Shown here piece by piece: positions 1 through 64,000 of a stretch of 64,000 nt of DNA; position 1 is the stretch's first letter; every line of letters begins with the position of its first letter. A program made the position numbers and the translations under genes. The notes beneath the pieces were generated by a model. The model worked only from the letters and a program-made list of their open reading frames with translations, did no database searches and had not been told where the DNA came from. The DNA is from Pelagibius sp. Alg239-R121 (GTDB taxonomy: Bacteria; Pseudomonadota; Alphaproteobacteria; Kiloniellales; Kiloniellaceae): contig NZ_CAMZOF010000009.1 in the NCBI RefSeq assembly GCF_947331435.1, forward strand, positions 186,001-250,000, given 5' to 3'.

Positions 1-2
1 AA

Positions 3-569
3 GCAAAGAAGCGCGGCTACCGCTCGCGTGCGGCCTTTAAGCTGCTGCAGATGGACGAAAAATACGATTTCCTGTCCAAGGCGCGCCGGATCATCGATCT
101 CGGCGCCGCACCTGGCGGCTGGACGCAGGTTTCACTGGAACGCGCGGCCCCTGGCAGCAAGGTTGTCGGAATCGATCTGCTGGAAATCGAGCAAATCCCG
201 GGTGCCATCCTGCTGGTTGGGGATTTCCTGGACAATGATGCTCCGGATCGCTTGAAGGCCGAAATGGACGGGGCCGCCGATATCGTGCTCTCGGACATGG
301 CAGCTGCCACAATCGGGCATGCCAAGACCGATCACCTGCGCATCATGGGTCTTGTCGAAACGGCGTTGGAGTTCGCTATCCAGGTGTTGGCACCGGGGGG
401 ATCCTTTGTTGCAAAGGTCATTCAAGGCGGCGCCGAACAGACATTGATGGATATGTTGAAACGTCATTTTACCAAGGTCCGGCACGTTAAACCGGCAGCG
501 AGCCGAAGCGACTCCGCCGAGATGTATCTGGTGGCGACCGGCTTTCGAGGACCAGAGGGTGAATCCTGA
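3..569 (+). CDS. rlmE: 23S rRNA 2'-O-ribose methyltransferase RlmE (FtsJ), 5'-truncated by window edge
   Basis: RlmE methylates the 2'-OH of U2552 in 23S rRNA using S-adenosylmethionine, late in 50S assembly. The reading frame is open from base 3, and the residues before the first internal Met (AKKRGYRSRAAFKLLQ) are the conserved family N-terminus with the first catalytic Lys, so the true start lies upstream of the window. The SAM-binding motif DLGAAPGGWTQV, the catalytic Asp in LSDMAAATIGH, the Lys in FVAKVIQGG and the Glu in EMYLVATGF complete the K-D-K-E tetrad. It stands just upstream of guaB, a common alphaproteobacterial arrangement. Identity is secure; only the extreme N-terminus is missing. 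Confidence 0.95.
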   Translation, partial: AKKRGYRSRAAFKLLQMDEKYDFLSKARRIIDLGAAPGGWTQVSLERAAPGSKVVGIDLLEIEQIPGAILLVGDFLDNDAPDRLKAEMDGAADIVLSDMAAATIGHAKTDHLRIMGLVETALEFAIQVLAPGGSFVAKVIQGGAEQTLMDMLKRHFTKVRHVKPAASRSDSAEMYLVATGFRGPEGES

Positions 570-659
570 TCGCCTGGACGGCTTTATAGGTGATCATTCA
601 AGCAGAAACTCTTGAAAGAGATCAATTTTTTCCGTCTTGCGGTTGACTTCAAAGAATCA

Positions 660-684
660 TGTGCAATCCGCTTGGCATTGCACA
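660..684. promoter_or_regulatory. Inverted repeat over the guaB promoter (operator candidate)
   Basis: TGTGCAAT, nine bases, ATTGCACA: a perfect 8-bp inverted repeat. Its right half overlaps the -35 hexamer proposed for guaB. The geometry suits a dimeric repressor, but no regulator is identified. Inference. Confidence 0.5.
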
Positions 685-699
685 GCCTATGTGTATGAT
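672..699 (+). promoter_or_regulatory. Predicted sigma-70 type promoter of guaB
   Basis: TTGGCA (672-677), 16-base spacer, TATGAT (694-699). It would start transcription near 706 and give a leader of about 135 bases before the guaB ATG. The 570-842 gap holds no other gene that I can see. Confidence 0.5.
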
Positions 700-800
700 G
701 CAGCGCCAATTCATTGGAGCCTGATCGTTTTATTGCAAGTCAAAATAAAACCGGAGTCAGTCTCTATTCAAACAGCTTAGAAGGCGACCTGGACTCTTGA

Positions 801-2306
<1,506 letters not shown>

Positions 2307-2307
2307 C

Positions 2308-2331
2308 AAAACGGCGCGCGCGCCGGTTTTT
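2308..2331 (+). terminator. Probable intrinsic terminator after guaB
   Basis: A GC-only hairpin (CGGCG...CGCCG around 2312-2325) is followed by five T and preceded by a run of A. It lies directly after the guaB stop and before the rsmB-like start, so it may only partly stop transcription. Confidence 0.55.
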
Positions 2332-2345
2332 AAACGCAGGCCGTC

Positions 2346-3656
2346 ATGAGGCCGGGAGCACGGATAGGTGCCGTCATTGAGATCCTCGAAGATCTTGAGG
2401 CGAGGGCCGTGCCTGCCGACCGAGTCGTGACAGCCTATACCCGCAGCCGCCGTTACGTCGGATCCAAGGATCGCCGGGAAATCGGTGATCTGACCTATTC
2501 CGCGCTCCGGACTTGGCTGCGTGTGACCTGGTGGTTGGAACGGACAGGCTGCGCTGAGGCTACGACGCGTGCGCGGCTGCTTGCAGTTCTGGTTCTTGCC
2601 AAAAAGATGACTCCTGAAGATCTCGAGATGTTTTTCGACGGTGAAGGCTACGGGCCATCACGACTGACCGCCGACGAACAGAGCCTGATTGCTGCGCTTT
2701 CCGGTGCCGGACTCGAACATCCTGAGCAACCCGCCTGGGTCCGTGATGAAGTCGCGCCTTGGTTACACGGGCATTTGCAGGCGCGTTTCAGCGAGGACAT
2801 GGCTGTCGAAATGTCGGCACTGCAGCAAGAGGCCGAAGTTGTCCTGCGGGTGAACAGTTTAAAGGGTGATCGGGCTTCGGCACAAAATGCGCTGGCCAAG
2901 GACTCGGTGGAAACCCACGAGACTCGCATCTCCCCCATTGGTCTGCGGGTCGAGGGGCGCCGGGCGCTGCAAGCCAGCGGTGCCTTTCGCGACGGTCTGA
3001 TCGAAGTACAGGACGAGGGCTCGCAGTTGATCGCACTGCTCTGCGATGTCCAACCAGGTATGGCCGTTGCGGACTATTGCGCAGGGGCTGGCGGCAAAAC
3101 CCTCGGGTTGGCGGCCAATATGAAAAGTAGAGGGCGTCTGGTTGCGCTGGACTTAGATGGCGAACGCTTGCGTCGGGCGGTGCCGCGCCTGGAGCGGGCT
3201 GGGGTCGGCGCGGTTGAACAGCGAAGACTGCCTGACAATGAGTGGGTGCGGGAAAATGCCGGGACCTTTGATCGGGTTCTGGTCGACGCCCCCTGCTCGG
3301 GCAGTGGTGTTTGGCGTCGCCAGCCTGATGCCCGCTTGGCTTTAACCCCGGAACGCCTGCAGGAATATCTGACGGCGCAGACTGAAGTGATGCAAGCTGC
3401 CGCCGGACTGGTGCGTCCAGGCGGGCGCCTGATCTATGCCACCTGTTCCCTGTTGCAGGAGGAAGACGAAGCACAGGTCGAGGCCTTTCTCAAAAATAAC
3501 GACGAATTCACGCAGTGCCGCATTTCCGATGTCTGGGCGTCGGTTCTGCCCGAAGTCGCCTGTCCGACCGAAGAGGCACATCTTTTACTCACACCGCATA
3601 AACACGGCACGGACGGGTTTTTTGTCTCAGTTTTGGAGCGCCGTGCTGGAGGATGA
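2346..3656 (+). CDS. rsmB: RsmB/NOP2-family rRNA (cytosine-5-)-methyltransferase
   Basis: SAM-dependent m5C methyltransferase of the RsmB/NSUN family (436 residues). The N-terminal third is NusB-like (YTRSRRYVGSKDRREIGDL). The Rossmann domain has the SAM loop VADYCAGAGGKTLGLAANM near residue 236. The family's two cysteines are present: motif IV DAPCSGSGVWRRQPD (about 314-328) and the nucleophile in motif VI YATCSLLQEED (about 364-374). The position between guaB and guaA is common in alphaproteobacteria. Which rRNA cytosine is modified cannot be read here, so the symbol is by family. The stop overlaps the start of the next gene (ATGA). Confidence 0.88.
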   Translation: MRPGARIGAVIEILEDLEARAVPADRVVTAYTRSRRYVGSKDRREIGDLTYSALRTWLRVTWWLERTGCAEATTRARLLAVLVLAKKMTPEDLEMFFDGEGYGPSRLTADEQSLIAALSGAGLEHPEQPAWVRDEVAPWLHGHLQARFSEDMAVEMSALQQEAEVVLRVNSLKGDRASAQNALAKDSVETHETRISPIGLRVEGRRALQASGAFRDGLIEVQDEGSQLIALLCDVQPGMAVADYCAGAGGKTLGLAANMKSRGRLVALDLDGERLRRAVPRLERAGVGAVEQRRLPDNEWVRENAGTFDRVLVDAPCSGSGVWRRQPDARLALTPERLQEYLTAQTEVMQAAAGLVRPGGRLIYATCSLLQEEDEAQVEAFLKNNDEFTQCRISDVWASVLPEVACPTEEAHLLLTPHKHGTDGFFVSVLERRAGG

Positions 3657-4222
3657 GCGCGAAGCTGCATATCCGTGAGGCGCGCCGACAAGACAGCCGC
3701 GAACTGGCACGGGTCCATATCGAAACCTGGCGCCATACCTACGCAGGAATGGTTCCGAACCAGTATCTTGCCTCCATGACAATCGATGAACAGGCACGGT
3801 CCTGGCGTCGCTGGATCGATAGAAAAAGCAAACGCGAATCCATCCAGCTGGTGGAGACACGGCCTGCTGCTGACGCGATGGAGAAGAGCCGGATCGTCGG
3901 CTTTGGCCACGCCGGGCCGTCTCGCGACCGGGAACTGCCGTTTAGCGGCGAGATCTACACCCTTTATGTAGATATTGACTGGCAGGGCATGGGTATCGGC
4001 AGGCAACTGCTGGGCAGACTGTTTCAAGCCTTGCTCGAAGCGGACATGGAGTCGGCGGTCATATGGGTCCTGGCCAGCAATCCGTCACGTTTCTTTTATG
4101 AAGCTTTGGGTGGCGAGCGAATCGCCGAGCGGCGGGAACGCTTTGCCGGAACTCTCCTGGAAGAAGTGGCCTATGGTTGGCCTGATTCCAGCGCCTTGAG
4201 GGCACTCACGCCCGATATCTAG
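3653..4222 (+). CDS. GNAT-family N-acetyltransferase
   Basis: A 189-residue GNAT acetyltransferase, which would move an acetyl group from acetyl-CoA to an amine. The fold is indicated by the N-terminal pattern IREARRQDSRELARVHIETW and by the acetyl-CoA pyrophosphate loop in VDIDWQGMGIGRQLLG at about residues 104-119, followed by LASNPSRFFYEALGG. It is translationally coupled to the rsmB-like gene by a 4-base ATGA overlap. The substrate is unknown; small-molecule and protein N-acetylation are both possible. Confidence 0.85.
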   Translation: MSAKLHIREARRQDSRELARVHIETWRHTYAGMVPNQYLASMTIDEQARSWRRWIDRKSKRESIQLVETRPAADAMEKSRIVGFGHAGPSRDRELPFSGEIYTLYVDIDWQGMGIGRQLLGRLFQALLEADMESAVIWVLASNPSRFFYEALGGERIAERRERFAGTLLEEVAYGWPDSSALRALTPDI

Positions 4223-4332
4223 CACTGTCAGGCCGGTCGTTGAGACCTTCGCCGCAATAATCGTGAAGATTCTCTGCGGCGGCGGTGGTTGCGTGCTGGA
4301 CTTGGCTTGGCCTGACGCCTAATTTCCCGCGC

Positions 4333-5880
4333 ATGACAGACCGCATTCTTATCCTCGACTTCGGTTCGCAGGTGACCCAGCTCATCGCCCGGCGCGTTCG
4401 CGAAAGCGGAGTCTACTGTGAAGTGATTCCCTTTAACGCCGATCCGGCCCGCGTACGCGACTTTGACCCGCGTGGCATCATTCTCTCCGGCGGCCCGGCC
4501 TCAGTGGCGGCGAGCGACACGCCCCGGGCACCCGATGTCGCCTTTGATCTCGGTGTTCCCGTTTTGGGCATCTGCTACGGTATGCAGACCATCTGTGCTC
4601 AACTGGGCGGGCAGGTCGATCCTTCGGACCATCAGGAATTTGGCCGGGCTTACGTGGATGTGACCGACGGCTGCGGTCTTTTCGAGGACCTCTGGTCCAG
4701 CGGCGAGCGGCACCAGGTCTGGATGAGCCACGGCGACCGCGTGGTCAGCCTGCCGGAAGGTTTCCGGATTGTCGGAACCTCCGAAGGCGCTCCCTATGCC
4801 ATGGTGGCCAACGATGAGCGCAAGATCTACGGCGTCCAGTTCCATCCTGAGGTCATGCACACCCCGGACGGTGCCAAGCTGCTGTCGAACTTTACCCACA
4901 AAGTCGTCGGGTGCAGTGGAGATTGGACCATGGCGGCCTTCCGCCAGCAGGCGATTGAGAAGATCCGCGCCCAAGTGGGGTCAGGCAGAGTGGTCTGCGG
5001 CCTTTCGGGAGGTGTCGATTCTTCCGTCGCGGCGGTCCTGATTCACGAAGCCATCGGTGATCAACTCACCTGTATTTTCGTCGACCATGGTCTTCTGCGC
5101 CAGGACGAAGCAACCCAGGTGGTTGAGCTGTTCCGGGGCCACTACAACATTCCGCTGATCCATAAGGATGCCAGCGATCTCTTCCTGGGCAAGCTGGCGG
5201 GCGTCTCCGATCCAGAGACCAAGCGCAAGATTATTGGCGGGACTTTTATCGATGTCTTTGACGAGGAAGCCAAAGGTCTGGGTGGTGCTGACTTCCTGGC
5301 ACAAGGCACGCTCTATCCTGATGTGATCGAATCGGTCTCTTTCATTGGCGGACCCAGCGTGACCATCAAGTCGCACCACAATGTGGGTGGCTTACCGGAA
5401 CGCATGAAGATGTCCCTTGTCGAGCCGTTGCGCGAACTCTTCAAAGACGAAGTGCGGGAGCTGGGACGCGAACTGGGTCTGCCCGAGAGTCTGATTGGCC
5501 GGCATCCCTTTCCCGGGCCGGGTCTCGCGATCCGCATCCCGGGTGATATCACCCGCGAAAAATGCGAGATCCTGCGCAAGGCCGACGCCGTTTATCTGGA
5601 CGAGATCCGCAAGGCAGGCCTGTACGATGCCATCTGGCAGGCCTTCGCGGTGCTGCTGCCGGTGAAGACCGTGGGTGTGATGGGGGACGGGCGTTCCTAC
5701 GACTACGTCTGTGCGCTTCGGGCCGTGACCTCGACCGACGGCATGACCGCTGACAGCTATCCATTCGACCACGAATTCCTCTCGGCGGCGGCGACGCGGA
5801 TCATTAACGAGGTGCGGGGCATCAATCGGGTGGTCTACGATGTGACTTCGAAACCGCCGGGGACCATCGAGTGGGAGTGA
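4333..5880 (+). CDS. guaA: GMP synthase (glutamine-hydrolysing) GuaA
   Basis: Converts XMP to GMP with ATP and glutamine. The N-terminal class I glutamine amidotransferase domain has the nucleophile in GICYGMQ (Cys about 81) and the His/Glu pair in QFHPEVMHT. The ATP-pyrophosphatase domain has the PP-loop GLSGGVDSS near residue 220. The C-terminal dimerisation domain ends PPGTIEWE, as in nearly all GuaA proteins. The frame is open to an upstream GTG at 4285, but [13 protein letters not shown] at 4333 is the family start, giving 515 residues. It completes the GMP branch begun by guaB. Confidence 0.97.
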
Positions 5881-5918
5881 TGCCGGCAATCGCTTTGTAA
5901 CAAAGTGAAAGCCGAAAA

Positions 5919-6704
5919 GTGGGGCACCGCGTGTTTTTCAGATCAAGAAAATGCAGGCTTCTGATCTTCCCGCTTCTGATGCTTCTTTATGCGAGCCACG
6001 CTCTCGCGGCAGAACAAAAGATCGTCGTTGCGGGGATCTCTGAACTTCCGGTTTATCAGATCACAAATGCCGCCTCGCGGGTAAACATACTGCTGTTAGC
6101 CGGGGGCGGCGGCTGGCGGGGAAACCTGAATTCGCAGAACTTCCTTATCCGGCAGCGTCGGTCCTTCGTGAACGCCGGCGCCAATGTCTTCATCTTTCCA
6201 AATCCGGTGAAGCGAAAAATCTCTTTTGCGGATCGTTTGTCGGACGATCATGTGATACGGATTTTACGCCTCGTCGAAAGCGTGAAGCGAGAAAACGACC
6301 TGCCGATTTTTTTAGCGGGCATCAGCCGGGGAACCGTCTCGGTTGGGCATTTCGCAAAAAATCATGGCGACAGGATCCAGGGAATTATCTTTTATTCCGG
6401 CATTTACCTCAGCGAGATTGAAAAGCGGAACAGGTTTGCGATGGAGAGGGTCGTCGGCGATCGGATCGAGGTTCCTGTCTTAGTCGTTCATCATCGAAAT
6501 GACCGCTGCCGTATCTGCCGTCCCGAAAGTGCTGAAGCTTTCTTTCAAAATCTGGACGCCCCCCAGAAAGACTATATGGAATTTTCCGGCGGAGGCATGA
6601 CAGGCGACCCGCATGGTCCATTGCATCATCATGGCTTCGAGGGTCTTGAGAAAGAAGTGGTTTCCAGGACGCTGGCTTGGGCCGAAAGCCTTAGTTCTGA
6701 CTGA
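5919..6704 (+). CDS. Secreted alpha/beta-hydrolase-like protein, function unknown
   Basis: A 261-residue protein with an N-terminal signal peptide (hydrophobic LLIFPLLMLLYASHALA, likely cleavage after ALA near residue 30), so probably periplasmic. An alpha/beta hydrolase fold is suggested by the nucleophile elbow GISRGT (Ser about 136), a likely acid in HHRNDRC (Asp about 195) and a His cluster in GPLHHHGF (about 236-238). Four Cys sit near the acid loop and N-terminus. The start is a GTG with a poor ribosome site; a GTG at 5931 is an alternative. It is a monocistronic-looking gene after guaA. No substrate can be assigned. Confidence 0.7.
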   Translation: MGHRVFFRSRKCRLLIFPLLMLLYASHALAAEQKIVVAGISELPVYQITNAASRVNILLLAGGGGWRGNLNSQNFLIRQRRSFVNAGANVFIFPNPVKRKISFADRLSDDHVIRILRLVESVKRENDLPIFLAGISRGTVSVGHFAKNHGDRIQGIIFYSGIYLSEIEKRNRFAMERVVGDRIEVPVLVVHHRNDRCRICRPESAEAFFQNLDAPQKDYMEFSGGGMTGDPHGPLHHHGFEGLEKEVVSRTLAWAESLSSD

Positions 6705-7040
6705 TCGCGTTCGAGCGTTTCCGTTGGAGAGGTGTTCGCGCGAGGTCCGATCACCTGGGGGTCTGTATTTCCGTCAGTTCTGAGCGGGCGTGACAACTGG
6801 TTTTTGCGTCTTGGCCCTTCGGTATTTTGCCTAAATCCCTCCTCCTAACCAGGATTTATCAGCCAAACAGTCCCCAGTTTTATGTAAAAATAATTTACTA
6901 AATAGGTTAGTATTTGTTCCTTTTTGTTAGAATAACTCACCATTAGACTGCCCTGACTATGGTGTAATTCCGGTGAATCGGTGGAGTTTTCCGCGGTTTG
7001 GATTTGTACCAACGAGCACGGAAAACCAGGCGAGTAGATA
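6705..7040. other. 336-base intergenic region upstream of the complex II-like operon
   Basis: No gene is visible. The first half is GC-balanced and featureless. From about 6880 it becomes AT-rich and carries two copies of a GTTAGNATWW motif (listed separately), as expected of a regulated promoter region for the operon starting at 7041. Confidence 0.6.
6906..6935 (+). promoter_or_regulatory. Two direct copies of GTTAGNATWW, 20 bp apart
   Basis: GTTAGTATTT (6906-6915) and GTTAGAATAA (6926-6935) lie two helical turns apart, about 110 bases before the operon. The same ten-base pattern flanks the LysR-type regulator gene near 14750, so these are candidate binding sites for that regulator. Inference from sequence only. 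Confidence 0.4.
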
Positions 7041-7784
7041 GTGTCGAACATTCGGGACATGCCAAACGGGCAAACAATGGAAGTAAGAGTCTGGCGGTCG
7101 GACGGCGAGGGCGGGCGTTTTGAAGGCTTTGACGTTCCACAGCGTGAAAGCCAGACCATTCTCGATGTGGTCTCCTGGATCCAACAGAATGCCGACTCAA
7201 CCCTATCCTATCGCTTTGCCTGTCGCGTGGGAATGTGCGGTTCTTGTGCGATGATGGTCAACGGCCAACCACGCTGGACTTGCCGTACCCACGTAAAAAA
7301 GGTTCTGAAGAACAACAGATTGACGGTTGAGCCGCTGCGCAATCTGCCGGTCATCAAGGACCTGGTCGCCGACATGGATCCGTTTTTTGATAAATGGGTG
7401 AAGGCCGAAGGAGTTTTTCATCCTTCCAAAACCCGCGCCGATGCCATTGAGGCGATCAGCTCGGAACATCCCATGCGCGTCGAGGCGGATCGCGCGATTG
7501 AATGTATTAATTGCGCAGTTTGCTACGCGGCTTGCGATGTCGTGGAGGCAAATCCCGACTATCTCGGTCCCGCCGCGCTGAACCGTGCCTGGACCTTGAT
7601 GAACGACGAACGGGACGCCGGGCATGATGTTCGGCTTGATGCCGTATCGCAAAAGGGTGGATGCCATAACTGCCACTCGCAGCAGAGCTGTGTGAGATTC
7701 TGTCCGAATGAGCTCAACCCGACGGCCTCCATCGCGGGCCTGAAGCGAGAGACAGCGAAGTCTTTTTTTCGGCGAAGGGATTGA
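7041..7784 (+). CDS. Fumarate reductase/succinate dehydrogenase-like iron-sulfur subunit
   Basis: Iron-sulfur subunit of a complex II-like enzyme (247 residues), linking the flavin to the membrane quinone site. The plant-type [2Fe-2S] ligands are C61, C66, C69 (CRVGMCGSC) and C81. The ferredoxin part has CINCAVCYAAC (C155, C158, C161, C165) and C211, C217, C221 (last in CVRFCPNELNP), the spacing of [4Fe-4S] plus [3Fe-4S] clusters. An extra Cys, C208, is next to the third set. NPDYLGPAAL resembles FrdB more than SdhB. It is the first gene of the operon, an unusual order. The GTG start at 7041 has a weak ribosome site; ATG at 7059 or 7077 is possible. Confidence 0.9.
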   Translation: MSNIRDMPNGQTMEVRVWRSDGEGGRFEGFDVPQRESQTILDVVSWIQQNADSTLSYRFACRVGMCGSCAMMVNGQPRWTCRTHVKKVLKNNRLTVEPLRNLPVIKDLVADMDPFFDKWVKAEGVFHPSKTRADAIEAISSEHPMRVEADRAIECINCAVCYAACDVVEANPDYLGPAALNRAWTLMNDERDAGHDVRLDAVSQKGGCHNCHSQQSCVRFCPNELNPTASIAGLKRETAKSFFRRRD

Positions 7785-7787
7785 ACC

Positions 7788-8120
7788 ATGCTGGACTTGA
7801 GACTCTACATGGCGCAGCGCATTTCGGCTTTGATCATGATACCGCTTACCCTCGGGCATATTGCGATGATGATCTACGCGGTGCAGGGCGGTCTGTCGGC
7901 CGGCGAAATCCTGGCACGTACCCAGGGCAGCCTTGCCTGGATGCTGTTTTATGGCAGCTTCGTCGCGGCCGTTTCGGTTCATGCCGCCATCGGTCTTCGC
8001 GTGATCCTCTTTGAGAGCTTTAAGATCAAAGAGACAATTCTCAATGCCTTGAGTTGGACCGTTTTTCTAGGCCTTCTCTACATGGGAGCACGTGCCGTCT
8101 ACGCCGTGACGGCCCTATGA
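7788..8120 (+). CDS. Complex II-like membrane anchor subunit (SdhC/D-type), first
   Basis: A 110-residue protein with three predicted transmembrane helices. The N-terminal MAQRISALIMIPLTLGHIAMM and the central VHAAIGLRVILFE follow the pattern of succinate dehydrogenase/fumarate reductase anchors, in which a His in each region contacts haem b or lines the quinone pocket. It lies three bases after the iron-sulfur subunit gene and overlaps the next gene by ATGA, so the subunits are translationally coupled. Membrane-anchor assignment is firm; haem content is inference. Confidence 0.82.
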   Translation: MLDLRLYMAQRISALIMIPLTLGHIAMMIYAVQGGLSAGEILARTQGSLAWMLFYGSFVAAVSVHAAIGLRVILFESFKIKETILNALSWTVFLGLLYMGARAVYAVTAL

Positions 8121-8458
8121 TCCGCCCGCATAGATCTCATCCGCTCTGGTATGCTTTCTTGCTGCATCGGGTTTCCGGTCTCGCGCTGGTGCTGTTCCTG
8201 CCGCTGCATTTTTACGTCCTGGCCTTTGCGCTTACCCAGCCCGAACGCCTGGACGGGTTTCTGCGGTGGACGGACTATACCATCGTCAAGCTGGCCGAAT
8301 TCGGCTTGGTCTTTCTCCTGGCTATCCACATCTTCGGCGGCCTGAGGCTTCTGGCGCTTGAGTTTCTGCCCTGGTCGCCGCGCCAGAAGACGCTGGCCGC
8401 AAGCGCAGTGGCGGCCTCGTTTTTGGTTTCAGGCACGTTCTTTTTGCAGGCTGTGTGA
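8117..8458 (+). CDS. Complex II-like membrane anchor subunit (SdhC/D-type), second
   Basis: A 113-residue three-helix membrane protein. LLHRVSGLALVLFLPLHFYV is close to the SdhC signature (HR-x-[ST]-G), and IHIFGGLRLLALE matches the second conserved His-Gly-Arg region, so this is the likelier haem-b and quinone-binding anchor. The start at 8117 overlaps the previous stop by four bases. The frame is open to 8054, but that would bury the start deep in the previous gene. It ends within the start of the flavoprotein gene. Confidence 0.85.
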   Translation: MIRPHRSHPLWYAFLLHRVSGLALVLFLPLHFYVLAFALTQPERLDGFLRWTDYTIVKLAEFGLVFLLAIHIFGGLRLLALEFLPWSPRQKTLAASAVAASFLVSGTFFLQAV

Positions 8459-10224
8459 TGATGTCAGACATGAGCAAACTGGAACGGCACGACACGGACA
8501 TCCTGATCCTGGGCACAGGCGGTGCGGGTTTGTTCGCGGCGCTTCACGCGCAAAAGGCAGCACCCGACAAGAAAATCACGATTGCGGTAAAGGGGCTGAT
8601 CGGGAAATGCGGCTGCACCCGCATGGTGCAGGGTGGATACAATGTGGCGCTGGGGCGGGGCGATTCCGTCGAACGCCATTTCATGGACACGATCAAAGGC
8701 GGCAAGTGGCTGCCGGATCAGGATATGGCCTGGAAGCTCTGCAAAACCGCCGTGGAGCGCGTGCGGGAGTTGGAAAACGAAGTCGGATGCTTCTTCGACC
8801 GCAACGTCGACGGTTCGCTGCATCAAAAGGCATTTGCCGGACAGACATTCGATCGTACCGTCCATAAAGGCGATTTGACCGGAATCGAGATTATCAGCCG
8901 GCTGATGGAGCAGGTGCTGGCGCGGCCGCTCGAAAAATTGCAAGAGCATCGGGCCATCAGTCTGATCCCGGCACGGGACGGAAGCGGGTTAGCCGGCGTG
9001 CTTTTCATCGACATGCGAAGCGGCGGTTTTCGTTTCGTGCGCGCGAAGACGGTTTTGATGGCGACGGGCGGTGGCCCGACCATGTATAAATTTCATACAC
9101 CTTCCGGCGACAAGACCATGGATGGTCTGGCGATGGCCCTGCGTGCGGGGCTGCCCTTGCGTGACATGGAGATGGTGCAGTTTCATCCCACCGGTCTGCT
9201 GGCGGGTGAAGATACAAAGATGACCGGCACAGTCCTGGAGGAAGGGTTGCGTGGCGCGGGCGGTCAGCTCTTAAACGGCCATGGCCACCGCTTCATGTTC
9301 GATCTCGACGAAAAAGGCGAACGGGCGACGCGCGACGTGGTCAGCCGGGGCATCTATGACGAGATGCGTAAAAATAACACCTCCGAAAACGGTGGCGTCT
9401 ATATTTCCATGGGACACCTGGGGCCGGACACGGTACGCCAAAAGTTCAAGGGGATGGTCAAGCGCTGCGCGGATAGTGGCTTCGACCTCGCGGCCGGCAA
9501 GGTCGAGGTCGTACCGACGGCGCATTATTTTATGGGCGGCGTTGTTGTGGATCCGGATACCCATACCGCTTTGCCGGGCCTGTATGTTGCAGGTGAAGAC
9601 GCCGGCGGCGCGCATGGCTCGAACCGGCTCGGCGGCAACGGTGTGGCAAATTCCACAGTTTATGGCGGCGTCGCCGGGGATATCATGGGCGCAGATGTTC
9701 AAAGCATGACGGTCCTACGAGATCCGGACGAAACGATCTTGCGGTCGGAGGTCGAGCGTGCCTGCCATCCGCTTGGCAAAAAGCCTGCGAACATCCAGAT
9801 GCTGCGCAAAGCATTGCAGGATGTCATGTGGGACGACGTTGGTGTATTGCGGACTGGTCCCGGGATCGAACGTGGTCTGTCGAGAGTCACGGAGATCGGG
9901 GCCGAACTGATGGAGTTGGGCGTTGCGGGTGAGAATCTCGCCTTCAACCTCAGTTGGCACGATTGGTTGAATCTGCGCAGCCTTGTCGAGATTTCAGAAG
10001 TCATCGCCAAGGCGGCACTGAGCCGGGAAAACTCACGCGGCGCGCATTACCGCGAGGACTTCCCCGAGAGCGGTGAGATTGAGAGCTCCTACTTCACGGT
10101 TGCCCGACAGAGCGATGGCGAGACCAAGGTCACCCGTGAGGCGGTCAGGTTCACCATCGTCAAACCCGGGGAGACCGTGTTGAAAGACGGCGAACCGGAA
10201 AGCCTGGTGGAGGCGGCACAATGA
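8458..10224 (+). CDS. Complex II-like flavoprotein subunit (FrdA/SdhA family, non-standard FAD site)
   Basis: FAD-binding catalytic subunit (588 residues from ATG 8458, which overlaps the preceding TGA by one base). The dinucleotide fold is LILGTGGAGL near residue 20. Against FrdA/SdhA the catalytic set is kept: H243 (FHPTG), R292 (TRDVVSRG), H356 (TAHYFMGG), R390 (HGSNRLGGNG). Two changes stand out. The residue that normally carries covalent FAD (H in SHTVAAEGG) aligns with C53 in GCTRMVQGG. The substrate-contact Thr in MTEGCRG aligns with Glu in LEEGLRG (E261). Noncovalent FAD and a substrate other than plain succinate/fumarate are therefore plausible. L-aspartate oxidase is related, but the linked anchor and iron-sulfur genes point to a respiratory enzyme. 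Confidence 0.88.
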   Translation: MMSDMSKLERHDTDILILGTGGAGLFAALHAQKAAPDKKITIAVKGLIGKCGCTRMVQGGYNVALGRGDSVERHFMDTIKGGKWLPDQDMAWKLCKTAVERVRELENEVGCFFDRNVDGSLHQKAFAGQTFDRTVHKGDLTGIEIISRLMEQVLARPLEKLQEHRAISLIPARDGSGLAGVLFIDMRSGGFRFVRAKTVLMATGGGPTMYKFHTPSGDKTMDGLAMALRAGLPLRDMEMVQFHPTGLLAGEDTKMTGTVLEEGLRGAGGQLLNGHGHRFMFDLDEKGERATRDVVSRGIYDEMRKNNTSENGGVYISMGHLGPDTVRQKFKGMVKRCADSGFDLAAGKVEVVPTAHYFMGGVVVDPDTHTALPGLYVAGEDAGGAHGSNRLGGNGVANSTVYGGVAGDIMGADVQSMTVLRDPDETILRSEVERACHPLGKKPANIQMLRKALQDVMWDDVGVLRTGPGIERGLSRVTEIGAELMELGVAGENLAFNLSWHDWLNLRSLVEISEVIAKAALSRENSRGAHYREDFPESGEIESSYFTVARQSDGETKVTREAVRFTIVKPGETVLKDGEPESLVEAAQ

Positions 10225-11183
10225 TTTCAATCGAGGTGATACAGCGGACCGCTGAACAATTGATGGCCAAGGCTGCGATCGAGATCCCGCAGGACTATCT
10301 GGCAGGATTGCAAACGACCGCGGCCGAAGAAGATGGCGACCTTTCGTCTTTCGTTCTGCAGGCGATGCTGGAGAATTACGAGGCAGCGAAGGAAGATCGC
10401 CGCGCAATGTGCGGCGATACGGGCTGTCCACGCTGGTACGTCAAGATGGGCAACGAAGCCCGGATCGAAGGCGGGCCTGTGGCGCTCGAGGCGGCGCTGC
10501 GCCGGGCGACCGCCAATGCCACCTCCAATATTCCTCTTCGGCCCAACCGCGTACATCCTCTCTGGCGCACCGATCACGACAACAACGTTGGCATCGGTGC
10601 GCCGGAGATCGAATATGGCTTTGAGCCCGATGGCGAATGGATCGATCTGATCACCGTTCACAAGGGAGGGCTTTTCGGAACCGATTATCGGATGCTTTTT
10701 CCATCCGACGGGATCGAGGGAATCAAACGCTTTTTTCTCGACAGCCTGGTCGCCTTCGGGAAACGCGGGCTTGCCTGCCAGCCGGCTATTATTGGGATCG
10801 GCCTGGGCGGCTCGAAAGATGCCTGCATGGTGTTGGGCAAACGTGCGGCTTGCCTTCGCACGGTCGGGGACCGCAATCCGGACCCGAAGATCGCCGCACT
10901 TGAGGACGAGTTCAAGGAGCTGGGAAATTCCATCGGAATGGGGGCCATGGGTTTCGTCGGCAAGTCGATGGTGATCGATTGCAACATCGAGGTCGGTTAC
11001 TGCCATACCGGCGGCATGCAGATGAGCGTGCATGCCTTCTGCCTTTCATCCCGGCGGGCCGTGGCGCGCGTCCATGCGGATGGACGGGTCGAATTCCGGA
11101 CCGACCCGGACTGGTTCACTGATTATCAACGTCGGGAGACGGTGGAATGGGACATTCCGGAAAGCCAAGTAAAGTCCGCCTGA
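10221..11183 (+). CDS. Class I fumarase/L(+)-tartrate dehydratase-like alpha subunit
   Basis: A 320-residue protein of the class I fumarase N-terminal (alpha) family, which uses a site-differentiated [4Fe-4S] cluster to add or remove water from a dicarboxylic acid. Likely cluster ligands are C64 (MCGDTGCP), C186 (ACQPAIIGIGLGG) and C274 (YCHTGGMQMSVHAFC). The KGGLFGTDYR loop replaces the usual KGGGSENK, so this is a divergent member. It overlaps the flavoprotein stop by four bases and the beta-subunit start by 37 bases. Fumarate, tartrate and substituted fumarates or malates are candidate substrates. Confidence 0.85.
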   Translation: MISIEVIQRTAEQLMAKAAIEIPQDYLAGLQTTAAEEDGDLSSFVLQAMLENYEAAKEDRRAMCGDTGCPRWYVKMGNEARIEGGPVALEAALRRATANATSNIPLRPNRVHPLWRTDHDNNVGIGAPEIEYGFEPDGEWIDLITVHKGGLFGTDYRMLFPSDGIEGIKRFFLDSLVAFGKRGLACQPAIIGIGLGGSKDACMVLGKRAACLRTVGDRNPDPKIAALEDEFKELGNSIGMGAMGFVGKSMVIDCNIEVGYCHTGGMQMSVHAFCLSSRRAVARVHADGRVEFRTDPDWFTDYQRRETVEWDIPESQVKSA

Positions 11184-11824
11184 GCACGACGCCGAGCGCG
11201 CAGGCGCTGTCCGCTCTGAAATTGGGCGACATCGTTTATCTGGACGGCTTGATGTACACGGCGCGCGAGGGCGTTTACATGCGCGCGCTCGACGATCAGG
11301 CAAACATACCGATGGAGCTGCCGGCTGAGAGCGCCGCAAACTTTCACTGTTCGCCGGCGGCGACCATCAATGCCGACGGTTCCTTCACGATGGGAGCGGT
11401 GACGGCGACGGCGTCCTTTCGCTTCTCGAAATGGATCGGAGAGTGGATGGCCAAATCTGGCGCCAAGCTGATCGTCGGAAAGGGGGGAATGAGCCAGGCT
11501 GACTACAAGCAACACTTCGTCCCTAATGGGGCGATTTACCTGACGACGGTCGGCTACGGTACCGGTGCTCTGTTGGGGCGCGGGGTCGAAAATGTCGAGG
11601 CCGTGCACTGGAACGAGGAATTGGGCCTGGCCCAGGCCATGTGGGTGCTCAAGTGCAACAACATGGGTCCCTTTATCGTTGCGTCGGACTTAGAAGGTAA
11701 CTGCCTGTTCGAGCGCGAAAACGCCAAGATTTCCGCCTTTATCGAGAAAGCTTACGAAGGCACGCGGCCCGCGACGTTGAAACGGTATGGCGAAACCGAC
11801 GATCGCACTGATGAAGTGATATAG
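11147..11824 (+). CDS. Class I fumarase/L(+)-tartrate dehydratase-like beta subunit
   Basis: The C-terminal (beta) half of a two-subunit class I hydratase, 225 residues. LKLGDIVYLDGLMYTAREG corresponds to the family motif with RDxAH, but here the motif is R40-E41 with Tyr at the His position (Y44). The downstream substrate-binding pattern TASFRF and the Lys loop IVGKGGMS are kept, as are AIYLTTVGYGTGALL and VEAVHWNEELG. The ATG at 11147 lies inside the alpha gene; this fits tight coupling and no nearer start is better. Changed RDxAH residues suggest altered substrate. Confidence 0.84.
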   Translation: MGHSGKPSKVRLSTTPSAQALSALKLGDIVYLDGLMYTAREGVYMRALDDQANIPMELPAESAANFHCSPAATINADGSFTMGAVTATASFRFSKWIGEWMAKSGAKLIVGKGGMSQADYKQHFVPNGAIYLTTVGYGTGALLGRGVENVEAVHWNEELGLAQAMWVLKCNNMGPFIVASDLEGNCLFERENAKISAFIEKAYEGTRPATLKRYGETDDRTDEVI

Positions 11825-11884
11825 GCGTTCATGTGGCGGACCTGCCAAGACGTCATAAGTGACTGGAACTGCAGCTCCACCACA

Positions 11885-13063
11885 CTAGTGACCAAAGGTT
11901 TTGGTCAGTTCGAGCGTTTTGAAGCGCTCGATCCCCGGCGGCAGTTCATCGATACCTAGCCCGATATCTTCCGAAAGCTTGAAGTATCCCCCGGCCACCT
12001 GGTTCGCCGCTGCCTTAAAGTCTTCACGCAGCGGGTTGGGATTGACATCGACTTCCAGCAATCCGGAGCCACCTGTCGCCGCCAGAATATGTGCGGAGGC
12101 CATCAACCCGATTCCGCCACCTAAAAAATGCGGACAATAGGTCAAACCTGCCTCCAATGCGCGGTGGGCCACGCCCAGACATCCGCTGATACCGCCCCAC
12201 TTGGCGACATCCGGCTGCACATACTTAAGAACCTTCGAGGTGATCACTCGATCAAAATCGACACGGCCCGCGATGTTCTCGCCGCCCGCGAGCGGGATGT
12301 TCGTTGCGCGCGCGAGTTCAACCCAGTCCGATTCAGGTGCGTCAGCCAGAATTGGTTCTTCCATCCAACCCAGATCCAGGTCTTTCGCGGCATTCAGAAA
12401 GGCCAATGCCTCGGGCAATGACCAGGCCTGATTTGCGTCGGCGAAGAGTCGCTCTCCCGGCTTCAGTGACGCTGCAGTGGCCGACAGTTGGGCGAGGTCG
12501 GCACCGCCCCCAAATCCCACCTTGACCTTGAAGGCACGGTGACCGGCTTTGCGCTGAAGGGTGATGGCGTCGATGCCGTCTTTCACGTGAATTCCGCTTG
12601 CGTAGGCTGGAACGCAATCCAATGCCTTTGCATTGAGGAATGTTCTCAACGGCAGGCCTGCCTTGCGCGCGAAAAGATCATGGACCGCTACGTCGAGCCC
12701 TGCGATCACCTGCCGGAAGGGGCCCCATTCCCCGCACTGCAGGGCTCTGATATGAGTTTGACGTTCCAGTCGGGAAAAGAGTTCGGAAGGCGCTTGGAGC
12801 GTTGTGCCCAGAACCATCTCGGCAAGGTCCAGCATCAAAAGCCGTGCCCTGTGCTCGGCCCCGGCAGCCGGCCAGTTGGCGAACACCTCTCCCCAGCCGA
12901 AGGCACCTTCGGTATCGGTCAAGCGCAGGAAAACCGCCGGTCTGTCGGCCATGATGCCGAAGGAGGTAGAGACCGGAACGCTTAGAGGAACGCGGTATAC
13001 CGACACATCGATCCGATGAAGGCAGGCTTCGGAAGAAGGTACGCTAACCATTCGTGAAGACAT
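11885..13063 (-). CDS. Enolase-superfamily enzyme, mandelate racemase subgroup
   Basis: A 392-residue enolase-superfamily enzyme, which abstracts a proton next to a carboxylate and uses Mg2+. Residues line up with the mandelate racemase set: KVK (K179, K181) on strand 2, metal ligands D209 (FADANQ), E235/E236 (WMEEP) and E262 (GGEN), a His-Asp dyad from D285 (VQPDVAKWGG) and H312 (CPHFLGGG), and E337 (LLEVD). This supports racemase, epimerase or acid-sugar dehydratase chemistry; the substrate is not determined. It is the last gene of a minus-strand operon with a LysR regulator and a TauE-type permease, and overlaps the latter by 20 bases. The first codons offer a second ATG at residue 5. Confidence 0.85.
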   Translation of the reverse strand: MSSRMVSVPSSEACLHRIDVSVYRVPLSVPVSTSFGIMADRPAVFLRLTDTEGAFGWGEVFANWPAAGAEHRARLLMLDLAEMVLGTTLQAPSELFSRLERQTHIRALQCGEWGPFRQVIAGLDVAVHDLFARKAGLPLRTFLNAKALDCVPAYASGIHVKDGIDAITLQRKAGHRAFKVKVGFGGGADLAQLSATAASLKPGERLFADANQAWSLPEALAFLNAAKDLDLGWMEEPILADAPESDWVELARATNIPLAGGENIAGRVDFDRVITSKVLKYVQPDVAKWGGISGCLGVAHRALEAGLTYCPHFLGGGIGLMASAHILAATGGSGLLEVDVNPNPLREDFKAAANQVAGGYFKLSEDIGLGIDELPPGIERFKTLELTKTFGH

Positions 13064-13802
13064 CCCAGGGCAGTTCCCTCAGAAGGAGCACCAATCCGGA
13101 GATCAGCATAAGCACGATCAACAGCCGCCGGAAGTGATCGTCGGTCAGCCGTTTGAATACCGTGATGCCGACCTGCGCGCTGATCAGGGTGACCGGAAAG
13201 GCGGCGGCAATGCTGAGAGTTGTTTCAAGGTCATATCCGCCTTTAATCCACAAGAGACCTGTCGCGAGACTGAGAATAACGACGTTGAACGGCTGCAGCA
13301 CCGCACGCTGTTCCATTTTCGACCAGGGGCGCATAGAACACCACATGGTTGGCAGGGCGCCCGACAGTCCACCGATAGCCCCCAGGATGCCGCCGATGAA
13401 TCCTACACCCATATCGATCACGGGCGTGGGCCGCGTGAGTTTCGGCAGGCTGCGTCGGAATGCAAAGAATCCGCCGTAAAGAATTAGAAAGCCGGCAACC
13501 ACGAGCTTCAAATGCATTGGATTAACATCGGCCAAGAAGCCGATCCCGATGGGTACGCCGATAACGGCCGGAATCATGAAGCGCGACAGGCGTCGCCAGT
13601 CGATCGAACGATGCACCAGCACCACACCCTGAAGGCCACTGGCGACTGACATGACCAGTGAAATGGCAACGGCCTGGACAGGCGGCATAACCTGCAGCCA
13701 CCAGCCGAGGGCAAAAAGCGACGTGCCGAACCCGGCCAGGCCGTTGACGAACCCGCCCGCGCAGGCACCTGCCGCAAGATAGAACAAAAATTCGAGCGTC
13801 AT
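13044..13802 (-). CDS. TauE/SafE-family membrane permease
   Basis: A 252-residue integral membrane protein with about eight predicted helices and the TauE/SafE pattern: Gly-rich N-terminus (AGACAGGFVNGLAGFGTSLFA) repeated at VGFIGGILGAIGGLSGALPT. Characterised relatives export sulfite, sulfoacetate or similar anions or import small anions. It overlaps the lysR stop by four bases and the enolase-family start by 20. The operon setting suggests it moves the substrate or a product of the adjacent pathway. The direction and ion are unknown. Confidence 0.82.
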   Translation of the reverse strand: MTLEFLFYLAAGACAGGFVNGLAGFGTSLFALGWWLQVMPPVQAVAISLVMSVASGLQGVVLVHRSIDWRRLSRFMIPAVIGVPIGIGFLADVNPMHLKLVVAGFLILYGGFFAFRRSLPKLTRPTPVIDMGVGFIGGILGAIGGLSGALPTMWCSMRPWSKMEQRAVLQPFNVVILSLATGLLWIKGGYDLETTLSIAAAFPVTLISAQVGITVFKRLTDDHFRRLLIVLMLISGLVLLLRELPWDVFTNG

Positions 13803-14716
13803 TCAGCGGGCGCTTCTTCTTGACCGAACTTCGGCGCATAGACGCCGATTTTGACCGCCATTAGCAGCTTCTCGACCAGGGCTTCGATAACCCGGAATTT
13901 TACGCTGTCGGGCCGCGAGATCAGCCCCAGTTCGCGTGTGAAAGGAACATCGCTTAGAGAGATATGCTTGAGGGGGAGGGGATTAGGCTGAGTGACACAG
14001 CTGCGCGGTGCAATGGAAACGCCGAGATTGCTGAAAACCATCGGAGAAATGGTTTCCAGGTTTTCCAGTTCCATACTGGTTTTGACCTCGATTTTTTGCT
14101 CCAGCAACCAGTTCTCGATCATGCCACCAACGACAGCGTTTCTCGTGAAGCGAATATAGGGCTGTGTTTCCAGCAAGTACCTGGGGTCGTTGGATGTGGT
14201 TGCCGGGGACGCCAACAACTCCATCACTTCTATCGCGAGGTTTTGCCACACCAGATTCGATTGCAAAACATGAGGCCGGGTGACAATGGCTGCATCCAGC
14301 GCGCCCCGTTCGACCTGTTCTACGAGGCTTGTGGTCAGTTCTTGCACAACGCGGACCGACAGCTCGGGATATTCGGACTTCAGCATGGAAATAGATAAGG
14401 GCACCAGCCCCGTCAGCGACGTTGGGATCGCCCCGAGTTTCAGTTCTCCGCTGAGGCCGTCATCCCCCAGGACGGAGGGAACGATATTCTCGTAGTCCTT
14501 CACGACTTCCCTGGCTTTGGCGACGAGGGCTCTGCCGACGGGCGTTAATTCGGGCACGCGCTTGCTTCGGTCGAAGACCGCTATCTGCCATTCGTCCTCC
14601 AGGGCTTTCATCTGTTGGCTGACGGCGGCATGGGTGACGAAAACAGCATCGGCCGCTGCGCTGAAGGTCCCGTAATCGGCGATCGCAATCAGAGTTTTAA
14701 GCGTTCTAATGGTCAT
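13799..14716 (-). CDS. LysR-type transcriptional regulator
   Basis: A LysR-family regulator with an N-terminal winged helix-turn-helix (RTLKTLIAIADYGTFSAAADA, VTHAAVSQQMKALEDE) and a C-terminal inducer-binding domain. I chose ATG 14716 (305 residues) because family proteins start about three residues before the LKT helix. A TTG at 14752 would add 12 residues but overlaps the proposed operator. It is divergent from the transporter genes and upstream of the permease and enolase-family genes, so it probably controls both arms in response to the transported acid. Confidence 0.88.
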   Translation of the reverse strand: MTIRTLKTLIAIADYGTFSAAADAVFVTHAAVSQQMKALEDEWQIAVFDRSKRVPELTPVGRALVAKAREVVKDYENIVPSVLGDDGLSGELKLGAIPTSLTGLVPLSISMLKSEYPELSVRVVQELTTSLVEQVERGALDAAIVTRPHVLQSNLVWQNLAIEVMELLASPATTSNDPRYLLETQPYIRFTRNAVVGGMIENWLLEQKIEVKTSMELENLETISPMVFSNLGVSIAPRSCVTQPNPLPLKHISLSDVPFTRELGLISRPDSVKFRVIEALVEKLLMAVKIGVYAPKFGQEEAPAE

Positions 14717-14740
14717 GGCTTCAAGAGGATAATTCGTAAG

Positions 14741-14767
14741 TTTTTCTAACAATAATCGTTAGGATTA
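14741..14767. promoter_or_regulatory. Inverted repeat CTAAC-N7-GTTAG, candidate LysR site
   Basis: CTAAC (14746-14750) and GTTAG (14758-14762) form a 17-bp symmetric site in the lysR/transporter intergenic region. Read outward, each arm is a GTTAGNAWWW element (GTTAGGATTA on plus, GTTAGAAAAA on minus). The size and position suit a LysR-family autoregulatory site. The same element occurs twice upstream of the 7041 operon. Confidence 0.5.
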
Positions 14768-14802
14768 GTGGTTGTTGTAAATCGTGACTTAATAATAGGC
14801 TG

Positions 14803-14862
14803 TGTTCAAGAGCTAGAATGAGTTGGCCCGCTCAAAGGCCTATTAAGTTGCTCAAGAACTAG
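14803..14862 (+). repeat. Imperfect 14-bp direct repeat in the leader of the transporter operon
   Basis: TGTTCAAGAGCTAG (14803-14816) and TGCTCAAGAACTAG (14849-14862) agree at 12 of 14 positions, 46 bases apart. The second copy abuts the ribosome-binding site AGGGAG of the 14873 gene. Function unknown. Confidence 0.4.
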
Positions 14863-14872
14863 GGAGAAAACG

Positions 14873-15856
14873 ATGAAGAAGATGATGGTGGGTGCGCTAA
14901 GTGCCCTGGCCTTGGGCCTGACTGCAGGCGTTGCGGTCGCCGAATACCCCGAACGCGCGGTCACAATGGTTATTCCTTACGGCCCGGGCGGAGCGACGGA
15001 TATCTCAGCGCGTACCCTTGCCGATCCACTCGGCAAAGTCGCGAGCAAACCGCTGGTGATGATCAACAAAACCGGGGCTGGTGGCGCGACCGGGTCGGTC
15101 GCTGTACAAAATGCGAAAAAAGACGGCTACACCATGCTCTTTGCACGCGTCGGCTCACACAGTGTGAATCCGGCGATGAAGGCAACGCTACCCTATACGC
15201 TGGATGATTTCCGTTTTGTCGGTGTTTACGAGATCAACCCGGTTGCCTGCGCCGTCGAGGCGGGCTCGGACATAAAGTCGATGGATGATCTGATCGCCAA
15301 GGTAAAGGGCAGCCCCGGCAGCGTCAGCTACAGTTCTTCGGGTGTTGGCTCATTGCTGCATCTTGCCGGCGCGATGGTGCTGCGCGAGTTCGGCGTCGAA
15401 AAACCACTCGAGCAAGCCACTCATATTCCGCTGAAGGGCGGCGGTGCGGCTGCGACCGCCGTTTTGAACGGCACGGCGACTTTTATCTGCACGAACTCTT
15501 CCGCGCTTGCGAGTTTTGTTTCCAATGGACAGCTTCGTCCGCTGATGGTCACAACCGCTGAGCCAGTGACCGGTTTTGACGCGCCCACGTCTGTCGATCT
15601 CGGAAAACCGGCATTGCAGCAATTGGTCGGCTGGACCGGTATCGCAGGTCCGGCAGGCATGAGCGATGAAGTTGCCGAGGTGTGGGGTAAGTATCTGACG
15701 GAAGCAACAGCCGACGCTGGCTTTCTCGAAAAGATGCAAGCTCGCGGCTCGGTCATTCGCCTGATGGACCCGAAGGAATCGCAGGACTTCATCAACGGGC
15801 AGTACAAGATCTTCCGTGCGTTGGTTGACGAACTTGGGATGCGTATTGAAGGCTGA
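14873..15856 (+). CDS. tctC: Tripartite tricarboxylate transporter substrate-binding protein (TctC/Bug family)
   Basis: A periplasmic solute-binding protein, 327 residues, with a clear signal peptide ending AVAEYPERAV near residue 24. The Bug-family features are present: the first loop VIPYGPGGATDISART, then NKTGAGGATGS, which in characterised members hold the carboxylates of the ligand. Ligands of this family are mostly di- and tricarboxylates, but also nicotinate, aromatic acids and sulfonates. The start is set by AGGGAG seven bases upstream. It leads the transporter operon that continues with tctB and tctA. The ligand is not predictable from sequence alone. Confidence 0.92.
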   Translation: MKKMMVGALSALALGLTAGVAVAEYPERAVTMVIPYGPGGATDISARTLADPLGKVASKPLVMINKTGAGGATGSVAVQNAKKDGYTMLFARVGSHSVNPAMKATLPYTLDDFRFVGVYEINPVACAVEAGSDIKSMDDLIAKVKGSPGSVSYSSSGVGSLLHLAGAMVLREFGVEKPLEQATHIPLKGGGAAATAVLNGTATFICTNSSALASFVSNGQLRPLMVTTAEPVTGFDAPTSVDLGKPALQQLVGWTGIAGPAGMSDEVAEVWGKYLTEATADAGFLEKMQARGSVIRLMDPKESQDFINGQYKIFRALVDELGMRIEG

Positions 15857-15914
15857 GGGATAGGGGACGTGCGGCATCAGATTCGGGTGCCGCACGCCCG
15901 TTGGGGCGGATCAG

Positions 15915-16424
15915 GTGAGTAGTCGTCATAAGCAATTGGGTATTGGAGGCGCGGCGGTTCTTTCGTCGGCCTTCCTCTTTTTTGTCGGCATTCCCTATGG
16001 AATATCCGCCCCGTCAAATATTCGAAATATCGTCTTGTCGCCTCTGTTCTGGCCTCAGATCCTCGCTGGTCTGATCGGGTTGGTTGGATTGGGGATTCTT
16101 GTGAGTGCCGCGCGGGCAGGGGCAGGTGAAACCGTCACGGCGGGCCAAGACCAAACACCGGATCAAGCCCAAAGCGAACCAGGCAACTGGCTCCGTCTCG
16201 CCGTTATGACAGTGATCCTGGTGGTCTATCTGGCGGCCGTTCCCTGGATTGGATTGGTCTGGGCGTCCATCCCTGCCTTCATCGCCGTTGCGTTCCTCAT
16301 TCAGACTCGCCATCCAAAGACGGCGGTAATCGCCGCAATTCTGGTACCTCTGGTTCTCTACGCTTTCTTCGCGCATGTAGCCGGTGTGGCTGTTCCCCAG
16401 GGCGAATTCGTGAGGCTGCCGTGA
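15915..16424 (+). CDS. tctB: Tripartite tricarboxylate transporter small membrane subunit (TctB)
   Basis: A 169-residue protein with four predicted transmembrane helices, separated after the second helix by a polar loop rich in Gln, Asp and Glu (about residues 62-94). This is the size and layout of TctB subunits. It starts with GTG at 15915 and overlaps the TctA start by four bases. The small sequence conservation of the family means identity rests largely on its place between the binding protein and TctA. Confidence 0.85.
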   Translation: MSSRHKQLGIGGAAVLSSAFLFFVGIPYGISAPSNIRNIVLSPLFWPQILAGLIGLVGLGILVSAARAGAGETVTAGQDQTPDQAQSEPGNWLRLAVMTVILVVYLAAVPWIGLVWASIPAFIAVAFLIQTRHPKTAVIAAILVPLVLYAFFAHVAGVAVPQGEFVRLP

Positions 16425-17917
16425 GTTTCTTCGACAATCTTCTGCTGGGATGGGAGCTGGTCTCGAATATCGAGAGCTTTCTGGCCCTGGCAGTGGGTGT
16501 GGTCGTCGGCGTTATTGCGGGCGCCATTCCGGGCATGTCGGCGACCATGGCCGTTGCGCTGACGCTGCCGTTCACCTTCGCCCTCTCGCCCATCACCGGC
16601 ATTCTTCTTCTGCTCGGCGTCTACAAGGGCGGTATATTCGGCGGAAGCATCCCGGCGATCCTGATTAAGACGCCTGGGACTCCTGCCTCGAGTGCGACGA
16701 TTTTAGATGGCTATCCGCTGGCTGAGAAGGGGCAGGCCGGCAAGGCTCTGGGCATGGCGCTCTATGCGTCATGTACAGCAGATCTGATTTCGAACCTTGC
16801 CCTTATTCTCTTTGCCGGCTGGTTGGCGTCTTTTGCGCTCAATTTTGGACCGCCCGAATTTTTCACGCTGATTCTTTTCTCGCTGACGATTATCGCGGGT
16901 GTCTCCGGACAGAGCTTGCTGCGCGGCGCATTGTCCGCACTCATGGGATTGCTGCTTGCAACCATCGGTCTCGATCTTGTCTACGGAACGAACCGCTTCA
17001 ATTTCAATGATCCCAACCTGATGGGCGGCTTGAATTTCATTGCGGTTCTCATCGGCCTCTTTGCGATTCCCGAGATTCTGACAAAGGTATGGGATCCGCG
17101 CGGTAACGATGGTTCCACGCGCCAACTGGGTGGCAATTGGGTGAGCTTTGCCGAATATAGGGCCTGTTTCAAATCGATCGTACGCGGCAGTGTGATCGGT
17201 GTTTTCTTGGGCAGCATCCCGGGGATCGGTGCCGCGCCGTCGGCTTTCTTGTCCTACAGCGAGGCGCGCCGGAAGTCGCCCAACAGAGAAAACTTCGGAA
17301 AGGGCGAACTTGAAGGTGTTGCCGCCGCCGAGGCCGGAAACAACGGGGTCGCTGGGGCGACACTTATTCCTCTGCTGGCGCTTGGGGTGCCGGGCGATGT
17401 CATTACCGCGATTATCATTGGCGCCTTCATGATCCATGGTCTTCAACCGGGCCCCCTGATGTTCGTGACCAACGCCGATATCATCTACGGCCTTTTCATG
17501 GGTTTGATCATCAGTTCGGTCATTTTGCTTCTGGTCGGCTCTGTTGCCATTCGCGCTTTCCGCTTCGTCGCCGACATTCCGCGCGGCGTGCTGTTCCCGG
17601 CGGTCTTGGTCCTGTGTGTCTTCGGAGTCTTTGCCGTGAACAACAACATCTTCGATATCGGCGTTATGTTTGCCATGGGCGGTCTCGGCTTTCTGATGCT
17701 CCGCTTCGATCTGCCCGCAGCTCCGTTCCTCATCGCCTTCATTCTCGGTCCGTTACTGGAAGATAACTTCCGTCAATCGATGCTGATGTCGGGTGGTTCG
17801 CCGGACGTGCTGGTTCGCGGACCTATCACCTGGGTCTTCTGGACCATGACCGTCATAACTGTGGTGGCCGTAGTTCGCGCCGGCTTCCGAAATTCGAAAC
17901 AAGCAACGCAAAACTAA
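16421..17917 (+). CDS. tctA: Tripartite tricarboxylate transporter large permease (TctA)
   Basis: The 498-residue transport subunit with about twelve predicted helices. The family hallmark GAIPGMSATMAVALTLP appears near residue 33 and a second related motif, GSIPGIGAAPSAFLSY, near residue 265. KGGIFGGSIPAILIKTPGTP is also characteristic. It starts at GTG overlapping tctB. With the binding protein and TctB it forms a complete secondary, ion-coupled uptake system in the inner membrane. Confidence 0.93.
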   Translation: MSFFDNLLLGWELVSNIESFLALAVGVVVGVIAGAIPGMSATMAVALTLPFTFALSPITGILLLLGVYKGGIFGGSIPAILIKTPGTPASSATILDGYPLAEKGQAGKALGMALYASCTADLISNLALILFAGWLASFALNFGPPEFFTLILFSLTIIAGVSGQSLLRGALSALMGLLLATIGLDLVYGTNRFNFNDPNLMGGLNFIAVLIGLFAIPEILTKVWDPRGNDGSTRQLGGNWVSFAEYRACFKSIVRGSVIGVFLGSIPGIGAAPSAFLSYSEARRKSPNRENFGKGELEGVAAAEAGNNGVAGATLIPLLALGVPGDVITAIIIGAFMIHGLQPGPLMFVTNADIIYGLFMGLIISSVILLLVGSVAIRAFRFVADIPRGVLFPAVLVLCVFGVFAVNNNIFDIGVMFAMGGLGFLMLRFDLPAAPFLIAFILGPLLEDNFRQSMLMSGGSPDVLVRGPITWVFWTMTVITVVAVVRAGFRNSKQATQN

Positions 17918-17952
17918 TTGGAACTCACAATGACATTTAAAGGCCCCTCCCG

Positions 17953-19566
17953 ATGAGAGGCGCTGATGTTCTCGTGCAGGCGCTGGCAACGGCTGGCACC
18001 ACGAAGATCTTCAGTCTTTCCGGCAATCAGATCATGCCGGTTTATGATGCCTGCATCGACGCTGGCATCGAGATTATCCACACGCGGCACGAGGCAGCGG
18101 CCGTCTTCATGGCCGAGGCCTGGGCGCAGGTGACGGGTCAAATAGGAGTTGCTCTGGTAACCGCTGCGCCCGGCTTTGGGAACGCACTTGGACCTCTCTA
18201 TTCGGCGCGTGCCTCTGAGAGCCCCCTGCTGCTGTTGACCGGCGACGCGCCCGTTGCGCTGGACGGCAAGGGGGGCTTTCAGGAGCTAGCTCAGGTGGAA
18301 ATCACACGGCCGCTTACCAAAGCGTCCTTGCGCGCGCTGTCGGCGGAGCGAATCGGAGACGATGCAGCACGCCTCATCGAAATCGCAAAATCAGGTCGGC
18401 CAGGGCCGGTGCATATGGCTCTTCCCTTCGATGTGCTCGAAACCCAAGTCGCCGCCGGAACACTGCGGCCGGATGCCGACGCTTTCCGGGACCAAGCAGA
18501 CCTTGCGGTATCGGATCTTACGCTCATCCAGACGGCATTGGAAAAGGCGGAACGTCCGCTTATTCTGACGGGCCCCTGTTTGAATCCTTCGCGCGCCGGT
18601 GACTTGCTGTCCCGCCTTGCGGACGCGGCGGGGGCGCCGGTTGTGCCGATGGAAAGCCCGCGCGGTCTTAACGATCCAGCACTCGGTGATTTGAGGCAGG
18701 TGTTTGAGAAGGCCGATGTGATCGTCAGCCTTGGGAAACCGATCGATTTTATGCTCTCCTTCGGTGACGAAGCGATATTTAAATCCTGTCGCAGCTGGCT
18801 CGTCGTCGATGCGGAACAGCAGGCGCTCGATCGCGCCGAACATAATCTGGAATCGCGTCTGACCTCAGCTTTTCTGGCAAATCCGCGACGCATTGCCGAA
18901 TCCCTGACCGGACAGTTGAAGGCAGCGGACAGCCGTTCTTCCTGGCGGCAAGAGGTCACGACTTTGATCAGCGCTAGGGGCTTCAGACTTGATGAGACTG
19001 CGGAGAGCGGCGCCATTTCGTCAGCTGTTCTTTGCGCTGCCGTTCAAAAGGAGGTTGAAAAATCGCCGCATTCGATCGTCATTTGCGACGGCGGCGAATT
19101 CGGTCAGTGGGCGCAGGCGATCACGAAAGGCGAACGGCGCATCATCAATGGCCCGGGCGGGGCGATCGGGGGCGGCCTGTGTTATGGCATAGGCGCAAAG
19201 AAAGCCTGTCCCGAGGCGCAGGTGGTTGCGCTCATGGGCGATGGGACCGTCGGATTTCACTTTGCCGAGTTTGAGACGGCCGTACGTGAAAACACGCCCT
19301 TTGTTGTGATCGTCGGTAATGACAGGCGCTGGAACGCAGAGCATCAGATTCAGCTGCGGGCCTATGGCGAGGAACGTTTAATCGGCTGCGGTCTCAGCGA
19401 TGCGCGCTACGACCTCGCGGCTGCGGGCCTCGGCGCCCACGGAGAATATGTCCGCGATCTGAGCGAGCTTGATGATGCACTTACGCGGGCGTTTCGTTCA
19501 GGCAAGCCGGCTTGCGTAAATGTCGAAATCGAAGGTCTCGCGGCTCCGGGCGGTGTGAGCCACTGA
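17953..19566 (+). CDS. Thiamine-diphosphate-dependent enzyme (acetolactate synthase-like)
   Basis: A 537-residue ThDP enzyme with the three-domain order of acetolactate synthase, benzoylformate decarboxylase and oxalyl-CoA decarboxylase. The catalytic Glu that activates the cofactor is in HTRHEAAAVFMAEA (E47). The Mg/ThDP motif runs from MGDGTVGFH (about 428) to IVGNDRRWN (about 456), with GND in place of the more usual GNN. Family members decarboxylate 2-oxo acids or ligate them to a second carbonyl. It is 35 bases after tctA, likely in the same operon, so it may cleave a 2-oxo acid produced from the imported compound. The substrate is unassigned. Confidence 0.85.
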   Translation: MRGADVLVQALATAGTTKIFSLSGNQIMPVYDACIDAGIEIIHTRHEAAAVFMAEAWAQVTGQIGVALVTAAPGFGNALGPLYSARASESPLLLLTGDAPVALDGKGGFQELAQVEITRPLTKASLRALSAERIGDDAARLIEIAKSGRPGPVHMALPFDVLETQVAAGTLRPDADAFRDQADLAVSDLTLIQTALEKAERPLILTGPCLNPSRAGDLLSRLADAAGAPVVPMESPRGLNDPALGDLRQVFEKADVIVSLGKPIDFMLSFGDEAIFKSCRSWLVVDAEQQALDRAEHNLESRLTSAFLANPRRIAESLTGQLKAADSRSSWRQEVTTLISARGFRLDETAESGAISSAVLCAAVQKEVEKSPHSIVICDGGEFGQWAQAITKGERRIINGPGGAIGGGLCYGIGAKKACPEAQVVALMGDGTVGFHFAEFETAVRENTPFVVIVGNDRRWNAEHQIQLRAYGEERLIGCGLSDARYDLAAAGLGAHGEYVRDLSELDDALTRAFRSGKPACVNVEIEGLAAPGGVSH

Positions 19567-19568
19567 GC

Positions 19569-20435
19569 TTACTCCGCCGACGCCTTGGTTCCGTGATAAT
19601 TGTATCCGTGCGAGAAACTCGTAACCGGTCGGGGCTGTTCGACACCGTCGATCAAGATGCGGTCGACGAACTCGTTGGCAAAGCAGAGAAGGCCTTTGAT
19701 GCGATCCGCCTCCCGAACCGGATCCGGGTAGTACCAGACAATATCCTCGTGCGTCTTGCCTGCAACCGTAATTCGTTTGTAGCCGGCCTGACCCTTGTAC
19801 GGACATTGGCTGGTTGTGCCGCTGGGCTGCAAAAGGTCCGTGCGGACGTCTTCCGGCGGCAGATAATAGCGGGTCGGCAGGCCGGTTTCGAAAAGGAACA
19901 CGCCGCTACGTGAATCGGCGACCTCAAGGCCGTTTAAAACAACCTGCACCCGGCGGCTCGAGGGCAGGCAGTCGATGCGCCGGTAGGGATCGCGCGCGTG
20001 GACGAAGACTTCTTCATCTTCCTCGAACCAGTGGTCGACTTCGTGCCAATAAAAAGAGACGTAGTCGCCGATCGGCGGGCAGCCGGGGATCGGTTTCGCG
20101 TAACGCCACATGATGTCATCGTAGGCGCCGCTCTTGCCCTTCAGGCTGTAGTATTCCGCTTCACCTTTGTAGGGGCAATGGCTCTGGCGCTCACTGCCCT
20201 CAAAGAGATCCATGCGCACGGAATGAATGGGAAAGTAGTAGATCGGTAAATGGTCTGACTCTAAGAGGATGAGGCCCTCTATGGTATCTGCGACCGTCAC
20301 TCCACCGGCCAAAACTCTCAAGCGTTTGGGGGCGGGCAGGGTGAAAACCACGTAGCCGGGTTGGATGTCGTACTGAACGACCTGGTCCAAAACCGGGAGG
20401 TCTGGGCCGCGTCCGCGAAGGTGAGGTTTACGCAT
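19569..20435 (-). CDS. Tandem DUF427-domain protein
   Basis: A 288-residue protein made of two copies of the DUF427 fold. Each copy has a strand-rich start (RLRVLAGGVTVADT; RRVQVVLNGLEVADS), a [FY]P/PPEDVR-type strand (YYFPIHSVRMDL; YYLPPEDVRTDL) and the motif CPYKGEAEYY or CPYKGQAGYK. The function of the family is not established. It is convergent with the ThDP enzyme gene (two bases apart) and has a palindrome 28 bases before its start. Single-domain relatives exist, so the duplication is real but not unique. Confidence 0.85.
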   Translation of the reverse strand: MRKPHLRGRGPDLPVLDQVVQYDIQPGYVVFTLPAPKRLRVLAGGVTVADTIEGLILLESDHLPIYYFPIHSVRMDLFEGSERQSHCPYKGEAEYYSLKGKSGAYDDIMWRYAKPIPGCPPIGDYVSFYWHEVDHWFEEDEEVFVHARDPYRRIDCLPSSRRVQVVLNGLEVADSRSGVFLFETGLPTRYYLPPEDVRTDLLQPSGTTSQCPYKGQAGYKRITVAGKTHEDIVWYYPDPVREADRIKGLLCFANEFVDRILIDGVEQPRPVTSFSHGYNYHGTKASAE

Positions 20436-20462
20436 CGTCTGATGTCCTTGAGGTCCGGTCTA

Positions 20463-20477
20463 GATCCTTTAAGGATC
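20463..20477. promoter_or_regulatory. Perfect 15-bp palindrome upstream of the DUF427 gene
   Basis: GATCCTT-T-AAGGATC is a 7-1-7 perfect palindrome 28 bases before the minus-strand start. A one-base centre makes a DNA-binding dimer site likelier than an RNA hairpin. The rest of 20436-20729 holds no gene; a lone TATAAT lies at 20606-20611 on the plus strand. Confidence 0.45.
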
Positions 20478-20729
20478 GCCGCTGGGATGCAACCTTTACC
20501 TATAAGCCTCTGGCTGGGAACAGCCACGTTAACGGTGATGTGAATAGGAAGCGCCTCTGCCTGACATTAAATTTTGACGATAAAGTCTGAACAGCATTGG
20601 CTCGGTATAATCTCCGCTATCGGCCGTTGTAATGGCCGGCGACAACCTAATGGTCCATGCCACGCGGTCCTTTAAGGCGCGTCGCTTGTAGTAGATGGGA
20701 ACACCGGCAGGTAAAGGGAGATGACGGCG

Positions 20730-21212
20730 ATGATGTGGCGCAAAACCTATCCGGAGAAGGTTGGCACGGGGGTATTTCCGGGGCTATTTCTTGTCCTCGC
20801 CATCGGACTTCTAAATCCTGTCGCGGCCCAAAGCACGGCTCAATCAAAGATCGATAAGGCCGCGATCCTCACCATAAACAGTGAGTTCTACCGTGCATTT
20901 CGGGAGAGTGATGAGCCCGGTATGGATGCGGTTTGGGCGCAAGAAGGTTCTGTCTCGCTTCAGCATCCTTCCGGTTGGCGGGTAGACGGACGCGAGGCGG
21001 TGATGGAAAGCTGGTCGCTCATCTTGCAGCGGCCGCCACGTATCACCTGCGTCGTCGAAGGCATCAGCTTTGCCGAGAAGCTGGCAACCGTGTTCTGCAA
21101 TGAACAGCTAAATCCCGGCAACGTAAGAATGAAGAACATCTTTCAGCGCGAAGGCGGCGTTTGGAAGATGATCTATCACGGTCCGCTTTCCGAAGATGAA
21201 GCGGTGAGTTGA
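20730..21212 (+). CDS. Exported SnoaL-like/DUF4440-type protein
   Basis: A small exported protein (160 residues) with a hydrophobic leader (VFPGLFLVLAIGLLNPVAAQ) and an NTF2-like domain: the helix INSEFYRAFRESDEPGMDAVW, then HPSGWRVDGREAVMESWSLIL, is the SnoaL/DUF4440 pattern. The fold is a cone-shaped pocket used by many unrelated enzymes and binding proteins, so no activity is proposed. AGGGAG ends at 20720, so ATG 20721 is too close; 20730 or 20733 is preferred. SlyX follows 44 bases on. Confidence 0.75.
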   Translation: MMWRKTYPEKVGTGVFPGLFLVLAIGLLNPVAAQSTAQSKIDKAAILTINSEFYRAFRESDEPGMDAVWAQEGSVSLQHPSGWRVDGREAVMESWSLILQRPPRITCVVEGISFAEKLATVFCNEQLNPGNVRMKNIFQREGGVWKMIYHGPLSEDEAVS

Positions 21213-21256
21213 ACTTCGAGACTTGCTCCCCTGTCCTGCGGTGTTAGAAAGGCACC

Positions 21257-21466
21257 ATGACCCAGGACTTACAGGACAAAATCGACCGGCTGGAAGCGCA
21301 CGTCGCCGAACAGGAACGCGTGCTGCAGGATATGAGTGAGGTCATGGCCAAACAGTGGTCGAACCTGGATGCACTTACGGCAAAGGTCAATCGGCTGCTC
21401 GACCGGCTGAGGGTTCTTGAAGCGGAGAGTGAAGTGCCGGACACGGCGCCCCCGCCGCATTATTAG
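21257..21466 (+). CDS. slyX: SlyX family protein
   Basis: A 69-residue coiled-coil protein. The heptad pattern runs from IDRLEAHVAEQERVL to VNRLLDRLRVLE and the C-terminus ends PPPHY, as in SlyX proteins. The biochemical role is unknown in any organism. It starts at ATG 21257. It follows the SnoaL-like gene on the same strand and is convergent with the GGDEF gene. Confidence 0.85.
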   Translation: MTQDLQDKIDRLEAHVAEQERVLQDMSEVMAKQWSNLDALTAKVNRLLDRLRVLEAESEVPDTAPPPHY

Positions 21467-21490
21467 CTCGATGGCGATTAGAGCGCCTGT

Positions 21491-22546
21491 TCAGGCGACA
21501 CTAACGTTGGCTTTGCCACCATCTGCCTCACTGACCACGCGGTTCCGGCCGTCCTGTTTGGCTTTGTAGAGTGCCCTGTCGCTACGCCGGATCAGGTCTT
21601 CCATCGATTCACCCTTATGGTACGTTGCGACGCCGATGGAAACGGTGACTTTACCGAAGGAGTCACCGGTCCGACGGTTCTTCAAGACCTGTTTGGCGAG
21701 ATTCACCCGGATGGTCTCAGCCAGTTTTATCGCGTTTACCAGTTCGGTGTCTGGCAGGATGACGGCAAACTCCTCGCCTCCATAGCGTGCCGCAGTATCC
21801 TGACCCTTGACCGTCTTACGCAGATTCTGGGAAACGAGCTTTAACACCTGATCGCCAATTTGGTGTCCGTAGGTATCGTTGAATTTCTTGAAGAAATCTA
21901 TGTCGAGAAGCAATAGGGAGAGCTTTTCATTGCTTTCCGTTGAGCTGTTCATGCCCTCCGCGAGGCGGACATCGAAACATTTACGGTTAGCCAACCCAGT
22001 CAGGCCATCGGTCATGGCTTCCTGGCGAACCTTTTTGAGATCGTCCTGCAGCTCGTTTATTTCCTGGGAGGAATCGTTGAGCCGTTCTTCCAGATCTTTG
22101 TTGCGCTGCGCGACCTTTTGGGTCTCGACCATGACGTCACGGATCAGAACGTTCAACTCGTCCGCCGTGCCGTCTGCGGCTTTTGCCAATTCGCCGGAGA
22201 AATCCCCAAGAGTTTTGCCGTAGTCCGCTGCAATGTCCGTCGCACTTTTTAACTGGGTGACGATCTGTTCGGCGATGTTTTGAATCTGACCGCCGGCTTC
22301 ATCAATTTCGCGGCTGCTTTTCTCGGTGCCGAAATACTCTGCGTAGAGGTTGGCGTTTTCGTCCTGGGTAAACTTCGAATCACTTTTGATTAGCCGATCG
22401 ACAGCTTGGCACAAACCTGGATTGTTACCGTTGCAGTAGTCATACCAGATGTTGAAATTCCGAGGTGTCATCGGAATTTGTTTCGCGCGCATTTCGGCAA
22501 ATGCGGCTTCGGCCACTTTTTCCGAATGAACGAAGCTGTCGGTCAT
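21491..22546 (-). CDS. GGDEF-domain diguanylate cyclase
   Basis: A soluble 351-residue protein that should make cyclic di-GMP from two GTP. The C-terminal GGDEF domain begins at AMTDGLTGLANRKCFD and has the active signature GGEEF in ARYGGEEFAVI. The product-inhibition site five residues before it reads KGQD instead of RxxD, so feedback inhibition may be weak. The N-terminal half has no recognised sensor domain: a helical region (FNIWYDYCNGNNPGLCQAVD) then a long coiled coil. The upstream frame is open to 22618, but ATG 22546 has AGGGA at good distance. No membrane segment is seen. Confidence 0.9.
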   Translation of the reverse strand: MTDSFVHSEKVAEAAFAEMRAKQIPMTPRNFNIWYDYCNGNNPGLCQAVDRLIKSDSKFTQDENANLYAEYFGTEKSSREIDEAGGQIQNIAEQIVTQLKSATDIAADYGKTLGDFSGELAKAADGTADELNVLIRDVMVETQKVAQRNKDLEERLNDSSQEINELQDDLKKVRQEAMTDGLTGLANRKCFDVRLAEGMNSSTESNEKLSLLLLDIDFFKKFNDTYGHQIGDQVLKLVSQNLRKTVKGQDTAARYGGEEFAVILPDTELVNAIKLAETIRVNLAKQVLKNRRTGDSFGKVTVSIGVATYHKGESMEDLIRRSDRALYKAKQDGRNRVVSEADGGKANVSVA

Positions 22547-23110
22547 CACTGTAGTCCCTGTTTCGATGTAAACCAGTTTATGGCTGGCCAGCCCAAATAG
22601 CTCTGATCCCATGGGCACGATGAACGTCGTGCTGGGCGAATGAATAGGTCGAAATATTGGCGGAAAAGTCTTAGGGAAGCGTTATGCCCGTTGAACTAGG
22701 TTGGTGGATTCTTCGTATGGTTGCTTTATACGAAGGCAGACAATTAGGGCCCTCGGGCGCGATTGCGCAGAATTCTGCCATGCCTTTGCCGAGTAAATCA
22801 CTTAATAAGGGTAGAATATACTTTGGTGCAACTCTGCATTTTGTCGAATGGTTCACCGAAAAATCACTTCTTACCGGTCTTGAAGGCTGAAAATGTTCGA
22901 TGTAATGGGGCCTTTTCACCCGAGACCAGTGGAAGAGGGCGGGCTGCTCCCGCTGTTGGGGAGCTGCCCGCCGGAGCCATTCGAGGCATGTGCCGCGGTT
23001 CGTAAAAGCTTTGATTTTGAACCGTATCGCCCAGAAGTTCTGTCACGGAATTTGTTGGAATCCATCTGGTTTCGATCACAGCATCTCCGTGCGGCACGGC
23101 CCGATCAGAG
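22547..23110. other. 564-base intergenic region with a strong hairpin
   Basis: No convincing gene is visible; short frames on both strands lack ribosome sites and family features. It carries a stem at 22938-22972: GGCGGGC pairs with GCCCGCC, then one T-T mismatch, then GCTCCC with GGGAGC around a 7-base loop. No T-tract follows, so a terminator is unlikely on the plus strand. Confidence 0.5.
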
Positions 23111-24031
23111 TTAGTCGGCTGTTTTCAGTTCGCGTACCAAGCCCGACACATTCCACCCCAGAAAGGTTTCTGCGCCGATATCGTAGTCTCCCAGATGCGG
23201 ATAGCGGGCAAGGATTGCAGCAACGATTTTCTTTACCGCATCGTCTTTGAGGCCGGTCCCATCTTCTTTCATATTGCCGGGCATATTTAGAGCTTCTTTG
23301 ACAAGGGACTGCTGAAACGTGATGTATTCGATTTCCGAGGCCAGCACGCTTCTAGGGGTCGCCGGATCACCATGACCCGGATAGAGAAGTTTCGCGTCCC
23401 CATAGGTTTTCTGGATGTGGCGATGCTGTGCTAAAGCACCCTCGGAAAAACCTTCGCCGAGGTAAAAGTGCGCTGAATGCATTGTCGCATCCCCCGTGAA
23501 GAGGATCTTTCTGTCCGGCTGATAGATCAGGATGCTGTTTTCGCTTTCTCCGGCACCGATTTCGTCGACCATCAGATCGATACCTGCAAGATTCAGCTTT
23601 GCACCGTCCTCGACGATCCGGTCGGCTTCCACGAGCTTTTTGTCAAAATCGTCTCCAAACCCATAGGTCAGATAACTCTCATGGGTGGGTTTAAATCCAT
23701 CGGCGGTTTTTTGGGTCGTGATGACAGGGAAGCTGCCGAGCTCTTCAAACAGCGCATTCAGGCCGCCAAAATGATCGCCGTGGGCATGGGTTATGAAGGC
23801 GCCCGCCACCGGCTTGCCGGTCGATTTGATCATGGTGGCCATGAGTTTTGCATCGGATCTGAACAACTGTGCATCGATCACGACGATGCCGCTATCGCTT
23901 TCCAGCCAATAGCTGTTGGTATTCCACTTTTCAGCTACGTAGCGATGAACTTTGAAGTCGCCAGCCCAGGCCGGCACCGCGACGGTACAAGCGACAAGCA
24001 TGACGGCGATATCTTTGAGCCGCATTCTCAT
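23111..24031 (-). CDS. Exported metallo-beta-lactamase-fold hydrolase
   Basis: A 306-residue periplasmic enzyme with a signal peptide (DIAVMLVACTVAVPAWAGDF, cleavage after AWA). The zinc motif THAHGDHFGG is near residue 82, with a further Asp in FTGDATMHSAH and His in LYPGHGD, giving a two-metal site. Family members hydrolyse lactams, thioesters, lactones or other esters; this one is not close enough to any named group to assign. The start at 24031 follows GGGAGGAAA. It lies downstream of a membrane AraC regulator on the same strand, with a palindromic region between them, suggesting control by that regulator. Confidence 0.85.
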   Translation of the reverse strand: MRMRLKDIAVMLVACTVAVPAWAGDFKVHRYVAEKWNTNSYWLESDSGIVVIDAQLFRSDAKLMATMIKSTGKPVAGAFITHAHGDHFGGLNALFEELGSFPVITTQKTADGFKPTHESYLTYGFGDDFDKKLVEADRIVEDGAKLNLAGIDLMVDEIGAGESENSILIYQPDRKILFTGDATMHSAHFYLGEGFSEGALAQHRHIQKTYGDAKLLYPGHGDPATPRSVLASEIEYITFQQSLVKEALNMPGNMKEDGTGLKDDAVKKIVAAILARYPHLGDYDIGAETFLGWNVSGLVRELKTAD

Positions 24032-24134
24032 AGTTTCCTCCCGGTCAAGAACGTGATTGATCGTAGATCCCAAGCAAAAATCGGGGGAGGTAGAAACAGC
24101 GGAAGCGCTAATCTGGAGCGGATTTACCGATTTA

Positions 24135-24166
24135 TTTGTAAACCTGAATTTGTATAAATTTACAAA
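24135..24166. promoter_or_regulatory. Repeated TTTGTA/TACAAA half-sites upstream of the metallohydrolase gene
   Basis: TTTGTAAA (24135-24142) and TTTACAAA (24159-24166) form an 8-bp inverted repeat. A further TTTGTA at 24149-24154 forms a tighter repeat, TTTGTA-N6-TACAAA. The site is about 105-135 bases before the minus-strand start at 24031, a plausible activator position for the AraC-type protein encoded next to it. Confidence 0.45.
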
Positions 24167-24238
24167 GCTGAATTATGTCAAGTATTACAGTAACTTAAAT
24201 GAGACGCGAGATTGAAAGCTACAAAACACACCTTTCGG

Positions 24239-25369
24239 TCATGTGGCCTCGTTTGGGGCTTCCAGCGTACCACCGTCTGTGCGTCTGCCGCGCCGGTATT
24301 GAGAAGGTGTCATATGCTTGAACTTCTTAAAGGCGTTGTTAAAGGAAACCCGGTTGTTGAAGCCGGCATCGAAAGCGACTTTTTCGATATTCGCTCGTTG
24401 GTCGGCGGCAAGACTCTCGGCAGCCGCACCCACGCGGAACTCATTGACGTAATCGTAGAAGTTTTTGCCGTGATGATGATTGATGAATTGAGACAGGACC
24501 GGGCGGCTGACGCCGACCATGTCCGCCAGCTCTGATAGTCTCAAATCGTTTTTCCTGTATGCCTGAGACTCGCGCATCACAACGTTTAGCTTCGCGGCCA
24601 AGGCTGCGGCAACCCTATCGTCCAGCGCCTCGCCATTGAAAGCTGGGCGTTCCTCATCAATCGTTTGCTGGAGTAGGACCTCGGGATGAGATAGGGAAAA
24701 ATATCCAATCGCGAACACCGAAATCGACTCGGCAGTCAGATAAACCACGGAATACGGCGACGGTGCGTCCAGAATCATACCTGATACGGTCAGAATCATA
24801 TCGACCGAGACAACAAAAGCGAAAACGATTGTCAGGCGGTTCAACCAGGACAAGTTGATGGAATCCAGGCGCGAATAATTCTCTCTCAATTTTTGGTCGT
24901 ATGACCGCAAAAGGCCAAAGCAGAAAATGAAATAGGCGCCCATCTGCAGATAAAAGGCGAGGAGAACAATATCTTTCAGAACAGATAGTTGCTCCGCAGC
25001 GATCCAGCCTTGCCTACTCAAAAGATGGAGCGGGAGCTGCATCAAAATAAGTAAAACGGGGAGGCTCAAATGCCGCAGCAACAGAGGCAGGTTCAGATTT
25101 CGTTGAGCCGAAATGATGCCGACGTACAAATAGAGGCACGGCCCCCACAGAAAAATCGACGCCCAATAATAGACATCGACCAGTAACCAGTGCCGTGGCA
25201 GGTCTGCCTTGTAGACGTAGACGTTCCACATGCACAAAATGACAATGCCGATCAGAAACGCCAATACCGCGTTCGCGCGTCGATTGCCCCGCCGATTGAA
25301 TAAGAGTACGGCAATCTGCAGTAAGCCGTGAACAATGGCCGCCAGGAAAATGTTCTCGAGTCCGATCAT
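24239..25369 (-). CDS. AraC-family regulator with membrane-spanning N-terminus
   Basis: A 376-residue protein with about seven predicted transmembrane helices in residues 1-230 (LENIFLAAIVHGLLQIAVLLF through VYLTAESISVFAIGYFSL) and a C-terminal AraC-type double helix-turn-helix (LRLSELADMVGVSRPVLSQFI; IEKVAFDAGFNNRVSFNNAFKKF; MTPSQYRR). It would sense a signal in or across the membrane and bind DNA while tethered. The neighbouring exported metallohydrolase is the obvious target. The ligand is unknown. Confidence 0.85.
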   Translation of the reverse strand: MIGLENIFLAAIVHGLLQIAVLLFNRRGNRRANAVLAFLIGIVILCMWNVYVYKADLPRHWLLVDVYYWASIFLWGPCLYLYVGIISAQRNLNLPLLLRHLSLPVLLILMQLPLHLLSRQGWIAAEQLSVLKDIVLLAFYLQMGAYFIFCFGLLRSYDQKLRENYSRLDSINLSWLNRLTIVFAFVVSVDMILTVSGMILDAPSPYSVVYLTAESISVFAIGYFSLSHPEVLLQQTIDEERPAFNGEALDDRVAAALAAKLNVVMRESQAYRKNDLRLSELADMVGVSRPVLSQFINHHHGKNFYDYVNEFRVGAAAESLAADQRANIEKVAFDAGFNNRVSFNNAFKKFKHMTPSQYRRGRRTDGGTLEAPNEAT

Positions 25370-25498
25370 TTTAATCCTGGCCTTTTTCTATTCGTCCTGG
25401 CCGATCGATGCCCCACCTTCCGTTTCATCGCACAAAAGGCGAGGACTTTCCATAAAACACGATTGATCTTCCAACCTGGCGGCTGAGGTGGCCACGGT

Positions 25499-27142
25499 CT
25501 AGGGGGCTTTCTCTTCCTCTTGACCACTGTCGTCGTCGAGTACAACCTGGGCCAGCTGCAGGCCTGTGGGCACCAATTCCGTGACGACCGTGTCGGCGCC
25601 GATCGTCTCCAATTCCTGCGCATGTGCAAGATCGCGGGCACGGGCATGGATTTTGAGCTTGGGGAAAATGTAGCGCAGGATTGCAGCCACCTGCAGCGAT
25701 ACATGCTTATCGTCTAGGGCGATGACGATCGCTCGGGCAGCTTCGACATTGACCGCTTCCAAGACTTCAGCCCGTGTCACGTCGCCGTAGTAGACGGGGA
25801 GGCCGCGTTTTTGAGCCTGGGCGATCGTGTGGGGATCCATGTCGATTGCCAGGAACGGTACTTTGGCTTCGGTAAACTGCTTGGCGACAGTGGCGCCGAC
25901 GCGGCCGAAGCCGGCAATGATGATATGACCCTGCAGCTTTGTGTCGCTCTCGGCGAGTTCTTCGATGCTCGGCACTTCGTTGCGCTCAATCCGACTGGAT
26001 GCCTTTTGACCGAGGCCGGCCAGAAAAGGCGTAGCCAGCATGGTGAGCGCAACGACCACGATCACCATCTGACCCAAGGCGGGCTCGATGATGCTCTGGG
26101 TTACGGCGGCACCGATCAGGATGAAGGCAAACTCGCCCCCTTGCGCCAGCAATACTCCTAAGTGAACGGCGTCTGCCAGCGACAGCCGGGCCAGTTTTGC
26201 CAGTAGCCCAAGGATCATCGCCTTCACGGCTAAAAGGCCGGCAACCAGCAACAGGACCGTTGCCCCCTGTTCGATGATCAATCTTGGATGGATCTCCATG
26301 CCGACTGTCATGAAGAACAATCCGAGCAGTAACCCGCGGAAAGGCTGAATTTCAGCAGCCACCTGATGGCGGAACTGGGTTTCGGCCATCAGCATCCCGG
26401 CCAGAAATGCGCCGAAGGCGAGGGACAATCCGACGTGCTCGGTCGCGACACCGGTTCCGAGCACAACGAACAGTGTCATGGCGGCGAAGATTGCCGGTTC
26501 ACGGGTTGCGGCGACCTGGGTGAAGATGTGACGGAGTAGAATGCGGCCGATCCCCAGGATCAAGGCAACGGTCACGATCATCTTGACTGCGGCTTCGCCC
26601 AACAGAGTCAGCAGGTCGCTGCTTTGGTCGCCAATTGCGAAGACGCCGACCAACAGCGGCCCAACCATCAGATCCTGTACAATCAGGATGGCAAAAGCGG
26701 CGCGTCCGGTTTGCGATGTGAGACCACCGCGATCCGCGAGCAGCCGGAGCACGATGGCCGTGGAAGATAGCGCGACGCCAAAGCCGATAATCCCGGCGGC
26801 CTCCGGGCGGACCCCCATGGCAGCCACGGCTGCCGAGATTGCAACGCCGGTGATGGTTACCTGTGCGATGCCCAGCAGGAACACGCGGAACGGCATGACC
26901 CGAATACGCGCAATCGGCAGTTCCAGGCCAACGGTGAAAAGCAGGAAGACAACGCCCAGTTCCGCAAGCGCTTGAATGGTGGCGATGCCTTGCACTAACC
27001 CAAGACTATAAGGGCCGATGACGGCACCGGCGCAAAGATAACCCAGCACAGGGTCCATGCGAAGGCGCCGAAACAGCGAGACTGCCAGGACGGCCGCCAC
27101 AAGAACGATCAGAACCTCGAGCAGATAGCTCGACTCAGTCAT
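25499..27142 (-). CDS. KefB/RosB-type monovalent cation:proton antiporter
   Basis: A 547-residue CPA2-family transporter. About 12-13 predicted helices fill residues 1-385 (SSYLLEVLIVLVAAVLAVSLF onward). A cytoplasmic TrkA-N/RCK nucleotide-binding domain follows (HIIIAGFGRVGATVAKQF, about 407-424), then an acidic tail ending DDDSGQEEEKAP. Related proteins exchange K+ or Na+ for H+ under control of nucleotides or glutathione adducts. No KefF/KefG-like ancillary gene is adjacent. The preceding AraC gene is on the same strand but 129 bases away and probably separate. Confidence 0.88.
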   Translation of the reverse strand: MTESSYLLEVLIVLVAAVLAVSLFRRLRMDPVLGYLCAGAVIGPYSLGLVQGIATIQALAELGVVFLLFTVGLELPIARIRVMPFRVFLLGIAQVTITGVAISAAVAAMGVRPEAAGIIGFGVALSSTAIVLRLLADRGGLTSQTGRAAFAILIVQDLMVGPLLVGVFAIGDQSSDLLTLLGEAAVKMIVTVALILGIGRILLRHIFTQVAATREPAIFAAMTLFVVLGTGVATEHVGLSLAFGAFLAGMLMAETQFRHQVAAEIQPFRGLLLGLFFMTVGMEIHPRLIIEQGATVLLLVAGLLAVKAMILGLLAKLARLSLADAVHLGVLLAQGGEFAFILIGAAVTQSIIEPALGQMVIVVVALTMLATPFLAGLGQKASSRIERNEVPSIEELAESDTKLQGHIIIAGFGRVGATVAKQFTEAKVPFLAIDMDPHTIAQAQKRGLPVYYGDVTRAEVLEAVNVEAARAIVIALDDKHVSLQVAAILRYIFPKLKIHARARDLAHAQELETIGADTVVTELVPTGLQLAQVVLDDDSGQEEEKAP

Positions 27143-27530
27143 TGCGCGGCACTTTCATTCGACAGGGAAATCCTTGGCATATTCATAAACAGCTATTGGG
27201 TACCTTGTCTTCGGCGAGAAGCTGAACTCAGTCGCACCACAACGGCGCTGCAACATCCGATTCGCCCGCTATTAAAGTATAGTCTTTCTCTGCCTTAGAG
27301 CGACAGGGGTGATGGGCTAATTTCCGCGATTGCGAACTGCATCTATCATTGCTGCAGTGCGAAGCAGCCTCATGACCGGAATTGTGTTATGGTATTGCGT
27401 CCAGGTGTAGAGGAAGGCGACGTCGGGCAGGAAGCTGTGACGCTCGTCCGGCTCACGATTTATATCAGCGGGCTGAACTTAAACGCGCCATGTAGTGATG
27501 GTGATGTCGAGACCAGGTAGGGAGGGACCG
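27143..27530. other. 388-base divergent intergenic region
   Basis: Lies between the start of the antiporter gene (minus) and the small exported protein (plus), so it should hold both promoters. I see no confident promoter hexamer pair, RNA gene or repeat. Confidence 0.5.
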
Positions 27531-27977
27531 ATGAAGTGGCTGGCGATAGTTCTTGTGGCAATTGTGTCGCCGATGCAGGTTCAAGCAGCCTGTGATTGGC
27601 TGGCAAAACCGGAGCCGGACGCGCATAGCATTATCTCGTCCCGGCTGGCCTGCCTAAGTGACCCCTATTCTCGTGCTTGTGTCGAGTTTGACCAGCAGCC
27701 CAGAGCGGCTCGCGAGGCCGAACGCCTCCGGCGAATAGCCGACTTGGAGCTCGATGGCAAAGACGCGGCAAATCTGAAAGAACGCGGCTTGTGGCTTGGG
27801 GCGACCAAGGAAATGGCCTGTCTGGCCTGGGGCAAACCGCACGAGGTTGCGGAAGTTGCGGCCAATCCCTTCGGCGAGATCTGGTCCTACGATGAAATCG
27901 ACCGCCTGCATTTTGACGGCAACGCAATTGTTGCAATCAACACTCCGGCCAAGAGCCTGGCCAAAGGTGATAACTAG
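27531..27977 (+). CDS. Small exported protein, function unknown
   Basis: A 148-residue protein with a signal peptide (MKWLAIVLVAIVSPMQVQA, cleavage near residue 19) and three or four Cys in the mature part (CDWL, LACLSD, RACVEF, MACLAW) that could form disulfides. The C-terminal stretch LWLGATKEMACLAWGKPHEV...GEIWSYDEIDRLHFDG resembles the SmpA/OmlA (BamE-like) small beta-domain pattern, but the similarity is weak. ATG 27531 is preferred over ATG 27495 because AGGGAGGG lies just upstream and it starts the signal peptide. Confidence 0.65.
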   Translation: MKWLAIVLVAIVSPMQVQAACDWLAKPEPDAHSIISSRLACLSDPYSRACVEFDQQPRAAREAERLRRIADLELDGKDAANLKERGLWLGATKEMACLAWGKPHEVAEVAANPFGEIWSYDEIDRLHFDGNAIVAINTPAKSLAKGDN

Positions 27978-27982
27978 AAAAC

Positions 27983-28000
27983 AACAGCTTACCAGCTGTT
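27983..28000 (-). terminator. Hairpin at the convergent end of gloB
   Basis: AACAGCT-TACC-AGCTGTT is a perfect 7-bp stem spanning the gloB stop region. On the minus strand it is followed by TGTTTTC, so it can act as a weak intrinsic terminator for gloB; the plus-strand gene also ends just before it. Confidence 0.45.
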
Positions 28001-28780
28001 CCTGAGCTCTCTCAGCTTGATAAACACAGTTTTTGGATCGGGATTTTCAGGGAGGTCGGGAAACGACTCCCGAAGCGTCGCAATGACACTGGGGCTGTGC
28101 AGGCGAAAGAAAGTATTGACCTCCTTCTCCAGCGCCAAGGTGGAAACCATGGCCTGATTTGTGTCCTGATCCTCGATCTTTTCGAGCAGTTCGGCTGCAC
28201 GGTTGTTATCTGGCTCCCGGTTCAAGGTGAACTCCAGATTGTTTGCGATGTAGTCGTGCCCCGGATAAATCCGGGTTTCGTCCGGCAATTTGGCAAGCTG
28301 GTTGGCAAAGGTCTGGTAGAGTTCGTTCGGATGGCCGCCGTTGTGACAGTTGCCCGCGCCTGCGTTAAAGAGAGTATCGCCGCAGAACAGCCCTGCATGG
28401 TCGCCGCGTGACAACAGACATACGTGACTCATGGTGTGGCCGGGTGTATCCAGCGCCTCCAGCTCAACAGATTTTCCAACCCGGACGACATCACCCGCAT
28501 CAAGCCCCTGGTCCATACCCGGAATACGGTCTTTCGCATTTTTGTGCGCCAGCAGCTTGGCGCCGGTGGCCGCAATGACCGCGTCGTTGCCGCCGATGTG
28601 GTCATGGTGCTCGTGGGTGTTGAGAACTTGGGTAATGCTCCAGCCCTTGCGTTTTGCAGCGGCGAGGCACTTGTCCGAATCCAAGGGATCAATGGCCAGG
28701 GCTTCCCCGGTTTCGCTACAGACGATCAGGTAATTGAAGTTGCGGTAGGCGTTGCCGGTCCAAATCTGCTCAACGATCAC
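27989..28780 (-). CDS. gloB: Hydroxyacylglutathione hydrolase (glyoxalase II)
   Basis: Hydrolyses S-D-lactoylglutathione to D-lactate and glutathione, the second step of methylglyoxal detoxification. The 263-residue protein has the metal motif THEHHDHIGGN near residue 55, TPGHTMSH, the bridging Asp in FCGDTLFNAGAGNCHNG, and the glyoxalase II-specific C-terminal pattern YPGHDYIANNLEF...EPDN for glutathione binding. The alternative is a generic metallo-beta-lactamase-fold thioesterase, but these motifs favour GloB. It stands alone on the minus strand. Confidence 0.93.
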   Translation of the reverse strand: MIVEQIWTGNAYRNFNYLIVCSETGEALAIDPLDSDKCLAAAKRKGWSITQVLNTHEHHDHIGGNDAVIAATGAKLLAHKNAKDRIPGMDQGLDAGDVVRVGKSVELEALDTPGHTMSHVCLLSRGDHAGLFCGDTLFNAGAGNCHNGGHPNELYQTFANQLAKLPDETRIYPGHDYIANNLEFTLNREPDNNRAAELLEKIEDQDTNQAMVSTLALEKEVNTFFRLHSPSVIATLRESFPDLPENPDPKTVFIKLRELRNSW

Positions 28781-28963
28781 GACGTTTTCTCCCTGTTGCG
28801 GCCACCCGCGATTTATGCGGAACCCGCGAACCTTGATATTTAGAGATACTATGACGGCGCAAGAATAGCCCTGCGGCGTCGTTTAGCAAATGACACAATG
28901 TTGGAACCAGCCCCGGAAGTGCCGGACTTCAGATAAGCTGTTGAGAAGGGAAGGCGACCCCAG

Positions 28964-29371
28964 TCATGAAACGACCCTGGGTTTCTTTTCGAGAAACGAC
29001 AGGGCCTCGGACATGGTCTGGGCGCGGGTCAGCTGCCGCCGACCGCTGTAGACTATATACTCCTTGCCGCGCCCCCGTGCTTCAGACCGCTTTGCGATAG
29101 AGAAAAGCGGGGAATCCATGGTGTGCCGGAAAATTGAGAAGATGGCGCTGCCGTTGACCTGATCTATGGCGTAGTCACGCCATTCGCCGCTGGCCACACG
29201 TCGGCTGTAAAGGTTCAGTAGCTGACCGAGCTCCTGACGATCGAAGAACGTTGTTCCGCCTTTGCCACGGCGTCCATCGATGCGATACAGCTCTGCCATA
29301 TAAGCCAATACCTCCCAAAACCTCACATAAGTGTCTCCGAAAATTAACGCGACGTCCAGTCGTTGCATCAA
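28964..29371 (-). CDS. DUF2794 domain protein
   Basis: A 135-residue protein with the DUF2794 signature: TFFDRQELGQLLNLYSRRVA, then GEWRDYAIDQ, then AIFSIFRHTMDSPLFSIAK. The family is small, nearly confined to alphaproteobacteria, and has no known function. The length is typical. Several start codons are possible in the first few residues; the frame begins with consecutive ATGs. It is downstream of the lipoprotein gene on the same strand, with a hairpin between. Confidence 0.8.
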   Translation of the reverse strand: MMQRLDVALIFGDTYVRFWEVLAYMAELYRIDGRRGKGGTTFFDRQELGQLLNLYSRRVASGEWRDYAIDQVNGSAIFSIFRHTMDSPLFSIAKRSEARGRGKEYIVYSGRRQLTRAQTMSEALSFLEKKPRVVS

Positions 29372-29419
29372 AATTGAAGCGGGAAGGGAGGTGAAAGGCG
29401 ATACTAAGCTTTAAGAATT

Positions 29420-29448
29420 ATATCCAAGCTACTTAAATAGTTGGATAT
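29420..29448 (-). terminator. AT-rich hairpin downstream of the lipoprotein gene
   Basis: ATATCCAA and TTGGATAT form a perfect 8-bp inverted repeat extended by CTA/TAG with one bulged base. It lies 16 bases past the lipoprotein stop in the direction of transcription. The T-run after it is weak, so terminator is the most likely but not the only reading. Confidence 0.45.
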
Positions 29449-29463
29449 TTAAAAACCACGGCT

Positions 29464-29790
29464 TCAATAGACCTTGGTTTGTGCGGTGGATGATTTATCG
29501 GGCTCGCGATAGCAGGAAACTCCGCCAATGGTCCGATAGCAATGAAGCGCCTGCTCTTGAGGTATTTCGGACTGTTCATCCTCGAATTCCTGGCAGTATT
29601 CCTCACCGTTGACGAATTGCACAATGGAGCAGTCCTTGTCGAATGCCCAGGTATTGAAATGATCGCCGACGGTCTTTTCGGTATGGGCGAGACTGACGAT
29701 GCTGGCGCCGGTCAGCATGACCTGAGTCGAAGGCTCACAGGCGGTCAGGCCTAGAAGGCATGTGCCTAGGGCGGTCATACGTAACATCAT
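29464..29790 (-). CDS. Small lipoprotein, function unknown
   Basis: A 108-residue protein with a lipoprotein signal peptide: MMLRMTALGTCLLGLTAC, with the lipobox LTAC and Glu at +2, which suggests outer-membrane sorting. The mature part has four further Cys (DCSIV, EYCQEF, HCYRT, SCYRE) and conserved-looking aromatic residues, but no family I recognise. A TTG at 29808 would add six residues; AAAGGTGAG before ATG 29790 decides the start. Confidence 0.7.
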   Translation of the reverse strand: MMLRMTALGTCLLGLTACEPSTQVMLTGASIVSLAHTEKTVGDHFNTWAFDKDCSIVQFVNGEEYCQEFEDEQSEIPQEQALHCYRTIGGVSCYREPDKSSTAQTKVY

Positions 29791-30246
29791 GCGTCTCACC
29801 TTTGCCAAAATACCTTTTTTGGACCCAGAAAGGCCCGCCTTTGGGACAAAAAAGGACCCACGAAGCCGCAGTCCCGCGCATTTCAGTCTGAAGTGAGGCG
29901 GTTAAGAAAGGATTAGAACACTGTTGTTGGCAAATTTGCGTGCTTTATGCCCTTACAGTGCTGGAAAGATTTGTGTTTTTGGCGCCAAAATCCTATGTCC
30001 TTTCTCATCTGGGTGAATTTCGTGTCGTGGATCGGATAAATACGATGTGGATAGCTCCCAAAATGGCGGATTCCAGGCGAAAGTCGGCGCTTTTGTCTGG
30101 TACCCACGGATCGGCGGGATATAGCCGATATGTGGGGAAAGGCCTTATCAACCGCGCACTGGCGAGCTATGTTAGCGCCCGCTTCAGTGCCGCAGGGTGA
30201 AGGACGGCAGATCTCTGCCAAAAAGTAGGTAGTAAGAGGAAAACGC
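29791..30246. other. 456-base divergent intergenic region with a long hairpin
   Basis: Lies between the lipoprotein gene (minus) and the YfgM-like gene (plus). Short frames here have no family features. At 29813-29855 CCTTTTTT pairs with AAAAAAGG, with inner CCC/GGG and AAAGG/CCTTT stems around a CCCG loop. GGACCCA also occurs as a direct repeat at 29821 and 29854. The hairpin lies in the probable leader of the lipoprotein gene. Confidence 0.5.
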
Positions 30247-30891
30247 GTGGCCGATATATTTCAAGAAGTAGACGACGATCTTAAGCGCGACAAGGCGACC
30301 GCGTTCTGGAAACGTTATGGCCGCTACATCATTGGCGTTGCCGTCCTGATTGTGGCGGGTACGGCGGCCTATCAGGCCTGGACAGCTTACGATCTACAGC
30401 AACGCAGCGCCCGGTCCGACGCCTATGCCGCCGCTTTGACGCTGGCGACCAGTCAGGCGGACGATGCCAAGGCGTTAGCGGATTTTTCGGAGATTGCGTC
30501 CGGCTCGGACAGCTACAGCGTGCTCGCGTCCTTTGAGGAAGCGCGGTTGCTGGCGGCTGCGGAAAAAACCGACGAGGCCATTGCTGCGTGGGACCGGATT
30601 GCCACGGAGCGTGGAACAGACGAAGCCTTCGGCGCGGTCGCAACCCTGCTTTCGGCGATGCATCAGATTGACGATGGAGATATCCAAAGCCTCAAAGCTC
30701 GGCTGGAGCCTCTGGCATCGCCCGGAAAAGCCTTCCGTCCCACAGCAACAGAGCTCCTGGCCATTCTGGCGCTCAGAGAGAACGACAAGCAGACGGCACG
30801 GGAGCTCTTTACGAGCCTGTCAGACGACTTGTCGGCACCTGCGGGTATCCGTGCGCGTGCCACGCAGATGATTGAGGCCCTGAAGGACTGA
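30247..30891 (+). CDS. YfgM-like tetratricopeptide membrane protein
   Basis: A 214-residue inner-membrane protein with one N-terminal helix (YIIGVAVLIVAGTAAYQAW, about 28-46) after the family signature FQEVDDDLKRDKATAFWKRYG, and a periplasmic helical-repeat region. Relatives such as YfgM associate with the SecYEG translocon and periplasmic chaperones. It starts with GTG preceded by AAGAGGAAAACGC. It is five bases before bamB, and the order yfgM-like, bamB, der is conserved in many proteobacteria. Confidence 0.85.
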   Translation: MADIFQEVDDDLKRDKATAFWKRYGRYIIGVAVLIVAGTAAYQAWTAYDLQQRSARSDAYAAALTLATSQADDAKALADFSEIASGSDSYSVLASFEEARLLAAAEKTDEAIAAWDRIATERGTDEAFGAVATLLSAMHQIDDGDIQSLKARLEPLASPGKAFRPTATELLAILALRENDKQTARELFTSLSDDLSAPAGIRARATQMIEALKD

Positions 30892-30896
30892 ACTCC

Positions 30897-32228
30897 ATGC
30901 AGCAGCGATTTTTGACTCTGGCCGCCCTTTGCGGTTTGGGCCTCGGCCTTGCCGGCTGCGGGATCACAGACTGGTTCGATTCGGCCGAAGAACCGCGCTT
31001 GCCGGGCGACCGCATTGCGATCCTGGCACTGGACAAGGGCCTAACGCCCGATCCTGAAATCGCCGATCAACAGATCATTCTGCCTAAACCCTTCGAAAAC
31101 AACTTTTGGACCCATGCCGGCGGAAATCCGACGCATGCCATGTATCACCTCTCGATGAACGACAACGTTGAAGAATCCTGGCGGTCCGACATCGGTGAGG
31201 GTTCTGATGATTCGCAGAGCCTGCTGGCACAGCCGATCGTCGTCGAAAATGTCGTCTTCACCATGGACGCGCAGACCGAGATCTCTGCGTACGATACGGT
31301 CAGCGGCAAGCAGTATTGGCGTGTGGACCTGGAACCCGAGGATGAGGACGATGGATTTTTTGGAGGCGGCATCGCTTACTCCGAAGGCCGGATTTATGTA
31401 ACCACTGGCTTTGCCCGTGTCTTTGCACTTGATGCCAGCTCGGGGAACATCATCTGGGAAAAAGACATGCCGGGCCCGCTGCGGGCGGCGCCGACCGTTA
31501 ATGGCGGGCGTGTTTTCGTAGTCACTCTGGACAATCAGCTTCTGACTCTGGCTGCCGACGATGGCCGCCGGTTGTGGAGTCACATCGGAATTCAGGAAGA
31601 TGCCGGCCTGCTGGGCGCAGCAAGTCCGGCAGTCGCAGGATCCACTGTCGTCGTGCCGTTTTCATCGGGTGAAATCATCGGGCTTTCTGTCACCGACGGC
31701 CGGGTGATCTGGAGCGACAGCCTGTCTTCAGTCAACCGTATCGATCCGCTTGCGGATCTGGCGCACATTCGTGGCCAGCCGGTCATTGACCGCGGCGTCG
31801 TGCTGGCCATCAGTCATTCCGGCCGCATGATCGCATTGGACATCGAACGCGGTGTCCGGGCTTGGGATATTGATCTTGGCGGGGTGCAGACGCCCTGGGT
31901 GGCAGGCGAGTTCGTATTCGTTCTGACCAATGATGCCCAGGTGGTGGCGCTGCGCCGGCGTGACGGCAGGCTGCGCTGGGTCCGGCCGTTGCAACGCTTT
32001 GAAGACGAGGAAGATCAGGAAGACCTGATTCAATGGTCCGGGCCGGTGCTGGCCAGTGATCGCCTGATCGTGGCCGGCTCGCACGGTGAGGCAGTTTCGA
32101 TCTCGCCTTATACCGGCGAGGTCCTGGGCTTTATCGAACTTCCCGACGGTGCAGCTCTGTCACCCGTGGTGGCCGGCAACAGCCTATATTTTTTGACCGA
32201 CAGTGCGGACCTGGTGGTGATGCGCTAA
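30897..32228 (+). CDS. bamB: Outer membrane protein assembly factor BamB
   Basis: A 443-residue lipoprotein of the BAM complex, which folds beta-barrel proteins into the outer membrane. The signal peptide ends in the lipobox LGLAGC (Cys about 22). The mature part is a PQQ-type eight-bladed beta-propeller with repeats such as VFTMDAQTEISAYDTVSGKQ, VFALDASSGNIIWEKD and IIGLSVTDGRVIWSD. It is longer than the Escherichia coli protein, with an acidic insertion (EPEDEDDGFFGG). It shares an operon with the YfgM-like gene and der. Confidence 0.92.
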   Translation: MQQRFLTLAALCGLGLGLAGCGITDWFDSAEEPRLPGDRIAILALDKGLTPDPEIADQQIILPKPFENNFWTHAGGNPTHAMYHLSMNDNVEESWRSDIGEGSDDSQSLLAQPIVVENVVFTMDAQTEISAYDTVSGKQYWRVDLEPEDEDDGFFGGGIAYSEGRIYVTTGFARVFALDASSGNIIWEKDMPGPLRAAPTVNGGRVFVVTLDNQLLTLAADDGRRLWSHIGIQEDAGLLGAASPAVAGSTVVVPFSSGEIIGLSVTDGRVIWSDSLSSVNRIDPLADLAHIRGQPVIDRGVVLAISHSGRMIALDIERGVRAWDIDLGGVQTPWVAGEFVFVLTNDAQVVALRRRDGRLRWVRPLQRFEDEEDQEDLIQWSGPVLASDRLIVAGSHGEAVSISPYTGEVLGFIELPDGAALSPVVAGNSLYFLTDSADLVVMR

Positions 32229-32240
32229 CGGCTTTTCGGA

Positions 32241-32266
32241 TGCCCCGGGTCCAAAGGACCGGGGCA
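32241..32266 (+). other. Strong hairpin between bamB and der
   Basis: TGCCCCGG-G-TCC pairs with GGACCGGGGCA around an AAA loop (11 bp, one bulged G). It ends 14 bases before the der ATG and lacks a T-tract. It could attenuate transcription, stabilise the bamB mRNA end or affect der translation. Confidence 0.5.
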
Positions 32267-32280
32267 GTTAAAGTAAGAAA

Positions 32281-33669
32281 ATGGAATACAAGGTAGCCAT
32301 TATCGGCCGACCGAATGTCGGCAAATCGACGCTGTTCAATCGGTTGGTTGGCAAGCGGCTGGCCCTGGTTGACGATCAGCCAGGTGTCACGCGCGACCGC
32401 CGGGAGGGCACAGCCAAACTCTACGATATTACCTTTACGGTCATCGATACGGCAGGGCTGGAGGAAGCCTTCGACGACAGTCTCGAAGCGCGTATGCGCG
32501 CCCAAACCGAACAGGCTGTCGAAGACGCAGACCTGGCGTTTCTGATCATCGACGCACGCGCAGGTGTGACCCCGATGGATGAGCACTTTGCAAAGTGGCT
32601 GCGGCGCACGCCGACACCTGTATTTTTGCTGGCAAATAAGTGCGAGGGCCGACAGGGGGATAGCGGCCTGATGGACGCCTATCGGCTCGGATTGGGTGAG
32701 CCCGTACCCATGTCCGCCGAGCATGGCCTCGGCATGACGGATCTTTATGACGTGGTTGACGAGCACATGAAACGCTGGGAGGAGGAAAGAGCTTCTCTTG
32801 GTGGCGTGGCGTCAGACGATGAGATGTCTGATGATGAAGACGATGTCGAAACGCGACCTCTTCAACTCGCGATCGTCGGGCGCCCCAATGTCGGCAAGTC
32901 AACCCTGATCAATCGCCTGCTCGGTGAAGACAGGCTCCTGACCGGGCCCGAAGCGGGCATCACGCGGGATTCCATTGGTGTTGAATGGACCTATGGTGAT
33001 CGGCCGATCAAGCTGTTCGATACAGCAGGGATCCGGCGTCGCCCCAGGGTCCAGTCCAAAGTCGAAAAGCTTTCGGTGGCAGATAGCTTAAGGGCCATCA
33101 AGTTTGCACAGGTGGTTGTGTTGGTCCTCGACGCCGACGCTGCGCTTGAGAAACAAGACCTGACCATCGCACGCATGGTGGAGGAAGAGGGGCGGGCGCT
33201 GGTCCTGGCCGTCAACAAATGGGATGCCTGTCGCAATCGCAATGATGTCATCAAGGACCTGCGTGATCGCTTGGAGCGTTCACTGCCGCAGCTGACCGGG
33301 GTTCCGGTTGTCACCATATCGGCACTTCGGGGGCAGAACCTCGATAATCTGCTCAAGCGCGTGTTTGATGCTTACAAAGTCTGGAATAAGCGGATTTCGA
33401 CCTCGGCTCTGAACCGCTGGCTCGATGCCGTGACTTCGGCCCATCCGCCGCCCGCGCCGGGTGGCCGCAGGATCAGACTCAAGTACATGACACAGGCGAA
33501 AAGCCGGCCACCGACGTTTGCCATTTTCTGTACCAAGGCGGACGATCTGCCGCTGTCCTACGGGCGTTATCTCGAAAACGCTCTGCGAGACGATTTTGAT
33601 CTCTACGGCACGCCCATCCGCCTAAATTTCAGAAAGGGCGATAATCCTTACGCGAAGGACGGGCGCTAG
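32281..33669 (+). CDS. der: Ribosome-associated GTPase Der (EngA)
   Basis: An essential GTPase for 50S subunit assembly, 462 residues, with two tandem G domains: P-loops [13 protein letters not shown] (about 7-19) and [13 protein letters not shown] (about 198-210), G3 DTAG in both, and G4 NKCE and NKWD. The C-terminal KH-like domain runs from [15 protein letters not shown] to [12 protein letters not shown]. The linker between the G domains is acidic ([12 protein letters not shown]). Third gene of the YfgM-like/bamB/der operon. Confidence 0.97.
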
Positions 33670-33759
33670 CCTGCTCTGACGTTCTTTTAAATTTTTTTTG
33701 CATCCTTTCGCCTGCCACTGCGTCTTAAGAAGTGACGACACAGCGTAAGGAGACGGAAA

Positions 33760-34188
33760 ATGCGCCTTCAATTGGCTCTCAATGTTCGTGATATCGACGA
33801 AGCCGTAGATTACTACAGCAAACTTTTCGACTGCCAGCCTCATAAGCGCCGGCCGGGCTATGCTAACTTCGCTATCACACAGCCCCCGCTGAAGCTGGTA
33901 CTCTTTGAAAACCGTGACGCCAGCGAACGGTTGAACCATCTGGGTGTTGAAGTGTTTGACGCCGATGTGCTTGCCAATGTGGCGCAACGCCTGGAAACGG
34001 CTGGATCGGCCGGTAAGCTGGAATTCGATCAGGTTTGCTGCCATGCGGCCCAGGACAAAATCTGGTCGCAAGAGCCGCAAGGTCTAAGTTGGGAGTGGTA
34101 CCGGATTACCGATGATACCCCAAAGGAAGAACCACAGAGGTCTGGTGCTGTCTGTTGTTCCGGAGAGCAGGGCGCAGAAATGTGCTGA
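33760..34188 (+). CDS. ArsI/CadI-family metalloenzyme (organoarsenical C-As lyase-like)
   Basis: A 142-residue vicinal-oxygen-chelate protein of the ArsI/CadI group; ArsI cleaves the carbon-arsenic bond of trivalent organoarsenicals such as methylarsenite using Fe(II) and O2. Matching features are LNHLGVEVFDADVL with H60, the vicinal pair C93-C94 in QVCCHAAQDKIW that binds arsenic in ArsI, and WEWYRI with E112; Q4 is a possible third metal ligand. The tail adds VCCSG and a terminal Cys (residues 132, 133 and 142). It begins after a clear AAGGAGA site. The SigZ-like gene follows six bases later. CadI-type cadmium induction is the alternative. Confidence 0.85.
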   Translation: MRLQLALNVRDIDEAVDYYSKLFDCQPHKRRPGYANFAITQPPLKLVLFENRDASERLNHLGVEVFDADVLANVAQRLETAGSAGKLEFDQVCCHAAQDKIWSQEPQGLSWEWYRITDDTPKEEPQRSGAVCCSGEQGAEMC

Positions 34189-34194
34189 TCCAAG

Positions 34195-34803
34195 ATGGCG
34201 ACTTCAGAGTTTAAGGACGTCCAGCCGGATGATCGCAATGTGAATTCGGAGACCTGGGCGGGCTTCCAACAGCGTTTGCGCGGTTACGTTGGCGGGCGTG
34301 TGCGTCCCGACGAGGTAGACGATCTTGTCGGTGATATTCTGCTCAAACTGGTTTCTTCTAAAGATGGTCTCTCGGCCGCAAGCAATCCGACGGCCTGGAT
34401 GATGCGTGTCGCCACCAACGTGATTACTGACCATTATCGCCGCCGGGCGAGGGAGCAGAGAAAACATGCTGCCGTATCGACGGAGAATACGCTCTCGGTG
34501 GAGACTTCAGAACTTCCCGATGTTGCCGCAAACACGGAAGTTACCGCTTGTCTGACACCGTTTATTCGAAGTTTGCCAAAGCTTTACGCGGAAATCTTGA
34601 TGCTGACGGAAATTGGCGGAAAGACCCAACCGGAAGTCGCACGCCAACTTGGCTTGTCGCTTCCGGCCGTGAAGTCTCGTGTAAAAAGAGGGCGGACCAA
34701 ATTGAAGCAGGCGCTTTTACGCTGCTGCGTTCTAGAACTCGACTCTCGGGGCAATATTATTAGCTACCAACGGCGACGCGACGCCTGCGGAACACGCTGC
34801 TAG
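34195..34803 (+). CDS. SigZ-like ECF sigma factor with Cys-containing C-terminal tail
   Basis: A 202-residue group 4 sigma factor. Region 2 is seen in VRPDEVDDLVGDILLKLV and AWMMRVATNVITDHYRRR; region 4 in LPKLYAEILMLTEIGGKTQPEVARQLGLSLPAVKSRVKRGRTKLKQAL (described by position about 125-175). The tail, after RCC, has ELDSRGNIISYQRRRDACGTRC, giving four Cys that could bind metal or arsenic; this tail is typical of the SigZ type. No anti-sigma gene is adjacent. The start has no ribosome site and is six bases after the ArsI-like stop, so it is probably translationally coupled. Confidence 0.85.
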   Translation: MATSEFKDVQPDDRNVNSETWAGFQQRLRGYVGGRVRPDEVDDLVGDILLKLVSSKDGLSAASNPTAWMMRVATNVITDHYRRRAREQRKHAAVSTENTLSVETSELPDVAANTEVTACLTPFIRSLPKLYAEILMLTEIGGKTQPEVARQLGLSLPAVKSRVKRGRTKLKQALLRCCVLELDSRGNIISYQRRRDACGTRC

Positions 34804-34820
34804 CTTTTATGTGACGAAAG

Positions 34821-35573
34821 TCAACGCGGTACCTCGACGATTTCACCATTGCGTTGGCAGTCTGCAGACGCCAGTTCAACGAAAAGTTCCGTTATCTCCT
34901 CGGGGGTACGCAGGGTCTCGGGATCTTCACCTGGGAAGGCCTTTGCGCGCATCGAAGTCCGGATCGGACCAGGCGACAGCAAGTTGGCGCAGATATTGGT
35001 TTTCTCGTTCTCGGCAGCGTAGATCTTAACCAGGGAATCGAGAGCCGCCTTCGTGGCGCTGTAAATCGCCCAATAGGCTTTGTGCTTGGAAGCCGCCCCT
35101 GAAGTTACGAAGACTGCGCGTCCCGCGTCCGATAGCTTGAGCAGGGGATCGAAACTGCGCAGCAGGCGCCAGTTGGCGGTCAGATTGATGTCCAGGGTCT
35201 CACTCCAGACCTTGGGGGCAATGTGCCCAACCGGAGATAAGGTTCCGAGAAGTCCGGCGTTGCCAACCAGGATGTCGAGGCGCCCGAAGCGCTCATAAAT
35301 CGAGGCGCCCATCTGGTCGATCGCGTCGAAGTTCCGAAGATCGAGTGGCACCAGAGTCGCCGGGGCGCCACCGGCAGCCCTGATCTCATCGTCGATCTCC
35401 TCCAAGCCGCCCACGGTTTGCGCGACCAGAATAAGGTGCGCGCCCTCGGCGCCGAATCGTTTCGCCACTGCAGCGCCGATGCCGCGGGATGCCCCGGTGA
35501 TCAGGGCTATCCGGCCAGCAAGGCGTCCGTTGGCAGTCGAGGAAGGAGTTTGTTCTGTGGTTTCGTCGGTCAT
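34821..35573 (-). CDS. Short-chain dehydrogenase/reductase
   Basis: A 250-residue classical SDR: cofactor loop ITGASRGIGAAVA (about 24-36), NAG motif in VGNAGLLG, catalytic Ser in FVTSGAASKHK and YxxxK in YSATKAALD. The substrate is unknown. Its start overlaps the stop of the DUF2937 gene by ATGA, so the two are co-translated. The location downstream of purF/cvpA is common in alphaproteobacteria. It is convergent with the sigma-factor gene. Confidence 0.9.
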   Translation of the reverse strand: MTDETTEQTPSSTANGRLAGRIALITGASRGIGAAVAKRFGAEGAHLILVAQTVGGLEEIDDEIRAAGGAPATLVPLDLRNFDAIDQMGASIYERFGRLDILVGNAGLLGTLSPVGHIAPKVWSETLDINLTANWRLLRSFDPLLKLSDAGRAVFVTSGAASKHKAYWAIYSATKAALDSLVKIYAAENEKTNICANLLSPGPIRTSMRAKAFPGEDPETLRTPEEITELFVELASADCQRNGEIVEVPR

Positions 35574-36073
35574 TGCGGTGCTTTTCGGCGAAAAAGAGAA
35601 GGAATGGATTTAAGCGATTTTAAGAGGAAGATCGCGAGAAAAGCGCCTGCGGCAGCATAAGCGAGACCTTCCGGGGTAATGGGGACGGCAGGCTTGTAAG
35701 CCGTTGCCGCGGCCTCCAGTATATCGGCCTCTGCCTGAGACGCCATGATGAAGGGGCGCTGCCAAACCGGCGACTGGGTCAAACTTTCCAGGCTGATGCG
35801 TAAGCGGTCCACGTCGGCCAATTCCTGAAGAAGGATCTCACCTTGCCGTCGGTGCGCCGGAATCTGACTGGTCAGAAAGCTATCCAGATATTCCTTAAGT
35901 GGAAGTTTTTCTGCAATTGCTGCCTCCTTGATCCGATCAGCCTGCAAGGCAGCCTGATCCAGGTGCCCACCCAAACGTTGCAGATACTGCTGAAAGAACT
36001 CGGGAAACTGCGAGGTCGTCGACCCGCCTGCTGCAGCCGCGGTAAGATATACGATCCTGGCGATCAGCGGCAT
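35570..36073 (-). CDS. DUF2937 family membrane protein
   Basis: A 167-residue protein with the DUF2937 signature SQFPEFFQQYLQRLGGHLDQA near residue 20, hydrophobic segments at the N-terminus (LIARIVYLTAAAAGG) and C-terminus (GLAYAAAGAFLAIFLLKSL), and a helical middle. Function is unknown in the family. It precedes the SDR gene with a 4-base overlap and follows purF by 57 bases on the same strand. Confidence 0.78.
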   Translation of the reverse strand: MPLIARIVYLTAAAAGGSTTSQFPEFFQQYLQRLGGHLDQAALQADRIKEAAIAEKLPLKEYLDSFLTSQIPAHRRQGEILLQELADVDRLRISLESLTQSPVWQRPFIMASQAEADILEAAATAYKPAVPITPEGLAYAAAGAFLAIFLLKSLKSIPSLFRRKAPQ

Positions 36074-36130
36074 TCGGCGCTTTCGATCAGTTCAAGGTGT
36101 GGCCGCCTTTGCTTTGCCGTCGGCAAGGCG

Positions 36131-37585
36131 TCAGGCGAGCTCGGCCAGTAAGGACAGCTGCGGCGCGTTCGTTGGTTCTGAATGATCCGTGAGGCGTGTC
36201 GGATAGTCGCCGGTGAAACAGGCATCGCAGAACTGGGGCGTTTCATTATCCCGCTTTTCCTCGCCCATGGCCCTGTAGAGGCCGTCCATTGAGATAAAAG
36301 CGAGGCTGTCGACACCGATGTGTTCCGCCATCTCCGGCACGTTCATTTGCGAAGCCAGCAGTTCACTGGTTTCGGGCGTGTCGATGCCGTAGAAGCAGGA
36401 ATGCGCTGTCGGTGGCGCAGCGATCCGCATATGAACTTCGGTGGCACCGGCCGCGCGGACCATTTCCACGATCTTGATCGAAGTGGTGCCGCGCACGATC
36501 GAATCGTCGACCAGAATGACCCGCTTGCCTTCAATCATGCCACGGTTGGCGTTGTGCTTCAGGCGCACGCCAAGATGTCTGATCTGCTGCCCCGGTTCGA
36601 TAAAGGTTCGGCCGACATAATGGTTTCTGATGATGCCGAGCTCGAAGGGGATCCGGGCTTCCGCTGCATAGCCGATTGCTGCTGGAACACCCGAGTCAGG
36701 CACCGGGATAACCACGTCTGCCTCGATCGGCGTTTCATTGGCCAGTTCGACCCCGATGCGCTTGCGCGCTTCGTAGATGCTGTGGCCTTCCATAATCGAA
36801 TCGGGGCGCGCGAAGTAAATGAATTCAAAGATGCAGGCACGCTGCTTGAGCTCGGGGAAGGGCCGCATTGAATGGATTCCTGCGGAATCAAGCACAATCA
36901 TCTCGCCTGCCTCGACGTCCCTGACAAAATCGGCGCCGATGATGTCGAGAGCGCAGGTCTCAGATGCGACCACGTAGGCGTCCCCGAGTTTGCCCAGCAC
37001 CAGAGGCCGTACGCCAAGCGGGTCGCGGACTGCGACAACGCTGCTGTCGGTGATTGCGACCAGAGAATAGGCGCCTTCGATCTTGCGGACCGCTTCAATC
37101 ATCCGATCAATCAGTGTCACGCCACGCGACATGGCGATCAGATGGATAATGACCTCGGTATCCATGGTCGATTGAAAGAGAGACCCGTTGCGGACCAAGT
37201 CCTGCCGCAAATGCCGCGCATTGGTCAGGTTACCGTTGTGTGCCAGCGCAAAGCCGCCGTAGTGCAAATCGGCGAAGAGCGGCTGGACATTGCGCAAAGC
37301 CGTCTCGCCGGTCGTCGAATAGCGGACATGTCCGATTGCTGACTGCCCGGCGAGCCGGGTCATCACATCTCCGGAGGAAAAGATATCGCCGACGTGCCCG
37401 AGATCGCGGTGGGCGTTGAACTGTTCGCCGTCATAGGCAACGATGCCGGCAGCTTCCTGGCCTCGATGTTGAAGCGCGTGAAGGCCCAGGGCCGCGAGTG
37501 CCGATGCGTCGTTGTACCCGAAGATACCGAAAACGCCGCATTCTTCGCGTAACTTGTCGTCGTCGAAGGGATCGGTAGTCATCAT
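36131..37585 (-). CDS. purF: Amidophosphoribosyltransferase PurF
   Basis: Makes 5-phosphoribosylamine from PRPP and glutamine, the first committed step of purine synthesis. The 484-residue protein has the nucleophilic Cys in REECGVFGIFG (Cys about 16, so a short propeptide may be removed), the glutaminase motifs GHVRYSTTG and NLTNARHLR, and the PRPP loop VILVDDSIVRGTTS near residue 365. Its start overlaps the cvpA stop by four bases. Together with guaB and guaA the window carries three purine genes. Confidence 0.97.
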   Translation of the reverse strand: MMTTDPFDDDKLREECGVFGIFGYNDASALAALGLHALQHRGQEAAGIVAYDGEQFNAHRDLGHVGDIFSSGDVMTRLAGQSAIGHVRYSTTGETALRNVQPLFADLHYGGFALAHNGNLTNARHLRQDLVRNGSLFQSTMDTEVIIHLIAMSRGVTLIDRMIEAVRKIEGAYSLVAITDSSVVAVRDPLGVRPLVLGKLGDAYVVASETCALDIIGADFVRDVEAGEMIVLDSAGIHSMRPFPELKQRACIFEFIYFARPDSIMEGHSIYEARKRIGVELANETPIEADVVIPVPDSGVPAAIGYAAEARIPFELGIIRNHYVGRTFIEPGQQIRHLGVRLKHNANRGMIEGKRVILVDDSIVRGTTSIKIVEMVRAAGATEVHMRIAAPPTAHSCFYGIDTPETSELLASQMNVPEMAEHIGVDSLAFISMDGLYRAMGEEKRDNETPQFCDACFTGDYPTRLTDHSEPTNAPQLSLLAELA

Positions 37586-38283
37586 TGGGCCTGCTCCCGC
37601 ACTGGCTCTTTGTCACCGGCTGCCTCGATTGCGCGGCGCATCTGTTCGCGCATCAGCCGGTTATATTCGGGTTCCCCCTCTCGGGCATCTGCCTTGGGGC
37701 GAGGGGAGACGATGTCTTGAAACGCCTGATTGGCGCCTTGGATATCCTGTGCCTTTTCAACCGCATCGCGCGCCGTGTCTTCCGCCCGGCTGCGATACTG
37801 TTCCGGGATCAGGGCATTTAACATCAAAGCGCCTTCTTCAATCAGGGGCTTTGTGCGGGCTTCTTCGATCCACACCGGATGATCCTGTTGTGGGATAGCC
37901 CAGGTGTAGGCGATCCAGGCCAGGCAGACGATGACTCCGCCGCGTAAAAATCCGAACAGCATCCCAAGCGTACGGTCGAGCGGTCCCAGACCGCTGTTTC
38001 TGACATGCTGGCAAAGCATCCTGGTGAAGATTGTAAGGACAACCAGTACGGCGACAAACAGCACGACGGCGGTCGTGACCTCTGCGAAAAGATCAACGGT
38101 AATCACCTGTTTGACGTAGGGCAGGGCATAACCGAAGCCGTAGAGCGTGGCAAAACTGGCGCCAATCCAGGAGCCGACAGCCAAGACCTCGTGAACGAGG
38201 CCGCGAAACAGCGCCAGAATGCCGGAAATCACGATAACCGCGATAACGGCGATATCCGCAACGTTGATGGGCAGGCTTTCCAT
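37582..38283 (-). CDS. cvpA: CvpA family membrane protein
   Basis: A 233-residue membrane protein with four predicted helices in residues 1-130 (INVADIAVIAVIVISGILALFRG through GFLRGGVIVCLAWIAYTW) and a charged C-terminus. The pairing with purF is the same as in Escherichia coli. The family is linked to envelope homeostasis and colicin V production; its molecular role is not settled. Stop and purF start overlap by ATGA. Confidence 0.9.
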   Translation of the reverse strand: MESLPINVADIAVIAVIVISGILALFRGLVHEVLAVGSWIGASFATLYGFGYALPYVKQVITVDLFAEVTTAVVLFVAVLVVLTIFTRMLCQHVRNSGLGPLDRTLGMLFGFLRGGVIVCLAWIAYTWAIPQQDHPVWIEEARTKPLIEEGALMLNALIPEQYRSRAEDTARDAVEKAQDIQGANQAFQDIVSPRPKADAREGEPEYNRLMREQMRRAIEAAGDKEPVREQAQ

Positions 38284-38317
38284 AGTCGTTCGTCTCAGGC
38301 TTTAATCGAAAGGTGCG

Positions 38318-39760
38318 TCATTCGTCCTCGGCATCCCGCCGGCGGACCGATTTCGCGGCAAACATCGCAACGAGATCCTGCAAATGCTCGATTTCCCTAA
38401 TCTCCAGGCCGTGATCCGATTCGCGTTTCTTACTTCGTGACCGTCTGGGCGGAATCAAGGCACGCGTAAAGCCTAATTTTGCGGCCTCTTTCAAACGAGT
38501 ATCCGCTTGACTGACCGCTCGGACTTCGCCGGACAGGCCGATTTCGCCAAAAACCACCGTTTCATCCGCCACCGCCTGATCCGTCGCTGCGGAGACCAAA
38601 GCCGCGGCCACCGCCAAGTCTGCAGCGGGTTCACCAATCCGTAACCCACCGGCAACGTTTAAATATACCTCATTGCCCGCCAATGCCAGCCCGCATCTGG
38701 CCTCAAGGACCGCTAACACCATTGCCAGCCGGCTGGTGTCCCAGCCGATTACAGCCCGTCGTGGTGTGGCCTGCGGTGAGGGTGAAACCAGGGCTTGCAT
38801 CTCGACCAGAACAGGGCGCGATCCCTCCAGCCCGGCGAACACTGCTGAGCCTGAAACGTTGCCGCGCCGTTCTGCCAGAAAAAGCGCCGAAGGGTTGGCA
38901 ACTTCGCTCAAACCGTCTTCGGTCATCTCGAAAACGCCGATTTCGTCGGTTGGTCCAAAGCGGTTTTTGACTGCGCGAAGAATCCGGAAGGGGTGGCCGC
39001 GCTCGCCCTCGAAGGTCAGGACTGTGTCAACCATATGTTCGAGCACCTTGGGGCCGGCGATGACGCCTTCCTTGGTGACATGACCAACCAACAACAATGC
39101 AAAACCACGCCTTTTTGCGAGACGGATCAGTTCCTGGGCGGAGGCCCGGACCTGGGTCACGGTGCCCGGCGCGGAGTCCAGGCTGTCGATATACATGGTC
39201 TGGATGGAATCGACCACGACGATCCGCGGAGCGTCGGCACTGTCCAGGCTGGCGGCGATATCGCGTACCGAGGTCGCGGCGGCTAGCACGATATTGGTGC
39301 CATCGAGCCCAAGACGCTTTGCGCGCAACCGGACTTGATCGACGGCTTCCTCGCCGGAGATATAGGCGCATTTGACGGCAACACCGCCTGCACCCGATCC
39401 CAAAGCTGCTACGGCCTGGGTCAAGAGCGTCGATTTGCCGATGCCGGGATCGCCGCCGATAAGGACGGCTGACCCGTTAACCAAGCCGCCACCACAGACC
39501 CGGTCGAATTCAGCAATGCCGGTCGGCAGGCGCGGTGCCTGCTCGCTGGTGCCCTGAAGCTCGACGAACTCCAGCCGCTGGCCCGCGCTCCGCCGGGCGC
39601 CCGAGAGTCCGTTGCTGCGCCCCAAACCACCGGGCACAGTCTCACGCGGCGCTTCCTCGATAATGGAGTTCCATTCGTTGCAGGATTCGCAACGGCCGAT
39701 CCACTTTGCGGTGACGGCACCGCAGGACTGACAGACGTAACGGGACTGGGTCTTAGCCAT
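38318..39760 (-). CDS. radA: DNA repair protein RadA
   Basis: A 480-residue RecA-like ATPase that helps branch migration and processing of recombination intermediates. It has the N-terminal C4 zinc finger (CQSCGAVTAKWIGRCESC, about 10-27), Walker A GGDPGIGKSTLL (about 101-112), the RadA-specific KNRFG motif (KNRFGPTDEIGVFEM) and a C-terminal Lon-protease-like domain (GDTSRLAMVLAVLEARCG onward; LSGEVRAV). Next upstream on the same strand is mlaF. Confidence 0.96.
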   Translation of the reverse strand: MAKTQSRYVCQSCGAVTAKWIGRCESCNEWNSIIEEAPRETVPGGLGRSNGLSGARRSAGQRLEFVELQGTSEQAPRLPTGIAEFDRVCGGGLVNGSAVLIGGDPGIGKSTLLTQAVAALGSGAGGVAVKCAYISGEEAVDQVRLRAKRLGLDGTNIVLAAATSVRDIAASLDSADAPRIVVVDSIQTMYIDSLDSAPGTVTQVRASAQELIRLAKRRGFALLLVGHVTKEGVIAGPKVLEHMVDTVLTFEGERGHPFRILRAVKNRFGPTDEIGVFEMTEDGLSEVANPSALFLAERRGNVSGSAVFAGLEGSRPVLVEMQALVSPSPQATPRRAVIGWDTSRLAMVLAVLEARCGLALAGNEVYLNVAGGLRIGEPAADLAVAAALVSAATDQAVADETVVFGEIGLSGEVRAVSQADTRLKEAAKLGFTRALIPPRRSRSKKRESDHGLEIREIEHLQDLVAMFAAKSVRRRDAEDE

Positions 39761-39834
39761 TCGGCGACGCGTACCTTAGATTTTCCATGAGTCGCTGCAA
39801 ACTCGTGCGGTGCTTGAACAGGTAGACCACTGGG

Positions 39835-40629
39835 TCACAGCGAGCGGATCTGCATCTGGATCGGTCCCTCCGAACTGCCATGGATGAACTGCTCGACATA
39901 AGGATTACCTGAGTGATCGATATCCTTTGTCGGGCCGGACCAGATGATTTTGCCCTGAAACAGCATGGCGACCCGGTCTGAGATGCGCCGCGCACTGGCC
40001 ATATCGTGAGTGATTGAGAGCGCCGTCGCGCCAAGGCCCCGCACACATTGGACGATCAGACGATCGATCACATCGCCCATGATCGGATCGAGACCCGTGG
40101 TCGGTTCGTCGAAAAAGATGATTTCCGGATTACTCGCAATCGCCCTGGCCAGGCCGACGCGCTTACGCATGCCGCCGGACAGCTCTGCTGGAGACAGTTC
40201 GGCGACTTCTTCATTGAGGCCCACGGCAGCCAGCTTTTCCAGTGCTAAAGCCTTCGCCTCAATGCGATCCATGCCTTTGCCCTGAACCAGGCCGAAGGCG
40301 ACGTTTTCCCAAACCGGAAGGGAATCGAATAGAGCGGCGTTCTGAAATAGCATGCCGAACTTGGCGCGGACTTCTTCGAGATCCGAGCCGTAGAGCCCGA
40401 CGACTTCCTGCCCGTCAACAAGTATGCTTCCCGAATCCGGGTGCAGCAGGCCCAGAATGCATTTCAGAAGCACGGATTTCCCTGACCCGGAGCCGCCGAT
40501 GACCAACACGGACTCACCCTTGCCGATGTCCAGATCCACGCCATCCAGGATGACGTTATCTCCAAAGGCCTTCTTCAGCCCGCGGATTTGAATCTTTGGT
40601 GTGGGGTTTATGGCAGTCGGTTCGGTCAT
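39835..40629 (-). CDS. mlaF: Phospholipid-transport ABC ATPase MlaF-like
   Basis: A 264-residue ATPase of the Mla-type lipid transporter: Walker A IGGSGSGKSVLL (about 41-52), signature ELSGGMRKRVGLARA, Walker B IIFFDEPTTGLDP and H-loop SITHD. I chose ATG 40629, which overlaps the permease stop by four bases, rather than the TTG/ATG frame start at 40668. The Mla pathway keeps the outer membrane asymmetric. No mlaD-type MCE gene is adjacent in this window, so the periplasmic partner must be elsewhere. Confidence 0.9.
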   Translation of the reverse strand: MTEPTAINPTPKIQIRGLKKAFGDNVILDGVDLDIGKGESVLVIGGSGSGKSVLLKCILGLLHPDSGSILVDGQEVVGLYGSDLEEVRAKFGMLFQNAALFDSLPVWENVAFGLVQGKGMDRIEAKALALEKLAAVGLNEEVAELSPAELSGGMRKRVGLARAIASNPEIIFFDEPTTGLDPIMGDVIDRLIVQCVRGLGATALSITHDMASARRISDRVAMLFQGKIIWSGPTKDIDHSGNPYVEQFIHGSSEGPIQMQIRSL

Positions 40630-41399
40630 TGCGCGAAGAACAGTTCGGTAATGAAGTAGTTGAAGCAAAGGATCAGGATGGAAGCCGATACCACGGCGTT
40701 GGTAGTTGCTGTTCCCACACCCTGTGCGCCGCCGCGTGAATGGTATCCGTGGTAGCAGCCCATCAGAGTGACAAGGAAACCGAAAGCACTGGCCTTGACC
40801 AATCCCGAGACAACATCCTGAACCTCTACGAAGTCCACAGTGTTGGAGATGTAGGTGGCGGGGTTGAACCCCAGCTTATAGACCGAAACCAGATATCCGC
40901 CGAAGACACCGATGATGTCCGCGATCAGCACCAGGATCGGCAGAGTCACCAGCCCGGCGATCAGACGAGGTGCGACCAGATATTTGAAGGGATTGGTCGA
41001 AAGCGTATAGAGGGCGTCGATCTGTTCGGTGACCCGCATCGTGCCGATTTCCGCGGCAATGGCCGCACCCACTCTGCCGGCGACCATCAATCCGGCTAGA
41101 ACGGGACCCAGTTCGCGGGTGATCGAGACGATGACCACATTTGGAATCGCGCTCTCGGCCGAGAAGCGGGCAAAGCCGGTGTAGCTCTGCAACGCCAGAA
41201 CCATGCCGGTGAAGATGGCCGTCAGGCCCACCACGGGCAGCGAGTAATAGCCGATTTCCAGCATTTGGCGACCGATCAGCCTGGGATAGATCGGCGGGCG
41301 GACACAGTGTGTAAGCGCTGCGATCGCGAAAATCGACAGCCGTCCGGCAACTTCCAGAAAAGCAATGAAGGTCCGGCCGATAGGTTGGAGAATTGGCAT
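40626..41399 (-). CDS. mlaE: Phospholipid-transport permease MlaE-like
   Basis: A 257-residue MlaE/YrbE permease with five to six helices. The family core LPVVGLTAIFTGMVLALQSYTGF and the cytoplasmic loop ITRELGPVLAGLMVAGRVGAAIAAEIGTMRVTEQIDAL (about residues 93-130) are unmistakable. It is paired with mlaF by overlapping start and stop and follows alr by three bases. Confidence 0.93.
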   Translation of the reverse strand: MPILQPIGRTFIAFLEVAGRLSIFAIAALTHCVRPPIYPRLIGRQMLEIGYYSLPVVGLTAIFTGMVLALQSYTGFARFSAESAIPNVVIVSITRELGPVLAGLMVAGRVGAAIAAEIGTMRVTEQIDALYTLSTNPFKYLVAPRLIAGLVTLPILVLIADIIGVFGGYLVSVYKLGFNPATYISNTVDFVEVQDVVSGLVKASAFGFLVTLMGCYHGYHSRGGAQGVGTATTNAVVSASILILCFNYFITELFFAQ

Positions 41400-41402
41400 C
41401 GG

Positions 41403-42554
41403 CTAGGCGTCCAGGTACAGCCGGTGATAGCGATGACCGAGCGCGGTCAGGAGTTCGTAGCCGATTGTTCCTGCTTCGTCAGCAAGAGCGTCGACACCAG
41501 TCTTTGGATCGAGCAGGTCCACCAGAGCGCCTGGACGGGCTTCGCCCGCAGGCACGGCCGTTACGTCGAGAGTTATGAGATCCATGGATACGCGTCCCAC
41601 CACAGCAACACGGCGATCGCCGATCCAGGCGTGCCCCCTATCAGACAAGTAACGCAGATAGCCATCCGCATAACCTACAGCGACCGTCGCGATACGCATT
41701 GGGCCACCTGCCTGATGCGCGGCACCATAGCCAACGGTCTGGGGAGCGTCAATCTCGCGAACCTGCAGGATTTTACCTTGGAGTCGAACCACTTGCCGCA
41801 TCGGACTGGGTTCTGCCGGCGTTGGGTTGACGCCGTAAAGTGCTACGCCGGGCCGGGCGAGGTCGAAGTGATATTCCGGACCCAGGAAGATGCCGGAAGA
41901 ATTGGCGAAGCTGGCGGGTATCTTGGGAAAGGCGGCGTGGACTTTTTTGAATGCCGCAAGCTGTTCCCGGTTTAGCGGGTGCTCGGGTGTATCGGCGCAA
42001 GCCAGATGGCTCATCACGAGCTGAAGGTCGATAGCCTCTAGCACCTCTCTGCGCGTCAGAAGCGACTGGAACTCGCCGTCCGGCAGTCCGAGCCTGCACA
42101 TCCCGGTGTCGATGTGCAGGGCGGTGGGAAGCGCCCGTTCCTGAAGGCGGGCAAACGCGCTCCAGTCTTCAAGTTCACCGAGAGAGTTGAGGACCGGTCT
42201 GACGCCGCTCGCCAGGAATTCCTCTGCCGGAGCCGCGATCAGGCCATTCAAGACATAAATTTCGCAATCCGGCGCTGCTTGAGCGAGCGCGGTCTTCAGA
42301 CTTATGGCTTCGTCGAACTGAGCGACGAAAAAGCGCCGGGCGCCCGCGTCTGCCAGCGCTGGCCCAACTTTCGCGACACCGAGTCCGTATGCGTCCGCTT
42401 TGACCGCAGCGGCACATTGAACCCGGGGGCCGATTTCTTCACAGAGTCTGAAATAGTTGGACTGGACCGCTTTCAGATCGATTGTCAGGAGCGCGCCGGC
42501 ACGCGCCGCTGCGGGATCCTTGATCACCTGTGAGTCTGACTGAACCGGCATCAA
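41403..42554 (-). CDS. alr: Alanine racemase
   Basis: A PLP enzyme (383 residues) that makes D-alanine for peptidoglycan. The cofactor Lys is in CAAAVKADAYGLG (about residue 52), the second catalytic base Tyr in TVGYGAAH (about 268), with HIDTGMCRLG and the C-terminal beta domain VSMDLITLDVT. It lies between dnaB and mlaE in one minus-strand run. Whether it is the biosynthetic or catabolic isozyme is not visible; the neighbourhood favours biosynthetic. Confidence 0.95.
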   Translation of the reverse strand: MMPVQSDSQVIKDPAAARAGALLTIDLKAVQSNYFRLCEEIGPRVQCAAAVKADAYGLGVAKVGPALADAGARRFFVAQFDEAISLKTALAQAAPDCEIYVLNGLIAAPAEEFLASGVRPVLNSLGELEDWSAFARLQERALPTALHIDTGMCRLGLPDGEFQSLLTRREVLEAIDLQLVMSHLACADTPEHPLNREQLAAFKKVHAAFPKIPASFANSSGIFLGPEYHFDLARPGVALYGVNPTPAEPSPMRQVVRLQGKILQVREIDAPQTVGYGAAHQAGGPMRIATVAVGYADGYLRYLSDRGHAWIGDRRVAVVGRVSMDLITLDVTAVPAGEARPGALVDLLDPKTGVDALADEAGTIGYELLTALGHRYHRLYLDA

Positions 42555-42558
42555 AGCT

Positions 42559-44088
42559 TCAGTAATTGGAGTCGGGCAGGTGGTCGTCGGTGATCAAATC
42601 GCTGAACTGGGTGAACTCACCATTGAACCCAAGTTCGACCGTGCCGATCGGTCCGTGACGCTGCTTCGCGATGATAACCTCCGCTTTGTTCCGCGAGGCT
42701 TCCAGGTCCTCGTCATACTTGGCCATGCGCTCGCGGAACTTCTCGGGCGTTTCATTGCCGCGCGCACCTGGCTTCTCGCGGGCCAGATAGTATTCTTCGC
42801 GGTATAGGAAGACCACCATATCCGCGTCTTGCTCGATAGAGCCTGACTCGCGGAGATCCGCGAGTTGAGGGCGCTTATCGTCGCGTTGCTCGGTTTGCCG
42901 CGACAACTGCGACAGAGCGATGACCGGCACGTCGAGTTCCTTGGCAATACCCTTCAGGCCACGGGTGATTTCAGAGACTTCCTGAACCCGGTTTTCACTG
43001 CGGCGCCCCGGAGGGCCCGACATCAGCTGCAAGTAGTCAATGACGATTAGATCGAGACCGTGCTGACGCTTAAGCCGCCGGGTGCGTGTTCTGAGCGCGG
43101 GAATGTTCAAAGCCGGTGTATCGTCGATGAACATCTTGAGACTGTGCAGCTTGCGGCTGGCCTGGAACAGACGTTCGAATTCCGTGTCGTGAATTTCACC
43201 GCGCCGCATGGAGTCGGAGCGCACATGCGCTTGCTCGGAAAGAATACGGGTTGCGAGCTGCTCGGCGGACATCTCGAGCGAGAAGAAGGCGACGACTTGC
43301 GGAACCTCGGCCAATTCACCGGTCGGATCCTTGGTCAGCTTGTTGTTCGAGGCGGCATGGAATGCCACATTGGTGGCAAAGGTGGTTTTACCCATCGATG
43401 GGCGCGCGGCGAGGATGATCAAATCCGAGTTATGCAAACCGCCCATCAACTTGTCGAGATCGCGAAAACCGGTCGGCACACCCGCTACTCCGGTTTCCTG
43501 CTGCATGGCCGTCTCGGTCATGTGCAACGACTCGACCACGGCATCCTTGAAGCTGGTAAAGCCGCCTTCAGTCTGACCGATCTCGGCTAGATTATAGAGC
43601 TTCGCCTCTGCCGATTCGATCTGCTGTGCCGCGCTCAGATCAAGGTCATGGTCAAATGCGTCATTGACCACTTCGCCACCAAGATCGATCAGTACGCGGC
43701 GCAGGTAGAGGTCATGGATCGTCTTGCCGTAATCCAACGCATTGATGATCGTGACGTAGCTGCTTTGCAGCTTGGCGAGATACTGTGCGCCTCCGACCTC
43801 GGTCAGTCCTTCGTCGCCTTCGAAAAGGTTCTTTAAGGTAACGGCATTTGCGATCTGGCCGCGTTCGATGATCCGGCCGCAGGCGTCGAATATCCGGCCA
43901 TGGACCGGGTCGGCAAAATGATCGGCCTGCAGAAAGTCGGAAACCCGTTCGTAGGCGCGGTTGTTGGCAAGCACTGCGCCCAACAAAGCCTGCTCGGCTT
44001 CGTAGTTGACCGGTGGGCTGCGTAACAATTCGCTATCGTCTTCGATGACGGGTAGGGGCGCGAAGGTTGATGACTGTGTGTTGTCCAT
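42559..44088 (-). CDS. dnaB: Replicative DNA helicase DnaB
   Basis: The hexameric 5'-3' helicase of the replisome, 509 residues. The N-terminal domain begins PPVNYEAEQALLGAVLANN; the RecA-like domain has Walker A AARPSMGKTTFA (about 208-219), Walker B LIVIDYLQLM, and LSQLSRQTEQR. The C-terminal KQRHGPIGTVELGFNG is diagnostic. No intein is present. The leader holds two DnaA-box-like sequences. It sits between rplI and alr on the minus strand. Confidence 0.97.
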   Translation of the reverse strand: MDNTQSSTFAPLPVIEDDSELLRSPPVNYEAEQALLGAVLANNRAYERVSDFLQADHFADPVHGRIFDACGRIIERGQIANAVTLKNLFEGDEGLTEVGGAQYLAKLQSSYVTIINALDYGKTIHDLYLRRVLIDLGGEVVNDAFDHDLDLSAAQQIESAEAKLYNLAEIGQTEGGFTSFKDAVVESLHMTETAMQQETGVAGVPTGFRDLDKLMGGLHNSDLIILAARPSMGKTTFATNVAFHAASNNKLTKDPTGELAEVPQVVAFFSLEMSAEQLATRILSEQAHVRSDSMRRGEIHDTEFERLFQASRKLHSLKMFIDDTPALNIPALRTRTRRLKRQHGLDLIVIDYLQLMSGPPGRRSENRVQEVSEITRGLKGIAKELDVPVIALSQLSRQTEQRDDKRPQLADLRESGSIEQDADMVVFLYREEYYLAREKPGARGNETPEKFRERMAKYDEDLEASRNKAEVIIAKQRHGPIGTVELGFNGEFTQFSDLITDDHLPDSNY

Positions 44089-44135
44089 GGCGAAAGAAAC
44101 TATCAGATCGTTGATCCGGAGCCTACCTGCGGGGC

Positions 44136-44163
44136 TGTGGGTAACAAAAAATAACGTGGATAA
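44136..44163 (-). promoter_or_regulatory. Two DnaA-box-like 9-mers upstream of dnaB
   Basis: On the minus strand TTACCCACA (44144-44136) and TTATCCACG (44163-44155), each one mismatch from TTATCCACA, are 19 bases apart and separated by an A-rich tract. They lie 48-75 bases before the dnaB start. DnaA control of dnaB is a reasonable inference, not shown. Confidence 0.4.
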
Positions 44164-44205
44164 CTTGATCCCAAGACTACGGCAATTTCGTGACCCTAAA
44201 ACACA

Positions 44206-44235
44206 AAGCGGCGGCCCTAATGCGGGCCGCCGCTT
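44206..44235 (-). terminator. Intrinsic terminator of the rpsF-rpsR-rplI operon
   Basis: AAGCGGCGGCCC and GGGCCGCCGCTT form a perfect 12-bp stem with a 6-base loop. On the minus strand it lies 25 bases after the rplI stop and is followed by TTTGTGTTTTAGG. Confidence 0.8.
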
Positions 44236-44260
44236 CGATTTATCGGATTAGCGGAGAGGT

Positions 44261-44884
44261 TTAGGCCTTCGCCTCTTCCTCGTCCGTTACCGCTGACTGA
44301 CCTTCGTCCTCAGATTCGGCTTCAGCGCGCGACTCGGCGGCTTCGGCTGCGATCTCTCTGGCGACGGCAGCGTCCTCGGCGTCACGCAGTTCGGCTGCGT
44401 TGAATGCAGAACCTGTCTCGGCCTGAGTCTCCGCTTCCTCTGCAGAACGAGCGACGTTCACATTTACGTCCACGGAGACTTCGGGATGCAGCACGACCTT
44501 GACCGTGTGCATGCCGAGCGTCTTGATCACCGCGTTCAGGCTGACCTGCTTGCGGTCGATCGTGAAACCGGCTTCGCTCACGGCATCTGAGATGTCGCGG
44601 TTGGTAACCGATCCGTAGAGCTGACCCGATTCGCCTGCTTGACGGATGACGATGATCGAAAGGCCGTCCATCTTTTCGGCAACCTTTTCGGCCTCGCCCT
44701 TGCGTTCAAGGTTTTCGGCTTCGAGCTGGGCTTTCTGCGTCTCGAACTGCTCAAGGTTAACCTTGGTTGCCCGAAGAGCTTTCTTCTGCGGCAGAAGGTA
44801 GTTGCGTGCGAAGCCGGGTTTGACACTGACGACTTCACCCATCTGCCCGAGTTTCTCGATACGTTCGAGTAGAATGATTTCCAT
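44261..44884 (-). CDS. rplI: 50S ribosomal protein L9
   Basis: L9 binds 23S rRNA and bridges to the L1 stalk region. The start [22 protein letters not shown]...GFARNYLLP is canonical; the C-terminal domain is complete by about residue 146. After that a 60-residue tail rich in Ala and Glu ([11 protein letters not shown]...DEEEAKA) extends the protein to 207 residues against about 149 in Escherichia coli; acidic tails are common in alphaproteobacterial L9. Third gene of the S6-S18-L9 operon. Confidence 0.96.
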
Positions 44885-44902
44885 GATTATCGTCCTTCCG
44901 TC

Positions 44903-45160
44903 TTACTTCAGAACGTATGGCAGAAGAGCGAGATAGCGGGCGCGCTTGATCGCTTTGGCGAGCTCACGCTGCTTCTTCGTCGAAACTGCGGTGATCCGGC
45001 TGGGAACAATCTTGCCACGCTCCGAAACGAACCGCTGCAGAAGACGCACATCCTTGTGGTCGATCTTAGGCGAATTCGGGCCCGAGAAAGGGCAGCTCTT
45101 GCGGCGACGAAAGAATGGGCGGCGTCCACCGGAACCTTGACTGACAACGCGAATGGTCAT
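44903..45160 (-). CDS. rpsR: 30S ribosomal protein S18
   Basis: An 85-residue S18, binding 16S rRNA with S6 on the platform. Diagnostic parts are [34 protein letters not shown] and [21 protein letters not shown]. The start overlaps the rpsF stop by four bases, which fits equal production of S6 and S18. Confidence 0.97.
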
Positions 45161-45621
45161 GCGCTTTCTCCTTCAGCACTAGCAGCAGCAGCCGGCTTCG
45201 GAGCCGAGTCGTGGGAACGTGGCGGTCGGTTGTCACGGCCACCATCCCGGCCACCTTCGTGGCGACGGCCACCGCGGCCACCGCGCTCATCGCGGCTGTG
45301 ACGATTCTGCATGACGACAGACGGGCCTTCTTCCAACTCGTCGACGCGAGTCGTCAGATAGCGCAGAACGTCGTCGTTCAGGCGCATAACGCGTTCCATT
45401 TCGTGGATTGCGTCAGACGGCGCATCGATGTTCAGGAGAACATAGTGCCCTTTGCGATTCTTTTTGATCCGATAGGCAAGGTTACGCAGGCCCCAGTACT
45501 CGTGCTTGGCCACAGAACCCTGGTTATCGGTAAGGATAGTGCTCAATTGTTCGACCAGGCCTTCAACCTGGGTCGAAGCAATATCTTGGCGCGCGATCAA
45601 CACGCACTCATATAATGCCAT
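45157..45621 (-). CDS. rpsF: 30S ribosomal protein S6
   Basis: A 154-residue S6, partner of S18 in the 30S platform. Core motifs are [36 protein letters not shown] and [16 protein letters not shown]. After residue about 113 a low-complexity tail has RGGRGGRR and other Arg/Gly and Ala-rich segments. ATG 45621 follows GAGGAG; the frame is open further upstream to 45678, but that extension has no family support. Confidence 0.95.
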
Positions 45622-45946
45622 GTTTGAACTCCTCACGGCTGTTATCGGGCCGGAGCTGGTGCTTCCACACTCAGCCAATCGACCCTAGCCGGCAGTGACG
45701 TGTTCCGCGCACGCTTGCCGGCAAGGAGTAAGTCTATTAGCGGATACTTCGAAGCGCGCGACTATACAGAAAAGACCGTGTGGTGCAAGAGCCGAGTCTA
45801 TCAGGCGAAGATGCCCGGAAATTAAGGGTTTTTCAGGCTTTGACGAGTGGAAAAACACCGGGCATGGGTGGAAAGCTTGACAGAGAAGGCGTCAGGAGTA
45901 TGTCTGAGCGCGATTTCTTAGCCAAAAACCGAACTGGAGTAGGGGT
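45622..45946. other. 325-base divergent region between rpsF and fabD
   Basis: Holds the rpsF promoter (listed separately), a roughly 130-base rpsF leader and the upstream region of fabD. The leader contains CCGATAACAGCCGTGAGGAG just before rpsF; CCG-containing S6:S18-binding leaders regulate this operon in many bacteria, so an autoregulatory element is possible, but I cannot confirm its fold. GCCGGC occurs twice in the leader. Confidence 0.4.
45761..45788 (-). promoter_or_regulatory. Predicted sigma-70 type promoter of rpsF-rpsR-rplI
   Basis: On the minus strand TTGCAC (45788-45783), 16-base spacer, TATAGT (45766-45761). Transcription would start near 45754 and leave a leader of about 130 bases. 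Confidence 0.6.
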
Positions 45947-46888
45947 ATGAGCCGGGCGTTTGTCTTTCCTGGTCAAGGATCGCAGGCCGTCGGAATGGGA
46001 AAGGACCTTGCCGAGGCCTTTCCCGTTGCCAGACAGGTCTTCGAAGAGGTTGATGATGCGCTCGAGCAGCATCTGTCCCGGTTGATGTTCGAGGGACCGC
46101 TAGAGGATTTGACGCTGACCGAGAATGCCCAGCCGGCTCTCATGGCGGTGAGTCTGGCCGTAGTACGTGTGTTACAAGCCGAAGCCGGCGTAAATCTGGC
46201 TGATAAGGCGGCTTTCGTCGCCGGTCATTCGCTGGGCGAGTATTCCGCGCTTGCAGCGGCGGGCACCTTTGCGTTGTCCGATGCGGCGCGTCTGTTAAAG
46301 CGACGCGGTCAGGCAATGCAGCGGGCTGTTCCCGTAGGTGAGGGCGCCATGGCGGCGATCCTTGGGCTTGATCTTGACGTGGTTAAGGAGCTGTCCAACG
46401 AAGCCGCTGAGGACGAAGTCTGTACACCTGCCAATGACAACGCGCCCGGACAGGTTGTCGTGAGCGGGCATAGCGCTGCCGTCGAACGGGCGATAGTTCT
46501 TGCGAAGGAGCGTGGCGCCAAGCGGTCGTTGCTTTTACCAGTCAGTGCGCCTTTTCATTGTTCGCTGATGGAGCCTGCGGCAGATGAGATGCGTGAGGCC
46601 TTGGGGAACGTAAACCTTCAGGCGCCGCGCATGTCTCTGGTCGCCAACGTGACGGCCGGCTCCGTCAACGACCCCGAAGCCATCCGCCGCCTGTTGGTCG
46701 AGCAGGTGACTGGGGCAGTACGTTGGCGCGAATCCGTCCTTTATCTTAAGGGGCAGGGGGTATCGGCCTTGTTCGAGTTGGGCGCAGGAAAGGTATTGGC
46801 TGGTCTGACACGGCGAATCGATCGGGATATGACCGGCCAGGCGGTTGGTACGCCTGAAGATATCGAATCGGTCCTGAAGCTGCTCTGA
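45947..46888 (+). CDS. fabD: Malonyl-CoA:ACP transacylase FabD
   Basis: Moves malonyl from CoA to ACP for fatty acid elongation (313 residues). It has FPGQGSQAVGMG at the N-terminus, the active-site Ser in AGHSLGEYSAL (about 95), the catalytic His in SAPFHCSLM (about 203) and the Gln/Asn site NENAQPAL-type motif TENAQPALMA. First gene of a fab cluster; its start follows GGAGTAGGGGT. Confidence 0.96.
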   Translation: MSRAFVFPGQGSQAVGMGKDLAEAFPVARQVFEEVDDALEQHLSRLMFEGPLEDLTLTENAQPALMAVSLAVVRVLQAEAGVNLADKAAFVAGHSLGEYSALAAAGTFALSDAARLLKRRGQAMQRAVPVGEGAMAAILGLDLDVVKELSNEAAEDEVCTPANDNAPGQVVVSGHSAAVERAIVLAKERGAKRSLLLPVSAPFHCSLMEPAADEMREALGNVNLQAPRMSLVANVTAGSVNDPEAIRRLLVEQVTGAVRWRESVLYLKGQGVSALFELGAGKVLAGLTRRIDRDMTGQAVGTPEDIESVLKLL

Positions 46889-46997
46889 ATTGCGTGGGGG
46901 TGTGGATTTGGACCCTTTAAGCTGTTAACACGAGAAATGAGTATTCGGGCTGCGTCGACACGACGGCCTGAGAGTGTAGCGAGCGGAGTACAAAGGT

Positions 46998-47735
46998 ATG
47001 TTCGATTTAACCGGCAAGGCGGCCCTGGTAACCGGAGCTTCGGGTGGCATCGGTGGTGCCATTGCAAAGGCGCTGCACGACAGGGGCGCGACCGTCGGTC
47101 TGACGGGTACGCGCGTCGAAGCGCTGGAAGCGGTTGCCTCAGAATTAGGGGCGCGGACGGCGGTGCTGCCCTGCAATCTCTCTGACCGGGACGCGGTTGC
47201 GGGACTGCCAGCACAGGCAGAAGCGGCGATGGGCAGCCTTGACATTCTCATCAATAATGCCGGTTTGACCCGGGATAATCTGGCTATGCGTCTGAAGGAT
47301 GAGGACTGGGATCAGGTCATCGAAGTTAATCTGACCTCTAGTTTTCGACTGGCGAAAGCCTGCCTGAGGGGCATGATGAAGCGGCGCTGGGGCCGGATCG
47401 TGGGGATCACATCAATCGTCGGGATTACGGGTAATCCCGGTCAGGTCAACTATGCAGCGTCCAAGGCCGGCATGATCGGCATGTCGAAATCCTTGGCACA
47501 GGAGATTGCGTCCCGCGGAATCACCGTGAATTGTGTGGCGCCGGGATTCATCAAAACCCCGATGACCGACGCACTGGACGAAAAACAGCACGAACATCTT
47601 TTGAACGGAATTCCGGCAGGGCGGCTTGGTCTGCCGGAGGACATTGCCGCTTCTGTAGTTTATCTCTCAAGTGACGAGGCGGCCTATGTTACCGGCCAGA
47701 CCTTGCATGTAAACGGCGGAATGGCCATGATATGA
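46998..47735 (+). CDS. fabG: 3-oxoacyl-ACP reductase FabG
   Basis: NADPH-dependent reductase of the elongation cycle, 245 residues. The cofactor loop is VTGASGGIGGAIA (about 12-24), with NNAG, and the catalytic Ser-Tyr-Lys in ITSIVGITGNPGQVNYAASK. The C-terminus (YVTGQTLHVNGGMAMI) is typical of FabG and separates it from generic SDRs. Between fabD and acpP. Confidence 0.96.
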   Translation: MFDLTGKAALVTGASGGIGGAIAKALHDRGATVGLTGTRVEALEAVASELGARTAVLPCNLSDRDAVAGLPAQAEAAMGSLDILINNAGLTRDNLAMRLKDEDWDQVIEVNLTSSFRLAKACLRGMMKRRWGRIVGITSIVGITGNPGQVNYAASKAGMIGMSKSLAQEIASRGITVNCVAPGFIKTPMTDALDEKQHEHLLNGIPAGRLGLPEDIAASVVYLSSDEAAYVTGQTLHVNGGMAMI

Positions 47736-47776
47736 GGGAGTTTTGGGGGCGTTTCGGATATTCTCTTCCGTGACCG

Positions 47777-47806
47777 TTGGCAAACCCGGAAAAACTATGA
47801 TATGAG
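47777..47806 (+). promoter_or_regulatory. Possible promoter for acpP
   Basis: TTGGCA (47777-47782), 18-base spacer, TATGAG (47801-47806), 93 bases before acpP. A separate promoter would fit the high expression usual for ACP. The -35 is the same hexamer as proposed for guaB. Confidence 0.4.
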
Positions 47807-47898
47807 GCGGCGCTCTGCTGCACCGCAGGAGACAAATCGACCAAAACGGTCTCTGCTTCCCGCCACGAAGCGCTAGCTAAATCTGAGGGCTAAGGTTT

Positions 47899-48135
47899 AT
47901 GAGCAACGATACTGCCGAACGCGTAAAAAAGATTGTCGTCGAACACCTGGGTGTTGATGAGGCAAAAGTTTCCGACACCGCGAGTTTTATCGACGATCTT
48001 GGGGCTGACAGTCTCGATACCGTCGAACTCGTAATGGCTTTCGAGGAAGAGTTCGGGTGTGAAATTCCCGACGACGCTGCTGAGAAGATCGTCACCGTTA
48101 AGGACGCGATCGACTTTATTCAGGACAATGCCTGA
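47899..48135 (+). CDS. acpP: Acyl carrier protein
   Basis: A 78-residue acidic carrier protein of fatty acid synthesis. The 4'-phosphopantetheine site is the Ser in [19 protein letters not shown] (Ser 37). N- and C-terminal helices ([31 protein letters not shown]) are canonical. Followed by a strong hairpin before fabF, which may raise its mRNA level relative to fabF. Confidence 0.97.
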
Positions 48136-48149
48136 AGTTTCGGGTCTGT

Positions 48150-48174
48150 CGGTGCCGGGCCTATCCCGGTGCCG
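48150..48174 (+). other. Hairpin between acpP and fabF
   Basis: CGGTGCCGGG, loop CCTAT, CCCGGTGCCG: as RNA all ten pairs form, two of them G-U. No T-tract follows directly, so it is more likely an mRNA-end stabiliser or partial attenuator than a full terminator. Confidence 0.55.
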
Positions 48175-48216
48175 CTACCGAAAATCGCAGTTTTCCGTAA
48201 TTATTGAATGTAAGTT

Positions 48217-49482
48217 ATGAGACGAGTCGTCGTCACGGGTCTCGGGCTTGTTACCCCGCTTGGATCAGGCGTCTCTTATGTATGGGATCGCCTGTTAAAC
48301 GGGAACTCAGGCATTCGAGCCGTCACAGAATTCGATGTTTCGGATATTCCGTCACGAGTCGCAGGTGCGGTCTGGAGCGGAGATACGAACGAAGGCCGCT
48401 TTAACGCCGACGATTACATGGCGCCGAAGGATCAGCGTAAAGTTGATCGCTTCATCGTCTATGGAATGGCGGCTGCACAGCAGGCTGTTGAGGATGCTGG
48501 TTGGACGCCAGAGGATGAAGAAAGCCTCTTGCGGACAGGAGTCATGATCGGCTCGGGTATTGGCGGTCTTCAAACCATCGCTGATGGAGCAGTCACTCTT
48601 AAGGAGCGGGGCGCCAGAAAGCTTTCACCGTTCTTTATTCCGGCTGCGCTGATCAACCTGATCTCGGGTCAGGTTTCCATCCGATACGGCTTTCGTGGAC
48701 CGAACCATTCAGCGGTAACGGCGTGTTCGACCGGCGCGCATGCAATCGGTGACGCAGCACGTTTGATCATGCTCGGTGATGCCGACGTTATGGTGGCAGG
48801 TGGTGCGGAAGCGGCGGTCTGCCGGTTGGGAATGGCCGGTTTTGCAGCTTCACGGGCGCTTTCGACTGGGTTCAACGATACACCCGAACGCGCATCGCGG
48901 CCCTGGGATGTGGATCGGGATGGCTTTGTGATCGGTGAAGGTTCCGGTGTCGTGGTTCTCGAAGATCTCGAACATGCCAAGGCACGCGGCGCGAAGATAT
49001 ATGGTGAGGTCGTTGGCTACGGTCTGTCAGGCGATGCCCACCATATCACGGCGCCACCAGCAGATGGTAACGGTGGTTTCCGCGCGATGTCTGCCGCTCT
49101 TCAGCGTGCCGGCATCAATGCGTCGGATATCGACTATATCAATGCGCACGGCACTTCGACGCCGTTGGGTGACGAGATCGAATTGGGGGCGGTGAAGCGC
49201 TTGTTTGGAAGCGATAACACCGGACTGAGTATGTCCTCCACCAAATCGGCGATCGGTCATCTTCTGGGCGCTGCAGGTGCGGTGGAATCGATTTTCTGCA
49301 TCCTTGCGCTCCGTGATCAGGTGGTTCCGCCGACCTTGAACCTCGATAAACCGTCCGAGAGTTGCGAGGGAGTCGACCTCGTGCCTCATGAGGCGCGTCA
49401 GCGGCAGGTCAAATACGCGCTCTCAAATTCCTTCGGGTTCGGGGGCACTAACGCGAGTCTTGTTCTCGCGGCAAATAACTAG
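48217..49482 (+). CDS. fabF: 3-oxoacyl-ACP synthase II FabF
   Basis: Condensing enzyme of fatty acid elongation, 421 residues. The Cys-His-His triad is in VTACSTGAHAIG (Cys about 169), INAHGTSTPLGD (His about 311) and SAIGHLLGAAGA (His about 348). Starts MRRVVVTGLGLVTPLG. FabF also helps adjust unsaturated fatty acids with temperature in other bacteria. mltG follows after five bases. Confidence 0.96.
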   Translation: MRRVVVTGLGLVTPLGSGVSYVWDRLLNGNSGIRAVTEFDVSDIPSRVAGAVWSGDTNEGRFNADDYMAPKDQRKVDRFIVYGMAAAQQAVEDAGWTPEDEESLLRTGVMIGSGIGGLQTIADGAVTLKERGARKLSPFFIPAALINLISGQVSIRYGFRGPNHSAVTACSTGAHAIGDAARLIMLGDADVMVAGGAEAAVCRLGMAGFAASRALSTGFNDTPERASRPWDVDRDGFVIGEGSGVVVLEDLEHAKARGAKIYGEVVGYGLSGDAHHITAPPADGNGGFRAMSAALQRAGINASDIDYINAHGTSTPLGDEIELGAVKRLFGSDNTGLSMSSTKSAIGHLLGAAGAVESIFCILALRDQVVPPTLNLDKPSESCEGVDLVPHEARQRQVKYALSNSFGFGGTNASLVLAANN

Positions 49483-49487
49483 ACGCG

Positions 49488-50477
49488 ATGACCTGGAGAC
49501 GGGTTTGCGGCTTAGTCGCGACCGCCGCCGTCGTCTTGGCGATCGCGGGCAGTGTCATTTGGTTTAAGGGCCGGGAACGCTTTGAGCGACCCGGCCCTTT
49601 GCGTGCCGAGACCATTGTGAACGTGCCTTTGGGCAGTGGTCTTGATGCGATCGCGATGCTGCTCGAAAAAGACGGTGTCATTGAGGACGAGCGCATTTTT
49701 CGTGTTGGCGTCCGGATTGTCGGAAAAGCTCGTTCACTGAAAGCCGGAGAGTACGCCTTTCCGGCAGGCGTTTCGATGCGTGACGCGATGAACGTCCTGG
49801 CCAGCGGCGCCACTGTGGTGCGCCGTTTGACCATTGCCGAGGGTCTAACCAGCCGAGAAGCGGTTGCACTGATTGATGCGGCGGAAGGACTGGAAGGCGA
49901 GGTTGACACTGTTCCTCCAGAAGGCAGTTTGCTGCCCGAAACCTATCATTACCGGCGTGGCGATAGCCGGCAGGATATCGTCAAGCGTATGCGTGTTGCG
50001 CGCGATGATATGCTCTCGGAGCTTTGGGCGGTGCGCGCGGAAAAGCTACCGATTAAGACACCGGAAGAGGCGCTGGTTCTGGCTTCGATTGTGGAAAAGG
50101 AAACAGGGATTCCCGACGAACGCGGGCTGGTTGCCGGTGTCTTCGTAAACCGTTTGCGCAAGGGTATGCGCCTGCAGTCGGACCCGACAGTGACCTATGG
50201 TCTTACTCTTGGCGAAAGACCATTGGGCCGCAACCTCACCCGGAATGATCTGAAGAAGCCGACACCCTATAACACCTATGTTATCGACGGACTGCCGCCG
50301 AGTCCGATTGCAAACGTCGGTCGCGCCGCGTTAGAAGCCGTGTTGAATCCCGTCAAGACAAGCTATCTCTATTTCGTTGCCGATGGGACTGGCGGCCATG
50401 CCTTTGCCAAGTCTCTTAAGGAGCACAACAGGAATGTTGCGAAGTGGCGGAAGATAAAAAAGGCGGGCTCGAAGTAG
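49488..50477 (+). CDS. mltG: Endolytic murein transglycosylase MltG
   Basis: A 329-residue inner-membrane glycan-strand cleaving enzyme thought to end nascent peptidoglycan chains. One N-terminal helix (VCGLVATAAVVLAIAGSVIWF), a LysM-like part, then the YceG domain with the catalytic Glu in LVLASIVEKETG, RLRKGMRLQSDPTVTYG and TPYNTYVIDGLPPSPI. It is coupled to the fab cluster in many proteobacteria. Confidence 0.95.
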   Translation: MTWRRVCGLVATAAVVLAIAGSVIWFKGRERFERPGPLRAETIVNVPLGSGLDAIAMLLEKDGVIEDERIFRVGVRIVGKARSLKAGEYAFPAGVSMRDAMNVLASGATVVRRLTIAEGLTSREAVALIDAAEGLEGEVDTVPPEGSLLPETYHYRRGDSRQDIVKRMRVARDDMLSELWAVRAEKLPIKTPEEALVLASIVEKETGIPDERGLVAGVFVNRLRKGMRLQSDPTVTYGLTLGERPLGRNLTRNDLKKPTPYNTYVIDGLPPSPIANVGRAALEAVLNPVKTSYLYFVADGTGGHAFAKSLKEHNRNVAKWRKIKKAGSK

Positions 50478-50687
50478 GAACAAGCTTCGCGAGGGCACCG
50501 TTCGGATTGCTCTCCTTTCCATCCCACTGAACGGGTCCTGGTCCACGTTTGACTCTGCTTGATGTGAATACAACCGGTGTTTCGTAATTAGGGTTGAGTC
50601 TTCATCGCAATCCGCAAAATAAAATGTTTGTTAACCATACTGAAAACACCATTGCGGTAGTATGCTGACGAAACTGTCTTGCTGGTG

Positions 50688-52199
50688 ATGACAATGGTGC
50701 GACGGCACAGATTTATCACATTCTTTCTTCGTTATCCGAAGAGCATGTTCCTGACATACCTTGTCGTCGCGGCGGCAATCCTTGCGTTTGTTATGGTTCA
50801 AGGCGGCCAGTACATCCGCAGCGAGGTGGCTGTGGGGATGGCATCAAGCTATTCCAATGCCATTACGACCTTCCGGGAGTACTACTCGTCGGTTGTCATC
50901 AAGCAGGCGAAGGATGCCGGTCTGATGGCCTCTCATCGCTATCATGATGAGAGAGATACGATCCCTATTCCCGCCACGCTCGCCATCGAGTTAGGGGATG
51001 AGATTTCTTCGCGAACCGGAGAGGCGGGCTTTCGATTTTACAGTGACTACCCTTTTGCGAATCGTATCGAAGGGGGCCCTAACGATCAATTCGAACGCGC
51101 AGCGCTGAATGCTCTGCGCAGCGGGAAGCTCGATCATTTTGCCCAGGTCGGCGTTGTAGATGGTCGCGATACCCTGCGGTACGCAGTCGCCATAACAATG
51201 AAGCAGAGCTGTGTCGAATGCCATAACAGCCACGAAGAAAGCCCGAAAACCGATTGGGTCGTGGGTGACATAAGAGGTGTCCAGAGCGTGGCTCTCGCCC
51301 TATCGCCCTTGGATCCGATTGGTAACTCCGGTTATTTCCTTATGCTGTTGGGGACCGTCGGTGGTGTCTTACTGTTTTTTGGTCTGCTCTATGTGAAAAC
51401 GCAGCGCTTTGTTCGCGCAGAACAGATGCTTGCTGACCGCCAGGAGGCTGAAAAACGTCTCCTAGCAAAGGAAAAGTTGGCTGCCGAACAAGCCAACGAG
51501 ACTAAGACAGTCTTTATCGGTAACGTCAGTCACGAACTAAGAACACCATTGAACGCGATCATCGGGTTTTCCGAAATGATCAAAACCCAGGCATTAGGGC
51601 CGATCGAAAGAACCAAGTACGTCGAGTACGCGGCCGATATTCATCAGAGCGGCCAGCATCTTCTCTCCCTGATCAACGATCTTCTCGATATGAATAAGAT
51701 CGAAGCCGGCAAATTCGAGCTGCATCCGCAGGAAGTCAACATCGACAAGTTGACGATTGAATGCTGTGACCTGATCCGTGGTCAAGCTGAACAGGCAAAC
51801 ATTGCACTCAAGCGGGAGGTTGATCCTAACCTTCCAGCGATCGAGAGCGATCCTCGGGTGATCAAACAGATCGTTCTCAATATGCTGTCGAATGCGGTCA
51901 AGTTTACGCCTGAGGACGGATTGGTCACGCTCCGGATCTCTCAGGATGAAGCGCAACAGGTGGTGATCGAAGTGAAAGACACCGGGATTGGCATCGCGCG
52001 TGAAGACCTGGAAAAGATCATGAAACCCTTCGGTCAAATCCGAACCGGTCTGTCGGAGAAATACCAGGGGTCCGGCCTCGGTCTGCCGCTGATCGCCGAA
52101 TTCACCAAGCTACTGGGCGGTAGCTTCCATCTGCAATCGGAACCGGGAGAGGGGACGCAGATCAGAATTTCACTCGCACCCGGCTCACTCGCCAGCTGA
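50688..52199 (+). CDS. Sensor histidine kinase with DUF3365 (haem-c-like) periplasmic domain
   Basis: A membrane sensor kinase of about 503 residues. Two transmembrane segments (LTYLVVAAAILAFVMV; YFLMLLGTVGGVLLFFGLL) enclose a periplasmic DUF3365/Tll0287-type domain of about 170 residues with a CVECH haem-c motif (Cys about 175 and 178, His 179). After a coiled coil come the H-box SHELRTPLNAIIGFSEM, N-box LNMLSNAVKF, DTGIGI and GSGLGLPL. A redox, gas or haem signal is likely. No response regulator or HAMP domain is seen. The ribosome site is weak; starts at 50679 (TTG), 50688 and 50694 are all possible. Confidence 0.87.
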   Translation: MTMVRRHRFITFFLRYPKSMFLTYLVVAAAILAFVMVQGGQYIRSEVAVGMASSYSNAITTFREYYSSVVIKQAKDAGLMASHRYHDERDTIPIPATLAIELGDEISSRTGEAGFRFYSDYPFANRIEGGPNDQFERAALNALRSGKLDHFAQVGVVDGRDTLRYAVAITMKQSCVECHNSHEESPKTDWVVGDIRGVQSVALALSPLDPIGNSGYFLMLLGTVGGVLLFFGLLYVKTQRFVRAEQMLADRQEAEKRLLAKEKLAAEQANETKTVFIGNVSHELRTPLNAIIGFSEMIKTQALGPIERTKYVEYAADIHQSGQHLLSLINDLLDMNKIEAGKFELHPQEVNIDKLTIECCDLIRGQAEQANIALKREVDPNLPAIESDPRVIKQIVLNMLSNAVKFTPEDGLVTLRISQDEAQQVVIEVKDTGIGIAREDLEKIMKPFGQIRTGLSEKYQGSGLGLPLIAEFTKLLGGSFHLQSEPGEGTQIRISLAPGSLAS

Positions 52200-52224
52200 C
52201 GGCGAATGGACGAGTTGTCCCGTA

Positions 52225-52986
52225 CTATGTTTTTTGCGGCAGTTTTCGTAAGACCGGATCAATGAGCGTAGCCGGCAGCACAGCCAGCATCCAGACGACC
52301 GCATACAGTCTGAAGGGAAAGACGATACGTGGACGATTTTTCGCCAATCCGCGTTGAATGATTTGCGCTGCGCGATCCCCGTCCATCAACAGTGGCATCG
52401 GAAAGTTGTTTACCGCAGTCATGCGACTGCGGACGAAGCCGGGACAGATCACCGATATCCCGATACCCTGTGCAAATAGCTCGCCGCGTAAACTCTCTCC
52501 CCACAGACGTACCGCGGCCTTGCTCGCACAGTAGGCCGGTGCGCCGGGAAACCCTTTAAAGGCGGCGAGTGAAGACATGATGGCAACTTGCCCGGTTTTT
52601 CGCGGTTTCATGAGCTCAATTGCCGGTAGGACGGTGTTGAAAACGCCATCGACGTTGACCGCCATGATCCGGCGGGCCTGTTCGGCGGTCTCTCCGCCGC
52701 TTCCAGTGCCTGCCGAAATGCCGGCGTTGGCGATAACGAGATCAAGAGGGGCAGTTTCGTCGATCCGTTTCATCCAGAAAGAAAGGCGGTCACACTCTTG
52801 AACGTCTATGAGTTCCGTCAATACCTTTGCACCCTGATCCCGGCAGTCGGCAGCCACTTGTTCGAGACGATCCTTGTCGCGCCCAGTGAGTGCAAGATGG
52901 ACGCTGGGCGCTGCATAGCAGTTTGCGAGCGCTTCGCCGATTCCACTGGACGCACCGGTTATCAGTATTGAATTGGGGGCTTGCAT
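52225..52986 (-). CDS. Short-chain dehydrogenase/reductase
   Basis: A 253-residue SDR: ITGASSGIGEALA (about 8-20), NAG in VIANAGISAG, Ser in AIMSSLAAFKG and YCASK. The C-terminus has a hydrophobic stretch (FRLYAVVWMLAVLPATLIDPVL), suggesting membrane association, as in SDRs acting on lipids. The substrate is unknown. It is convergent with the sensor kinase and divergent from yicC. Confidence 0.88.
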   Translation of the reverse strand: MQAPNSILITGASSGIGEALANCYAAPSVHLALTGRDKDRLEQVAADCRDQGAKVLTELIDVQECDRLSFWMKRIDETAPLDLVIANAGISAGTGSGGETAEQARRIMAVNVDGVFNTVLPAIELMKPRKTGQVAIMSSLAAFKGFPGAPAYCASKAAVRLWGESLRGELFAQGIGISVICPGFVRSRMTAVNNFPMPLLMDGDRAAQIIQRGLAKNRPRIVFPFRLYAVVWMLAVLPATLIDPVLRKLPQKT

Positions 52987-53081
52987 GCGGTTCTCGCTTG
53001 TTTGGTGCGATGTTGTTGTCGACCACCGCCGCGTATATAAAGGCTGCGCATTGAAGTTAAATCATTATTGAGGCCTGCCGA

Positions 53082-53984
53082 GTGTCTGAAAATACAGGTG
53101 TTCTGTCCAGCATGACGGGCTTTTCCCGCAAGGACGGTGGTGACGGGTCAGCGACTTGGTCCTGGGAGATTAAAAGCGTCAATGGCCGCAATCTCGATCT
53201 TCGCTGCAGATTGGCAAACGGTTATGAGGATCTTGATCCTATCATCCGTACGGCGATGTCCGAGTCTTTTGCTCGTGGAAACTTTCAGCTGAATCTGACA
53301 CTCGACCATGCCAAGCAGACGACGAGTTTCCAAGTCAACCGCGAGGTCTTGGCCCAACTCAAAGAGGTCATTGGCGAGCTGGAGTGTGAAATTCCCAGTG
53401 CGCCGGCACGGCTTGATGGCCTTTTGGGCCTGCGTGGAGTGATCGAGACCGTTGAGGATGTCGAGACTGAGGAGCAGGTTCAGGCTCGAAAGCAGATCAT
53501 CAGGGAGGACTTGATGTCTGCCATTTCCGGGTTGCGCGATGCGCGGCGGGAAGAGGGGCAGCGGCTCGATGGTGTTGTTCGCCGTATGTTGACGCACATT
53601 GCCGAACTTATTGACACTGCAACGGGACTAGCAACGGTTCAGCCGGATGCCTTGCGGACGCGGCTGCGCGAGCAGGTCGCGGCGTTGCTGGAAGCTTCAC
53701 CGGCTTTGCCGGAAGAACGGCTTGCGCAGGAAGCGGCATTGCTGATCACGAAAGCAGATATTCGCGAAGAACTTGACCGTTTGCGATCGCACGTGGAGGC
53801 AGCGCAGGAGCTACTGGACCAGGCTGGTCCTTGCGGCCGGCGCCTGGATTTTCTTTGTCAGGAATTTAACCGGGAAGCGAATACCCTTTGTTCGAAATCG
53901 TCAGACGTGGAGCTGACGAGAATAGGCCTTGAGCTCAAGGCGACAATTGAGCAGTTCCGCGAACAGATTCAGAATTTGGAATAG
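53082..53984 (+). CDS. yicC: YicC family endoribonuclease
   Basis: A 300-residue member of the YicC family, whose Escherichia coli member is a metal-dependent endoribonuclease. N-terminal SSMTGFSRKDG and SVNGRNLDLRCRLANGYEDLD, and the C-terminal GRRLDFLCQEFNREANTLCSKSSD are the conserved ends. It starts with GTG at 53082. gmk follows after four bases, the same pairing as in many bacteria. Confidence 0.93.
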   Translation: MSENTGVLSSMTGFSRKDGGDGSATWSWEIKSVNGRNLDLRCRLANGYEDLDPIIRTAMSESFARGNFQLNLTLDHAKQTTSFQVNREVLAQLKEVIGELECEIPSAPARLDGLLGLRGVIETVEDVETEEQVQARKQIIREDLMSAISGLRDARREEGQRLDGVVRRMLTHIAELIDTATGLATVQPDALRTRLREQVAALLEASPALPEERLAQEAALLITKADIREELDRLRSHVEAAQELLDQAGPCGRRLDFLCQEFNREANTLCSKSSDVELTRIGLELKATIEQFREQIQNLE

Positions 53985-53988
53985 CAGT

Positions 53989-54639
53989 ATGAGCCGGGCC
54001 GCGATGAAGCATGGTGATATCAAACGCCGGGGACTTATGTTGGTGTTCTCCTCGCCTTCAGGTGCGGGAAAAACAACGATCTCGCGAAAACTGTTGGAAA
54101 AAGACGATAACCTGGAGCTTTCCATATCGGCGACCACGCGGCCGCGCAGGCCGGGTGAAGTGAACGGACAGGATTACTTCTTCGTTTCGTCCGAGCAGTT
54201 CGAGGCCATGGTTGCACGTGGCGAGTTGCTGGAACATGCACAGGTATTCGATCATCGCTATGGGACACCCCGCGACCCGGTTGAAAAGGCTCTGCAAGGG
54301 GGTAGGGACGTCTTGTTCGATATCGACTGGCAAGGCACCCAGCAAGTTGCTGACAAGGCGCCCAGGGACTTGGTCCGCGTGTTTGTCCTGCCACCTTCGA
54401 CGCAGGAGCTGGAGCGCCGCCTTTACGCGCGTGCGCGTGATCCCGAAGATGTGGTTCGCAGCCGGATGGCGAAGGCAGCCGACGAACTCAGCCATTGGGC
54501 CGAGTACGACTACATCATCGTCAATCACGATATCGACCAGAGCCTATCGGACGTCCAATCTATCCTGCATGCCGAGCGTCTTCGGCGTGAACGCCGTGTT
54601 GGCCTTAGAGACTTTGTGGAAACACTGCGTTCGCCCTGA
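53989..54639 (+). CDS. gmk: Guanylate kinase
   Basis: Phosphorylates GMP to GDP with ATP (216 residues), the step after GuaA. P-loop FSSPSGAGKTTISRK (about 19-33), the GMP-binding STTRxPRxGE-type motif SATTRPRRPGEVNGQDYFF, and DIDWQGTQQV. The frame is open back into yicC; ATG 53989, just after the yicC stop, is the best start, with ATG 54004 an alternative. Confidence 0.95.
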   Translation: MSRAAMKHGDIKRRGLMLVFSSPSGAGKTTISRKLLEKDDNLELSISATTRPRRPGEVNGQDYFFVSSEQFEAMVARGELLEHAQVFDHRYGTPRDPVEKALQGGRDVLFDIDWQGTQQVADKAPRDLVRVFVLPPSTQELERRLYARARDPEDVVRSRMAKAADELSHWAEYDYIIVNHDIDQSLSDVQSILHAERLRRERRVGLRDFVETLRSP

Positions 54640-54695
54640 ATATTGCGATCCGCAATGCTGCCGATGCTTCAGGGGAACGCCGGTCTTGTAGCCGT

Positions 54696-55583
54696 TTAGA
54701 CCTTGAGACTTCCATGATCCAAGGCGCGCGCAAGGGCACAAAAATTCTCGACGGAAAGTTCCTCGGCACGTTTCGTCCCTTCGATCCCGCACTGTGCGAG
54801 TAGGCCGGTGACGTCCTGCGAAGCGCTTTTCAGACTCTGTCTGAGCATCTTTCGGCGCTGGCCAAACGCCGCAGCTGTAATGCGCTCCAGACTGGGCATC
54901 TGCGCCGGTGCAAGAGGCACTGTTCTCGGTGTGAGGCTCACGATGGTGGAGATGACCTTCGGCGGCGGCGTGAAGGCTTGCTTCGGAACATCGAACACCA
55001 GATCGATCTCGCACAACCACTGCGCAAGGATGGAGAGGCGCCCATATTCCTTGGCCCGCGGGATCGCCGCGAGACGCTCTGCCACTTCCTTTTGAAACAT
55101 CAGTGTCAAACGCGTCAGGGCTCCGGCATCTTTATCCAGAAGGGTCAGCCATTGAATGAGCAGGGCGGTCGAGACATTGTAGGGCAGGTTTGCCACGATC
55201 TGACGCGGCGCCTCGCCGAGTTGGCTGAGATCAATTTCCAACGCATCGCCGGCAATCAGTTCAAGACGGCCGGGGTAGGCGTCGGCAACCTCTTGGAGAG
55301 CGTCGAGGCACCGGCGATCTTTCTCGATCGCAATAACTTTGCGGGCGCCTTCATCCAGAAGCCCCCTGGTCAATCCGCCGGGACCGGGGCCGATTTCGAT
55401 TACAGTTCCCTGACTCAGCGGTGCCGCGGCTCTGGCGATACGGCGTGTCAGATTGAGATCGAGCAGAAAGTGTTGCCCAAGAGCTTTGCGCGCCCCCAAA
55501 CCGTGTTTAGCGATGGTTTCACGCAAGGGCGGAAGAGCGGTCGAAGGCCTCCCTGAGCTTTCTGCTGTCGGTGGTGAGGGCAT
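54696..55583 (-). CDS. rsmA: 16S rRNA dimethyladenosine transferase RsmA (KsgA)
   Basis: Dimethylates A1518 and A1519 of 16S rRNA near the end of 30S assembly. The 295-residue protein has [10 protein letters not shown], the SAM motif [15 protein letters not shown] (about 62-76) and the catalytic [13 protein letters not shown]. It follows surA by 63 bases on the same strand. In many proteobacteria pdxA lies between them; here it does not. Confidence 0.96.
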
Positions 55584-55646
55584 GGCCGCGGAATCCTGTA
55601 GTTTAAGGCGCGACCAGTTGCCCGGTTTGGCCCCGGTCGTCGGCGA

Positions 55647-56897
55647 TTATATTCGGATATCCACGTTGGCCGTCCGGCGCAGATCCTGCAGGTAACGCTG
55701 TGCGAGGACGTCGAGGCGCTGGTTGGTCAGTGTCGTCACGATCCGCGCCCGATCCACGCCTTGATCGCTGCCGGTTCGGCTGCAGACCAGCAGGACCGAG
55801 ATACCGCCGGACACCTGAACCGGTTGACTTGCTTCGCCTGTTGCCAGGTTCTGAACGGCGGTGCGTAGTTCGGCCGGCAATTCACTGGTTTTTACGGTTC
55901 CGAGGTCGCCGGACCCTGGGCTGCCGATTGCGGCTGCCACATCGTCGACGGCTTCGCAGCTGGTCAACTGCGCCCGGGCACCAGCCGCGCGCGCGCGTGC
56001 ACCCTCAATCTGCTCTGACGTAGGCGTTGCGGGCAGCGCGAAGAGAACTTGTTTCAGGTTCAGCGTTTCCTCCTGACCTGCCTGCCGCTGTTCCAGGAAA
56101 TTCAGGAGATAAAAGCCAGTGGTTGTTTGAATCGGGCCGACAACGCTGTTCGGAGCAGCCGACGCCAGAGCCTGATCAAGCTCTGGCTGCAATTCGCCTT
56201 GGGCAACCCAGCCAAGGTCACCCCCGAGCGACGCGCTCGCAGACTGGGAGAATTCCCGTGCAAGGGTGCCGAAGTTCGCGCCTTCACGAAGACGATTGAG
56301 CAGACGGAGGGCATTTTCCCTAACTTCCGCCTCACGCTGTGCGTTTTCGACCGCAAGGAAAATTTCACCGACACGCCGTTGAGCGGAATTTACGCCGGTT
56401 GCCACCCGGTCGACGACTTCCTGAACTTCTTCGTCGGAAATGTTGACAGATGGACGGAGGCGGCGGGCGACAACAATCGACCAAGCGATTTGAGCTCGGA
56501 TCTGGTCCGAGATGGTGGAGGCAAGCACGCCTTTTCGACGAAGAAAGCTGACAAACTGATCCCGGCTCATCTTGTTCTGACGAGCCAGGTCTGCCAAAGC
56601 GGCTTCGACCTGGTTGTCGGCGACGGAAATTTCCAGTCGCTGCGCTTCCTGCATCTGGAGGCGTTCGTCGACCAGACGTCGTAGAACCTGCGGGATCAAA
56701 CGACGGCGGGTCTCCGGCCCGTCCTTTTGGCGGGTCGCGAGCAGAGTCAGGCGTGCACGTTGGGTTAGATCGAGGATCGAGATGACCTCGTCGTTGACGA
56801 CTGCTGCCGGGCGCAGCATATCCTGCGCAGCCGCTGTCATTCCGCTCGCAAGCAAGAGGAGGAGCGCGAGTGAAAGTCTCAGTCGGAAAAACTTCAT
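55647..56897 (-). CDS. surA: Periplasmic chaperone/peptidyl-prolyl isomerase SurA
   Basis: A periplasmic chaperone for outer-membrane proteins, about 416 residues. Signal peptide FRLRLSLALLLLLASGMTAAAQ, then the SurA N-domain (VVNDEVISILDLTQRARL), a parvulin-type PPIase region (SQSASASLGGDLGWVAQGELQPELDQAL; about 205-300) and a second, degenerate PPIase-like part. ATG 56897 places the signal peptide at the N-terminus; ATG 56927 adds ten residues. Neither has a strong ribosome site. It is downstream of lptD. Confidence 0.92.
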   Translation of the reverse strand: MKFFRLRLSLALLLLLASGMTAAAQDMLRPAAVVNDEVISILDLTQRARLTLLATRQKDGPETRRRLIPQVLRRLVDERLQMQEAQRLEISVADNQVEAALADLARQNKMSRDQFVSFLRRKGVLASTISDQIRAQIAWSIVVARRLRPSVNISDEEVQEVVDRVATGVNSAQRRVGEIFLAVENAQREAEVRENALRLLNRLREGANFGTLAREFSQSASASLGGDLGWVAQGELQPELDQALASAAPNSVVGPIQTTTGFYLLNFLEQRQAGQEETLNLKQVLFALPATPTSEQIEGARARAAGARAQLTSCEAVDDVAAAIGSPGSGDLGTVKTSELPAELRTAVQNLATGEASQPVQVSGGISVLLVCSRTGSDQGVDRARIVTTLTNQRLDVLAQRYLQDLRRTANVDIRI

Positions 56898-56964
56898 TAC
56901 GTCAATGCCGCTGTAAGCCATGTCCATCGATATACATCATAAATTCAGCTAACTACAGGTCTCA

Positions 56965-56995
56965 ACGGTCCCGAATGCGTGACATTCAGAACCGT
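56965..56995 (-). other. Long hairpin between lptD and surA
   Basis: In the minus-strand RNA, 13 consecutive pairs form (ACGGUUCUGAAUG with CAUUCGGGACCGU, two of them G-U) around a 5-base loop. The G-U pairs become mismatches on the other strand, so it is shaped for the lptD-surA transcript. No T-run follows; mRNA-end protection or attenuation is likely. Confidence 0.55.
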
Positions 56996-57013
56996 CTTTG
57001 GTTTTCGATGAAC

Positions 57014-59218
57014 CTAGTTGGTCGAAAATTCGCCTAAGTGTTTGAAAACAAACCGTACTGCGAAGGTATCTTCCGGCTCGATATCTCGATCGGTAAAGAA
57101 GGTCCGCTCTGCGATACCCTCAATCAGGAAGCACTCATCCTGATACGTTAGGCCAACCCTTGTTTCCAGCGAACTTTTGTCCTGAATATCGCGGCGATGG
57201 GACGCGAATGTCGACCAGTATTCGCTCAGTTGAGATCTTACACTTACAGTTAGCTCTTCCCGGTCGTCGAACTCGTCGACTTCTCCGGTATTGTTAAGAA
57301 ATAGATAGTTGACGCCGAACCTTAGCAAAGGCGGGCCAACCCTGAGGCTGACTTCGCTACGTTGCGCGTCGAGAGTTTCTTCATCGAGTCTGAAGCGATA
57401 AAGAAGATCGACTTCGTCAATCGGGTTGATCCGGATCCGCCCGACATAATCGGAAAGATTGTTCGCCAGGCCCGAATTTTCGCTGAAGTTGTTGTTTTCT
57501 TTTAAGGCGTAGCTCTGACCTACGAAGGCCTCACTGGATCCCGACTCATGAAACAGCGTCCATTTCAGACCGTAGTTGACCCTGCTTCCTGAGTCGACAC
57601 GATCCAGACCTGCAAACCGGTTCAAACTGAAGAGGTTGGTATCGTCGAACTCAAAGTCCCTGCTGTCTTCATTGGGGATTTCACCAGGATTGGAACCGTT
57701 TGGCGCGGCAATGACCTGAACAACCGGTTCGATGACCTGACTGAAAGTATCGTCGTTACGTACCCAGGGATAGCGCCATTCGGCGGCCAGTTGAGGGAAG
57801 ACGCGACCCGTGAAGCCATCAAACGTTGAGCCGGTGGGATTGACCTCGTTGCTGTTGGGATCGACGCCGTTGACCCAATAGCCATCCGCCTGAACTTGCG
57901 CGGTGAACTTGTAACTGTCGCCCAGGGGAGAAATAAAGGGCAGATCCCAACCGCCGATGATTGATGCCCGACGGCTATCCCTGCCTTCGCTGCGAGTCAA
58001 GGCCAGCAAATTTGCGTCCAGTCGAACGACACTGTCGGCAATCAGGGGTTCGCTGATGAAGTTGTAATCCGCCATGGGCAGGATAATGGGCGATTCGTCG
58101 TTGACGTCACTTTGCCGGAGCCCCTGAAAGGCGAAGCTGTTCACAGCGGCATAGTTGCGCCCTCTGAATCCCTCGACAAATGCGCGGCTGGTGAGGGTTC
58201 GCTCCGATCCAAAGTCATAGAGACGCAGGTAGGTGTCGTCGCTGCTGCGATTGGCATCGAAACCCCATCGCCAGGTTTCGTCGATATCGAACCGCCCCTC
58301 TGCATCAATATGGCCACGAAACCGGTCTTCCGCGGTTTGACCGCCACGGTCTTCCCGATCGGCAATCGTGGCGCTGCCGCTAACGTCAATGAAACCATTG
58401 GTAAACAGGTGCCGGTACTGGGCTGCTGCAACCGCGTTCTGTTCGGTGGTGAAGATCGGCGCAATCGTAAGATCTTGATTCGAATCAATGTTCCAGAAAT
58501 ACGGAACCTGAGCTGTAAAACCGAGAGAATCGGAATTGCGGAAGGTCGGCGCCAGGAAACCACTTTTCTTTTTAACGGTTGGGTCCGGATGTGACAGATA
58601 CGGGCTGTAGGCAACTGGAATGCCGAAAAATTCCATCCGGGCGTCGTAGTAGCGGATTTCCTGTTCCGCCTGATCGTGGATCACCCTATCGGCCTTGAGC
58701 TGCCATAGGGGCGCCTTGGAAGGGTCGTCTTTACAGAGATTACAGGGACTGAATATCGCCTTGCTGAGAACGGTGCGGTTGCCTCCGGTACGCTGTCCCG
58801 TCACGGCTGCGAGGCGGCTGCGGTCCGACAATAAGACCCGAATGTCGCGGATAAAACCTTCGCTAAGGTCTTTGGACAGCTCGAGATATTCAGCGAAGAC
58901 GACGTCTCCGGTTGGTTCCAGCAGGGCCACGTTGCCCGTAGCCGTAACGACGTTGGTATTGATATTGTAGGAAACGGCATCTGCCTTGACGATCCGGTCG
59001 CCTTGAGAAATTTCGACGTTACCCGAAGCCGTTACGATGTTCAGTTCCTGATCGAAGGTAACCTGATCGGCGCTGATCAAAGCTGGCGTGTCTCTGTCGA
59101 ATGAATCCACCGAAACCTGTGCCGTGGCGGGCTGGGCAAACGACAAAAAGACAGCGGTTACGGCTAACGCCAGTTTCCACCCGGTGATGTACCCCCCAAC
59201 AGCCACTAGCCTATCCAT
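57014..59218 (-). CDS. lptD: LPS assembly outer membrane protein LptD
   Basis: Outer-membrane barrel that, with LptE, inserts lipopolysaccharide (about 734 residues). After the signal peptide (WKLALAVTAVFLSFAQPATAQ) is the OstA jellyroll domain (ALISADQVTFDQELNIVTASGNVEI), then the barrel with FSPCNLCKDD and GIPVAYSPYLSHPDPTVKKKSGFL motifs. The last residue pattern (VRFVFKHLGEFST) suits a beta-barrel end. It overlaps lptG. GTG 59245, ATG 59218 and GTG 59206 are possible starts; spacing to GGAGG is poor for all. Confidence 0.93.
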   Translation of the reverse strand: MDRLVAVGGYITGWKLALAVTAVFLSFAQPATAQVSVDSFDRDTPALISADQVTFDQELNIVTASGNVEISQGDRIVKADAVSYNINTNVVTATGNVALLEPTGDVVFAEYLELSKDLSEGFIRDIRVLLSDRSRLAAVTGQRTGGNRTVLSKAIFSPCNLCKDDPSKAPLWQLKADRVIHDQAEQEIRYYDARMEFFGIPVAYSPYLSHPDPTVKKKSGFLAPTFRNSDSLGFTAQVPYFWNIDSNQDLTIAPIFTTEQNAVAAAQYRHLFTNGFIDVSGSATIADREDRGGQTAEDRFRGHIDAEGRFDIDETWRWGFDANRSSDDTYLRLYDFGSERTLTSRAFVEGFRGRNYAAVNSFAFQGLRQSDVNDESPIILPMADYNFISEPLIADSVVRLDANLLALTRSEGRDSRRASIIGGWDLPFISPLGDSYKFTAQVQADGYWVNGVDPNSNEVNPTGSTFDGFTGRVFPQLAAEWRYPWVRNDDTFSQVIEPVVQVIAAPNGSNPGEIPNEDSRDFEFDDTNLFSLNRFAGLDRVDSGSRVNYGLKWTLFHESGSSEAFVGQSYALKENNNFSENSGLANNLSDYVGRIRINPIDEVDLLYRFRLDEETLDAQRSEVSLRVGPPLLRFGVNYLFLNNTGEVDEFDDREELTVSVRSQLSEYWSTFASHRRDIQDKSSLETRVGLTYQDECFLIEGIAERTFFTDRDIEPEDTFAVRFVFKHLGEFSTN

Positions 59219-60335
59219 CCTCCAGGTGCAAGAGAGCTGCGACACCGAACATCATGCTCACGCCTGAAGGCAGCCAGGCTGCCAGAACGACAGGAATTTT
59301 CCCTGACAGACCGAGTGTGAAGACGAAATTGGAAATAAAGTAGAATAGAAACCCCGTCAGAACACCGCCGAGCAGTACCAGGCCAACCCGGCCCCGGCGC
59401 TGAGGCCTGAGTGAGAAGCTTGCCGCCAGGAGGATCATGGCAATCAACAGAAAAGGAGTCGCCAGCAGCCGATGAAATTGGAGTTCATGACGCACCGCTG
59501 AGAAGCCCGCTTCCTCCATCAGCGCGATGAAACTGGGGAGACTCCAGAACGAGATTGTCTGAGGATCGGCAAGGCTTTCCTGGATTTTCTCGATCGTCAG
59601 ATCGGTATTGATTTCGACAGTATCAAAGAATTCCGCCGGCACGCCGGGACTGGTTTTCCATGCATTGAAAAGGACCCAACGTCCTTCTCTCAACTCTGCC
59701 GATTTGGCGTCGATCCGTCCGGCAAAGCGATCGTTGGTCTCGTAATTGAACACGATCACGTGGTTCAGGATCATGCTTTCGGGAGTAACAGATACCGCAT
59801 GTATGACGGATTGACCTGTTTCTCCGGGTTGCCTCAGCCAGAGGCCGGTTTTGGAGATTGCGAAGGTCGAACTGGACTTGCCTTTAAAAGTGCTTTCAAG
59901 AGCTTCGTAGCGGCTGAGTAAAATCGACGCCAGCGGATTGAGTAACGCAGTGGTGGCGGCCCCCAGCAGGAAACCGGCGATGAGCACGGGAAGAAGAAAT
60001 TGCCACACCGAAACACCCGCTGAACGGGTGACGACCAGTTCGTGCGATCTGGTGAGGCGCCAGAATGTGGCCAAGCCTGCGAACAGGGCAGTAAAGGGCA
60101 TAACCTCTTGGGCCAGATAGGGCAGCTTCATAAACGCGAGCTGCAGCATGGTGCCGAGATCTGCACCTTTGCCCGAAACCCTGTCAATGACATCGACAAC
60201 GGTGATCAGAAGGATGACGGCCGCCAGACCGAAGAAGAACATCATGAAGAGGTTCAGGTATTGGCGCCCTATGTACCAAAGGAGCGTTGGCGACAACCTC
60301 ATAGCCCGCGGTGAAGACATTGCGTTGCTGGTCAT
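59211..60335 (-). CDS. lptG: LPS export ABC permease LptG
   Basis: Inner-membrane permease subunit of the LptB2FG transporter, 374 residues, with six predicted helices and a periplasmic jellyroll. N-terminal LLWYIGRQYLNLFMMFFFGLA, FMKLPYLAQEVMPFTALFAGL and TRSHELVVTRSAGVSVWQFL are typical. The frame runs open to 60518, but ATG 60335 overlaps the lptF stop by ATGA and has AGGA upstream. The ATPase gene lptB is not in the window. Confidence 0.93.
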   Translation of the reverse strand: MTSNAMSSPRAMRLSPTLLWYIGRQYLNLFMMFFFGLAAVILLITVVDVIDRVSGKGADLGTMLQLAFMKLPYLAQEVMPFTALFAGLATFWRLTRSHELVVTRSAGVSVWQFLLPVLIAGFLLGAATTALLNPLASILLSRYEALESTFKGKSSSTFAISKTGLWLRQPGETGQSVIHAVSVTPESMILNHVIVFNYETNDRFAGRIDAKSAELREGRWVLFNAWKTSPGVPAEFFDTVEINTDLTIEKIQESLADPQTISFWSLPSFIALMEEAGFSAVRHELQFHRLLATPFLLIAMILLAASFSLRPQRRGRVGLVLLGGVLTGFLFYFISNFVFTLGLSGKIPVVLAAWLPSGVSMMFGVAALLHLEDG

Positions 60336-61456
60336 GATCCTGCCATAGCCTCGCTGCTTGGCGGCGATACGGCGCGCCGCCTGCTGTCCCGAAGCACGAA
60401 TATCAGCGATACGGCGATTGCACTCAGAGGTGTGGCGTAAATGGCGGGAACGATGGACAGAGAAGATTTCGCATAATCGTTGAGTGTCAGCAGTATGACC
60501 TGAAGCGATGCGACACAAAAGATCGCGACAACCACGCGCTGGACCTGCCCACGCCGCGAAAATTCGCCCGAAAGCAATGCAGCCAGCGCCACCAGGACAA
60601 AGGCGATGGAATAGAGCGGATAGACCATCCGCTGATGGGCTTCCGCAATGTATGTTCGCTGCGTGCGTGCCGGCAGTTTGGTATCAGGACTTAGCAGTTC
60701 GGGGATGGTCAGTTCCCTGCGATCCTTGGCCCGCTCCTTCGAGGCTGTCTCGAACTGGCTGAGGTTGAAGGAATAGCTGTCAAAATAGAGCATCTGCAGA
60801 CGCCCGGTCTTCAGGTCAACGACCTGCCTGTTGCCGTTCTCGAGCACAATATGCGGACCTTCGTCGCTGCGCCGGAGCGCGCCGCTCTCGGCCATCATCG
60901 TAACCGGGTTGTCCAGATCCCGGTTGTCGTGGGCGAGGATACCGCGCAGTTCGCCGTTCAGGCTGCGTTCCCGCACGAAGATCGTGATGCCTTCGGTCAG
61001 CGTGTTGAAGACGCCTTCCTGAAGAATCGCTGCCGAATATTCATTGCTGAGCTGATACTTCAAATTGCGAAACTCCCGATGGGAAATCGGGAGGAAATAG
61101 ACCGATATCGCGTAGCCTATGATGGTGATCGCAGTGGCGAGGATCATGGCAGGACGGGCAAGATCGACCTGGGAAAAACCGGCCGACCGCATGACGATCA
61201 ATTCGCGATCAGCGGTCAGCTTATAGTAGACGAACAGAGTTGCGCAGAAGGCCGCAATCGGCAGGACGATGCTCAGAAAAGACGGCAGCAAAAGCGCCAC
61301 AAAATAGAGAAATGTCGTCGCTTGGAGGCCGCGATTGACGATGTAGTCCAACAAGCGCAAGGACTGCATCAGCCAAATGGCAAAGGTCAGCGCGAGAGTG
61401 ACTGACAAGGTGGCGCCGGTCAGCTGCCCCAAAATATGACGTGTAAGCGTGTGCAT
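60332..61456 (-). CDS. lptF: LPS export ABC permease LptF
   Basis: Partner permease of LptG, 374 residues. LTADRELIVMRSAGFSQVDLARPAMILA is the conserved cytoplasmic coupling region; FATLFVYYKL-type and IVPAIYATPLSAIAVSLIFVL helices frame a periplasmic domain containing EGVFNTLTEGITIFVRER. First gene of the lptF-lptG-lptD-surA-rsmA run, divergent from pepA, the standard alphaproteobacterial arrangement. Confidence 0.94.
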   Translation of the reverse strand: MHTLTRHILGQLTGATLSVTLALTFAIWLMQSLRLLDYIVNRGLQATTFLYFVALLLPSFLSIVLPIAAFCATLFVYYKLTADRELIVMRSAGFSQVDLARPAMILATAITIIGYAISVYFLPISHREFRNLKYQLSNEYSAAILQEGVFNTLTEGITIFVRERSLNGELRGILAHDNRDLDNPVTMMAESGALRRSDEGPHIVLENGNRQVVDLKTGRLQMLYFDSYSFNLSQFETASKERAKDRRELTIPELLSPDTKLPARTQRTYIAEAHQRMVYPLYSIAFVLVALAALLSGEFSRRGQVQRVVVAIFCVASLQVILLTLNDYAKSSLSIVPAIYATPLSAIAVSLIFVLRDSRRRAVSPPSSEAMAGS

Positions 61457-61616
61457 CTACTCTACGATCAGCCCTGTGCTGCTAGAGAGATAGCCGGAAC
61501 AGTCTCCTGACGTCCAGATATTTTGACTGGTGGTTGAAGCCTTTAGAGCGCCAAAGTTGAGGCAGGCAGACAGGCTGTGGCCTTCTGTACGCGCTCGCGA
61601 TGTAACAAAGTGGTCA

Positions 61617-61645
61617 TTGACAGGGAAATGAGTGACCGATATCGC
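61617..61645 (+). promoter_or_regulatory. Predicted promoter of pepA
   Basis: TTGACA (61617-61622), 17-base spacer, TATCGC (61640-61645), about 76 bases before the pepA ATG. The -35 is consensus, the -10 weak. The 61457-61721 gap must also hold the lptF promoter. Confidence 0.45.
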
Positions 61646-61721
61646 ATAACTGCGTTAGTTTATCGTCAATGTCCAAAATTCCGTTCCCCGCCTTCCATTT
61701 TAACTGTCCGAGATCGCCATC

Positions 61722-63221
61722 ATGAAAATTTCCTTTGCTGCGCCGGCCCTTCCTAAAAATGCCGCTATCGTCGCTGGCGTCATGAAAGGCGGCAAACTGT
61801 CGCCGACTGCTGCGAACCTGGATAAGGCCACAGGAGGCGCGCTTTCCAAGGCGATCGAAGCAAGCAGTTACGAAGGCAAGAAGGGGGAACTGCTTGAATT
61901 GCTCGCGCCGGCCAATATCCAAAATAGCCGTATTCTGTTGGTCGGTGTTGGAGATCCGGCAGAAATCACGGATAGCGATTTGGAGAATCTGGGCGGATCT
62001 CTTTACAAACATCTATCGTCTTGCGGTGAAAAAGAAGCCGTCGTCATGGTCGATGCGGTAAAATCAGCAGCATTGGACGGTGCCGATCGTGCCGCTCACG
62101 GCGCCTATGGTGCATTGCTGCGTTCCTATCGCTTCGATAAGTACAAGACCAAAGAAAAGTCTGAAAAGAAAACCAAGCTCGCCAAACTGACATTTATGGT
62201 CGAGTCGGCACCCAAAGCCCGAAAGCTCTATGGGGCTCTGAGCAGGGTGGCAGACGGCGTGTTCATGACCCGTGACTTGGTTTCTGAACCTGCCAATATC
62301 CTCTATCCAAAGACGCTGGCCCAGCATGCCAAGGAACTGACCTCGCTTGGGGTCAAGGTGCAGGTGCTGGGTGAGAAGGAAATGGCCAAACTGGGGATGG
62401 GCGCTCTGTTGGGAGTCGGCCAGGGGTCCGAGCGTGAGTCGCAGTTGCTGGTGATGCGATGGGATGGCGCTCCAAAAGCCAAGAACAAACGCCCCATCGC
62501 TTTTGTTGGCAAGGGTGTGACCTTTGATACGGGTGGTATATCCATCAAGCCTGCGGCCGGTATGGAAGACATGAAATGGGACATGGGCGGTTCGGGCGTT
62601 GTTGTCGGTCTTATGAAGGCTTTGGCTGGCCGTAAAGCCAAAACCAATGTGGTCGCAGTGTGTGGATTGGTCGAAAATATGCCGTCGGGCAATGCTCAGC
62701 GCCCGGGTGATATCGTCACCTCCATGTCGGGGCAGACCATCGAGGTTCTGAATACCGATGCCGAAGGCCGCCTGGTCCTGGCCGATGCTCTCTGGTACAC
62801 GCAGGAAAAGTTTAAGCCGCGCATGGTGATCGACCTAGCCACGCTGACCGGTGCCATCATTATCGCCCTGGGCAACAGTCACGCAGGCGTTTTCTCCAAT
62901 GACGATGATCTCTCCGAGGCGTTGAATCAGGCTGGTCAGGCTGTCGGCGAGAAAGTCTGGCGGCTGCCGCTTGGCGACGACTATGACAAGCTGATCGATT
63001 GCGAGGCGGCGGATATGAAGAATATCGGGGGGAGGGCCGGTGGATCGATCACCGCCGCGCAGTTCCTGCAGCGCTTTATTCAGAAGGATGTGCCCTGGGC
63101 ACATATCGATATCGCCGGCGTCACCTGGTCTTCAAAGGACAAACCGACGGTGCCCCGTGGCGCGACGGCCTTCGGTGTGCGCCTGCTCGACCGTCTGGTC
63201 GCCGACCGCTACGAAGGCTGA
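61722..63221 (+). CDS. pepA: Leucyl aminopeptidase PepA
   Basis: A 499-residue M17 cytosolic aminopeptidase with two metal ions. The C-terminal catalytic domain has the metal ligands and catalytic residues in FVGKGVTFDTGGISIKP (about 263-279) and EVLNTDAEGRLVLADAL (about 343-359), plus NSHAGVFSND. In some bacteria the homologue also binds DNA. It is divergent from lptF and followed by holC, the usual order. Confidence 0.96.
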   Translation: MKISFAAPALPKNAAIVAGVMKGGKLSPTAANLDKATGGALSKAIEASSYEGKKGELLELLAPANIQNSRILLVGVGDPAEITDSDLENLGGSLYKHLSSCGEKEAVVMVDAVKSAALDGADRAAHGAYGALLRSYRFDKYKTKEKSEKKTKLAKLTFMVESAPKARKLYGALSRVADGVFMTRDLVSEPANILYPKTLAQHAKELTSLGVKVQVLGEKEMAKLGMGALLGVGQGSERESQLLVMRWDGAPKAKNKRPIAFVGKGVTFDTGGISIKPAAGMEDMKWDMGGSGVVVGLMKALAGRKAKTNVVAVCGLVENMPSGNAQRPGDIVTSMSGQTIEVLNTDAEGRLVLADALWYTQEKFKPRMVIDLATLTGAIIIALGNSHAGVFSNDDDLSEALNQAGQAVGEKVWRLPLGDDYDKLIDCEAADMKNIGGRAGGSITAAQFLQRFIQKDVPWAHIDIAGVTWSSKDKPTVPRGATAFGVRLLDRLVADRYEG

Positions 63222-63244
63222 AGGAAGGGCGTGACGGCAAGGCC

Positions 63245-63694
63245 ATGACGGAAGTCCGCTTCTATCATATGACGCGGAGCACATTGGAAGCCGCGTTGCC
63301 GCAGATGCTGGAGAAAACCTTAGAGCGAGGCCAAAAGGCGGTCGTGATGGCCGGATCCAATGCCAGGGTGGAAGCTCTGAATGGCCACCTGTGGAGTTAT
63401 CACGACCGCTCGTTTTTACCCCATGGCTCGGCGAAGGATGGCTATCCCGAGCGCCAGCCGGTGTGGTTGACGGTCAAAGACGAAAGACCGAATGCGGCGG
63501 AGGTCCTATTCCTCACAGATGGGGCGGCGTCGGAGCACTTGGAGGACTTTCAACTTTGTGCCGTACTCTTCGATGGTAAGCTTGAGGAAGCGGTAAAGGC
63601 CGCACGTCAGCAGTGGGTCGGTTACAAGGATGCCGGTCACCAGGTAACCTACTGGCAGCAGGACGATAACGGACGTTGGAGCCAGAAGGCCTGA
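63245..63694 (+). CDS. holC: DNA polymerase III chi subunit HolC
   Basis: A 149-residue chi subunit, which links the clamp loader to SSB. Diagnostic parts are VRFYHMTRSTLEAALPQMLEKTLERGQKAVVM, LWSYHDRSFLPHGSA and QPVWLTVKDERPNAAEVLFLTDG. The frame is open back into pepA, but ATG 63245, 23 bases after the pepA stop, starts the conserved domain. Confidence 0.92.
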   Translation: MTEVRFYHMTRSTLEAALPQMLEKTLERGQKAVVMAGSNARVEALNGHLWSYHDRSFLPHGSAKDGYPERQPVWLTVKDERPNAAEVLFLTDGAASEHLEDFQLCAVLFDGKLEEAVKAARQQWVGYKDAGHQVTYWQQDDNGRWSQKA

Positions 63695-63706
63695 CTTGCC
63701 AACCTT

Positions 63707-64000
63707 TTAGCGGCTTGGTTCCAGCCATTTCATAGCTGGCAACTCGAGACGTCGGGCGGGGCCTTTGTTCGATTGCGAGATGCTTAAGACAAGGCTTGCT
63801 TGCGAGCGGCCCTTTTTTGGAATCACTTTGATAAAACCTGTATCCGACAAAGCCTGCAGGTCGGCGCAGGGCTGAATATCTGCGTCAAGAGACAGTTCCA
63901 AGCCTATAATTTCGCTCAATCCTGCCTCCACCTGTCGTGCGCCGGCACGCCCATCCATCCACTGGTCCGGCCGCGTGTTACCGGGGGATACGAAGAGGAG
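63707..64000 (-). CDS. C-terminal part of an unidentified protein, cut by the window edge
   Basis: The frame is open from the right edge (LLFVSPGNTRPDQWMDGRAG onward) to a stop at 63707, giving 97 visible residues. Because coding-like sequence continues past the first Met at 63958, the gene probably starts beyond 64000. No family is recognised. It is convergent with holC, 12 bases apart. Confidence 0.5.
   Translation of the reverse strand, partial: LLFVSPGNTRPDQWMDGRAGARQVEAGLSEIIGLELSLDADIQPCADLQALSDTGFIKVIPKKGRSQASLVLSISQSNKGPARRLELPAMKWLEPSR

Follow-up and report, generated by a model that had tools for sequence, protein, structure and literature searches.

A complex II-like enzyme encoded together with a fumarase-like hydro-lyase in Pelagibius: candidate genes for 3-sulfopropionate breakdown

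In the window (the whole 64,000-nucleotide stretch of Pelagibius sp. Alg239-R121 DNA that was analysed), open reading frames and profile searches placed six co-directional genes on the + strand, at 7041-11824, encoding a complex II-like enzyme and a two-part hydro-lyase. The first gene (7041..7784) encodes an SdhB/FrdB-like iron-sulfur subunit, which matches Fer2_3 (101 bits), the 4Fe-4S domain Fer4_17 and TIGR00384 (200 bits, cut-off 88), and whose translation carries cysteine motifs for a 2Fe-2S cluster and two more. Two membrane anchors follow, one SdhD-like (7788..8120; Sdh_cyt 34 bits, TIGR02968 26 bits, under its cut-off of 41.8) and one resembling the SdhC cytochrome b556 subunit (8117..8458; Sdh_cyt 46 bits, TIGR02970 54.3 bits, cut-off 52.3). 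The flavoprotein, subunit A, a proposed 3-sulfopropionate dehydrogenase (8455..10224; FAD_binding_2 234 bits, Succ_DH_flav_C 100 bits), completes the domain set of the complex II superfamily, namely flavoprotein, Fer2_3/4Fe-4S subunit and Sdh_cyt anchors. The alpha subunit of the hydro-lyase (10221..11183) is class I fumarase/TtdA-like, of the type we call I, and a proposed sulfoacrylate hydratase (Fumerase 221 bits; TIGR00722 208 bits, cut-off 100.65). In the beta subunit (11147..11824) Fumerase_C also passes its cut-off (73 bits against 22.2) and TIGR00723 does not (106 bits against 145.15); its true start possibly lies downstream of 11147. The first-pass annotation had placed complex II-like and class I hydratase genes in one operon, and all six were found, but its order B-C-D-A needs correcting: because the first anchor is nearer the SdhD-type model and the second reaches the SdhC-type model, the order in E. 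coli terms is, by these profile scores, B-D-C-A-alpha-beta. The overlapping starts it described hold for the later genes (4, 4, 4 and 37 nt) but not for genes 1 and 2, which are separated by a 3-nt gap.

Of 385 genomes sampled from the source's class, 32 contain the flavoprotein; the cluster is also plasmid-borne in Cupriavidus, Pseudomonas and Rhodococcus, and haloarchaea have it too. Relatives of the flavoprotein were the best 80 of 562, and the 123 loci became 121 distinct ones once the duplicates L081/L155 and L082/L154 were collapsed; from one set of 31 loci a single one (L090) was left out. The survey of co-occurrence that the first-pass annotation had left to be done found the same (type I) hydratase at 103 and the iron-sulfur subunit at 108 of these 121 loci, several of them on incomplete contigs, and no anchor or hydratase homologues near 30 canonical sdhA genes of flavoprotein-bearing genomes, so the cluster goes beyond chance. 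At three class-survey loci (L137, L162, L165) no hydratase lay within reach of the flavoprotein, the ORFs examined there encoding an O-antigen ligase, DUF2806, DnaB, an S4-domain protein and a weak HSDR_N match; in the two of these three genomes that were searched (G317 and G395) a short Fumerase_C match was found on another contig.

The flavoprotein shares the four-subunit plan of complex II (SQR/QFR), one FAD subunit, one iron-sulfur subunit and two Sdh_cyt anchors, but it is only 30-34% identical to SdhA, FrdA and NadB, and the cluster also departs from complex II in its gene order, in sharing an operon with a hydro-lyase and in scoring under subfamily cut-offs (416.9 bits for TIGR01812, the SdhA/FrdA subfamily, cut-off 567). 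The flavoprotein remained under the curated cut-offs of the NCBIfam models among the matches listed (25 of 28). In the tree, 42 members lie on one side of a branch with SH-aLRT 100, and 33 SdhA rows, with the genome's own SdhA entered twice, form another with SH-aLRT 99; TfrA was not included. The flavoprotein falls outside SdhA, FrdA and NadB, so that the outcome that would have refuted the first-pass annotation, a place inside SdhA or FrdA in a genome with no other sdh, did not arise. In the alignment, 11 of 11 members compared carry Cys where SdhA/FrdA have the histidine that binds FAD covalently, and Glu where FrdA has T244, while FrdA H232, E245, R287, H355 and R390, which we take to be the substrate-site His/Glu/Arg residues of complex II, are retained. 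The FAD histidine is absent from NadB too; an identity as L-aspartate oxidase was rejected, NadB lying elsewhere in the tree and its models being under cut-off. Among the matches listed, the thiol:fumarate reductase model NF004900 (TfrA) gave the flavoprotein its top score, 485 bits, but its cut-off of 718 was not reached, the cluster has membrane anchors, and the iron-sulfur subunit matches only the first 209 positions of the 488-long TfrB model.

The same genome holds another sdhA (967 bits), a fumC (750 bits) and a FumA-type fumarase (278 bits). Among the 32 flavoprotein-bearing genomes, 31 have a separate sdhA and 31 a further fumarase (19 with fumC over cut-off, and 12 of the other 13 with an extra long class I match). 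Given these separate genes and the flavoprotein's own clade, the six-gene cluster is, judged by sequence, not the TCA enzyme. That it duplicates succinate dehydrogenase and fumarase to serve the TCA cycle or fumarate respiration is scarcely credible, and we reject this role since, although the catalytic residues of complex II (His, Glu and Arg) keep their places, the clade, the substituted FAD-His and T244 positions and the canonical enzymes in almost every bearer all speak against it. This supports the first-pass proposal of a dedicated path, distinct from the TCA cycle, that dehydrogenates and hydrates a succinate-like compound, which that annotation did not name; the reactions themselves are inferred.

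The hydro-lyase resembles class I fumarase and TtdAB in being a two-part Fe-S enzyme that passes TIGR00722 and in retaining three alpha cysteines that line up with those in TtdA and FumA, presumably the Fe-S cluster ligands. It differs from them in that alpha is just 28% identical to TtdA, in the altered T-T motif of beta (alignment) and in the alpha loop, which in type I is two residues shorter and differs in sequence where type II reads KGSGSEN and FumA KGGGSAN; TtdA likewise departs from a KGGGSEN-like form. The fumarase/tartrate dehydratase equivalog cut-offs were not reached (199.5 bits against 276 for NF004885, 147.4 against 365 for NF006084).

Beyond the cluster, three genes lie on the - strand: an enolase-superfamily (MR/MLE) enzyme, possibly a 2-hydroxyacid racemase (11885..13063; MR_MLE_C 171 bits), whose cluster of homologues occurs at 6 of 91 loci; a TauE/SafE-family transporter, a candidate sulfite exporter (13044..13802; TauE 116 bits), with relatives of at least 38% identity at 53 of the 103 distinct type I loci; and a LysR-type regulator, a candidate for control of the cluster (13799..14752; LysR_substrate, HTH_1). 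On the + strand there follow the TctC (14873-15856; 112 bits), TctB (15915-16424; 55 bits) and TctA (16421-17917; 479 bits) components of one tripartite tricarboxylate transporter (TTT), a candidate uptake system, and a thiamine-diphosphate enzyme with TPP_enzyme N, M and C domains (17953..19566), whose substrate is not assigned. Homologues of the latter stand beside 8 of 31 flavoprotein loci and none of 30 sdhA controls, although four of the eight are just 27-29% identical. TauE-family proteins carry no sulfite specificity, and one from E. gilvus has been called a probable 3-sulfopropionate exporter (PMC11489063). A class III CoA-transferase recurs at 11/91 loci. Clustering of neighbouring ORFs was noisy, because GC-rich DNA yields many shadow ORFs, and a 448-aa neighbour cluster considered as an aminotransferase was identified as a TRAP permease.

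Genes from a strict list of sulfite and sulfonate functions flank 8 of 31 class-survey flavoprotein loci (7 via TauE) and none of 30 sdhA controls, a comparison that omits the Pelagibius genome on both sides and in which G399 had no sdhA match. In named relatives the neighbours include YeiH, SoxC/sulfite oxidase, TauE, UxaA-family pairs, and Ldh-family and 2-hydroxyacid dehydrogenases. NT-26 and two further loci (L072, L073) combine a YihU-like reductase with an SSADH-like dehydrogenase, and we infer that such pairs are steps leading to 3-sulfopropionate. Taken at the level of predicted function, the TauE-type exporters, YeiH, sulfite dehydrogenases and YihU-like/SSADH-like pairs point to organosulfonates.

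This association extends to whole genomes. A gene resembling that for sulfolactate sulfo-lyase (SuyB-like) was found in 20/32 genomes with the flavoprotein and 14/353 without, and Xsc in 12/32 and 33/353; one of the two exits (SuyAB-like or Xsc) is available in 26/32 bearers, hence not in every one, CuyA having been outside the search. The SuyB label is inferred: against curated models these proteins matched no SuyB model, only a galactarate dehydratase model far under cut-off, and the label is backed by G236 and G326, where the SuyB-like gene lies less than 0.5 kb from Xsc. Two haloarchaeal UxaA-family pairs were rejected as SuyAB, being 33-34% identical to M. radiotolerans SuyB where other UxaA-family proteins reach 30-35%. 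Our control for metabolic versatility, pcaH, was enriched too (22/32 versus 56/353), so that some of the link is due to genome versatility, and since the genomes are related the co-occurrence p-values are too small. It is quite improbable, however, that the substrate is a non-sulfonated succinate analogue, such as a methylated or hydroxylated dicarboxylate, with the sulfonate genes as bystanders: the pcaH enrichment, the generic TTT, TRAP and LysR neighbours and the recurring CoA-transferase are what it would predict, but the SuyB link stays strong among pcaH-positive genomes (18/22 versus 2/56), and the flanking sulfite and sulfonate genes distinguish these loci from those of sdhA. Among pcaH-negative genomes the SuyB-like link was weak (2/10 versus 12/297, p 0.07), and the Xsc link was not significant among pcaH-positive ones (6/22 versus 7/56, p 0.17). 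Another sulfonated succinate, for example sulfosuccinate, could instead be oxidised, here to sulfofumarate, hydrated at the sulfonated carbon and relieved of sulfite to give oxaloacetate, which would suit the chemistry of both enzyme families and the sulfite-handling neighbours with no need of SuyAB. We consider this unlikely, as it leaves unexplained the co-occurrence with SuyB-like genes, the SuyAB-like, Ldh and 2-hydroxyacid dehydrogenase neighbours and the YihU-like/SSADH-like pairs, and no link between sulfosuccinate and such genes was found in the open-licence literature by title or abstract start.

3-Sulfopropionate is succinate with a sulfonate in place of one carboxylate. We hypothesise, with a probability of roughly 0.65 and in the absence of biochemical data, that the cluster encodes a quinone-linked 3-sulfopropionate dehydrogenase and a sulfoacrylate hydratase, whichever carbon is hydrated. 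Gene content, the separate clade, the separate TCA enzymes, the changed FAD and active-site positions and the association with sulfonate and sulfite genes were computed directly, while the substrate, both reactions and their sequence, the hydrated carbon and what the transporters do are inferred. The membrane-bound complex II-fold enzyme would convert 3-sulfopropionate, possibly imported by the TTT system, to 3-sulfoacrylate, with electrons passing from FAD through the Fe-S clusters and probably haem b to quinone, and the class I fumarase-like hydro-lyase would then add water, the favoured product being 3-sulfolactate. On contig C3 of the same genome a SuyB-like protein (74% identical), with a SuyA-like one (52%) directly before it, is followed by genes for a TTT transporter, a 2-hydroxyacid dehydrogenase and an Ldh_2 (ComC-like) dehydrogenase; this module could cleave 3-sulfolactate to pyruvate and sulfite, the latter perhaps leaving through the TauE-type protein. 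Known SuyAB modules (with SlcC, ComC and SlcHFG) are thus paralleled elsewhere in the genome, and 3 of 10 type II loci have SuyAB-like genes next to them, but SuyAB acts on sulfolactate, and the six-gene module would feed it.

The proposed steps have a precedent in Roseovarius nubinhibens ISM, whose cluster includes a type I hydratase and a flavoprotein 78% identical to ours, and which degrades 3-sulfopropionate via sulfoacrylate and sulfolactate according to a thesis cited in PMC11489063, although the citing passage names no genes. According to the same paper, 3-sulfopropionate arises from homotaurine use and when sulfoquinovose and dihydroxypropanesulfonate are broken down anaerobically, and Bilophila draws on it as a source of electron acceptor; a review states that its degradation needs more study (PMC9594981). 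We found no genes assigned to 3-sulfopropionate dehydrogenation or sulfoacrylate hydration in the open-licence literature. If our reading is true, the cluster supplies candidate genes for a gap in bacterial organic-sulfur recycling, a complex II fold has been redirected to a sulfonate, and the labels succinate dehydrogenase and fumarate hydratase mislead when given to such genes.

With the same substrate and dehydrogenase, and so overlapping with the reading just given, the type I hydratase may instead add water at the carbon that carries the sulfonate. This would yield 3-hydroxy-3-sulfopropionate, a bisulfite adduct expected to shed sulfite by itself, without a sulfo-lyase, leaving malonate semialdehyde for MmsA to convert to acetyl-CoA. 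A SuyB-like gene (at least 50% identical to M. radiotolerans SuyB) stands beside the flavoprotein at 1/103 type I loci and 3/10 type II loci (p 0.002), the type I loop differs from that of type II and FumA, and 5 of the 20 type I genomes of the class survey have neither SuyB-like nor Xsc genes, therefore sulfolactate would need another exit there. In Pseudomonas MPC6 the start of an MmsA gene (695 bits) coincides with the final base of the beta gene, in Cupriavidus one lies nearby on the opposite strand (61% identical), and M. nodulans has a short MmsA piece (77% identical). Were this so, complex II and fumarase paralogues would act on C3 sulfonates as succinate dehydrogenase and fumarase act in the TCA cycle, breakage of the C-S bond being a by-product, and the type II hydratase would be a separate recruitment with the other regiochemistry, which feeds SuyAB. 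We regard it as possible but the lesser prospect, because the haloarchaeal pairs are not SuyAB and TtdA departs from the loop as well; moreover, SuyB-like genes occur in 10/20 type I genomes, that of Pelagibius included, and R. nubinhibens, cited as using sulfolactate, bears type I. MmsA at 55% identity or more was seen at just 2/103 type I loci, and its genome-wide presence was dropped as a discriminator of the two hydration products, all 30 genomes searched having it.

Pfam and NCBIfam profile matches to the six co-directional genes at 7041-11824 identified an SdhB-like FeS protein, two Sdh_cyt anchors, a complex II flavoprotein (A) and both halves, alpha and beta, of a class I fumarase/tartrate dehydratase, bearing out that complex II-like and class I hydro-lyase genes share one operon, as the first-pass annotation had claimed. 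Its order, B-C-D-A-alpha-beta, held for B, A, alpha and beta but not for the anchors: because the cytochrome b556 model is reached by the second small protein and not by the first, the order in E. coli terms is B-D-C-A-alpha-beta. We infer, for both substrate and reactions, that a quinone-linked dehydrogenase and a hydratase act on a C3 sulfonate, of which 3-sulfopropionate is the most likely.

The operon enzyme is not the TCA enzyme. Elsewhere in the genome (8.02 Mb in 48 contigs, the window being part of contig 9), contig 1 carries both a canonical sdhA (967 bits, cut-off 727) and a FumA-type fumarase (278 bits), contig 3 a fumC (750 bits) and contig 5 a NadB-like protein (37.5% identity to E. 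coli NadB). A tree was built from 78 flavoproteins: 42 of the family, 33 SdhA rows with the genome's own SdhA twice, two NadB and one FrdA, with no TfrA. In it, a branch with SH-aLRT 100 sets the family apart and another with 99 does so for SdhA; long branches lie between the groups and leave the deep branching order uncertain. The flavoprotein shares 33%, 30% and 34% identity with E. coli SdhA, FrdA and NadB, and identity drops without intermediates from 47% to at most 36% among 40 of 482 plasmid records listed; its top score among the models listed was for TfrA (485 bits, cut-off 718). The flavoprotein phylogeny and the search for separate sdh and fumC genes, both proposed in the first-pass annotation, thus support its suggestion of a dedicated path apart from the TCA cycle, through the family's own clade and the separate sdhA, fumC and FumA-type genes.

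When FrdA, SdhA and NadB were aligned with 11 family members, FrdA H232, E245, R287, H355 and R390 proved conserved in all 11; in every member the His that bears the covalent FAD is replaced by Cys (Ser in the NadB proteins) and FrdA T244 by Glu. The hydratase retains three aligned cysteines in alpha and the aligned Thr, Arg and Lys in beta, where the second Thr of the T-T motif is Ala. In the window's hydratase type (type I), one alpha loop differs in sequence and shows a two-residue gap; its counterpart is KGSGSEN in type II (a second class I type found in relatives), KGGGSAN in FumA and AGGGCTL in TtdA. Judging by these conserved and changed residues, both enzymes appear to be active and to have modified pockets.

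Relatives are widespread, with at least 562 stretches at a loose threshold in contigs of 84,980 species, of which the best 80 were kept, and with the flavoprotein present in 32 of 385 genomes sampled from the class (E 1e-140 or better). Plasmids carry it in Sulfitobacter, Paracoccus, Pseudorhizobium NT-26, Methylobacterium, Cupriavidus and Pseudomonas. The window, 11 plasmid records, the 80 genome loci and 31 class-survey loci, minus two duplicates, gave 121 distinct loci, and the co-occurrence survey that had also been proposed placed the type I hydratase at 103 of them. Type II (33% identity to type I) occurs at 10, with one more by its beta half alone, an ArgH-family protein replaces the class I hydratase at two, both haloarchaeal, and no hydratase was in reach at five.

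The strongest pointer to the substrate is Roseovarius nubinhibens ISM, whose copy of the cluster encodes a type I hydratase and a flavoprotein sharing 78% identity, and which, according to a thesis cited in PMC11489063, uses homotaurine via 3-sulfopropionate, sulfoacrylate and sulfolactate. Apart from that thesis, PMC11489063 states, no report existed of bacteria degrading 3-sulfopropionate, and among open-licence papers, judged mostly by title and opening of the abstract, we saw none linking genes to its oxidation. Several other Roseovarius genomes among the best 80 of at least 562 relatives have the cluster, so R. nubinhibens is not a unique match.

Beyond the operon, on the opposite strand, lie an enolase-superfamily enzyme (11885-13063; its ORF cluster spans 6 of 91 loci), perhaps a racemase for sulfolactate or another 2-hydroxy acid, a TauE/SafE transporter whose gene it overlaps and a LysR regulator, followed by a TctC-TctB-TctA transporter and, beside it, a ThDP enzyme (17953-19566) that passed no cut-off among 25 of 51 NCBIfam models listed. 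Among neighbouring genes in annotated relatives are those for YeiH-type "sulfate exporters", sulfite dehydrogenases (in M. nodulans above the SoxC cut-off, 607 vs 420 bits), TauE/SafE, UxaA-family pairs and Ldh-family and 2-hydroxyacid dehydrogenases. NT-26 has an SSADH above its subfamily cut-off and a reductase that scores highest against sulfolactaldehyde 3-reductase, falling slightly short of that cut-off (324 vs 348 bits); the two would jointly convert 3-hydroxypropanesulfonate to 3-sulfopropionate. Across the 121 loci we counted TauE-type genes at 58, YeiH at 10, SSADH-like at six, YihU-like at four (both of the latter at L012, L072 and L073), sulfite dehydrogenase at three and SuyB-like, by the M. 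radiotolerans query, at four. With stretches of up to 20 kb around canonical sdhA of the same genomes as control, and reference proteins taken from plasmid loci and the window rather than from the 31 A loci, any of TauE, YeiH, SuyAB, ComC-like or sulfite dehydrogenase was found at 8/31 A loci vs 0/30 sdhA loci (p 0.005), seven of the eight through TauE. YeiH turned up in neither set, and SuyAB, Ldh, TctABC and TRAP each alone did not differ significantly. ThDP homologues, four at 50-66% and four at 27-29% identity, lay near 8/31 A loci vs 0/30. About 9 kb past the operon, the Sulfitobacter THAF37 plasmid has a gene annotated as 3-sulfinopropanoyl-CoA desulfinase (L011:24499-25671).

Desulfonation genes co-occur with the flavoprotein genome-wide. 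SuyB-like genes (E 1e-120 or better to the M. radiotolerans query) were present in 20/32 genomes with it vs 14/353 without, Xsc in 12/32 vs 33/353, and either in 26/32 vs 42/353; a separate 30 bearers, with no control set, had Xsc above cut-off in 24 and SuyB-like at 73% identity or more in nine. The control for versatile genomes, pcaH, was itself commoner in bearers (22/32 vs 56/353). SuyB-like genes marked 18/22 vs 2/56 pcaH-positive and 2/10 vs 12/297 pcaH-negative genomes (p 0.07), the reverse of the Xsc pattern (6/22 vs 7/56, p 0.17; 6/10 vs 26/297, p 0.0001). These statistics are uncorrected for relatedness; the 32 bearers span 17 families, 11 with a SuyB-bearing member. Genes are called SuyB-like here from their genomic context: the query, matched by no curated SuyB model, adjoins ComC-like and 2-hydroxyacid dehydrogenases, and in two genomes (G236, G326) a SuyB-like gene lies within 0.5 kb of Xsc.

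As the hydration product we favour sulfolactate, which fits both the R. nubinhibens route and a SuyAB-like module in the own genome (L148:9453-16086; contig 3, 610000-629900). There, a SuyA-like gene (52% identity) directly precedes the SuyB-like one (74%), followed by TctC, TctA, TctB, a 2-hydroxyacid dehydrogenase and a ComC-like Ldh_2 protein (best model L-sulfolactate dehydrogenase, 194 bits, cut-off 500); no Xsc exceeded its cut-off (best 419 vs 676 bits). R. nubinhibens and Chromohalobacter take up sulfolactate through SlcHFG transporters, which belong to the same TTT family (PMC5812351). Alternatively, though we think it less likely, type I could hydrate the sulfonated carbon, releasing sulfite without a lyase: SuyB-like genes adjoin 1/103 type I vs 3/10 type II loci (p 0.002, uncorrected for relatedness and contig ends), 5/20 type I genomes lack both a SuyB-like gene and Xsc, and in Pseudomonas MPC6 an MmsA gene directly follows the hydratase with no gap. 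Genome-wide, SuyB separates the types poorly (10/20 type I vs 8/9 type II, one typed by its beta half; p 0.10).

The flavoprotein also occurs, with 46-50% identity, in Rhodococcus jostii RHA1 and in two haloarchaea; in these three, tblastn at E 1e-8, a weak test for small membrane proteins, found no anchor homologues. The haloarchaeal plasmids (L019:7536-14533, L021:7503-14471) carry flavoprotein and FeS subunit with the ArgH-family protein, a UxaA-family pair (33-34% identity to M. radiotolerans SuyB) and an annotated TauE/SafE; neither class I hydratase type was found there. The ArgH-like protein reaches the ArgH cut-off (323 vs 279.5 bits) and scores 257 bits against XcbC (cut-off 575). One XcbC protein, from coenzyme M biosynthesis, forms sulfoacrylate, and this match is a lead rather than a test. 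In two genomes of one genus (L126, L129) the flavoprotein match has one in-frame TGA each. A NIPSNAP-family protein lies near the operon at 11 of the 103 type I loci (L012, L014, L017 and eight more).
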